Source: Candidatus Actinomarinales bacterium (GTDB lineage: Bacteria; Actinomycetota; Acidimicrobiia; Actinomarinales; Actinomarinaceae). Taken from it: a stretch of DNA of 35,469 nt. Every line of letters begins with the position of its first letter. The first letter of the stretch is position 1. The notes beneath the pieces are model-generated. The model did not search any database, was not told the origin of the DNA, and saw nothing but the letters and a program-made list of their open reading frames with translations. Location: contig SGYT01000007.1 in assembly GCA_004214055.1 (NCBI GenBank), forward strand, positions 1-35,469, written 5' to 3'. This document shows positions 1-35,469 of the stretch, one piece after another. Both the position numbers and the translations under genes were made by a program.

Positions 1-920
1 CAATTAAAACCTCCATTGTTTAACTTCGCAGTTACAATTTTTCTAGCTTGAAATTTTAGTTCACCTGTACTCCATTTACCTGGGTGAATAATAATTGGAG
101 TGACGTTTCCTAACTCGCTTGAAAATGAAACTGGATTTAATTTCTTCAAGGATTTTAATTTTTTTTCATTATCATTTAATTTTTTACCATAAACAATTAA
201 TTCATAAGTTTCATCCGATCCAGTTAGATGAATATGGTCTATTCCTTTATGCTGAACCATATATTCTGATTCCTCTAATGATCCTTTTGATACAACCATA
301 AAACCTCGTGAGATAAAATTTTTAAAAATTTTCTCATAAACTGGTAGCAAATAATCATTTACCGGATTGAGTTTTAAATATACAACTGATCTCTTAGTAA
401 CCATGTGATATATTACATCTAATAATGGAATGCATGAAACATTACCAGCTCCTAATACTAAAGTAACATTTTGTTCGTGTGAATATCTCATTGCATATCC
501 ACGATATTTTTGAATATCGTTAAATGATAGATTTTTATTAAATTTAACTTCTGCTGAAATAAAAGGGAAAAATACTTTTTCTAAAAAGTTGTTAGGAAAT
601 ACTTTATATGTATTTAATTCTTTATTAAGTAAAGATTCATCTAATGGTTTTTTAACATCTTTGAGAGTGTCAATGTAATATTGCAATCCAAAAACTGAGG
701 CAAAAGGACCTCCTAACCATTCTTCACCTTCCGCTGGCGTATCTGTAACACCTTTATTATCTGATCCAACATTTGCCCAGTAGTAAGCAACACTCTTAAT
801 ATTCTGTATACATTCTTCAAACATGCTGATGAGTTCCGAATTTTGTATTGAAGCGAATTGTTTTGAGTTAATTCTTAATGAATTTATTTTTCTATCTATA
901 TCAATTTTAGTTAATGACAT
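1..920 (-). CDS. Aldehyde dehydrogenase-superfamily protein (acyl-CoA reductase-like), 3' end cut by window edge
   Basis: An uninterrupted minus-strand frame runs from an ATG at 920 to the window edge, giving the first 306 residues. It reads as a divergent ALDH-fold protein: a nucleotide-binding stretch LVLGAGNVSCIPLLD, then IHLTGSDETY, then SSELGNVTPIIIHPG, ending in KLNNGGFN just before the position where the catalytic Cys of this superfamily is expected (off the edge). The family resembles a long actinobacterial 'aldehyde dehydrogenase family protein' of undefined substrate and is also reminiscent of LuxC-type acyl-CoA reductases. The start lies 9 nt after the gcvPB stop, so it is probably co-transcribed with the glycine cleavage genes. 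The fold is fairly secure, but the substrate is unknown and the catalytic Cys could not be seen. Confidence 0.72.
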   Translation of the reverse strand, partial: MSLTKIDIDRKINSLRINSKQFASIQNSELISMFEECIQNIKSVAYYWANVGSDNKGVTDTPAEGEEWLGGPFASVFGLQYYIDTLKDVKKPLDESLLNKELNTYKVFPNNFLEKVFFPFISAEVKFNKNLSFNDIQKYRGYAMRYSHEQNVTLVLGAGNVSCIPLLDVIYHMVTKRSVVYLKLNPVNDYLLPVYEKIFKNFISRGFMVVSKGSLEESEYMVQHKGIDHIHLTGSDETYELIVYGKKLNDNEKKLKSLKKLNPVSFSSELGNVTPIIIHPGKWSTGELKFQARKIVTAKLNNGGFN

Positions 921-929
921 AGTTATATC

Positions 930-2435
930 TTATTCAGTTATTTCCAGAAGTTCAAAATCTCCCCAGTTAACTGTCAGGTGTTTTGCTGGTATTAGCTCAT
1001 TTGGGCGGCCAACTGGTAAATTTTTTGGATAAGTATTTAAATTTTGATTATTTAATTTTAAATCTTCAATAATAATGGATATTGTTTCTGATAAGTCATC
1101 TAGTGTGTCTACAGATTGAGTTTCAGTTGGTTCGAACATTAATGCTTCTTCAACAATTAAAGGGAAGTATATAGTAGGAGAATGAAAGCCTCTATCCAGA
1201 AGTGCTTTACCTACATCATATGCTTTAATTTTATGAGATTTTTTTAAATCTTTAACAGTAGCTACAAATTCATGCATGCAAGGTTTAGCGTATGCAAGTG
1301 GTAATGATTTGGAAATAACAGAAGCTAAATATCTTGCATTTAATACAGCGTAAGATCCTAAATCATCAAGGCCTTCTTTACCAAGTAGTTTCATGTAAGC
1401 AAGTGCACGTAAAGCAACTAAAAAGTTGCCATGATACCCATGCATTCGACCTATAGAGTATTTAGGTTGGTACCAAGAGAATTTATCATCACTCTTCTCA
1501 ACTATTGGTCCAGGTAAATATTCCCTTAAGAAATCCTTTACAGCAACAGGGCCAGATCCTGGTCCACCACCTCCATGAGGAGTAGCAAAAGTTTTATGCA
1601 AATTAGAATGTACTATATCAAATCCCATATCTCCTGGTCTGCAGACTCCAACAATTGCGTTTAAGTTTGCTCCATCATAATAAAGAAGTCCGTCGACACT
1701 ATGTATTATCTTTGATATCTCTAAAATTTCTTCCTCAAATAATCCTCCAGTATTTGGATTAGTTAACATTAAACCAGCCGTTTCATCATTTACTAATGTT
1801 TTCAATTCTTTAACATCGACTAAACCATTAATATCAGTGGATACTTCAACTACATTAAATCCTGCCATTTTTGCAGAAGCAGGATTGGTGCCATGTGCTG
1901 AATCAGGAACAATTATATTTTTCTTATTATTTAAATTTTTTCTTTGTAAATATTCTTTTATTATTAATAGTCCTGTTAATTCTCCAGAGGCTCCAGCTGG
2001 AGGTTGGAAACTAGCATAATCCATTCCAGTAATTTCAATTAAATATTTTTCTAGTATATAAAGAATTTCAAGTATGCCTTGACTTAGGTGAGATGGAGTA
2101 GATGGGTGAATATTTGAAAATCCTGGTAATGAGGCTACCCAGTCAGCAAATCTTGGATTGTATTTCATTGTGCATGATCCTAGAGGATAAAAACCTAAAT
2201 CTACAGCAAAGTTCCTATGTGCTAATCTTGAAAAATGCATTACTAAATCATGTTCTGATACTTCTGGAAGAGGTGCTTTTTCTGTTTTAATAGCTTCATG
2301 CTCAATTACTTCTTCGGGTACATCTAATTTAGGATAATTAAATGCTCTCCTACCAGGCTTTGATAATTCTTTAATAGTAGGTTCTGGCATACCTCCAACT
2401 AATGGTAATGAACTTGCGTTACCTCCACTACTCAT
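930..2435 (-). CDS. gcvPB: Glycine dehydrogenase (decarboxylating) subunit 2
   Basis: This is the C-terminal half of the split P-protein of the glycine cleavage system (501 aa, usual size for the two-subunit form). With subunit 1 it decarboxylates glycine using PLP and passes the aminomethyl group to lipoyl-GcvH in the cytoplasm. The PLP-binding lysine is K281 in HSNLHKTFATPHGGGGPGSG, followed by the glycine-rich loop typical of the family; YPLGSCTMKYNPR near residue 85 and PPAGASGE near 145 are also diagnostic. Its ATG overlaps the gcvPA stop by 8 nt, so translation is probably coupled. The split GcvPA/GcvPB form contrasts with the single long GcvP of most Proteobacteria. Confidence 0.96.
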   Translation of the reverse strand: MSSGGNASSLPLVGGMPEPTIKELSKPGRRAFNYPKLDVPEEVIEHEAIKTEKAPLPEVSEHDLVMHFSRLAHRNFAVDLGFYPLGSCTMKYNPRFADWVASLPGFSNIHPSTPSHLSQGILEILYILEKYLIEITGMDYASFQPPAGASGELTGLLIIKEYLQRKNLNNKKNIIVPDSAHGTNPASAKMAGFNVVEVSTDINGLVDVKELKTLVNDETAGLMLTNPNTGGLFEEEILEISKIIHSVDGLLYYDGANLNAIVGVCRPGDMGFDIVHSNLHKTFATPHGGGGPGSGPVAVKDFLREYLPGPIVEKSDDKFSWYQPKYSIGRMHGYHGNFLVALRALAYMKLLGKEGLDDLGSYAVLNARYLASVISKSLPLAYAKPCMHEFVATVKDLKKSHKIKAYDVGKALLDRGFHSPTIYFPLIVEEALMFEPTETQSVDTLDDLSETISIIIEDLKLNNQNLNTYPKNLPVGRPNELIPAKHLTVNWGDFELLEITE

Positions 2436-3735
2436 CTAAAACCTTCTTTAATGTATTTACATATCTATCAATTTCATCTTTTGTTCTTTTCTCTGTTACA
2501 GCAATTAATATTTGATTATTACTATATTTTATTCCAGCTAAATAACCATCATCAGCCATTTTGTCTATAACAATGTCTACATCCTTTTCTGTTTTTATTA
2601 AAAATTCTCGTATTGATGTATCTTTATTCAATACTTCTATGTTTTCTTCAATAAGTTTATTCTTCATATAATTGGCTTTCTGCATGGCTTGGAAACCCAT
2701 TGTGTATATACCTTCTGGACCAAGCCAACATAAATGTATTGCAGATCCAATTGCATTTAATGTTTGATTTGTACATATGTTAGAAGATGCTTTTTCTCTT
2801 CTAATGTCTTGTTCTCTAGCTCTTAATGTCATTACGTATGTTTTTATATTGTTGCTGTCTCGTGATTCGCCAATAATTCTACCCGGTACAAGTCTTGCAA
2901 ATTCTTTTTTTGTAGCAAACCAACCTACTGTTGGTCCGCCAAATGATAATGGCGTTCCAATTGACTGACCTTCTGCAACAACGATGTCAAATCCCATATT
3001 CCCAGGAGTTTTTAAAATACCCAGAAGTGTAGGATCTACATAACAAATTGTAACTATACCTTTACTTTTAGCTTTAGTAACAAGCTCAGTTAGATCCTCA
3101 GCAGTTCCTTCAAAGTGAGGATAGCTTACAACAAAAGCTGCATCTGTATCTTTAAATTTATAATCTTTTGGAAATTTATAATCAATTAAATCGATATATT
3201 TAATTTTAAATTTTTCATTATCAATTAATGTGTTTACAACTTCTTTAGAGTTTGGATGAAAACCGCTAGAAATTACAACTTCATCTCTTTTTGTTTTATT
3301 TATAGCTACTGATATTGCTTCAGCTATTGATGTTGCGCCGTCATACAGTGAAGCATTTGCTAGTTCCATTTCTGTTAAATCACAAACTAATGATTGAAAT
3401 TCAAATAATGCTTGTAGTACTCCTTGGGATATTTCTGCTTGATAGGGAGTGTATGATGTCATAAACTCAGGTCTCATTGTTAAAGTTTTTACTGTGTGTG
3501 GTAGATATACGTCATAATGACCACCTCCAGCAAAACAAATTAAATTTTCTTTATTTTTTTTTGAAATGGATTCGAAATATTCAATAGCTTCTAACTCAGA
3601 AATTGAATCAGGTAGATTAACACCGTTTTCCAATATTAATTCTTTTGGTAGATGACTAAAAAGTTCAGATAAAGAATTAATAGATAATTCATTAAAAACT
3701 TTTTTTAAATCTATATCAGAATGTGGAACAAACAT
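2428..3735 (-). CDS. gcvPA: Glycine dehydrogenase (decarboxylating) subunit 1
   Basis: N-terminal half of the split P-protein (435 aa). The family signature is present: FAGGGHYDVYLPHTV near residue 70, TSYTPYQAEISQGVLQALFE near 95, and DVVVAEGQS-like and LSFGGPTVGWFA segments near 255-275. It pairs with the PLP-carrying GcvPB to form the active glycine decarboxylase. The ATG shares one base with the gcvT stop (TAATG), and its own stop overlaps gcvPB, giving the order gcvH-gcvT-gcvPA-gcvPB with no spacers. The whole glycine cleavage machinery except the shared L-protein (lipoamide dehydrogenase) is therefore encoded here in one operon. Confidence 0.96.
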   Translation of the reverse strand: MFVPHSDIDLKKVFNELSINSLSELFSHLPKELILENGVNLPDSISELEAIEYFESISKKNKENLICFAGGGHYDVYLPHTVKTLTMRPEFMTSYTPYQAEISQGVLQALFEFQSLVCDLTEMELANASLYDGATSIAEAISVAINKTKRDEVVISSGFHPNSKEVVNTLIDNEKFKIKYIDLIDYKFPKDYKFKDTDAAFVVSYPHFEGTAEDLTELVTKAKSKGIVTICYVDPTLLGILKTPGNMGFDIVVAEGQSIGTPLSFGGPTVGWFATKKEFARLVPGRIIGESRDSNNIKTYVMTLRAREQDIRREKASSNICTNQTLNAIGSAIHLCWLGPEGIYTMGFQAMQKANYMKNKLIEENIEVLNKDTSIREFLIKTEKDVDIVIDKMADDGYLAGIKYSNNQILIAVTEKRTKDEIDRYVNTLKKVLDE

Positions 3736-4757
3736 TAGCTTAAAAACCTTTTATTAATTATATTTCCTTCTATAAAGTTACCACGAATATCAAACTCTAT
3801 TAAATCAGATTCTGGGTTACTGTCAAACAATGCATAGCCTATTGATTTTTCTAAGATTGGTGAATAGTTTCCAGATGTTACTACCCCATTAATATTATTA
3901 TTTTTAACTTTTGTTCCTGTTCTAGCAATTTTTTTAGAATTAATAATAAACTTTTTTAAAATTTTATGTTTTCCATTATTTAGTTCATCTTCAATTTTGT
4001 CTTTACCTAAATAATCTTCTTTATTGGTAAGAACCCATTTCAAATTAGCTTCAATTGGTGAAATTTCTTCTGATAATTCAAAACCATACAATGGAAGTGA
4101 CGCTTCTAGTCTTAATGTATCACGTGATCCAAGCCCACATGGATTAATATTTTTATCATTAATATATTTCATAACTTCATTAAGTTTTGAATTATTAAAC
4201 ATAATTTCAAAACCATCTTCACCTGTGTATCCTGTTCTTGCATATATGTAATTACCATTATCAATAGCTGAAAAACGAGCTGGCGAATCTATTAAATTAT
4301 TCATTAATTTTTCTGAATCTGGACCCTGTATGGCAATTAAACATGTGTCGAATGTCTGGTCGTCGAATTTTATACCATTAATATTGAGATGCTTAGAAAT
4401 CTTTTCTCTATTGCTAGCGTTACAAATCAATACTAATTTTTCTTCAAATTTCCAAAATATTACATCGTCTAATGATTTTCCATTTTTATTAGTAAATATT
4501 GTGTATAAAGCTTTTGAGTTATCTAAATTTATAATATCAGAACAAATTAGCTTACTTATATTATCTATTTCATCGATATTAATTATTAATCTACCCATAT
4601 GAGATACATCAAAAAAACCGCAACTATTTCTAACATAATTATGCTCTTTCAAAGTTCCATCATATGAAAAAGGCATTTCCCATCCGGCAAAATCTATTAA
4701 CTTTGATTTTTGTTCTAAATGATATTTATATAGCTGAGTAGTAAGAAGCTTGTCCAT
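3735..4757 (-). CDS. gcvT: Aminomethyltransferase (glycine cleavage T-protein)
   Basis: T-protein releases ammonia from aminomethyl-lipoyl-GcvH and forms 5,10-methylene-tetrahydrofolate. The 340-aa protein has the family landmarks: DFAGWEMPFSYDG near residues 22-34, FFDVSHMGR near 48-56, ARTGYTGEDGFEI near 175 and LGSRDTLRLEASLPLYGFEL near 210-230. It is slightly shorter than many GcvT proteins (about 360-370 aa), in line with the compact genes around it. The ATG overlaps the gcvH stop by one base (TAATG), and its stop overlaps the gcvPA start in the same way. Free-standing YgfZ-like GcvT relatives lack this full context, so the assignment is firm. Confidence 0.95.
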   Translation of the reverse strand: MDKLLTTQLYKYHLEQKSKLIDFAGWEMPFSYDGTLKEHNYVRNSCGFFDVSHMGRLIINIDEIDNISKLICSDIINLDNSKALYTIFTNKNGKSLDDVIFWKFEEKLVLICNASNREKISKHLNINGIKFDDQTFDTCLIAIQGPDSEKLMNNLIDSPARFSAIDNGNYIYARTGYTGEDGFEIMFNNSKLNEVMKYINDKNINPCGLGSRDTLRLEASLPLYGFELSEEISPIEANLKWVLTNKEDYLGKDKIEDELNNGKHKILKKFIINSKKIARTGTKVKNNNINGVVTSGNYSPILEKSIGYALFDSNPESDLIEFDIRGNFIEGNIINKRFLS

Positions 4758-5119
4758 TAAGAGATAAACGACTCATATTCTTGATAGCTCATTCCAATGT
4801 TTTCTAATTCCTTAATTGTCCCTTTTATGATCCATCCATCACCACATGGATCGCTGTTAATAAGTTCTGGTTCAGAGTCTAATTTATTATTGACTTCAGA
4901 TATCGTTATATCCATGGGTGCATAAACTTCTGCGACTGTTTTTGTTGCTTCAACTTCTACCATACCTTCTCCTTTTGAAAAGGTTTCATCAACTGATGGT
5001 AATGTTACAAATACTATGTCACCTAATTCACTTTGAGCAAAGTCAGAGATCCCAACAGTGATTTCATTATCATTAATTGAGAACCATTCATGAGTTTCTA
5101 GATACTTTTTCTCTGTCAC
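4757..5119 (-). CDS. gcvH: Glycine cleavage system H protein
   Basis: Lipoyl carrier protein of 120 aa, close to the usual 125-130 aa. The start MTEKKYLETHEWF and the region EVEATKTVAEVYAP are characteristic; K60 in EATKT is the predicted lipoylation site. The typical ending WIIKGTIKE...MSYQEYESFI is also present. It shuttles intermediates between P-, T- and L-proteins. It is the first gcv gene in the transcript direction. Only 9 nt separate it from the upstream SDR gene, which leaves no room for a glycine riboswitch, so any glycine control must act further upstream. Confidence 0.95.
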   Translation of the reverse strand: MTEKKYLETHEWFSINDNEITVGISDFAQSELGDIVFVTLPSVDETFSKGEGMVEVEATKTVAEVYAPMDITISEVNNKLDSEPELINSDPCGDGWIIKGTIKELENIGMSYQEYESFIS

Positions 5120-5128
5120 TATTGTCTC

Positions 5129-5842
5129 CTATCTTGGTTTAATTTTAGATAAACCACCATCAATGTTTATAGTTTGTCCAGTTATCCATTCTGATTCATC
5201 AGACAATAACAACCTTACAACAGGAAGTATATCATTATATGTCCCAATTTTGGGAATTGGATGCATAGATTTGGAAATTTCTACAGCTTGTTCACTTGAT
5301 AATATTTTGTTGCTCATATTTGACTTCATAATACTTGGAGCTATAGCATTAATTCTTAAATTATCTTTTGAATATGAAGCTGCAGAAGATCTTACAAATC
5401 CTTCAATACCTGATTTTGCTGCACTAATTAATTCATGGTTTGATAACCCTAATGAAGCTGCAACTGATGAAAAAAATATTGCTGACCCATTCTTCATCCG
5501 TTTAGCAAAAGTGCTTAAAAGATAATATGAGGAAAATAGATTAGTATTGATAATTTTATAAAATTCATCAATTGAAGTTCCATGAAGTGGCTTTATTAAT
5601 ACTGAACCAATGCAATTTACTAATCCTTTTATTTCTATCTCAGAGTTAATCACATTTTTAAATTCTCTCTGAGGAATAGGATTATTTAAATCAAGTAATG
5701 CATAACTGCAATTATATTTATTAGACATACTTTCGATTTTTTCTTTATCTCTACCAATTAAAAAGATTTTATTGTTTTTAGATAAATCTTCTGCAATAGC
5801 ACTACCTAAAACGCCAGTTGCTCCTGCTACTATATAAACCAT
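5129..5842 (-). CDS. SDR-fold NAD(P)-dependent oxidoreductase lacking the usual catalytic Tyr
   Basis: A 237-aa short-chain dehydrogenase/reductase with an N-terminal Rossmann motif GATGVLGSAIA (residues 7-17), a catalytic-type Ser in IFFSSVAAS and the C-terminal WITGQTINIDGG typical of 3-oxoacyl-ACP-reductase-like SDRs. In the YxxxK active site the Lys is present (ISAAK), but the Tyr position is occupied by Ile. Related SDRs with a His/Ile-rich version of this segment (NHxxIxAAK) exist from memory, so this is probably a real subfamily and not a sequencing error. It lies 9 nt upstream of gcvH in the same operon. The substrate is unknown, and dehydrogenase activity should not be assumed. Confidence 0.82.
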   Translation of the reverse strand: MVYIVAGATGVLGSAIAEDLSKNNKIFLIGRDKEKIESMSNKYNCSYALLDLNNPIPQREFKNVINSEIEIKGLVNCIGSVLIKPLHGTSIDEFYKIINTNLFSSYYLLSTFAKRMKNGSAIFFSSVAASLGLSNHELISAAKSGIEGFVRSSAASYSKDNLRINAIAPSIMKSNMSNKILSSEQAVEISKSMHPIPKIGTYNDILPVVRLLLSDESEWITGQTINIDGGLSKIKPR

Positions 5843-5867
5843 TTTTTTATTTTAAATTAGATATCAA

Positions 5868-7136
5868 TTAATAAGAAAAAATATTAGTGTTAGAAATTGC
5901 CCCAAACCATTTAGCTGATTTGTGTGGTTTTCTTTCATATGTTGATTTATCAATTTCAACCAAACCAAAATTCATTTGATAACCCAAATCCCATTCAAAA
6001 TTATCTAACAAAGACCAATATAAATACCCTATCACTTTTTCGTTATCTGTAACATACTTATGAATATCTTTTAACACATCAGAAACAAACTCTATCCTCT
6101 CATCGTCATTATCTGTAGCTATACCATTTTCTGTTATAAAAATATCTTTATTTGGATACATATTATGTATTCGTTTTAAGTTATATAAAACAGCCTGTGG
6201 TCTGTACTCATAACCCATTTTTGTAATTCTTGTATCTTTATCTATACGTCCGTTTCTTCCAGCAAATATTTGAAGAATTCTTGGTAATATATATTTTCTT
6301 ATAAATTTTATGTTTAACAAAACTGGTGTAAAAACTTTTAATAGAATGCTTTGTGGGATTCTTACAATTGTATATGTTTGCAATCCAATAAAGTCATCAT
6401 CTAAAGAGGCCTCTAGAAATTTATCTTCAAGGTGGTATTTAATATATTTCTTTAATTCATTTTCATCAGCATCTTCCCATTCTTGCAGTGCATGCGTCAT
6501 TCCCACTTTAGAATTATTATTATGTTTTTTTATTGTTTGTAAGGCTTCTTTATGAGCATTGATTACATTGGAAGAACTTTTAATAAAAACATCTTCGTTA
6601 GCTATACCAGGTGGGAATTTGTTAGTTGAGAAGTATCCAAAAAAAGTAAATATTCCTGGTTCGTTAATGGTATTAAAGTAAGTAATCTCTTTCGGTAGTG
6701 AATTCATCATCATATCAACATAATTATTAAAATATTCTACAACTTTGGGATTTGCCCACGAACCTTCTTTAAATACCCACTCTGGAGTTGTGAAGTGATG
6801 AAAAGTAATTATTGGTTCAATATTATATTCAATAAGCTTTTGAGTTTTTTTTACATAATGTTCAATTGCATTCTGATCAAACTTATTTTTATGAGGTTCT
6901 ACTCTGCTCCATTCAATAGAAAATCTAAAAGCTTTTATTCCTAGTTTCTTTAAAAGCTTTATATCTTCATCAACTAACTCATAGTGTTTACAAGCTTCAG
7001 CGCATATTTCTTGACATTTAGAATTTTTATTTCTTTCCCATATTGTCCAGTCGTTGTTATATATACCACCTTCAACTTGGTACGAAGCTACAGCTGTACC
7101 AAAAATAAAATCTTTTGGAAAAATTTTAGTTACCAT
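5868..7136 (-). CDS. Glycoside hydrolase family 1 (beta-glucosidase-like)
   Basis: A 422-aa retaining GH1 enzyme. It starts PKDFIFGTAVASYQVEG, the classic N-terminal signature. The acid/base Glu is E159 in NTINEPG, the nucleophile is E336 in FITENG, and YWSLLDNFEW is near the C-terminus. No signal peptide is visible, so hydrolysis of small beta-glycosides in the cytoplasm is likely. I chose the ATG at 7136, where ATGGTAACTAA overlaps the DoxX-like stop by 11 nt; the in-frame extension to 7160 adds only a hydrophobic stretch read from the neighbouring gene. GH1 also contains 6-phospho-glucosidases, and the exact sugar cannot be told from sequence. There are no sugar transporter genes alongside. 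Confidence 0.9.
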   Translation of the reverse strand: MVTKIFPKDFIFGTAVASYQVEGGIYNNDWTIWERNKNSKCQEICAEACKHYELVDEDIKLLKKLGIKAFRFSIEWSRVEPHKNKFDQNAIEHYVKKTQKLIEYNIEPIITFHHFTTPEWVFKEGSWANPKVVEYFNNYVDMMMNSLPKEITYFNTINEPGIFTFFGYFSTNKFPPGIANEDVFIKSSSNVINAHKEALQTIKKHNNNSKVGMTHALQEWEDADENELKKYIKYHLEDKFLEASLDDDFIGLQTYTIVRIPQSILLKVFTPVLLNIKFIRKYILPRILQIFAGRNGRIDKDTRITKMGYEYRPQAVLYNLKRIHNMYPNKDIFITENGIATDNDDERIEFVSDVLKDIHKYVTDNEKVIGYLYWSLLDNFEWDLGYQMNFGLVEIDKSTYERKPHKSAKWFGAISNTNIFSY

Positions 7137-7527
7137 ATTTATAAATAATATAAGTAACATAAATTAATGCAATCTGTAGAAAAAATCTAAAAGTATGTTG
7201 ATAATTATTAAAATAATTTCTGCCGTAAGGTAAGTTATTTATCCAAACATGTAAATTACCTAGATATAAGATAATAATAAAAAATATCATTATTAAAGCT
7301 GCCGTAGATCGATATTTCGTTAATAGAAAAATTGGAATAATAATTTCTAATAAACCAACGAGCTTATGCGTAAAATTAGGAAATGGTATATATGATGGAA
7401 CAATATTCTCGTAGAATGAAGGATGTCGAAAATGATTAATTCCTGCATATACAAAAAATACTATATACACAAAAGTAATTATTCTTACTATATCCAATTT
7501 TTTGATTTTTCTATTGCCTTTGACCAC
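7126..7527 (-). CDS. DoxX-like integral membrane protein
   Basis: A small membrane protein (about 133 aa) with four predicted hydrophobic segments: IITFVYIVFFVYAGINHF, LVGLLEIIIPIFLL, ALIMIFFIIILYLGNLHVW and FFLQIALIYVTYIIY. The AGINHFRHPSFYENIVPSYIPFP segment and the four-helix layout match the DoxX/DoxD-like family, whose biochemical role is poorly defined. The start is uncertain. A GTG at 7527 gives a 40-nt overlap with glpK, while a TTG at 7497 would give a tight 10-nt overlap with the glpK stop. Both ends overlap neighbours (glpK upstream, GH1 downstream), so it is translated as part of the operon. Confidence 0.75.
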   Translation of the reverse strand: MVKGNRKIKKLDIVRIITFVYIVFFVYAGINHFRHPSFYENIVPSYIPFPNFTHKLVGLLEIIIPIFLLTKYRSTAALIMIFFIIILYLGNLHVWINNLPYGRNYFNNYQHTFRFFLQIALIYVTYIIYKYGN

Positions 7528-8954
7528 ATATCTATATAATTATTTCTCTTATCAATACTAATATTTGGACTCCATGTATTAGAAATTTTTTGTTCAATTT
7601 TTAATTCATTTATTTCGATACCTTTAAGAAATATATAAGAAGCAAGCCCTGCGCCATAAGCTGTTATTTCTTTTATGTTTTTTGCTATTAAATTCTTATT
7701 AAATATATCTGATTGAAATTGCATAAGTAAATTATTAACAATCATTCCACCATCTACTTTGATTTCATTAAATTCTATACCTATATCTTTTTCCATTGAA
7801 TCTATCAGTTCATAACTTTGATATGCAACACTTTCTAAAACAGCTCTAGCAATATGATTTTTATTAGAAAATCTTGAAAGTCCGACTAAAATTCCCCTTG
7901 CTGTTGGATCCCAATGTGGAGAAAATAAACCTGAAAATGCAGGTACAAAATAAACTCCCCCATTATCTTTTTCCTGTAGAGCAAATCTTTCTATTTCATC
8001 ACTAGTATTAATTAAATTTAAGTTATCTCTTAACCATTGGACTCCAGCGCCTGCAATTGCAACTGAACCTTCTATTGCGTAATTAGCTTCATTATCACCA
8101 TATTTATAAGCGACTGTTGTAAGTAGTCCATTATTTGAATAGATAATTTCAGTACCAGTATTTGTTAAAGCAAAACAACCTGTACCATATGTGTTTTTTA
8201 CAGACCCTCTATTGAAACATTGCTGTCCAAATAATGATGCTTGTTGGTCTCCAAGTACAGCTGTTATTGGCACATTATTTAATATATTCTTACAGTTACC
8301 AAAATTACTTAATGAAGGTTTTATTTCAGGTAAAGAATCAATTGGAATATTATATTCATTCAATATTCTTTCATTCCAATTTAAGGACTCTAGATCAAAT
8401 AATAAAGTACGACTTGCGTTTGTAACATCAGTTTGTAATGATTCATTAAGTTTATATATCAGCCAAGAATCAACTGTTCCAAATATTACATCATTATTTT
8501 CTAATGACTTTTTAACGTCTGGAACATTTTTCATTAACCATATTATTTTGCTTAATGAAAAATATGTTGCTATTGGTAACCCTGTTTTTTTAAATTCTTG
8601 TTCTAATTCATTATTATTTATAATTTCATTACAAATATCTTGGGTTCTTGTATCTTGCCAAACTAAAGCATTATAAAGAGGTTTGCCAGTTGACTTAGAC
8701 CATGCAATTGTAGTTTCACGTTGATTAGTTATACCTACAGATATTATCTTCTTAACATCAACTCTTGTTAATACGGAATTTATACAATTAACTACACTGT
8801 TCCATATTTCCTCTGGGTTGTGCTCAACACTATATTGATCAGGCAAATATTGAGTGAATTCTTCTTGATGTTGATCAATTACATGTCCGTCTTCATCAAA
8901 AACTATAAACCTGGTACTTGTTGTTCCTTGATCTATAGCTGAAAAGTAATTCAT
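7488..8954 (-). CDS. glpK: Glycerol kinase
   Basis: A 488-aa FGGY-family kinase that phosphorylates glycerol to glycerol 3-phosphate with ATP. The phosphate-binding motif DQGTTSTR is at residues 8-15. Diagnostic GlpK segments follow: QRETTIAWSKSTGKPLYNALVWQDTR split over residues 78-103, and YFVPAFSGLFSPHWDPTARG in the second domain, with TYGTGCF and KVDGGM conserved. It is the first gene of the minus-strand operon that continues through DoxX, GH1, SDR and gcv. Neither glpF nor glpD is in view. Xylulokinase or another FGGY member is unlikely given the specific WQDTRT and SPHWDP motifs. Confidence 0.95.
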   Translation of the reverse strand: MNYFSAIDQGTTSTRFIVFDEDGHVIDQHQEEFTQYLPDQYSVEHNPEEIWNSVVNCINSVLTRVDVKKIISVGITNQRETTIAWSKSTGKPLYNALVWQDTRTQDICNEIINNNELEQEFKKTGLPIATYFSLSKIIWLMKNVPDVKKSLENNDVIFGTVDSWLIYKLNESLQTDVTNASRTLLFDLESLNWNERILNEYNIPIDSLPEIKPSLSNFGNCKNILNNVPITAVLGDQQASLFGQQCFNRGSVKNTYGTGCFALTNTGTEIIYSNNGLLTTVAYKYGDNEANYAIEGSVAIAGAGVQWLRDNLNLINTSDEIERFALQEKDNGGVYFVPAFSGLFSPHWDPTARGILVGLSRFSNKNHIARAVLESVAYQSYELIDSMEKDIGIEFNEIKVDGGMIVNNLLMQFQSDIFNKNLIAKNIKEITAYGAGLASYIFLKGIEINELKIEQKISNTWSPNISIDKRNNYIDMWSKAIEKSKNWI

Positions 8955-9205
8955 ATTTATATTTTAAATAATTACTTTTTAATAACCCTTTATATTAAAT
9001 GTTTTTATTTTATTATAAGATTTATATTTGTCAGTATTTTTAACAAGTAGATATGATACATTCATCTTCTTCAAATAATATAGTACTTATGCCAATACCA
9101 GACAGCAATCCTTGTATTGTTCTTGAGATTACTATTTGTATCATTATTCCTAATTAATCGTTATTATCAAACAAATATGTATATAGTTCTACAGGATTTT
9201 ATCGA
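8955..9205. other. Divergent intergenic region between glpK and the TauE-like gene
   Basis: AT-rich spacer between two outward-facing genes. On the minus strand a TATAAT hexamer (plus-strand 9012-9017) lies about 58 nt before the glpK ATG and could be a -10 box, but no convincing -35 sits at the right distance. A 34-codon frame exists on each strand around 9045-9160; neither has a clear ribosome-binding site or a recognisable product. I found no stable hairpin or operator-like palindrome. Confidence 0.3.
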
Positions 9206-9955
9206 ATGAATTTAATATATGACGATACAACTATTTATATTATATTATTTTCTGTTGCATTATTAGCATCTGCTATTGATGCTATCGCAGGTGGCGGAGG
9301 TTTATTAGTGGTACCTACAATGTTACTTTTAGGTATGAATCCACTAACAGCCCTTGGAACTAACAAATTACAATCTTGCTTTGGAACAGCCACTTCATCA
9401 ATAAATTATTATAAAAATGATCTACTTAAAGAAAAAAATATAAAATTATTAATTTTGCTTTCTTTTTTTGGTTCAGTTATTGGAACACTTCTTGTAAGTC
9501 AACTGTCAAATGAACTTCTTAACAATATAATTCCAATACTTTTAATATCTGCGGCTATATTTATAATATTTAATAAAAACACTCAAAAAGTACCTAATAA
9601 TTTATTCTCTATTTTATTTATTCCATTTATTTTATTCATAGGATTTTATGATGGTTTTTTTGGTCCTGGAACTGGTACTTTTTTTGTAATAACTTTTCTA
9701 ATTTTTAAAAAAAGAAATTTAATGGAAGCAACTGCTGCTACAAAATTATTAAATTTTTCTTCAAATTTTGCTTCATTCTTAGTATTTTCATATAAAGGTT
9801 ACATAATCTGGCAATTGGGATTAATAATGGCTGTTGCTCAAATACTTGGAGCATATCTTGGTTCAAAGCTTGCCATAACAAACGGCGAGAAGTTTGTTAG
9901 ACCAATAATAGTTTTTATTTCTATTATTCTTTCTATAAGAATTTTATTAAGTTAG
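9206..9955 (+). CDS. TauE/SafE-family membrane permease
   Basis: A 249-aa hydrophobic protein with about eight membrane-spanning segments. The N-terminal IDAIAGGGGLLVVPTMLLLGM followed by PLTALGTNKLQSCFGTATSS is the hallmark of the TauE/SafE (DUF81) family; the second half repeats it weakly as GFYDGFFGPGTGTFF and ATAATKLLNFSSNF. Members are thought to export or import sulfonates, sulfite or other small organic anions, and the substrate here is unknown. It is a single plus-strand gene, divergent from glpK and ending 1 nt before the end of the convergent hydrolase gene. No strong Shine-Dalgarno sequence precedes the ATG. Confidence 0.9.
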   Translation: MNLIYDDTTIYIILFSVALLASAIDAIAGGGGLLVVPTMLLLGMNPLTALGTNKLQSCFGTATSSINYYKNDLLKEKNIKLLILLSFFGSVIGTLLVSQLSNELLNNIIPILLISAAIFIIFNKNTQKVPNNLFSILFIPFILFIGFYDGFFGPGTGTFFVITFLIFKKRNLMEATAATKLLNFSSNFASFLVFSYKGYIIWQLGLIMAVAQILGAYLGSKLAITNGEKFVRPIIVFISIILSIRILLS

Positions 9956-9956
9956 C

Positions 9957-10922
9957 TTAAACTTTTACACCAATATGTTTATTTAAGAAATTCCCAAACA
10001 TTTTAAAAGACTCTATCGATTCAGGCAGTACTGCTTCTATTTGAAATACATGCCATAAATCCTTCCACTCTTTATATTCATGTTCTACGCCATCACGCTC
10101 TAAGGCATCCTTCAAAGTTCTAGAGTCTGAAAGTAGTAACTCATCACCACCAACATGAATCATTATTGGAGGACTATTTGTATAGTCACCTTTTATAGGA
10201 CATATATATGGGTTTTCTGAATCTAAGTCTTCCTCTTTTACAAAGTATCCGCCGAATCCATTAAGGTTATAGTCATCCCACATTCTTTTAAAAATAGGTC
10301 CAATTAGTAGATCTTTTTCTGCCATTTCTCGATTATAGGATTCTCCAGTTCCTTCAGGATCTGCCCATGGAGATATGCATATTACTGCACCTGGAAGTTG
10401 CTTTCCCTCTTCTTTCAACTTCAAGATGGTGACAAGAGACATATTTCCACCAGCCGAGTCTCCACCAAAGGCAATTTGATCTGCTGAATATCCAAGATCA
10501 TTTATCAATGCTTCATATGTAGCAACACCATCTTCTAATTGTGCAGGATAGTAATGTTCTGGCGCAAGCCTATAGTCCGGTATATAAATAGTAAAACCAG
10601 TCTCTCTTGCTAAATGAGTAAGCATTGGATAATAACCTTTCGGGCTTCCAACCTGATACGCCCCACCATGAAAATATAAAAGTATCTTTTCAGGATCAGA
10701 GTTTGGAGTTGTAATCTTCCACGTATCCAAACCTGCTAGTGTTAACTTTTCTTTTTTATGGCCTTTAGATTTTGGATTTAATCCAACAATATAGTCAAAG
10801 TTAAGTCTCTGCATTTTAACTTTCCACATTTTTGGTTTCCAAGGCTCAACAACTAACCATGAAATCATAGAACCTAATTTTTTATATTTGTTTTTGGCTT
10901 TAATAGCCTCTTTACTCAACAT
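9957..10922 (-). CDS. Alpha/beta hydrolase of the hormone-sensitive-lipase (HSL) type
   Basis: A 321-aa esterase/lipase of the HSL group (bacterial family IV). The oxyanion-hole HGG is at residues 85-87 (YFHGGAYQVGSPKGY), the nucleophile Ser156 lies in GGDSAGGN, and the triad is completed by Asp260 (HVGGDELLLSDS) and His291 (DLWHVFQ). It probably hydrolyses short acyl esters in the cytoplasm; no signal peptide is seen. The gene is visibly richer in G+C (about 43% in sampled 60-nt lines) than its roughly 30% surroundings and has an unusually strong GGAGG ribosome-binding site, which suggests acquisition by transfer. It has no operon partners: TauE-like converges on its 3' end and 200 bp of non-coding DNA lie upstream. 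Confidence 0.92.
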   Translation of the reverse strand: MLSKEAIKAKNKYKKLGSMISWLVVEPWKPKMWKVKMQRLNFDYIVGLNPKSKGHKKEKLTLAGLDTWKITTPNSDPEKILLYFHGGAYQVGSPKGYYPMLTHLARETGFTIYIPDYRLAPEHYYPAQLEDGVATYEALINDLGYSADQIAFGGDSAGGNMSLVTILKLKEEGKQLPGAVICISPWADPEGTGESYNREMAEKDLLIGPIFKRMWDDYNLNGFGGYFVKEEDLDSENPYICPIKGDYTNSPPIMIHVGGDELLLSDSRTLKDALERDGVEHEYKEWKDLWHVFQIEAVLPESIESFKMFGNFLNKHIGVKV

Positions 10923-10928
10923 GTTCCC

Positions 10929-10933
10929 CCTCC
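10929..10933 (-). promoter_or_regulatory. Strong Shine-Dalgarno site for the HSL-type hydrolase
   Basis: On the minus strand GGAGG precedes the ATG at 10922 by 6 nt (GGAGGGGGAACATG). This is far stronger than the weak or absent sites in front of most genes here, and it fixes the start codon of the hydrolase. Confidence 0.7.
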
Positions 10934-11123
10934 AGAAATCGCAAGACAGAAAACATCTATTAATATAAATCTATCTTTTTTTAATATAAAATGTCGGATT
11001 TTTTATATATTTTTATAAAGAAAAAGCAATTATCGAAGTCCAAATAGTACTTTCTAATCGTTTTGAGATCCAAATTTTGTTATATATTATATGAATTTTA
11101 TATAGTAAGACATAATTTTTTCA

Positions 11124-11993
11124 TCATTTCCATATTTTTAAAAATAAAACAGGAGTATTTTTTTTATATTCAACATATTCAGATAAATGTCCATATCTTT
11201 CATCAGCAATTTTTTCAAGCATATTAACTCCACTCATCCTTGTAAGAAGAATATATACAAAAAGTGGTGAAATAAGAGTTAAATATTCTATATCAGAAAA
11301 TGATGAAAAAGATATAACATATATTCCTACCCAAAGAGTAATTTCTCCAAAGTAATTAGGGTGTCTTGATTTTGACCATAAACCATTTGAAATAAATGTT
11401 TTAGTTGTATTTTCAGTTTTTTTAAATTTACTTTTTTGAAAATCTGATATTACTTCTATACTAAATCCAATTATCCAGATTAAAACTCCTATTATTACGT
11501 AAATATTTAAATAATCATTTTCATTTTGTAAAATTGATATTACAGCAGCGCATGAAGTAATCGAAACCCATAAAGCTTGTCCCATCCAATATTGTAAAAA
11601 CCAGAAAAAGTTTTTTTTTGCTTTTTCAAAACGTACATCTTCTTTATCTCTACTTATTCTCTTAAATAAATATGTTCCAAGTCTGATGCCCCAAACTAAA
11701 ACGAATAAAAATAATATTGTATCTGTAATTGTTTTATCAGAAAGAGAAAAATACGCAAATGTTATCACAACTATATATGTCGAACTACCTATGAGATCAT
11801 ATAATTTTTCTGTTTTAAGAATAAATGAAGGAACAAAAAATATGATTTGAATTAATACGGATAAAATTAATAAAAATATAAAGCTATTTATTGAAAATAT
11901 TGTTGATGTTATATTAGATCCTAAAAATGAAAGTAGGTATATACAACATAGAAAAACTATTGACGTTATCGCAGATCTTGTTTCTTTATTCAT
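11124..11993 (-). CDS. DUF1295-type membrane protein (steroid-5-alpha-reductase/ICMT-like fold)
   Basis: A 289-aa polytopic membrane protein. The conserved C-terminal region GLWSKSRHPNYFGEITLWVG is the signature shared by DUF1295 proteins, steroid 5-alpha-reductases and isoprenylcysteine methyltransferases. The R-HPNYFGE segment probably binds a nucleotide cofactor (NADPH or SAM), and a FWFLQYWMGQALWVS helix precedes it. The biological substrate is not established for bacterial members. I place the start at the ATG at 11993: extension to 12011 would read into tRNA-Val. That start lies only 6 nt after the tRNA-Val 3' end, so the message probably has almost no leader. The stop codon is TGA. Confidence 0.85.
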   Translation of the reverse strand: MNKETRSAITSIVFLCCIYLLSFLGSNITSTIFSINSFIFLLILSVLIQIIFFVPSFILKTEKLYDLIGSSTYIVVITFAYFSLSDKTITDTILFLFVLVWGIRLGTYLFKRISRDKEDVRFEKAKKNFFWFLQYWMGQALWVSITSCAAVISILQNENDYLNIYVIIGVLIWIIGFSIEVISDFQKSKFKKTENTTKTFISNGLWSKSRHPNYFGEITLWVGIYVISFSSFSDIEYLTLISPLFVYILLTRMSGVNMLEKIADERYGHLSEYVEYKKNTPVLFLKIWK

Positions 11994-11999
11994 ATTTTG

Positions 12000-12073
12000 T
12001 GGGAGATACAAGATTTGAACTTGTGGCCCCTTGCTTGTCGAGCAAGTGCTCTGCCAGACTGAGCTAATCTCCC
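12000..12073 (-). tRNA. tRNA-Val (anticodon GAC)
   Basis: Complete cloverleaf on the minus strand. The acceptor stem GGGAGAT pairs with ATCTCCC, followed by discriminator A at 12000. The D-arm stem is GCTC/GAGC, the anticodon arm is CTTGC-TCGACAA-GCAAG and the T-arm is ACAAG-TTCAAAT-CTTGT. The anticodon is GAC (Val). CCA is not encoded. Position 33 is C in place of the near-universal U. The next ATG downstream starts 6 nt after the 3' end. Confidence 0.93.
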
Positions 12074-12111
12074 GTAATTAAATAATACTCTAATAGCTAG
12101 ATTTTAAATAA

Positions 12112-12315
12112 TTAATTTTCAACGGTAATTATTCTTCTCCCGTATCTTAGAAATATTCTTTCTACTATTTCTATTAATAAATTAAGAATCCAAAGACCAA
12201 TATATAAAGCAAAAAATATATTTAATAACTGCAATAATAAATAAGTAATTAAAAGATAAACACAAATCCATATGATTGTAAATTTAAGTGAGTATATAGG
12301 TGATTGTGTATTCAT
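12112..12315 (-). CDS. Small membrane protein, two hydrophobic segments
   Basis: A 67-aa protein of unknown function. Two hydrophobic stretches are visible, FTIIWICVYLLITYLLLQLL and FFALYIGLWILNLLIEIV, followed by a basic tail (ERIFLRYGRRIITVEN), so it is probably a hairpin-like inner-membrane protein with its C-terminus inside. The ATG at 12315 shares its A with the TGA stop of the SRAP gene (TGATG), indicating translational coupling. A TTG one codon upstream is the alternative start. I do not recognise a family. Confidence 0.6.
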   Translation of the reverse strand: MNTQSPIYSLKFTIIWICVYLLITYLLLQLLNIFFALYIGLWILNLLIEIVERIFLRYGRRIITVEN

Positions 12316-12959
12316 CAAAAAGGAACCTCTTCGTATTTTTTTATCAATGATGAATTCTTATTTTTAGTATTATTTACTGCTTTATCTACTTTATGAAATA
12401 ATATATTGCTGTAATCTATTTCTTTTAAATCATCATATATTTTATTAACATCCTTATCTGAAAGCCATTCTTCTATTTGTGTATGAGTAAGAATTATTGG
12501 AGATCTGTTATGTATACTATCTAAAGGAGGTAAGGCTTCTTTAGTTATTATTGAAATTTCTATATCTCCATTTGATCTATTCCAATAAAGTCCTGCTGCA
12601 AATAGTTGTAACTTATTTTTTTCATAAAAGAAATAAGGCTGTCGAGACTCAGCTTCAGTTTTCCACTCATACCATCCAGATAGTGGTATTAAGCATCTAT
12701 TATTTTTAAAAGCTGATGTAAATGTTCTTTTTTCTAACAAACTCTCATATCTAGAATTAAAAAGTGATCTTGGGTTATCTTGATTTTTTAACCACCTTGG
12801 AAAATAACCCCAAGTAGTAGTAATCAGTTTGTTGTCTATGATTGCTGGAACAGAAGATTGTGGTGAAATATTATAACTTGTGTCAAAATTATAATTATTA
12901 ATATTATCTACAAAAGACATATCTTTTTTTGATATTTCTAAGTAGTACCTTCCACACAT
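12315..12959 (-). CDS. SOS response-associated peptidase (SRAP/YedK/HMCES family)
   Basis: A 214-aa SRAP-domain protein that shields abasic sites in single-stranded DNA by forming a thiazolidine link through its Cys2. The invariant start MCGRYYLE exposes Cys2 after Met removal. The other active-site residues are present: N68 (LFNSRYE), E98 (LSGWYEWK) and H150 (SIHNRSPIIL). The length matches the family. It lies 1 nt after the S51 peptidase start region, head to tail in a small minus-strand operon. Although such genes are often SOS-linked, I see no LexA box in front of this operon. Confidence 0.95.
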   Translation of the reverse strand: MCGRYYLEISKKDMSFVDNINNYNFDTSYNISPQSSVPAIIDNKLITTTWGYFPRWLKNQDNPRSLFNSRYESLLEKRTFTSAFKNNRCLIPLSGWYEWKTEAESRQPYFFYEKNKLQLFAAGLYWNRSNGDIEISIITKEALPPLDSIHNRSPIILTHTQIEEWLSDKDVNKIYDDLKEIDYSNILFHKVDKAVNNTKNKNSSLIKKYEEVPF

Positions 12960-12960
12960 C

Positions 12961-13632
12961 TTACAATTCTAATATTGATAAATCTAATGTATCACCATCA
13001 GAAAATGTTTGATGATCTTTTTTATAAATTATATGAATATTATTTTTTCCAATTATTTTAATTTCTGATTCATTCATAACAAAATATGTATCTTTTTCTA
13101 AGCAAATTAGTTTATATTTTCCTTTGTTAAGTATCTTAATCGTGTTTGTTATCCAGGAATAATAACTTTCTCCATAATGTGGAATTATTATAGAATTTTT
13201 AATAAAATTTAAACCTTTACCTTTAATCATTCTTTCACCCATAATCATTGAACCTGCACTGCAGCCAGCTAATATTCCTTCTTTTTTAATTCTTAGCAAT
13301 TCATTTATAAATTTATTATTATTTATTGAATTAAATAAATGCTGTGGATTACCTCCCGAGAAATAAACAAAATTAGATTTAGAAATCTCATACAATACGT
13401 CATTATTGATAATCTCTTCTTTATTTCTTGCTTTTATATGTTTATGGCGGACATTTAATGATTTAAAATGTGTATTCGCAAGATTTTCCCAATATTCCTG
13501 CTTTTCTTCACTCTCTTTTCCTGCAGCTGTTGAAAAAGTTAATACATATGGATTGTTAATATAACTTAATAAAACATTATCAACGTATTTAATAGTAGGT
13601 AAAAACTCGCCAGATCCAGTAATTGCAATCAT
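12961..13632 (-). CDS. Peptidase S51-family protein (peptidase E / cyanophycinase-like)
   Basis: A 223-aa serine hydrolase of family S51. The nucleophile is Ser125 in LAGCSAGSMIMGE, preceded by the family motif VYFSGGNPQHL (residues 89-99); H152 in IIPHYGESYYSW is the likely catalytic His. S51 members cleave Asp-X dipeptides (PepE) or cyanophycin-type peptides; which applies here is undetermined. I start at the ATG at 13632 because the in-frame extension to 13755 is a translation of two tRNA genes. The start is 7 nt after the tRNA-Cys 3' end with no room for a Shine-Dalgarno site, so the mRNA is probably released by tRNA processing. Confidence 0.85.
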   Translation of the reverse strand: MIAITGSGEFLPTIKYVDNVLLSYINNPYVLTFSTAAGKESEEKQEYWENLANTHFKSLNVRHKHIKARNKEEIINNDVLYEISKSNFVYFSGGNPQHLFNSINNNKFINELLRIKKEGILAGCSAGSMIMGERMIKGKGLNFIKNSIIIPHYGESYYSWITNTIKILNKGKYKLICLEKDTYFVMNESEIKIIGKNNIHIIYKKDHQTFSDGDTLDLSILEL

Positions 13633-13639
13633 TTCTTTG

Positions 13640-13710
13640 AGGCGACGACGAGAATCGAACTCGTGTAAACGGTTTTGCAGACCGCTGCGTAGCCACTCCG
13701 CCACGTCGCC
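13640..13710 (-). tRNA. tRNA-Cys (anticodon GCA)
   Basis: Minus-strand cloverleaf with acceptor GGCGACG/CGTCGCC, anticodon arm CGGTC-TGCAAAA-CCG around GCA and T-arm CGAG-TTCGATT-CTCG. The discriminator is U73 at 13640, which is the Cys identity base. CCA is not encoded. tRNA-Gly lies 4 nt upstream, and the S51 start codon 7 nt downstream. Confidence 0.95.
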
Positions 13711-13714
13711 AGTG

Positions 13715-13786
13715 AGCGGGTGAAGGGAATCGAACCCTCGTCTCCACCTTGGCAAGGTGGTGTGATAGCCATTATACTACACCCGC
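13715..13786 (-). tRNA. tRNA-Gly (anticodon GCC)
   Basis: Minus-strand cloverleaf with acceptor GCGGGTG/CACCCGC, anticodon arm CCACC-TTGCCAA-GGTGG and T-arm GAGGG-TTCGATT-CCCTT. The discriminator U at 13715 fits bacterial tRNA-Gly. CCA is not encoded. It is probably co-transcribed with tRNA-Cys and the genes that follow. Confidence 0.95.
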
Positions 13787-13834
13787 AACAAGCTAAATTT
13801 TAACATATAAAACTAAAATACTGGAATAGAAGAT

Positions 13835-14272
13835 TTATCCTGTTGAACCAAATCCTTTGTTAGATCTTTCGGTTTTCTTTAACTGAGTAACAGTATTAAA
13901 TGTGATATTTTCTACATTAATTATTACTAGCTGTGCAAATCTTTCGCCTTTATCCAATTTATAGTTCTCATCAGAATGATTAAATAATGGAATTACAAGT
14001 TCACCAGTATATCCAGGATCAACTAATCCAGGTGAATTTATTGATGTAATGCTATGATTTGATGCTAAACCTGATCTAGGTAAAATAAATCCACCATATT
14101 TTTCAGGCAATTCAATTGATACACCCGTTTTTACTTTTGTTACCTTCTTGGGTGTAATATTGTAGTTTTTAACTGAATAGATATCATACCCTATATCCGA
14201 ATCATGCTGTTTCTGAGGTATTTTTGCATCATTATTTAGTAATACAATATTGATATCAATATTTTTATTCAA
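13835..14272 (-). CDS. dut: Deoxyuridine 5'-triphosphate nucleotidohydrolase (dUTPase)
   Basis: A 145-aa trimeric-type dUTPase that hydrolyses dUTP to dUMP and PPi, keeping uracil out of DNA and supplying thymidylate synthesis. Motif 1 is DIGYDIYS (residues 26-33), motif 2 RSGLA (66-70), motif 3 GLVDPGYTGEL (82-92, catalytic Asp85) and motif 5 GFGSTG at the very C-terminus (140-145); motif 4 corresponds to KGERFAQLVI. All are intact and the length is standard. The start is only 13 nt from the divergent start of the membrane protein at 14286, so the promoters of the two genes must lie inside each other's coding sequence, or one message is leaderless. Confidence 0.96.
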   Translation of the reverse strand: MNKNIDINIVLLNNDAKIPQKQHDSDIGYDIYSVKNYNITPKKVTKVKTGVSIELPEKYGGFILPRSGLASNHSITSINSPGLVDPGYTGELVIPLFNHSDENYKLDKGERFAQLVIINVENITFNTVTQLKKTERSNKGFGSTG

Positions 14273-14285
14273 TGCTAACCTTTCA

Positions 14286-15344
14286 ATGATGAATATTAGA
14301 GACTATCTATTTATAAATAAAGCAAAAAATTCAAATAAGATAAAGATTTTAGAAATTTTAGGTTTTGAATCTAATAGTTATATAACTCAATCTCCAGAAA
14401 CTATTAAATATCGCTCTCAGGAAATAGAAAATAATCAAGTAACTTTGGATGAAGAGCTCTATGAAAGTAGAATTCTTGACCTTGAGATTGATAGTAATAA
14501 TTACGATGAGAGTGAAACAAATCTGGAAGCAACCCCAACAAGAACTTTTGAACCAATAAAAATAACAAGCCAAATGAAAAAAATTTGGATAGATATTGAA
14601 AGAAGACGTATGTGGCTTGTGCCAGTAGGACTATTCATTGTAACAATATTATTAATAGCAACAGCAACAAGTATATTTGTCAATAATAGAAATCAAGAAA
14701 TTGAAGTAATTAATTTATACGAAACTCTATCTGAAGATTCAAATAAACTTATTAAAGAAATAGAAGATATTATATTTATTTCAACAGATAGTTTTTACTC
14801 AAAATACGATGTTTCTAATTCTAGTGCTCAGCTGCAATTAATTGAATCAACAATTATGGAGTATAAAAGAAACTTAGTTAACAGAGTTGACATTGATAAT
14901 GTTTCAGAGGTTAATGCTAATCTAGATCAAATTTTCATAGTTATTAATGATCTTGATGATCTTATAACATATAGGATACTTGCTTCTGAAATATTAATAT
15001 ACAATGATATTTTTAATAATATTAATGAAAATACAGATATTGATAATTTATCAAACATTCTTTCTGAAATATCAGCTAAAAGTAAACTTAATTATAATAA
15101 TTTACCAACCATTAAAGAATTTGAAAAGCATTCTTTATTACTAGAAGTTACGCTAGAGTCAGCTGAAGACTTACATGGAAGTTTAATTGCTTCTTTAAGA
15201 AATAATGAAATTGAAGTAGCTAATTCATTAATAATTGCAATTAAAATGAATAAAGATATAGAAGTCAACGAGTTTAATAATTCATTGTTGAAAATTAAGA
15301 ATACTAAAACAGATTTAATTAATAAAATAACTATTTTACCCTAA
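14286..15344 (+). CDS. Bitopic membrane protein of unknown function with long helical outer domain
   Basis: A 352-aa protein that I do not recognise. An acidic, low-complexity N-terminal region (about 105 residues) is followed by a basic IERRR flank and a single transmembrane helix at roughly residues 110-132 (MWLVPVGLFIVTILLIATAT). The remaining 220 residues look largely alpha-helical and are rich in Asn, Ile, Glu and Ser. The basic residues before the helix predict an inside N-terminus and outside C-terminus. Two in-frame ATGs, 14286 and 14289, are equally good starts; the upstream frame to 14250 would overlap dut. It is divergent from dut and overlaps the nrdR stop by 4 nt at its 3' end. 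Confidence 0.72.
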   Translation: MMNIRDYLFINKAKNSNKIKILEILGFESNSYITQSPETIKYRSQEIENNQVTLDEELYESRILDLEIDSNNYDESETNLEATPTRTFEPIKITSQMKKIWIDIERRRMWLVPVGLFIVTILLIATATSIFVNNRNQEIEVINLYETLSEDSNKLIKEIEDIIFISTDSFYSKYDVSNSSAQLQLIESTIMEYKRNLVNRVDIDNVSEVNANLDQIFIVINDLDDLITYRILASEILIYNDIFNNINENTDIDNLSNILSEISAKSKLNYNNLPTIKEFEKHSLLLEVTLESAEDLHGSLIASLRNNEIEVANSLIIAIKMNKDIEVNEFNNSLLKIKNTKTDLINKITILP

Positions 15345-15781
15345 TTAAATTCTGCAGCTTCTTTCTCAAAATCTGATACATTAGAAAATTCTTTATAAAC
15401 TGAAGCAAACCTTAAATAAGCTACTTCATTTTCTTTTTTTAAATACTCTAAAACTGTCTCCCCAATTGAGTCACTATTAACTTTTTTACCGGATTTTTTT
15501 ACTTCAATAAATATTTCGTCTACTAGCCCTTTAAGTTTCTTCTCACTTATTTCTTGTCCCCCAAAAGCACTTTCAATACCTTTTTGAAGCTTTTCGTACT
15601 GAAACTCTTCTAAATTACCATTTCTTTTCTTTACAATTAGTTCAATTTCAGATTTTTCATATGTAGTAAATCTAGAATCGCATGATGGACATTTTCTTCT
15701 TCTTCTTATAGAAGAACCTTCAGAATTTCTTCTTGAGTCAATTACCGCTGTATCTTCTGCATTACAGAATGGGCATACCAT
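15341..15781 (-). CDS. nrdR: Transcriptional repressor NrdR
   Basis: A 146-aa regulator of ribonucleotide reductase genes. The N-terminal zinc ribbon is intact (C3, C6, C31, C34: MVCPFC and CPSC) and is followed by the basic RRRR stretch that contacts DNA. The ATP-cone domain begins at VKKRNGNLEEFQYEKLQKGI. NrdR senses dATP/ATP and represses nrd operons by binding paired NrdR boxes; no such boxes or nrd genes were seen here. The position close to lexA matches the usual actinobacterial order. Confidence 0.96.
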   Translation of the reverse strand: MVCPFCNAEDTAVIDSRRNSEGSSIRRRRKCPSCDSRFTTYEKSEIELIVKKRNGNLEEFQYEKLQKGIESAFGGQEISEKKLKGLVDEIFIEVKKSGKKVNSDSIGETVLEYLKKENEVAYLRFASVYKEFSNVSDFEKEAAEFN

Positions 15782-15826
15782 ATATTGTATATTATAGTTA
15801 TGAACATATTACGCATCAAATATTTA

Positions 15827-15997
15827 TTAATTATTTAATGAAAATCTTGTTATATAATCCCAAAAATTGTCAGCAATAGCTATGTTTACTATATTTTTAT
15901 CATTATCTAAAGCATTTTTTAACGTTTTATCTATTAATGGTGTTGAAATATATGAAAAAATTAATATAAAAAAGATTAAGATTACATTTTCTTTCAT
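15827..15997 (-). CDS. Putative 56-aa single-pass membrane peptide
   Basis: An ATG-started frame of 56 codons fills most of the gap between nrdR and lexA on the minus strand. It opens with MKENVILIFFILIFSYIS, a plausible signal-anchor helix, then a polar tail ending in NFWDYITRFSLNN. In many actinobacteria a LysM-domain cell-envelope gene occupies exactly this place, so this may be a drastically shortened counterpart or an unrelated small protein; no LysM motif is visible. No strong ribosome-binding site is seen. Conservation in relatives would be needed to call it with certainty. Confidence 0.45.
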   Translation of the reverse strand: MKENVILIFFILIFSYISTPLIDKTLKNALDNDKNIVNIAIADNFWDYITRFSLNN

Positions 15998-16032
15998 AAA
16001 TTAAATATAGAATCTATCTATGACACATTTAT

Positions 16033-16048
16033 TAGAACATTTGTGCTA
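16033..16048 (+). promoter_or_regulatory. LexA (SOS) box in front of lexA
   Basis: TAGAACATTTGTGCTA is a one-mismatch version of the Gram-positive/actinobacterial SOS palindrome GAAC-N4-GTTC and matches the perfect copy before recA at 15 of 16 positions. It ends 10 nt before the lexA ATG, so repressor binding would block initiation directly (autoregulation). No Shine-Dalgarno site fits between box and start, so lexA may be translated from a leaderless or near-leaderless message. Confidence 0.85.
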
Positions 16049-16058
16049 ATATTATGTC

Positions 16059-16646
16059 ATGGTATCAAAAAAACAAGAAGAAATATTAAATTACATTAAT
16101 AAAACAATCAATACAAAAGGTTACTCTCCTACTGTGAGAGAAATTTGTGAAGCTGTGGGATTGAAATCAACTAGTACTGTTCAATATCATTTAAAAAAAC
16201 TCATTAACTTAGGGTATTTAAATAAATCAGATAATATATCAAGATCTATAACTAGCAGAACAGTTAACACACAATTTGGTATCCCGATTCTAGGTGAAAT
16301 ATCTGCAGGGCAACCACTCTTGGCTGAAGAAAATTATATAGGTGAATTACCGTATTTTGGAAAAAAAATTAATACTGAATTAATAGCTTTGAAAATCAAT
16401 GGAGATTCAATGATAGATGCTGGTTTATATAATGATGATTTAGTAGTTATTGATAAATCCATAATTCCATCTGATGGAGATATTGGAGCTTTTTTAATAC
16501 ACAACACAGAAGCAACAGTTAAATATGTTGGTACAATCGCAGATAAAAGATACTTGATTCCTGCAAATAAAAATTATAGCAATATAGAGGTAGATGAAAA
16601 TATTACACAGATTGGTAAAGTTGTTTCTTTATTTAGAGATATGTAA
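16059..16646 (+). CDS. lexA: LexA repressor
   Basis: A 195-aa SOS repressor. The N-terminal winged helix-turn-helix (residues 1-65) contains GYSPTVREICEAVGLKSTS and VQYHLKKLINLGYL. The self-cleavage site is Ala83-Gly84 (EISAGQPL), and the catalytic dyad is Ser117 (INGDSMID) and Lys155 (EATVKYVG). On DNA damage RecA filaments trigger autocleavage and derepress the regulon, which here visibly includes recA and lexA itself. It is the only plus-strand gene in the nrdR-cinA block, and its 3' end overlaps dapF by 14 nt (convergent). Confidence 0.97.
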   Translation: MVSKKQEEILNYINKTINTKGYSPTVREICEAVGLKSTSTVQYHLKKLINLGYLNKSDNISRSITSRTVNTQFGIPILGEISAGQPLLAEENYIGELPYFGKKINTELIALKINGDSMIDAGLYNDDLVVIDKSIIPSDGDIGAFLIHNTEATVKYVGTIADKRYLIPANKNYSNIEVDENITQIGKVVSLFRDM

Positions 16647-17367
16647 CTTTACCACTTAGTGTTACAATATCTTTTTCTATACTCATTTCTAATTCTCCAC
16701 CAGGATAAAGAATTATAGAATTATTATTAACTTGATTAGTGTCATATAAATAATAAAACATACATATTGCACCAGACCCGCATGCATCTGTTTCACCAAC
16801 GCCTCTTTCATGTACACGCGCATTTATTATATTTTTATCGATCATATTATATATTTCTATATTTACTCCATTATCAAATTTTTTGGATTGATATACTTTA
16901 TTAACAAATTTTTCTAAATTAAATTTTTCAACATTTTTAACTTGAACCAGTAAGTGGGGATTGCCTATCTTTGAATGAATACATTCATTATTATCTATTA
17001 TTATTTTATTTTGATCATAAGTTGGGATTGTTACTTCTATTGAAATATTTTCTCCATTTGAAATAGTTTTTATATTTCCAATAGGAGCAATCACTGTTAA
17101 TTCGTTACTATCAACAATAGAATTATCAATTGCATACTTAGCAACGCACCTAATTCCATTAACGCATAATTCAGCAGTTGATCCATCATTATTGTAGTAA
17201 TACATTTTTACTGTTTTAGAGCTTATTTTTTCTACAAAAATTACTCCATCTATATCAATTAACGAATCAGCAACTATTGATATGATTTCTAAATCAGTTT
17301 TACTTTTTTCATATTCACTAACAAGAAAATTATTTCCTGTACCTGACATGTATTGTGGATTATTCAT
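16633..17367 (-). CDS. dapF: Diaminopimelate epimerase
   Basis: A 244-aa epimerase converting LL- to meso-diaminopimelate for lysine and peptidoglycan synthesis. The two catalytic cysteines are C68 (AELCVNGIRCVAKYA) and C196 (GVGETDACGSGAICMF), each in its conserved context, and the N-terminal SGTGNNFLV is typical. The ATG at 17367 overlaps the miaA stop by 8 nt (ATGAATAA); a TTG one codon earlier is possible but less likely. dapA and dapB are also in this window, so three steps of the DAP pathway are encoded within 14 kb. The hflX gene that normally sits between dapF and lexA in actinobacteria is absent. Confidence 0.95.
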   Translation of the reverse strand: MNNPQYMSGTGNNFLVSEYEKSKTDLEIISIVADSLIDIDGVIFVEKISSKTVKMYYYNNDGSTAELCVNGIRCVAKYAIDNSIVDSNELTVIAPIGNIKTISNGENISIEVTIPTYDQNKIIIDNNECIHSKIGNPHLLVQVKNVEKFNLEKFVNKVYQSKKFDNGVNIEIYNMIDKNIINARVHERGVGETDACGSGAICMFYYLYDTNQVNNNSIILYPGGELEMSIEKDIVTLSGKVTYL

Positions 17368-18184
17368 CAATTATTTCCATCATATTTTTATAAACAAATG
17401 ATTCATCATCAGATTCTATCATTTTTAATCTTGGTTCTTTTTTAAACCAAGTAATTTGTTTTTTAGCAAGTTTCATAGTTTTAATATTAATGTTTTCTTG
17501 TATATCTTTATTTATATTCATACCAATCGCTTGAAGAATTGTTTTAGATGGATTTTTGATATTATTAATCTCTGAAATTAAACCATCGTTAATCATTTCA
17601 TTTGTTCTATTTATTATATTTTCTTTATATTTAGGATTGTTCCAAAAAATACCAACTGTGTTCTTCTTAACATTGATTGGGGGGAAAATATATCTACTTT
17701 GTTCTAAAATATTATCTTCAATATTTCTTATGAGTCTTCTTTTATTTAATTCTGTTATAGGTAATTCGATATTATGTAATTTATGAAAATTTAATAATTG
17801 TTCATAATTTAGTTGTTCTAATTCAGCTCTAATAGTTGGATCTGTGGGTCTAAATTCAAAACTATCAATAATAGATTTATAGTAAAGTCCTGTTCCACCC
17901 ACAACAATTATGTCTTGTTCAAAAGATAACTGAGGAATATTTTTTTCTATAAGGTAATTCAAATAATCAACTACCGAAAAATTCTGATCTGTATCAGCAA
18001 TATCAAGTCCATAATATAAAACTTCTGCTCTCATAACTTCAGTTGGTTTAGCAGTTAAAATATCTAAACCTCTATAAACAGCCATCGAGTCTAAAGATAA
18101 GATTGGTATTTTTTTTTCTATTGCTATTTTATGAGCTAAAGCAGATTTGCCTGATGCCGTTGTACCAGTTAAAAAATATAACAA
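17360..18184 (-). CDS. miaA: tRNA dimethylallyltransferase
   Basis: Adds the dimethylallyl group to A37 of tRNAs reading UNN codons; MiaB then methylthiolates the product. The P-loop GTTASGKS is at residues 7-14, followed by SLDSMAVYRGLDILTAKP and DIVVVGGTGLYYKSI, all family signatures. At 274 aa it is somewhat shorter than most MiaA proteins (about 300). The start is a TTG at 18184, 1 nt after the miaB stop; no ATG fits. Overlap with dapF downstream and adjacency to miaB upstream indicate a tightly packed operon. Confidence 0.95.
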   Translation of the reverse strand: MLYFLTGTTASGKSALAHKIAIEKKIPILSLDSMAVYRGLDILTAKPTEVMRAEVLYYGLDIADTDQNFSVVDYLNYLIEKNIPQLSFEQDIIVVGGTGLYYKSIIDSFEFRPTDPTIRAELEQLNYEQLLNFHKLHNIELPITELNKRRLIRNIEDNILEQSRYIFPPINVKKNTVGIFWNNPKYKENIINRTNEMINDGLISEINNIKNPSKTILQAIGMNINKDIQENINIKTMKLAKKQITWFKKEPRLKMIESDDESFVYKNMMEIIDE

Positions 18185-18185
18185 T

Positions 18186-19562
18186 TTATACTAATTCAGA
18201 TTTTAAAGCAAAAGGAGTAGCATCATTTATTAACACAGTAACGTAATCCCCTATGTTTATATTCTTTGATGAAATATGTGTAGTATGTCCACCATCAATT
18301 TTTCCAGTCATAAATTCATTAGTTTTTTTCGAATAATTTTCTATTAACAGCATTTGTGTTGTTCCTATAAATCTTTTGAGTCTTTTATGACTTATTTCAG
18401 TTTGCAATTGTTTAAGCCTCATAAACCTATCATTGATTACATCTTGATCAATAAACTCATCTTTATAATCTGCAGCTTTTGTACCTGGCCTTGGTGAAAA
18501 TTTAAACATATACACTGCATCAAATTTTGCATATTTAAGAACGGAAAGTGTTTCTTCAAAATCTAATTCACTTTCACCAGGAAATCCTACAATTACATCA
18601 GTTGTAAGTGAAACATTATCTATTTTTATAATCGCTGAGTCTACTTTTTCTAAAAACTTTTTTTTATTATAACCACGTTGCATTTTTCGTAATATAGTAT
18701 CACTACCGCTTTGAAGAGGAATATGTATTTGTTTTGTTACTTTATCTAATGTATTTACTGCATTTAAAGTTACATCCTTAAAATCTTTAGGATGAGGTGA
18801 GGTGAAACGTATTCTTTTTAAACCGTCTATCTCATTTAATATATAAAGTAACTCTGAAAAATATGGTTTTGATTTTCCATTAATTTTTAAATCTCTTCCA
18901 TAAGAGTTTACATTTTGACCAAGTAAAGTAATTTCTTTTATTCCTGAATCAACTAATTTTGTTACCTCATTTAATATATCTGATGGTCTCCTACTAATTT
19001 CTGGTCCCCTAACACTTGGTACAATACAAAATGTACAAGAATTGTCACATCCAATTTGAATTGTTACTAAAGCTGATACTTCAGATTCCCGAATTGATGG
19101 TGCATCAGTAGGAAGTGTTTCTATACTGTCCGCTACTTCAGTAATTGGTCCCCAGTCCTCTGATTGATTAAGTAAATGAACTACATCTGTAAGATTGTGA
19201 GTTCCCATAACTACATCAACCCATGGTGCTCTGTTTCTTACTAATTCTTTATCTTTTTGAGCTGCACATCCACCAACTAGTAATTTTCTATTTATATTTT
19301 TACTTTTCCATACTTTTAACTGACCTAAAGTTCCATATAATTTATCATCAGCATTTTCACGTATAGTACATGTATTAACGAACAATATATCACTATTTTC
19401 AATAGAAGTAGCTTTTATCATTCCATCTTGTTCAAATAAACCAGCAATTCGTTCTGAGTCATGCTCGTTCATTTGGCATCCAAATGTTTTGATAAAGTAT
19501 TTTAAACCAGATCGAGATGGTCTTATTTGTTTACTTCTTTTAATTTCTAATGTAGTCTTCAC
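18186..19562 (-). CDS. miaB: tRNA-2-methylthio-N6-dimethylallyladenosine synthase
   Basis: A 458-aa radical-SAM methylthiotransferase completing ms2i6A37 modification of tRNA. The UPF0004 domain carries the auxiliary [4Fe-4S] cysteines C29 (TFGCQMNEHDSE), C65 (VNTCTIRENA) and C99 (VGGCAAQ). The radical-SAM cluster cysteines are C172, C176 and C179 (GCDNSCTFCIVP), and a TRAM domain ends the protein. The start is GTG at 19562 (the overlapping ATG is followed at once by TGA). It lies 35 nt downstream of recA with no recX gene between, unlike most actinobacteria. Confidence 0.96.
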   Translation of the reverse strand: MKTTLEIKRSKQIRPSRSGLKYFIKTFGCQMNEHDSERIAGLFEQDGMIKATSIENSDILFVNTCTIRENADDKLYGTLGQLKVWKSKNINRKLLVGGCAAQKDKELVRNRAPWVDVVMGTHNLTDVVHLLNQSEDWGPITEVADSIETLPTDAPSIRESEVSALVTIQIGCDNSCTFCIVPSVRGPEISRRPSDILNEVTKLVDSGIKEITLLGQNVNSYGRDLKINGKSKPYFSELLYILNEIDGLKRIRFTSPHPKDFKDVTLNAVNTLDKVTKQIHIPLQSGSDTILRKMQRGYNKKKFLEKVDSAIIKIDNVSLTTDVIVGFPGESELDFEETLSVLKYAKFDAVYMFKFSPRPGTKAADYKDEFIDQDVINDRFMRLKQLQTEISHKRLKRFIGTTQMLLIENYSKKTNEFMTGKIDGGHTTHISSKNINIGDYVTVLINDATPFALKSELV

Positions 19563-19597
19563 ATTTAAATTATATGAAACTTTTAATTAAATAAATA

Positions 19598-20662
19598 CTA
19601 CTTTTTCTTATTAGTTTCTTTTTTTTCTTTAGAATTATCTTCTGTTTCATCTACATTAGTAGTATCTTCACTATCTACCATTCCAACTGCTTTATAAACA
19701 TCATTTTCTAGTTGTAATGCTAGATCAGGATTTTCACGTAGGTAATTTTTAGAATTTTCTTTACCTTGACCAAGTTGTACTTCATCATATGTGAACCAAG
19801 CACCACCTTTTCTGACAATACCGTGTTCGACTCCTACATCTAGAAGACTTCCTTCTCTTGAAATTCCTTTTCCAAACATAATGTCAAATTCTGCTTCTCT
19901 GAAGGGCGGAGCAACTTTATTTTTAACAATTTTTGCTCTAATCCTGTTACCAATCATTTCAGCACCTACTTTTAGTGTTTCAATTCTTCTGATATCTATT
20001 CTTACTGATGCGTAGAATTTCAATGCTCTACCACCACTTGTTGTTTCAGGAGAACCCCACATAACACCTATTTTTTCTCTTATTTGATTAATAAAAATAA
20101 CTGTTGTTTGTGTTTTATTAATTGATCCAGTTAACTTTCTTAATGCTTGAGACATAAGCCTTGCTTGAAGGCCAACATGAGATTGACCCATTTCACCATC
20201 AATTTCTGCTTTTGGTACTAATGCAGCAACTGAATCTATTATTACAATATCAACTCCACCAGACTCAATAAGCATATCAGCTATTTCTAGTGCTTGTTCT
20301 CCAGTATCAGGTTGAGATACCAACAATTCATCAATATCTACACCAAGAGCTGCAGCATATACAGGATCTAACGCATGCTCTGCATCAATAAAAGCTGCTA
20401 CTCCACCAGCTTTTTGAGCTTCAGCAGCAACATGTAAAGAAAGAGTTGTTTTACCGGAACTTTCAGGACCATATATTTCAACTACTCTTCCTTTAGGTAT
20501 TCCACCTATTCCTAAGGCTAAGTCTATCGATAAAGCACCTGTTGATATTGCTGGTACCTTTTTTACATTATCAGTTCCAAGTTTCATTAAAGAACCTTCA
20601 CCGAATTGCTTTTCTATTTGGTCAAAAACTGTATCTAGTTTTTTTGCCCTGTCTTTATCCAT
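19598..20662 (-). CDS. recA: Recombinase RecA
   Basis: A 354-aa strand-exchange ATPase and SOS co-protease. Walker A GPESSGKT is at residues 65-72; the Walker B region [24 protein letters not shown], the L2 loop [19 protein letters not shown] and a lysine/glutamate-rich C-terminal tail are all present. There is no intein. AGGAG lies just upstream of the ATG. Expression is predicted to be LexA-controlled from the box at 20726-20741. The gene sits between cinA (upstream) and miaB (downstream). Confidence 0.98.
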
Positions 20663-20718
20663 TTCTATCTCCTATTTATAGATTAATTAACTTTAATTAA
20701 AACATCTTTATATGACAT

Positions 20719-20747
20719 ATTTTACTAGAACATTTGTTCTAATACAA
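20719..20747 (-). promoter_or_regulatory. Predicted recA promoter
   Basis: On the minus strand TTGTAT (-35-like, 20742-20747) is separated by exactly 17 nt from TAAAAT (-10-like, 20719-20724). The 17-nt spacer is filled by the LexA palindrome, so a bound repressor would cover the core promoter. The -35 match to consensus is only moderate. Confidence 0.5.
20726..20741 (-). promoter_or_regulatory. LexA (SOS) box in front of recA
   Basis: TAGAACAAATGTTCTA (minus strand) has perfect GAAC/GTTC arms around a 4-nt centre, the form known for Gram-positive and actinobacterial LexA. It lies 64 nt upstream of the recA ATG and overlaps the last codons and stop of cinA (20739-20741). It matches the box before lexA at 15 of 16 positions. 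Confidence 0.9.
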
Positions 20748-21944
20748 GGATTTAATGAATTTAATAAGTTCCCATATAGATTTATTTGAAGCTCTTTCAA
20801 TTATTTCAGTTCTATTTCCATTCAACTTATGTTCTGTTACTTGCGTTTTTTCGATGTTAGATATACAGATAAATATTTTTCCAATTGGATATTGACTACT
20901 TGTTATTGGGCCTGCCTCCCCCAATATTGAAATTGATATATTAGAACCATATTTTTTTAAAGAAGCAAAACATAACTCAATACTAAGTTCTTCCCAATCT
21001 TCAGTATCTAAATCAACATTTAACAATTTTGATTTGGCTAATGATGAATAAACTATATCTCCAGAAAGGTAATTATTACTTATCCCTGGATTTTGAGTTA
21101 ATTTAGAAGCAATTAACCCTCCAGTGATGCTTTCTACAGTAGTAATTGTTAAATTATTAGTTTTTAGTAAATCAAATAATATTGAAGAAATATGAATATT
21201 TTCATAAGCTAAGATATCTTCGTTAAAACATTCTTTAATATCTAATAAGAATTTTTCATGATCTTGTTTTGATATTGAATTTTTATCATACCTTAATTTA
21301 ATGATTCCTTTACTTGCTAAATATGCAATATCTATATCTTTAGGTTTAAATTTATTTATTTCACTCGCTAAATGTGATTCTGCTTGATTGTAAAATAATA
21401 TAAATCTGTAATCTCTTTTGTTACCTTTGTATTTAACTTCTAAGAATGGTACTAACTCGTCATTAACTATAGGAATAAATTCATTTGGTGGGCCAGGTAG
21501 TATGAATACATTCTTATTATCAATTTCTATATGTAGACCTGGTGCTGTTCCTTTTGTATTTGTTAATTTTTTAGCTCCATATGGTACTAATGCTTGTTTG
21601 ATATTTATATCAGGCATTTTTAAACCCCTTGAGCTCCATCTCTCTTCCATATAAGATACATGTTTGCTATCAAGGATTAATTTCAAATTTAAATATTTTG
21701 AAATTACTTCTTTTGTAATATCATCTTCAGTAGGACCTAATCCTCCGCATATAATTACTAAATCATTTTTGTTTTCTAAATATTTAAACCCACCTATTAT
21801 CTCTTCTTCATTGTCTGAAACTGTTAATTCTGTATTTAAGTTATATCCTGAATTGTATAATATGTTTCCCAAACTAGATAAGTTTGTATTGAGTGTGTCT
21901 CCTAATAATATTTCAGTTCCTACAGTTAATAATCCAATTTTCAT
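20739..21944 (-). CDS. cinA: CinA-family protein (competence/damage-inducible; NMN amidohydrolase-like)
   Basis: A 401-aa protein with the two-domain CinA layout. The N-terminal MoCF/COG1058 domain starts MKIGLLTVGTEILLGDTLNTN and carries the VIICGGLGPTEDD motif. The C-terminal CinA domain has TTVESITGGLIASKLTQNPG near residue 270, where many homologues have ESCTGG. CinA proteins act in pyridine-nucleotide salvage (ADP-ribose pyrophosphatase and NMN deamidase activities), and in some bacteria are expressed with recA. It is the first gene of the minus-strand cinA-recA-miaB-miaA-dapF run. Its last codons contain the recA LexA box. The deamidase-domain residues differ slightly from consensus. 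Confidence 0.93.
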   Translation of the reverse strand: MKIGLLTVGTEILLGDTLNTNLSSLGNILYNSGYNLNTELTVSDNEEEIIGGFKYLENKNDLVIICGGLGPTEDDITKEVISKYLNLKLILDSKHVSYMEERWSSRGLKMPDINIKQALVPYGAKKLTNTKGTAPGLHIEIDNKNVFILPGPPNEFIPIVNDELVPFLEVKYKGNKRDYRFILFYNQAESHLASEINKFKPKDIDIAYLASKGIIKLRYDKNSISKQDHEKFLLDIKECFNEDILAYENIHISSILFDLLKTNNLTITTVESITGGLIASKLTQNPGISNNYLSGDIVYSSLAKSKLLNVDLDTEDWEELSIELCFASLKKYGSNISISILGEAGPITSSQYPIGKIFICISNIEKTQVTEHKLNGNRTEIIERASNKSIWELIKFIKSLY

Positions 21945-21991
21945 AATTTTAGATTAGCAATATTACTGTGTAATATTATTAAGGTTTATAT

Positions 21992-22435
21992 ATGAAAAAA
22001 TTAATATTACTTTTTATTCTTTTTACTTTTTGCTCTTCACCTATAAATAGTGATTTTTCTGATGAGTTTATTACTGAAATTACATATCAAAACTTAGATG
22101 GTGAATATGTAAATGAAGATCTTACAAACAAAAAGACAATTATTGTTTTTTGGGCAGATTATTGAGGTAGCTGTAGACAGGAGTTGCCTGTCTTAGAAGC
22201 AAATTTAAATAACTTTAATGACGAATACGATGTCATAGCTTTAGCTCATAGTGATATAAATTCAACTAATTCTTGGGTTCGAAACAATCTTAAAAATATT
22301 TTAACTATTGGTATTTCAACACAAGAAATTAGAGATAAATATAAAGTTATAGGTCAACCAATAACAATTATCTTAAATGAAAAAGGTGAAATTATTTTTA
22401 GAGAGTATGGCTATATACCTGTAACTGATTTCTAA
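21992..22435 (+). CDS. Thioredoxin/TlpA-like selenoprotein (UGA = Sec58)
   Basis: From an ATG at 21992 one frame runs 147 codons to a TAA, interrupted only by TGA at 22163-22165 (codon 58). The upstream part has a hydrophobic N-terminus (MKKLILLFILFTFCSSP, a signal or weak lipoprotein peptide) and KTIIVFWADY; the part after the TGA continues GSCRQELPVLEANL. Thioredoxin/TlpA proteins have W-A-x-x-C-G-x-C here, so TGA replaces the first redox Cys, giving U-G-S-C. The cis-Pro segment KVIGQPITIILNEKGEI is also intact. A hairpin fitting a bacterial SECIS follows. A TTG at 22184 would yield only a headless fragment. It is probably an extracytoplasmic thiol oxidoreductase. The alternative is a nonsense-mutated pseudogene, which I consider unlikely. 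Confidence 0.82.
22163..22193 (+). promoter_or_regulatory. Putative bacterial SECIS element (UGA plus hairpin)
   Basis: The TGA is followed by 9 nt and then a perfect 7-bp stem: AGACAGG (22175-22181) pairs with CCTGTCT (22187-22193) across a 5-nt loop AGTTG. The UGA-to-loop distance is 16 nt and the second loop base is G followed by U. Both features agree with the known bacterial SECIS rules for SelB binding (loop 16-37 nt from UGA, G among the first two loop bases). The stem is built from codons CAG, GAG, TTG and GTC, which are minority choices in this AT-rich genome. Confidence 0.78.
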
Positions 22436-22506
22436 TAATTTATACAATATCAAACACATTCCGTTCAAGATAAGTAATATAAGAAAGTAACTAAGCGGAG
22501 GAAAAT

Positions 22507-23637
22507 GTGAAAAAATCATTTCTTATTCTACTTTCTTTAACTATGGTGCTTACCGCTTGTGGTGGAGCAACAGAAGAAGTTGTAGAAGAACCTGCAGTTG
22601 TTGAAGAAGTCGAAACACTAGATAAGCCAGCTACTACTACTGCGCCTGTTCTAGATAAAATTATTTTTGGCTTTGTTCCAAGTGCAGAACAAACAGACCT
22701 TCAAGACAATATACAACCTTTAATGAAAGTTTTATCAGAAGGTTTGGGTATTGAAGTAGAAGGATTTGTTACAAGCGATTATTCTGGTTTGTTAGTTGCT
22801 ATGGGTTCAGGTCAAGCTGATGTTGGTGCCTTTAATACTTTAGGTTACGTAAATGCACTAAATGCTTTTCCTACTCGGTTAGAAGCAATAGCTAAAATTG
22901 TTAGATATGGATCAGGTTCGTATCACGGAACATTCTGGACTACAGATGCAAGTGTTTGTAAGTCCACACCTGTGATAGGAGCATTTGAAAACATTGATGG
23001 TGTTCCTACTCTTGTTGAAGGTTCAGCAACAATGCCACCTGATGTCGCAGCTTTACAAGTAGGTTGGGGCTTTGGTGATGATGGTATGATCCCAGAAGTT
23101 AGAACAATTGATGGAGCTGAAGTAACTGTTAGTCCTGGACTAGCATGTGAAGCAGATTTATCTGTAATGATTGGTGAAGAAGTATTATTTGTTGAAGAGG
23201 GTTCAACATCCGGATATCTCTATCCTTCATTGCAATTAAAAAATGCTGGTATTAGCTACACAAGCGACATAGTTCAAAGATATGCAGGATCTCATGATGG
23301 AGTAATTTCCGGACTGTACAATGGTGACGCTAAATTTGGTGTTACTTATGATGATGCAAGAAGAACTATGAGAAAAACAAACCCTGATGTTGGAGAAAAA
23401 GTTATAGCTTTTGCAATTACTGAAGAAATACCAAATGATGTAGTTGCTGTAAGATCTGACTTACCTGCCGATATTAAGGATAAAATATATACAATTCTAA
23501 GCGACTATATTGCAACTGATGAAGGTTTAGCTGTTATGGATGAAATCTATGGATGGACAGGACTAGTTCCTGCAGTTAACTCTGAATTTGATGTTGTTAA
23601 ACAAGCAGCTCAAGAATTTGGTTTGTACGACGAGTAA
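22507..23637 (+). CDS. phnD: Phosphate/phosphite/phosphonate ABC transporter substrate-binding lipoprotein
   Basis: A 376-aa PhnD-family binding protein. The signal peptide ends in the lipobox LTAC with Cys18, so it is anchored outside the membrane; an acidic Glu/Val-rich linker follows. The core fold shows IIFGFVPSAEQTDLQ, the SGQADVGAFNTLGYVNAL segment and DGVISGLYNGDAKFGVTYDDARR, as in phosphonate- and phosphite-binding relatives. The start is GTG at 22507 after the strong site GCGGAGG; the overlapping ATG runs straight into TGA. The following phnC and two phnE genes make a complete importer. No C-P lyase or phosphite dehydrogenase gene is visible, so the ligand cannot be fixed. Confidence 0.92.
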   Translation: MKKSFLILLSLTMVLTACGGATEEVVEEPAVVEEVETLDKPATTTAPVLDKIIFGFVPSAEQTDLQDNIQPLMKVLSEGLGIEVEGFVTSDYSGLLVAMGSGQADVGAFNTLGYVNALNAFPTRLEAIAKIVRYGSGSYHGTFWTTDASVCKSTPVIGAFENIDGVPTLVEGSATMPPDVAALQVGWGFGDDGMIPEVRTIDGAEVTVSPGLACEADLSVMIGEEVLFVEEGSTSGYLYPSLQLKNAGISYTSDIVQRYAGSHDGVISGLYNGDAKFGVTYDDARRTMRKTNPDVGEKVIAFAITEEIPNDVVAVRSDLPADIKDKIYTILSDYIATDEGLAVMDEIYGWTGLVPAVNSEFDVVKQAAQEFGLYDE

Positions 23638-23643
23638 TTTTGT

Positions 23644-23683
23644 AAATAACCGGGTTGATTTAATTCAATCCGGTTATTTTTTT
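23644..23683 (+). terminator. Rho-independent terminator/attenuator between phnD and phnC
   Basis: A hairpin with stem AAATAACCGGGTTGA (23644-23658) pairing TTCAATCCGGTTATTT (ending 23679), about 15 bp with one G-U pair and a short AT-rich loop, followed by a run of seven T. It starts 6 nt after the phnD stop and ends before the phnC ATG at 23691. It probably allows partial readthrough, giving more binding protein than transporter subunits. Confidence 0.85.
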
Positions 23684-23690
23684 ATTTATT

Positions 23691-24461
23691 ATGATAAAAT
23701 TTGAAAACATAAGCGTAACTTACCCTGGTGGTGTTGAAGCTCTTAAGGACATTAATCTAGAAGTCAATGAAGGAGATTTTTTAATTATTGTTGGTCTATC
23801 CGGAGCAGGTAAATCTACTTTATTAAGAGCTACTAACAATTTAGTTAAGCCTACTAAAGGAAATGTATATGTAGATTCTAGAAATGTAACAACAGCTTCA
23901 AAAAAAGAATTAAAAGAAATACGTTCTGATATTGGTATGATTTTTCAAACTTTCAACCTAGTAAATAGATCTACAGTTTTAAAAAATGTATTAACAGGGA
24001 GACTTAGCCAGATATCTAGTTTAAGATCAATATTCGGATTATGGCCTAAAGATCAAAAAAATTTAGCTTTTGAATCATTAAATCAGGTAGAAATATTAGA
24101 AAAGGCATATGTGAGAGCATCGAATTTATCAGGTGGACAGCAACAAAGAGTTGGTATAGCTAGAGCGTTATCCCAAAAACCTAAAGTTATGCTTGCTGAT
24201 GAACCCGTAGCTTCTTTAGACCCAATTACTTCAAGAGTAGTAATGAGCTATTTAAAAAAAATTAATACAGAATTAGGGATAACAACAATTGTTAACTTAC
24301 ACTTTTTAGATTTAGCAAAAGAATTTGGTGATCGCTTAATAGGTTTAAGAGATGGCGAATTAGTATATGATGGAAAAGTTTCGGATGTTTCTGATGAAGA
24401 TTTTGAAAACATATACGGAAGATCAATAAAGTCTTCGGACTTAATTGGTGAAGATGATTAA
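23691..24461 (+). CDS. phnC: Phosphonate/phosphite ABC transporter ATP-binding protein
   Basis: A 256-aa ABC ATPase. Walker A GLSGAGKST is at residues 35-43, the Q-loop at IFQTFNLV, the signature LSGGQQQRVGIARAL at 146-160, Walker B VMLADEP around 166-172 and the switch His in NLHFLDLA. The N-terminal YPGGVEALKDINLEV and the spacing fit PhnC rather than amino-acid importers. Its stop overlaps the first permease start by 8 nt. It drives uptake with the PhnD protein upstream and two PhnE-type permeases downstream. Confidence 0.94.
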   Translation: MIKFENISVTYPGGVEALKDINLEVNEGDFLIIVGLSGAGKSTLLRATNNLVKPTKGNVYVDSRNVTTASKKELKEIRSDIGMIFQTFNLVNRSTVLKNVLTGRLSQISSLRSIFGLWPKDQKNLAFESLNQVEILEKAYVRASNLSGGQQQRVGIARALSQKPKVMLADEPVASLDPITSRVVMSYLKKINTELGITTIVNLHFLDLAKEFGDRLIGLRDGELVYDGKVSDVSDEDFENIYGRSIKSSDLIGEDD

Positions 24462-25239
24462 AAATATACCAAAAAAACCATTACCTACACTATTGTCAAC
24501 TATTGGTATCCCTTTTGCTATAGTCTTTTCAATATATTCTTTTTTACAAATAGGTTTTAATTTAGAAGATTTTAGAAAAAATTTACAAAATAGATATATT
24601 GTTACAGATCCTCTTTTTAATCCTAAATGGAGTTGGGCAATTGAAAATGCATCTGCTGCACTAGTAGAGACTATCCAGATTGCTATATTAGCTAGTGTAG
24701 TTGGTTGCTTTATAGCTTTACCTTTATCTTTTTATGCCTCAAGAGCTACAAACAAAAATTCTTTTTCTTATTTTCTTTATAAATCTTTCTTAAATTTAGT
24801 AAGAACTATACCTGACTTATTTTGGGCTATGATGTTTACGGTAGCAGTTGGTTTAGGACCTTTTGCTGGTGTTTTAGCTTTAATTATGTTCTCATTAGCA
24901 ATTATGGGGAAACTATTATCAGAAACAATTGATAGTATTGATCCCGGACCTATGGAGGCTGCCAAAGCAACCGGTGGATCTCATAATCAAGCTATTTTTA
25001 CTTCAGCACTACCACAAGTATTACCAAATTTTACTGCATATTTTCTTTACATCTTTGAACTTTGTATCAGAGCAAGTGTAATTTTAGGATTAGTTGGTGC
25101 TGGTGGTGTTGGTAGAATTATTGAAACACAAAGAATATTTTTAAGGTTTGATAGAATTTCTCCAATTGTTGTTTTAATTCTTGTAGTTGTTATAGGTATA
25201 GAACAATTTAGTGTTTGGTTACGAAGAAAAATATTATGA
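24454..25239 (+). CDS. phnE: Phosphonate/phosphite ABC transporter permease (first PhnE-type)
   Basis: A 261-aa inner-membrane permease with about six transmembrane segments. The cytoplasmic EAA loop is PGPMEAAKATGGSHNQAIFTSALPQVLPN, where the ATPase docks (given here only as its position, roughly residues 165-193). The ATG at 24454 overlaps the phnC stop (ATGATTAA); a TTG at 24445 is a less likely start. The gene ends in TGA overlapping the ATG of the second permease (ATGA). Two different permeases suggest a heterodimeric channel, as seen in many phosphonate/phosphite systems. Confidence 0.92.
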   Translation: MIKNIPKKPLPTLLSTIGIPFAIVFSIYSFLQIGFNLEDFRKNLQNRYIVTDPLFNPKWSWAIENASAALVETIQIAILASVVGCFIALPLSFYASRATNKNSFSYFLYKSFLNLVRTIPDLFWAMMFTVAVGLGPFAGVLALIMFSLAIMGKLLSETIDSIDPGPMEAAKATGGSHNQAIFTSALPQVLPNFTAYFLYIFELCIRASVILGLVGAGGVGRIIETQRIFLRFDRISPIVVLILVVVIGIEQFSVWLRRKIL

Positions 25240-26039
25240 AAATTCCTCAACAACCCTGGCAACAAAATGCATTTAAGTATGGTATTACATTTTTAATTGT
25301 TGTATCTTCTATATGGTCAGCTTCTGGTTTAGAAATAACATTAGAAAGAATAATAGACGCCCCTAGGCAGATTGGAATTTTAGTAGGAGCAATGTTTCCT
25401 CTCGATTTAAGTGACGAAGCTTTAGATAGAATTATACCTAAAGTATGGGAATCATTGTTTATTGCTTGGGCAGGAACTGTTATAGGTGCACTTTTCAGTT
25501 TTCCAATATCTTTTCTTGCTGCTAACAATACTTCGACACCATTCATTTCACGTATAACAAAACAAATACTCAATGCAATACGAGCTTTTCCTGAATTAAT
25601 TCTTGCTTTTGTCTTTTTACCAATTACTGGTTTGGGACCATTAACCGGTACTTTAGCAGTGGGTATTCATTCGATAGGTACTCTTGGTAAATTATCTTCA
25701 GAAGTTGTCGAAGGAATCGACGAAGGACCTTTAGAGGCAATTAAAGCATCTGGAGGTTCAAAACTAAATGAATTAACATTTGGTGTAATTCCTCAGGTTA
25801 TTCCGACAATTACTTCATATTGGTTATATAGATTTGAAATAAACCTGCGAGCATCTGCTGTATTAGGTGTTGTTGGGGCTGGAGGAGTAGGGGCTGAGCT
25901 GATCAATCAATTAAGATTCAGAGATTTTCCTAGAGCAGGTACTGTACTTATTACTACAATTATTTTAGTTTTAACTGTAGATACAATATCAGCTGCAATT
26001 AGAAAAAGGATTATTCAAGGCAAGATTAATAAGACCTAA
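25236..26039 (+). CDS. phnE: Phosphonate/phosphite ABC transporter permease (second PhnE-type)
   Basis: A 267-aa permease homologous to the preceding one, with the EAA-loop region LEAIKASGGSKLNELTFG, hydrophobic helices throughout and the VVGAGGVGAELINQLRF segment near the C-terminus that parallels LVGAGGVGRIIETQRIF in its partner. I start at the ATG at 25236, where ATGA couples it to the upstream stop; the in-frame extension to 25215 begins with TTG and overlaps the neighbour. It ends directly against the convergent ftsK stop (26040) with no spacer and no visible terminator. Confidence 0.92.
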   Translation: MKIPQQPWQQNAFKYGITFLIVVSSIWSASGLEITLERIIDAPRQIGILVGAMFPLDLSDEALDRIIPKVWESLFIAWAGTVIGALFSFPISFLAANNTSTPFISRITKQILNAIRAFPELILAFVFLPITGLGPLTGTLAVGIHSIGTLGKLSSEVVEGIDEGPLEAIKASGGSKLNELTFGVIPQVIPTITSYWLYRFEINLRASAVLGVVGAGGVGAELINQLRFRDFPRAGTVLITTIILVLTVDTISAAIRKRIIQGKINKT

Positions 26040-28394
26040 TTACTCTTCAAACCAAGTTTCTTCGGTTTCATTCACTTCTTCTTTAGTGTCTTTATCTTCT
26101 TGTATTGAACTTAGATTACTTGTTTCAAATTCTTCTATAGTAATTAAAACTTCTCTTGCTTTAGAACCCTCCGATGGACCAACTACGCCCTGATCCTCCA
26201 AGATATCCATTAACCTACCTGCCCTAGCAAATCCTACTCTTAACTTTCTTTGTAACATTGAAGTTGAGCCTAATTGAGATCTTATAATCAATTCTTTGGC
26301 AGTATTAATTAATTCTTCATCTTCACCTAAGTCGTTATCTGAAGTATTAATAACTTTTTTATGTTCCTCTATAACAGCTGGATTATATTCGGCATTTTTT
26401 TGAGTTTTGACCCATGAAACAACATCTTTTATTTCCTTCTCTGTTACCCATGCTCCTTGTATTCTTTCTAATCTTGGATTACTGGCAGTAACTACTAACA
26501 TATCTCCTAAACCAATAAGTTTTTCAGCTCCAGATTGATCTAAAATAACTCTAGAATCTGTTGTTGACGCAACAGAAAAAGCAAGTCTTGAAGGTATATT
26601 AGCCTTCATAACACCAGTTATTACATCAACAGACGGTCTTTGTGTAGCAACTACTAAATGTATTCCAATTGCTCGTGCCATCTGAGCAAGTCTAACAATT
26701 GCTGATTCGACTTCTCTACCGGCAACCATCATTAAATCATTTAACTCGTCTATAAATACAACTATATATGGAAATCTATCAAATTTTTCATCGTCTAAAA
26801 GACCAGCATCATATTTTTCATGATATCCATCTATGTCTCTAACTTGACCATCAGCTAGTAAATCATATCTTCTATCCATTTCTGATACAGCCCAAGTTAA
26901 AGCATCAACTGCTTTTTTGGGATTGGTTATAACTTTTGTTAGTAAATGAGGAACATTATTGTATTGTCCAAGTTCAACTCTTTTTGGATCAACCATTACC
27001 ATTTTTACCTCATCTGGATTAGTCCTAGTTAAGAGAGAAGTAACTATTGAGTTAATACATGATGATTTACCAGCACCTGTTTGACCAGCTATTAATACAT
27101 GGGGCAATTCTGATAAATTTGTTAATCTAGGCTTTCCAGAGATATCTAAGCCTAATGCGACAGATAGCGGGTGTGTTTCTTTTTTAGCTTCAGTAGATGA
27201 AAGAACATCACCAAGAGATACTAATTTTCTTTGTCTGTTTGGGATTTCAATTCCTATAGCGCTTCTACCAGGAATTGGTGCAAGTAATCTAACATCAGGA
27301 GTTGCAAGAGCATAAGCAATGTCATGTGAAAGTGATGTGACTTTTGATACTTTTACACCAGGTGCCAATTCAACTTCATATCTTGTTACAGTTGGGCCTG
27401 GTACAATATTTGTTAACTCTGCTTCAACACCATGTTCTTTTAATAAATTAGTTAAATCAGTGGCTGTTTGCTGTAATAACTTTTTAGAAGTAGACACTGA
27501 GGAACCACTTTTAAGCAGTTTTAATGGAGGTAATACATATTTATTAGAATTTTTATTTTTTGTTTTACTTTTATTTAAGTCTGCTTTTGATTCATTTGAT
27601 GATTCAATGATTTGTTTTTGCTTCTTATTTTTGTTTTTAGACTTCAATTTAAGTACATTATTATTTAATTCATTTTCTATTTCGTGATTATCCTCAATTT
27701 CATCTTCCAATAAATTATCAAAATTAATTTTTGAAGTTTCTCTTCTTGCTTTTAGAAAAGCAATAATAAATTTATATACGTAAAGTATAATTGCTTGTGC
27801 ACCACCGATAAGATCTTTTAAATCAACATCAGTCATCTTTAGAACAGAAATAATTAAACCAAGTAAAAGCACTGCATGAGTCATTTGTTGATCTAGTAAA
27901 TTATTTAACGGATAAACTATAAAAGCCGATACGAAACCACCTGCTTTTTGCAATATACTACTACCAACACTTATTGAAAGTGGTTCTGAATGGATGTAGA
28001 AGTGAAATAATGAAGCCGAAAATATTTGCACCCATATAGTTCCAATGAATACATTTTGTGATTTAATTAATTCTTTATCTCTGATTAATATTGCGGACCC
28101 ATAAAACAGTAGCAACGGTAAAGAAAACACCGCATATCCAAAAGCCCATGTTAATAAATTAAATATCAATACACCTATAGGTCCAGCTTTGTTGAATGAA
28201 GATAATCCAACAAAAATTCCTAAGAGAAGCATAAAAATAGATAGTGTTTGATGAGAACTAATAAAACTAGAAAATAGATTTTTAATACTTAAATTAAGTG
28301 TTTTAAAGCCCTTGTTAACTTTTATTAAATTGTTTTGTTTAGACACCCGCTTACGCCCATTTACCCTTTTGCGAGTGGATGTCTTCACAGCCAC
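26040..28394 (-). CDS. ftsK: DNA translocase FtsK/SpoIIIE
   Basis: A 784-aa septum-located DNA pump that clears chromosomes from the division site. A basic N-terminus is followed by four hydrophobic segments (about residues 48-185) and a Lys/Asn-rich linker (220-290). The alpha/beta motor domain has Walker A GQTGAGKS at 437-444 and Walker B FPYIVVFIDELNDLMMV. A winged-helix gamma domain (STSMLQRKLRVGFARAGRLMD) reads polar DNA motifs. The length is that of the compact Gram-positive form. The start is GTG at 28394. Downstream is the convergent phn operon; dapA is 41 nt upstream, the usual actinobacterial neighbourhood. Confidence 0.97.
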   Translation of the reverse strand: MAVKTSTRKRVNGRKRVSKQNNLIKVNKGFKTLNLSIKNLFSSFISSHQTLSIFMLLLGIFVGLSSFNKAGPIGVLIFNLLTWAFGYAVFSLPLLLFYGSAILIRDKELIKSQNVFIGTIWVQIFSASLFHFYIHSEPLSISVGSSILQKAGGFVSAFIVYPLNNLLDQQMTHAVLLLGLIISVLKMTDVDLKDLIGGAQAIILYVYKFIIAFLKARRETSKINFDNLLEDEIEDNHEIENELNNNVLKLKSKNKNKKQKQIIESSNESKADLNKSKTKNKNSNKYVLPPLKLLKSGSSVSTSKKLLQQTATDLTNLLKEHGVEAELTNIVPGPTVTRYEVELAPGVKVSKVTSLSHDIAYALATPDVRLLAPIPGRSAIGIEIPNRQRKLVSLGDVLSSTEAKKETHPLSVALGLDISGKPRLTNLSELPHVLIAGQTGAGKSSCINSIVTSLLTRTNPDEVKMVMVDPKRVELGQYNNVPHLLTKVITNPKKAVDALTWAVSEMDRRYDLLADGQVRDIDGYHEKYDAGLLDDEKFDRFPYIVVFIDELNDLMMVAGREVESAIVRLAQMARAIGIHLVVATQRPSVDVITGVMKANIPSRLAFSVASTTDSRVILDQSGAEKLIGLGDMLVVTASNPRLERIQGAWVTEKEIKDVVSWVKTQKNAEYNPAVIEEHKKVINTSDNDLGEDEELINTAKELIIRSQLGSTSMLQRKLRVGFARAGRLMDILEDQGVVGPSEGSKAREVLITIEEFETSNLSSIQEDKDTKEEVNETEETWFEE

Positions 28395-28435
28395 AAATGT
28401 ATTATATCATATTTTTTAATTGAAAATACTTTTAT

Positions 28436-29311
28436 CTATTGTATTTTTTTAAAATTTTCCAATAATTTTAGGCTTAAATCATTACTTATAGGTGTAATCG
28501 GTAATAAAGGATTTCCTACATCCTCCCATGTTTGGGATAAAATATTTTTAATAGGGCCAGGGCTAGGTTCTTCAAATATAAATGTAAAAATATCTTGTAA
28601 TGAAGCGTTAATTTTTTCTGCTTTATCAATATCTCCAGATTGAACAAAGTTAATCATTTGATAAATTTCATTACCAACAATATGTGCTGCAACAGAAACT
28701 ACACCTACTGCACCATGTTTAACAAAATCATAGGTTAATGCATCGTCACCTGAATAAATTTGCACTTTATCTCCAATTAAATCAATCTGTCTTTTAGAAT
28801 ATTCGAAATCACCAACGGCATCTTTAATTGAATGAATAGAAATTTCATTTACTAACTTTTCTAATGTATCTAATTCTATAAGTGTGCCCGTTCTTCCTGG
28901 AATGTTGTAAGCCATAATTGGTAAATTTGTTGAATTACTTATTGCTTCAAAATGTTTCAAAATACCATATTGTGATGGTTTTGAATAATAAGGGGTGACT
29001 ATCATTATGCCATCCATACCTAAATCTTCTGCTAATTTTGTATACTCAATTGATTCTTTAGTTGAGTAAGTGCCTGTACCTGCTATTAATTTTGCTTTAT
29101 CACCTACAGCATCGGTTGCTGTTGTATATATTATTTCTCTATCTTCTTTAGATAGGTTTGGTGATTCCGCAGTTGTGCCAGTTAGAACTAAAGATTCAGA
29201 TCTATCATGAATTAATTTCCTGCATAATCTCCATAAAGTATCTGTGTTGATTACACCATTTCTATCAAATGGAGTTATTGCTGCGGTTATTAGTTTGCCA
29301 AATCCAACCAT
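28436..29311 (-). CDS. dapA: 4-hydroxy-tetrahydrodipicolinate synthase
   Basis: A 291-aa TIM-barrel lyase condensing pyruvate with aspartate semialdehyde, the entry step of the DAP/lysine branch. The Schiff-base lysine is K163 (HSIKDAVGD), the catalytic Tyr is Y135 (IMAYNIPGRTG) and the Thr pair is T46-T47 (TGTTAESPNLS, where most members have GTTGES). It is 2 nt downstream of dapB, so the two are co-transcribed. The related N-acetylneuraminate lyase and KDG aldolase are less likely because of the neighbour genes and motifs. Confidence 0.96.
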   Translation of the reverse strand: MVGFGKLITAAITPFDRNGVINTDTLWRLCRKLIHDRSESLVLTGTTAESPNLSKEDREIIYTTATDAVGDKAKLIAGTGTYSTKESIEYTKLAEDLGMDGIMIVTPYYSKPSQYGILKHFEAISNSTNLPIMAYNIPGRTGTLIELDTLEKLVNEISIHSIKDAVGDFEYSKRQIDLIGDKVQIYSGDDALTYDFVKHGAVGVVSVAAHIVGNEIYQMINFVQSGDIDKAEKINASLQDIFTFIFEEPSPGPIKNILSQTWEDVGNPLLPITPISNDLSLKLLENFKKIQ

Positions 29312-29313
29312 AT

Positions 29314-30069
29314 TTATATCTTAAACCTGTTCTTTAATATGCTCTCTAAGCCAAAATAATATCCATGTAAATTTTCTACAGAATCTAAAACTAAATTAAT
29401 ACCAGAGAGGTATGCTTTTCTATCATTGACTATATGCTCGGTATTAAATATTTCATATTCATTAGACATGTTTACAACTTGTTCAGCTAAAACGTCATCA
29501 GAACGTACTGATTCTATTTTTATATTATTAATTACGTTTATTTTGTTTTCAGAATTTTGATCATCAATTACGTTATTTTTTGTATTAATGCTATTGGCTA
29601 AATCAGTTGCTGTACCTGATGGTGTGTCATTTTTTTGAGAATGATGTTTCTCAATAATATATTTATTTACAAATTCATCAGATAAAATAACTGAAATAAG
29701 TTTCTGATAACTTGCTCCGATAGAAAAATTAGGAATTACAACAACAAGTGTACTCTCAGCCAAGGTTTTAAGCTTTGCAATACTTTTTTTAGAAATACCT
29801 GATGAACCAATTATTATTCCAAAATCTAATTTTTCATTGCATAAAATTTCTATATTTTCATTTACTTTGCTTGATGGTGAAAACTCAAAAAGATAATCAG
29901 CTTCTACTTCTTTATAATCTTTATAATTTTTATATTCTCTACTTTGTGAAATAGGATCATATATTCCAGATATTTCAAAAAAATCTTTGGTTTTAATATG
30001 TTCTGATAGAAGTGTACCCATTTTTCCGTTGCCACCAGATATTGCAATTTTTTTAATATTATTTGTCAT
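29314..30069 (-). CDS. dapB: 4-hydroxy-tetrahydrodipicolinate reductase
   Basis: A 251-aa NAD(P)H-dependent reductase following DapA in lysine/DAP synthesis. The N-terminal nucleotide motif is GGNGKMGTL (residues 12-20). The catalytic segment EKHHSQKNDTPSGTA contains H142, H143 and K146, and VVIPNFSIGASYQKL matches the conserved PNFSxG region. The GGNGKMG motif departs slightly from the usual G(A/C)xGRMG. It is first in the dapB-dapA(-ftsK) series, with 55 nt separating it from the divergent VWA gene. Confidence 0.95.
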   Translation of the reverse strand: MTNNIKKIAISGGNGKMGTLLSEHIKTKDFFEISGIYDPISQSREYKNYKDYKEVEADYLFEFSPSSKVNENIEILCNEKLDFGIIIGSSGISKKSIAKLKTLAESTLVVVIPNFSIGASYQKLISVILSDEFVNKYIIEKHHSQKNDTPSGTATDLANSINTKNNVIDDQNSENKINVINNIKIESVRSDDVLAEQVVNMSNEYEIFNTEHIVNDRKAYLSGINLVLDSVENLHGYYFGLESILKNRFKI

Positions 30070-30124
30070 TATTTATTTTTTTTATATCTATCATGCTCAG
30101 TCTTTAATGATAATGTTATAAATA

Positions 30125-32077
30125 ATGAAGTCTACAAAGAATAATATTGAGTCAGAAGTAATTTTTGAATTTGAAAAAATAAAACCTGCTATTACGAGGC
30201 TCCTACAGTCAGAAAGTGACAACAAGGATTTAGTTTTAAGATTAGGTAAATCTTCTAGTGAAAATTTTAATGAAGTAACAATAAATCCAACAATTCTTGT
30301 TAACTCAATAGAAAATTCTGATATTAATAAAAATGATGTATTAATTGGTACTGTAGTTCATGAATCAATACATTCAATGAATGAATATAAAATTAATCCA
30401 GAAATTGATTTTAAAAGTTTTAATGATGAAATAGATGGATTAACAGACATTGTAGATGTATTAGAAGTTCTCTCAGGTCCTTTTGGGAAATATGTTTTTG
30501 AAATAATTATTCACTCATTAGAAGAGAAAAATTTTGTTAATAAATTTAATGGTTTATTTAGCATTCTAAAAGAAATTTATTACGAAAAAGAGTCGAAAAT
30601 TATTTCATTAAAAGATTTTAATATTTTTCTTTCTTTGCTTTTTCATAAAATTACAAACTATATAGAAATTGATATTTCTAAATACAAATCAAATGTTAAA
30701 AAAGCAGTTAATGAGTCACTACCTATTGTTAACAATTTAAACTCTGAAGATATATTGATAAATGACGTTATAGAAACTACGATAGAAATTATTGATATTT
30801 GTAAAAGGCACAATCTTTTACCAGATCTTGAAAAATATTCCTTAGGTGAGAAAAGAGAAATTGTAGAATCTATGGAGGATACAATTATTAATGATTTAAA
30901 TAAAACCCTTATCCCCTCTTCGGTAAATATAACCACAGGAAACACATTAGAAAAGTTTATTGGTGACAATGAAAAGGAAAAAGATAAAAATAAAGAAAAC
31001 TTAATGGATGATCATATTACTAAAGTTGGATCTTCTGAAACAATCTATCTTCCTGATGGGAAAGTCTCTAAATTAGTCTCTACTAAATTACCTAACAATT
31101 TTGATGAGCTATATAGTTCAGGATCTTTAACTTACAACAATCTTCTAGAAGAGTGGAACTTACCAATCTTTAAAGTAACAAACAAAATTAAACCTTATTT
31201 TATTCATAATCAAAAAAGGCAAAGAATCAGTGGATATGATCAAGGTGATCTATCTCCACATGTTCCACTTATGTTAGCTTCTGGAAGATACGAGCGAATG
31301 TTCGAGCAGAAACAAAGATTATCAAATAAATCATATGCTGTTTCTCTCCTTATAGATGGAAGCGGTTCTATGTTAGAAAAAAAGAAAGGTGAACTTTACC
31401 CATGGTCATTATCTGCAGGTTTAATTGGTGCTAGTTATTTAGCTCAAATTTGTCATGAATTAAATATTGATTTTGAATTAGCTATTTTTAATAGAGGATT
31501 TGTTTCAGATGAAAATGAAACTGAAACGAACTATTTATCTAGAAAAATGTCAGTTTCTTCAATGTTAAATACAAACTATGGTTCAAATGCAGAAAACTAT
31601 TTCAATACTACTAATCATTACTTTATAAAAGATTTTAAAGATAACTGGAAGGACAATTATGAAAAATTTATTGGATTGGTTGAGTTCTCAAGAAAATTAA
31701 GAGAATCAATTGATAATATTGATATTAAAAATGAGAAACCACCAATAAGCATGTTTGAAAGAAGTACTAATGTTGATGAAAGAAATATTATGTATGCAAC
31801 TAAAAGATTGCTTACTCATCCCTCTAACACGAAAATGCTTGTTGTTCTTTCAGATGGTATGACAAGAGGTTCTTTAAGTGATTTAAAAAGTTCCATAAAC
31901 TATGCAACTAGAAATAATATTGATGTTATTGGAATTGGAATTGGAGAAAGAGGTACCTGGAAAGAATATATTAATCATACACAAATATTTGAACCAGAAG
32001 AGTTAATATATTCAATAGTAAACATCACAAAAGATATACTTATTAAGAATATGAAAGAAAATATTGGCGCTGCATAA
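30125..32077 (+). CDS. CobT-like VWA-domain protein with N-terminal HExxH motif
   Basis: A 650-aa protein. The C-terminal von Willebrand A domain (about residues 400-640) has an intact MIDAS: D411-G-S413-G-S415 in SLLIDGSGSM, and LSDGMT at 575-580. The stretch before it (SPHVPLMLASGRYERMFEQKQ) resembles the region preceding the VWA domain in cobaltochelatase CobT. The N-terminal part carries H79-E-S-I-H83 in a hydrophobic helix (VVHESIHSMNEY), the zinc-metallopeptidase pattern, recalling DUF2201-type 'putative metallopeptidase plus VWA' proteins. Its stop overlaps the start of the AAA+ gene (TAATG), so the two probably form one complex. There is no CobN or BchH homologue nearby, so metal chelation is not implied. 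The function is unknown. Confidence 0.8.
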   Translation: MKSTKNNIESEVIFEFEKIKPAITRLLQSESDNKDLVLRLGKSSSENFNEVTINPTILVNSIENSDINKNDVLIGTVVHESIHSMNEYKINPEIDFKSFNDEIDGLTDIVDVLEVLSGPFGKYVFEIIIHSLEEKNFVNKFNGLFSILKEIYYEKESKIISLKDFNIFLSLLFHKITNYIEIDISKYKSNVKKAVNESLPIVNNLNSEDILINDVIETTIEIIDICKRHNLLPDLEKYSLGEKREIVESMEDTIINDLNKTLIPSSVNITTGNTLEKFIGDNEKEKDKNKENLMDDHITKVGSSETIYLPDGKVSKLVSTKLPNNFDELYSSGSLTYNNLLEEWNLPIFKVTNKIKPYFIHNQKRQRISGYDQGDLSPHVPLMLASGRYERMFEQKQRLSNKSYAVSLLIDGSGSMLEKKKGELYPWSLSAGLIGASYLAQICHELNIDFELAIFNRGFVSDENETETNYLSRKMSVSSMLNTNYGSNAENYFNTTNHYFIKDFKDNWKDNYEKFIGLVEFSRKLRESIDNIDIKNEKPPISMFERSTNVDERNIMYATKRLLTHPSNTKMLVVLSDGMTRGSLSDLKSSINYATRNNIDVIGIGIGERGTWKEYINHTQIFEPEELIYSIVNITKDILIKNMKENIGAA

Positions 32078-33063
32078 TGACAAAAAAAGAATTTACAAAT
32101 CCTATAAATAAAGAAAAAGTTGAATTAGATGAATGCAAATTAACTAAATCAATAGAAGACTATGAGGGAAGAGTTGAAAGAATTCCTAATATAGATAAAA
32201 ACTATGTTGATCTAGGAATTCAATACAAGCTAGCTCAGTTAATAAATTCTAAAAACGTATCTTTTAAAAATGAGATTCCTATCCATGTTGCATTAAAAGG
32301 ACACATGGGAACAGGAAAGGATCATGATATAGAACAATTCGCAGCTAAATTAAAATATCCATATTACAGAATTCCTTTATCTGGCGAAGTTAGGGACGTT
32401 ACTTTGCTTGGTTCAGTTCAATTATACGGTGATGGTAAAGGTGGAACAGAAAGTAAGTGGCAAGATGGTGAGCTAACGAGAGCTTTGAGAGGTCCTGCAA
32501 TAGTTAATTTATCTGAACTTAATGCTGCAGGACCTGAAGTATTGTTTGCTTTACATTCTTTACTTGATAGACATAAAAAGCTAGAACTACCAAACGGTGA
32601 GGTAATATCACTAAGAGACGATTGTTATATTTTTGGTACAATGAATCCAACTAGCTTAAGAGATTATTCTGGTACTCAAACATTAAATAAAGCATTTGCT
32701 GATAGATGGGTTATTTGGGATAAGCCCTTCCCAAATAAAGATCAACTACAATTAATATTTAAAAAAAGATATCCAAAATTACAAACTGAATTCAGTGATT
32801 TAATAATCAAACTTGCCATTGAAATTAATAATTCGTTTATGTCTGATGATATAAGTATCAATATAGAAACTCCGATGAGTTTGAGGACTATTGTCGAGAG
32901 AATACCCGTAGGTTTAGATATATATAAAAATTCATCTGATCCATTATTAGAAACTTGGAACAATTTTGTTCTTCCACATGTTGATGTAGATGATATAGAT
33001 CACTATAAAACATTGTGGAATACTGTAGTGAGGTCAGGACCCAATTTAAAACCTAAACTTTAA
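32077..33063 (+). CDS. CobS/MoxR-like AAA+ protein with altered Walker A and Walker B motifs
   Basis: A 328-aa AAA+ protein of the MoxR/CobS/NorQ clade. PIHVALKGHMGTGKDHDIEQF aligns with the CobS P-loop region, but the residue after the Walker A Lys (K81) is Asp82 instead of Thr/Ser. The Walker B segment AIVNLSELNAAGPEVL has Ser146 where Asp is expected, although Glu147 is kept. Sensor 1 is present (FGTMNPT, N190), as is an arginine in FADRW. MoxR-type ATPases remodel or activate proteins together with VWA partners, here the gene immediately upstream. Because Mg-ATP ligands are missing at two sites, ATP binding or turnover may be impaired or unusual. Confidence 0.85.
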   Translation: MTKKEFTNPINKEKVELDECKLTKSIEDYEGRVERIPNIDKNYVDLGIQYKLAQLINSKNVSFKNEIPIHVALKGHMGTGKDHDIEQFAAKLKYPYYRIPLSGEVRDVTLLGSVQLYGDGKGGTESKWQDGELTRALRGPAIVNLSELNAAGPEVLFALHSLLDRHKKLELPNGEVISLRDDCYIFGTMNPTSLRDYSGTQTLNKAFADRWVIWDKPFPNKDQLQLIFKKRYPKLQTEFSDLIIKLAIEINNSFMSDDISINIETPMSLRTIVERIPVGLDIYKNSSDPLLETWNNFVLPHVDVDDIDHYKTLWNTVVRSGPNLKPKL

Positions 33064-33502
33064 TAAGTTTTATTAATGGGATCTCTCTATCCGTTCTGTT
33101 TCTATATAACTTAAATGTAGGATATATTTCAATTAATTTATTCCAAAAATATTCAGCTTCATTTTTTTTAACAATTTCATATGTAACTTTGTTTCTTTCA
33201 TTATCAACTGTTACAAATGCTTCATTCTTTTGAATATTGTAATACCAGCTTGGAGATTGGTCTCTTCCACCATATGATGCTGCAACTAAATAACCACCTT
33301 TTATTTCTGTATAAGTTAATGGAACTTTTCTAATTTTTTTTGATTTAATTCCTTCTGTTTCCAACAATAGAATATTTCCACCAAGTATAAAGTTACCTAT
33401 TTTTGTATGATTAAATTTTATTAATTTAGAATGACTTCTTGTAATCAACTTAACCAACCATTTTGGCCAGAGATGAAACGATTTACCAAGTAATCTCCAC
33501 AT
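33053..33502 (-). CDS. Ddn-like deazaflavin (F420)-dependent nitroreductase-family protein
   Basis: A 149-aa split-beta-barrel protein of the Ddn/FDOR family. Characteristic segments are ILLLETEGIKSKKIRKVPLTY (an LLTTxGRKSG-like strand and turn), GGYLVAASYGGRDQSPSWYYNI and the NKLIEIYPTFKLYRNRTDREIPLI tail. Members bind F420H2 and reduce quinones or other electrophiles; F420 use is typical of actinobacteria and supports the host assignment. The basic N-terminus may contact the membrane. The 3' end overlaps the convergent AAA+ gene by 11 nt, and 13 nt separate it from the upstream small gene, so the two are likely co-transcribed. Confidence 0.88.
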   Translation of the reverse strand: MWRLLGKSFHLWPKWLVKLITRSHSKLIKFNHTKIGNFILGGNILLLETEGIKSKKIRKVPLTYTEIKGGYLVAASYGGRDQSPSWYYNIQKNEAFVTVDNERNKVTYEIVKKNEAEYFWNKLIEIYPTFKLYRNRTDREIPLIKLIKV

Positions 33503-33515
33503 TTAAATTGACTTA

Positions 33516-33731
33516 TTAAATGTCTTCTTGATTCTCTTGTTGGTCTTTATTGTTTAGATCATATTTTTTGAAAAATTCTTTTATCTTTATTTCTAGATCT
33601 TTAGTTTCTAAATTTGTAATTTCTTCTTTTAATTTATCTATTTGCTCTTTAACGAAAGAATTTTCATTAAATAATTTAATAACAAATCTTAAGATGACTA
33701 AATAAACTATTAGCTTAAACATTTTTTTCAT
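33516..33731 (-). CDS. Small membrane-anchored coiled-coil protein
   Basis: A 71-aa protein of unknown function. It has a single hydrophobic N-terminal helix (MFKLIVYLVILRFVIKLF) followed by a charged heptad-like helix (EQIDKLKEEITNLETKDLEIKIKEF cannot be read as a known domain) and an acidic Asn/Gln-rich tail. I chose the ATG at 33731; a TTG at 33737 is also in frame. It immediately precedes the Ddn-like gene on the same strand. Its size and composition are compatible with a scaffold or a membrane tether. Confidence 0.55.
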   Translation of the reverse strand: MKKMFKLIVYLVILRFVIKLFNENSFVKEQIDKLKEEITNLETKDLEIKIKEFFKKYDLNNKDQQENQEDI

Positions 33732-33822
33732 ATACAAATTTTAATGATTTTTAGTTACATTAAAAGTAGTTTTATTTAATCTTCTCCTTGGGCTTATGTT
33801 TTTTCACAATTAGACTTATATA

Positions 33823-34560
33823 GTGAAAGAAATTCTAAGCAACCTAGTAGCTGAACAACAGCTATTAGACCAATACCTTCAAAGCATTCCAGTTCGTAAT
33901 TGGAATACTAAAACAACTTTTAAAAATTGGACTATTACTAATCACGTAAGCTATCTTGCAGGCTTAGAAGATTTAGCGTTTAATGCTCTTAAAAAGAAAG
34001 GTACTGATTTTACAAAATATAAAGGTCCAAAAGGATTAGAAAATTTTGAAAATGACTGCATTGCTAAAGGCAAGGATATGAGACCTCAAGATGTAATAGA
34101 ATGGTGGCGATTAGGAAGAGCTAAAGTTGTAGAAACATTAGCTGATTCCACGCCAGGACGAAAAATTTTTTGGTGGAATAATCAAATAGACTACCTAACA
34201 TTTTCCTCATTTAAATTATCAGAAACGTGGTCTCATGGATTAGATATTTATTCTGGAATGAAAAAGGATTATGAAGACACAGTCAGAATAGAGCATATTG
34301 CACTTTATGGATGGTTGAATGCGGAAAGTGTAAGCAAGCAAAATAACGTCAAATTCAATGAATTAAGAATTGAATTAATAGGTCCTGAATATAAAGCATG
34401 GCAGTTTGGCAATGAAAAAACTGAAAACATTATAAAAGGTAATGCTAGTGACTGGTGTAGAGTTATTACTGGTCGAATAGATAGAGGCTTTAAACCAACA
34501 TTGACAGCTGAAGGCGACTTTGCAAAGAAATATATTAAATTTAATCATATTAAAATTTAA
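33823..34560 (+). CDS. DinB-fold protein, TIGR03084/mycothiol maleylpyruvate isomerase-like
   Basis: A 245-aa four-helix-bundle protein of the DinB/MDMPI superfamily. The expected metal triad is visible as H41 (ITNHVSYLAGLED) and E134/H138 (KLSETWSHGLDIYSG, an ExxxH pair). The overall sequence, including the WTITNHVSYLAGLEDLAFNAL start and a separate C-terminal domain, resembles the TIGR03084 actinobacterial family. Superfamily members are thiol-dependent isomerases or transferases, often using mycothiol, but the substrate is unknown. The start is GTG at 33823, with no clear Shine-Dalgarno site. It is followed after 3 nt by the BtpA-like gene. Confidence 0.8.
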   Translation: MKEILSNLVAEQQLLDQYLQSIPVRNWNTKTTFKNWTITNHVSYLAGLEDLAFNALKKKGTDFTKYKGPKGLENFENDCIAKGKDMRPQDVIEWWRLGRAKVVETLADSTPGRKIFWWNNQIDYLTFSSFKLSETWSHGLDIYSGMKKDYEDTVRIEHIALYGWLNAESVSKQNNVKFNELRIELIGPEYKAWQFGNEKTENIIKGNASDWCRVITGRIDRGFKPTLTAEGDFAKKYIKFNHIKI

Positions 34561-34563
34561 TTT

Positions 34564-35328
34564 ATGATTGTATACGGTGTTGTTCATTTAAAATCTCTTC
34601 CTGGGTCACCTGGAAATTATTTAACATTAGACGAAATAATTGAACTTGCTCAAGAAGATGTAAACAGTCTTGTATTTGGTGGGGTTGATGGTTTAATAAT
34701 TGAAAATTTTGGTGATGTACCTTTTACTAAAGATAATGTATCTAAAAGAACAATAGCAAGTTTTACTAAGGTAGTCGAAAATATAGAATACGATCGTGAA
34801 ATTAAAGTTGGTATTAACGTACTTAGAAATGATGGAATAGCTGCTCTATCAATAGCTGAAGCTACTAATGCTGACTTTGTAAGAATTAATGTACTTAATA
34901 ATGTAATGATGTATACGGATCAAGGTATTATCGAAGGCAAGGCTCACGAAATTGCTGAATTTAAAAATACCCTTAATAAAGAAATAGATATTTATGCTGA
35001 TGTTTTTGTTAAGCACGCTGTTCCTCCAGAAGGATCGAAGATTGAAAACCATACTGAGGAACTAATTGAGAGGGCAGGTGCGGATGTTGTTATTGTTACT
35101 GGTGATGGCACTGGACATCAAATAAACATTGAAGATTTAAGTAAAGTAAGAGATATAGTACCTCAAGGAAGACTTGCTATTGGGTCAGGTGTAAATGAAG
35201 AAAACGTTGATGATTATGTTGGTTTAGCAGATATTTTAATTGTTGGTACAAGTTTTAAGTTAGAACAAGACGTATCAAAAAGGGTCGACCAAAGAAGTGT
35301 TGAACAGTTAATACAAAAGATAAAATAA
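34564..35328 (+). CDS. BtpA/SgcQ-family TIM-barrel protein
   Basis: A 254-aa (beta/alpha)8 protein of the BtpA family. Typical segments are GVVHLKSLPGSPG at the N-terminus, GVDGLIIENFGDVPF, GINVLRNDGIAALSIAEA, FVRINVLNN and DIYADVFVKHAVPP, with TGDGTGHQ and AIGSGVNEENV late in the barrel (phosphate-binding-like). BtpA is known from cyanobacterial photosystem I biogenesis and SgcQ from a sugar operon; in a non-photosynthetic actinobacterium the role is undefined and is probably that of a sugar- or nucleoside-related enzyme. It starts 3 nt after the DinB-like gene and is followed 4 nt later by a PPC-domain gene, suggesting one operon. Confidence 0.88.
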   Translation: MIVYGVVHLKSLPGSPGNYLTLDEIIELAQEDVNSLVFGGVDGLIIENFGDVPFTKDNVSKRTIASFTKVVENIEYDREIKVGINVLRNDGIAALSIAEATNADFVRINVLNNVMMYTDQGIIEGKAHEIAEFKNTLNKEIDIYADVFVKHAVPPEGSKIENHTEELIERAGADVVIVTGDGTGHQINIEDLSKVRDIVPQGRLAIGSGVNEENVDDYVGLADILIVGTSFKLEQDVSKRVDQRSVEQLIQKIK

Positions 35329-35332
35329 CAAA

Positions 35333-35469
35333 ATGTATAAAAAAAAATTTAATTGGGTGCAAAAAGTACACTATATAAAGTTTGAAAAGGACCAACTGTT
35401 ACTTGAGTCACTAACAGACTATGCCAAAAAAAATAATATAAAAACAGCAGAAATCAGCTTTATTGGAGC
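35333..35469 (+). CDS. PPC/DUF296-domain protein, 3' end cut by window edge
   Basis: The first 45 residues are visible from an ATG at 35333. The pattern GD/KDQLLLESLTDYAKKNNIKTAEISFIGA-like (long helix, then a strand ending in IGA) is the opening of the plants-and-prokaryotes-conserved (PPC, DUF296) domain, a small trimeric fold of uncertain role in bacteria. It is 4 nt downstream of the BtpA-like stop and is probably co-transcribed. The call rests on the N-terminal third only. Confidence 0.6.
   Translation, partial: MYKKKFNWVQKVHYIKFEKDQLLLESLTDYAKKNNIKTAEISFIG

Follow-up and report, generated by a model that had tools for sequence, protein, structure and literature searches.

Can a reading frame that is broken by one TGA, placed exactly at the first redox cysteine of a thioredoxin-like protein, be an intact gene? 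The question is raised by positions 21992-22435 of the window, by which we mean the whole stretch of 35,469 nucleotides analysed here. Translation of this frame gives 147 residues followed by TAA, and the TGA at 22163-22165, codon 58, is the sole internal stop, as a preliminary description of this DNA had reported; the flanks VFWADY and GSCRQELP, which that description had placed around the lost cysteine, were likewise recovered, and four homologues in the class carry TGC at this very codon. The translated product reads MKKLILLFILFTFCSS...IIVFWADY-U-GSCRQELPVL...VIGQPITIIL... From the sequence, we judge it almost certain that this apparently stop-broken gene specifies a membrane-tethered redox protein containing selenium. 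The features on which the argument draws are the following.

20739-21944, minus strand: cinA, the divergent upstream neighbour (Pfam CinA and MoCF_biosynth; adjoins in 29/29 genus loci).
21992-22435, plus strand: predicted selenoprotein gene, 147 residues with Sec58, a ResA/TlpA-type thioredoxin-fold lipoprotein (conservation, Pfam, AlphaFold model).
22031-22033, plus strand: Cys14, at the end of a short hydrophobic N-terminal segment and probably the lipobox cysteine (conserved at over 90% within the genus and without exception in the class alignment).
22163-22165, plus strand: in-frame TGA at codon 58, predicted to be read as Sec and to open the UxxC redox motif (29/29 genus orthologues and 51 further class genomes).
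22172-22174, plus strand: Cys61, the resolving cysteine of the UxxC motif (column invariant in the genus and class alignments).
22175-22193, plus strand: hairpin of the bacterial SECIS type, with its arms at 22175-22181 and 22187-22193 and the loop AGUUG at 22182-22186 (pairing, covariation, altered in Cys forms).
22358-22360, plus strand: Pro123 of the GQP motif, which we take, from knowledge of the thioredoxin fold, to be the equivalent of the thioredoxin cis-proline (Q122-P123 invariant in the genus and class alignments).
22507-23637, plus strand: phnD, a phosphonate-type ABC binding lipoprotein, the downstream neighbour (Pfam PF12974; downstream in 26/29 genus loci).

The assembly to which the window belongs, as contig 35, is incomplete (747 kb, 78% complete), and the window has a GC content of 29.5%; relatives have genomes of about 1 Mb, the family consists of this one genus, and the surrounding genomes of the class measure 2-5 Mb. 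Read mechanically, the locus does look broken: the ORF caller split the gene, placing its start at TTG 22184 and losing the active site, just as had been foreseen for automatic annotation. This would suit a pseudogene whose TGA is a nonsense mutation or a sequencing error, a reading that we regard as very improbable in view of the relatives. Among 35 genomes of the genus, the window's own included, 29 hold an orthologue, and all 29 carry a single TGA, always at this codon, with no further internal stop and no frameshift; identity among them is about 49-67%, and the differences downstream of the TGA fall mostly on third codon positions. The same TGA recurs in homologues of 51 other genomes of the class, and codon 58 is occupied by in-frame TGA or by Cys in the homologues aligned, a comparison that the preliminary description had proposed. 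None of the 35 genus genomes yielded a Cys version of the gene; Cys homologues found in the genus at about 31% identity were set aside as other TlpA paralogues (WASWCxxC). The six genus genomes in which no orthologue was seen are 60-82% complete, as are all those in a wider count (7 of 42), so that absence at such completeness is not interpretable.

A second reading would keep the gene and alter the code, with TGA standing for tryptophan or another standard residue. Nothing beyond the read-through frame itself speaks for this, and we give it even less credence than the pseudogene: TGA terminates 3 of the 34 long ORFs of the window, TGG is freely used there (116 codons), and the residue replaced is a catalytic Cys, encoded by TGC in related genomes. 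Moreover, the selenoprotein frame is alone in the window: a single-TGA read-through of 90 codons or more lying largely outside the other genes occurs nowhere else there. A single TGA conserved in 29/29 genus orthologues, in the sole read-through frame, is therefore more than chance, and the pseudogene, sequencing-error, alternative-code and chance readings all fail.

If the TGA is decoded as selenocysteine, the genome should hold the corresponding machinery, and selA, selB, selC and selD are all present in the window's own genome despite its incomplete assembly. The tRNA-Sec gene (C30:5952-6042) scores 77.7 bits against a cut-off of 47 and has the anticodon TCA; selA (C23:11502-12695) scores 363 bits, above its cut-off, and is directly adjoined by selB. 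SelB reaches 203 bits against the strict TIGR00475 cut-off of 242, though TIGR00475 is by far its best family, and its C-terminal winged helix (PF09107) lies above the Pfam cut-off. The selD gene (C37:3411-4328; 371 bits) itself contains an in-frame TGA, in the motif GSG-U-ACK. Of 26 genus genomes sampled, 25 gave a tRNA-Sec, 23 a selA and 25 a selD, and each of these 25 selD genes contains a TGA. The preliminary description had named these genes as the ones to look for, and had held that their lack, or random stops in relatives, would point to a pseudogene; neither was encountered. When a second TGA gene was sought among the AhpC-TSA proteins of the window's own genome, the three matches contained no stops. 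It is conceivable, albeit doubtful, that this lineage, among the most reduced of free-living bacteria, keeps selA, selB, selC and selD essentially for SelD and this lipoprotein alone; if true, one extracytoplasmic redox reaction would explain a selenium requirement of an abundant ocean group.

Decoding by SelB would also require a hairpin in the message. Bacterial SECIS elements present their apical loop approximately 16-37 nt from the UGA, with a G within the first two loop positions. At the TGA gene, the 7-bp stem AGACAGG/CCTGTCT, its loop 16 nt from the TGA and the G at loop position 2 are all as first described, and AG opens the loop in 69 of 70 Sec copies. RNAfold assigned -13.9 kcal/mol to positions 22160-22205 (z = -2.42 against shuffles), which is modest for a single sequence; comparison across relatives is more telling. 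The inner six stem pairs are intact in 23/23 distinct sequences of the genus, and among 63 distinct Sec sequences each of the six inner positions is paired in 61 to 63. Counting from the T of TGA, positions 15 and 27 pair as C-G or as G-C, and no intermediate was seen; since each is a first codon position, the switch swaps two amino acids jointly, Q/R with V versus E with L. On the tree this switch is one event, and the pairs 13-29 and 16-26 changed state at least seven and six times, respectively, nearly always while still paired. The covariation score was reached by 0 of 500 shuffles, and sliding the arms abolished the covariation, both controls favouring this register.

The loop carries a second signature. 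Of the 36 class Sec genes outside the genus, 32 write its leucine as TTG or TTA, codons found at 44 of their 405 other leucine positions; the four Cys genes have CTG, CTC, CTC and ATG at the corresponding place. The stem is decayed in three of these four genes, with 2-3 of 7 pairs left, and the fourth (L104) keeps 5 of 7. Compensatory changes and an unusual UUR loop leucine thus mark the hairpin.

The wider class provides a natural comparison between Sec and Cys forms. In a sample of 247 genomes, genus included, TGA-bearing homologues occur in 51 genomes outside the genus, where the TGA was read out at 41 loci in two batches (36 + 5), motif and hairpin being borne out in the loci so examined; a readout of 40 class loci gave 36 TGA and 4 TGC at the motif WAEW(U/C)xxC. 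The TGA form co-occurs with selA in 50 of the 51 genomes (Fisher p = 4e-10, uncorrected for relatedness), the remaining one, G233, having the TGA form and no selA match; these counts were taken over related sequences, and the p-values are descriptive. Conversely, selA gave no match in three of the four Cys-form genomes (G154, G191 and G056), G200 retaining it. With no selA match in three of four Cys-version genomes and the decay of three of four hairpins, the family constitutes a clean natural experiment. The Cys forms require two changes on a quick tree with many open forks and are nested inside the Sec forms, and the direction of replacement was therefore likelier from Sec to Cys. At L104 in G200 the Cys form stands beside a retained selA and 5/7 stem pairs; this possibly represents a recent Sec-to-Cys change, or else other selenoproteins maintain the Sec system of G200. 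A different combination was observed in G035 (L055), where selD has Cys (GAGCACK) and the ResA-like lipoprotein has retained its TGA; a switch in one of these selenoproteins thus need not be accompanied by a switch in the other. In several genomes of the class genus g75, two to three TGA-bearing paralogues lie in tandem within about 2.5 kb, as at L136 (G236:C62:61416-63644) and also on G197:C39, G166:C33 and G139:C28. Among 296 genomes sampled from the phylum, all matches at E <= 1e-24 came from members of the same class, and the family thus looks class-restricted at this sensitivity; a whole-protein scan of genome contigs returned distant homologues only, mostly from Bacteroidota.

What kind of protein is this? 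The Pfam families AhpC-TSA, Redoxin, Thioredoxin_8 and Thioredoxin all match over cut-off, the first two best, and many Sec enzymes are peroxidases, so that a genuine selenoprotein acting as a peroxiredoxin-like selenoperoxidase rather than as a disulfide reductase has to be weighed. The AlphaFold model (pLDDT 82, pTM 0.75) leads elsewhere: its best solved fold is ResA (TM 0.70, E 5e-10, 121-125 columns), followed by StoA, DsbE/CcmG and the pneumococcal Etrx lipoproteins, with peroxiredoxins at lower ranks. The redox motif WAxxUxxC with its Q-P cis-proline site, invariant in the alignment, resembles that of ResA, TlpA and StoA, and the TxxC/TxxU motif of peroxiredoxins is absent. We accordingly consider a selenoperoxidase unlikely. 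Judged by the modelled thioredoxin fold, the WAxx(C/U)xxC motif and the predicted cis-Pro, the product is a TlpA/ResA-type thioredoxin-fold protein in the broad sense, and the TlpA-like label given to it at the outset holds. The accompanying UGSC label fares less well: the residue after U-G is S in the window gene and I, V, T, L or A in its relatives, so that the motif is UxxC and not a conserved UGSC, and NF041046 ('UGSC-containing protein') had no match at E <= 0.001. The letters UGSC thus link NF041046 with this one sequence, S not being conserved in the orthologues. NF041054 (WAxxUGC_long) describes a selenoprotein that likewise has Sec in a ResA-like WAxx motif, with UGC in place of the UxxC spacing seen here, and scored 27.2 bits against a cut-off of 300. 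The NCBIfam ResA model (PRK03147) gave 43.7 bits against 170 and the StoA family 54.1 against 210, and no NCBIfam model matched the family above its cut-off. Scores so far under the ResA and StoA cut-offs mean that the protein may well work like them, yet is not to be so named.

ResA and StoA, thiol-disulfide oxidoreductases of Bacillus, belong to an extracytoplasmic class of proteins fed by CcdA. They share the fold (TM of about 0.7) and the placement of the redox pair with the selenoprotein, and differ in having Cys at the first redox position. Etrx1 and Etrx2 of Streptococcus pneumoniae, which are CcdA-linked, are also lipid-anchored TlpA-type thioredoxins with Cys instead of Sec (PDB 4hqs, 2yp6/4hqz). 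A lipid anchor through Cys14 is likely for the selenoprotein as well, because this residue is conserved class-wide after a hydrophobic stretch; the signals in the class alignment read LTAAAC, LIAAAC and LVFAAC, and the window protein has Phe at -1. A CcdA-type gene is present in the window's own genome (G000:C34:1701-2495, L150). It adjoins an endonuclease III-like ORF, and no thioredoxin-like neighbour was seen within 6 kb.

The presence of CcdA and of ResA as the nearest solved fold might suggest that the selenoprotein serves cytochrome c maturation, as ResA does. The genus differs from the Bacillus system in this respect, however: ResB was not found in 12/12 genus genomes searched, with controls such as Bacillus subtilis matching, and the NCBIfam ResA score falls well below its cut-off. 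A role in cytochrome c maturation is therefore improbable. We are instead highly confident in a selenoprotein with SelB-decoded Sec58 that is probably a lipid-anchored reductase of ResA/TlpA type, with CcdA as its most likely donor. In such a scheme, SelB carrying Sec-tRNA(Sec) would bind the hairpin 16 nt downstream of the UGA, and the ribosome would read codon 58 as selenocysteine, a decoding event to which the Sec genes and the hairpin point. The product would then be exported, anchored to lipid via Cys14 as its signal suggests, and fold as a ResA/TlpA-type thioredoxin, in which the Sec58-x-x-Cys61 pair may act as a fast extracytoplasmic reductase of disulfides (or of sulfenyl/selenenyl groups). 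Electrons would most plausibly come from the CcdA-type membrane protein of the same genome. As a substrate, apocytochrome c is less likely than surface or other extracytoplasmic proteins or than an enzyme of oxidant repair, because the genus genomes searched yielded no ResB.

The gene order cinA - selenoprotein gene - phnD holds in 26/29 genus loci, with recA past cinA where the locus extends that far. The location beside a phn transporter, pointed out in the preliminary description, is thus a regular feature, and what did not survive is the partnership that it might imply: in 3/29 loci phnD is absent from the 1.5 kb downstream and the selenoprotein gene is kept. A functional tie was set aside for this reason, partnership between the phn neighbour and the selenoprotein being improbable.

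Sec-containing thioredoxin-like UxxC proteins are already known from ocean metagenomes. According to the available portion of the GOS survey, they are among the commonest marine selenoproteins, with 321 assigned to Trx-like 1 (PMC2398784), and the accessible part of a 2026 review lists a 'thiol-disulfide isomerase-like' UxxC type (PMC13188914). These ocean proteins (thiol-disulfide isomerase-like, cd02966; Trx-like 1, COG0526) have the thioredoxin fold, the UxxC motif, a bacterial SECIS and a marine origin in common with ours, and in those portions of the two sources they are known as metagenome reads, without this host (PMC2398784, PMC13188914). Genomes of Ca. Actinomarina measure about 1.1 Mb with 32% GC (PMC7771536); the stem 'selen' is absent from the 2020 Ca. 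Actinomarinales genome paper, and no paper joining Actinomarina with a selenoprotein was found in the literature searched. The class-restricted family and the use of selenium in this group, the latter suspected from the start to be undescribed, were not found described in that literature. The results show that a streamlined group of actinobacteria uses selenium, and genome size, GC content, the make-up of the class and the phosphonate transporter suggest that this group is probably Ca. Actinomarina; they also offer a genomic place for what may be one abundant, anonymous thioredoxin-like marine selenoprotein. Standard gene callers break such genes at the TGA, and the protein is therefore probably missing or truncated in databases.

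Two minor observations concern other parts of the window. A TTG-started mechanical ORF at 12961-13755 overlaps two same-strand tRNA-like matches (13641-13710 and 13716-13786), so its true start probably lies downstream of them. On the minus strand, 930-5119 holds glycine cleavage genes, the P protein apparently being encoded in two ORFs (501 + 435 aa).
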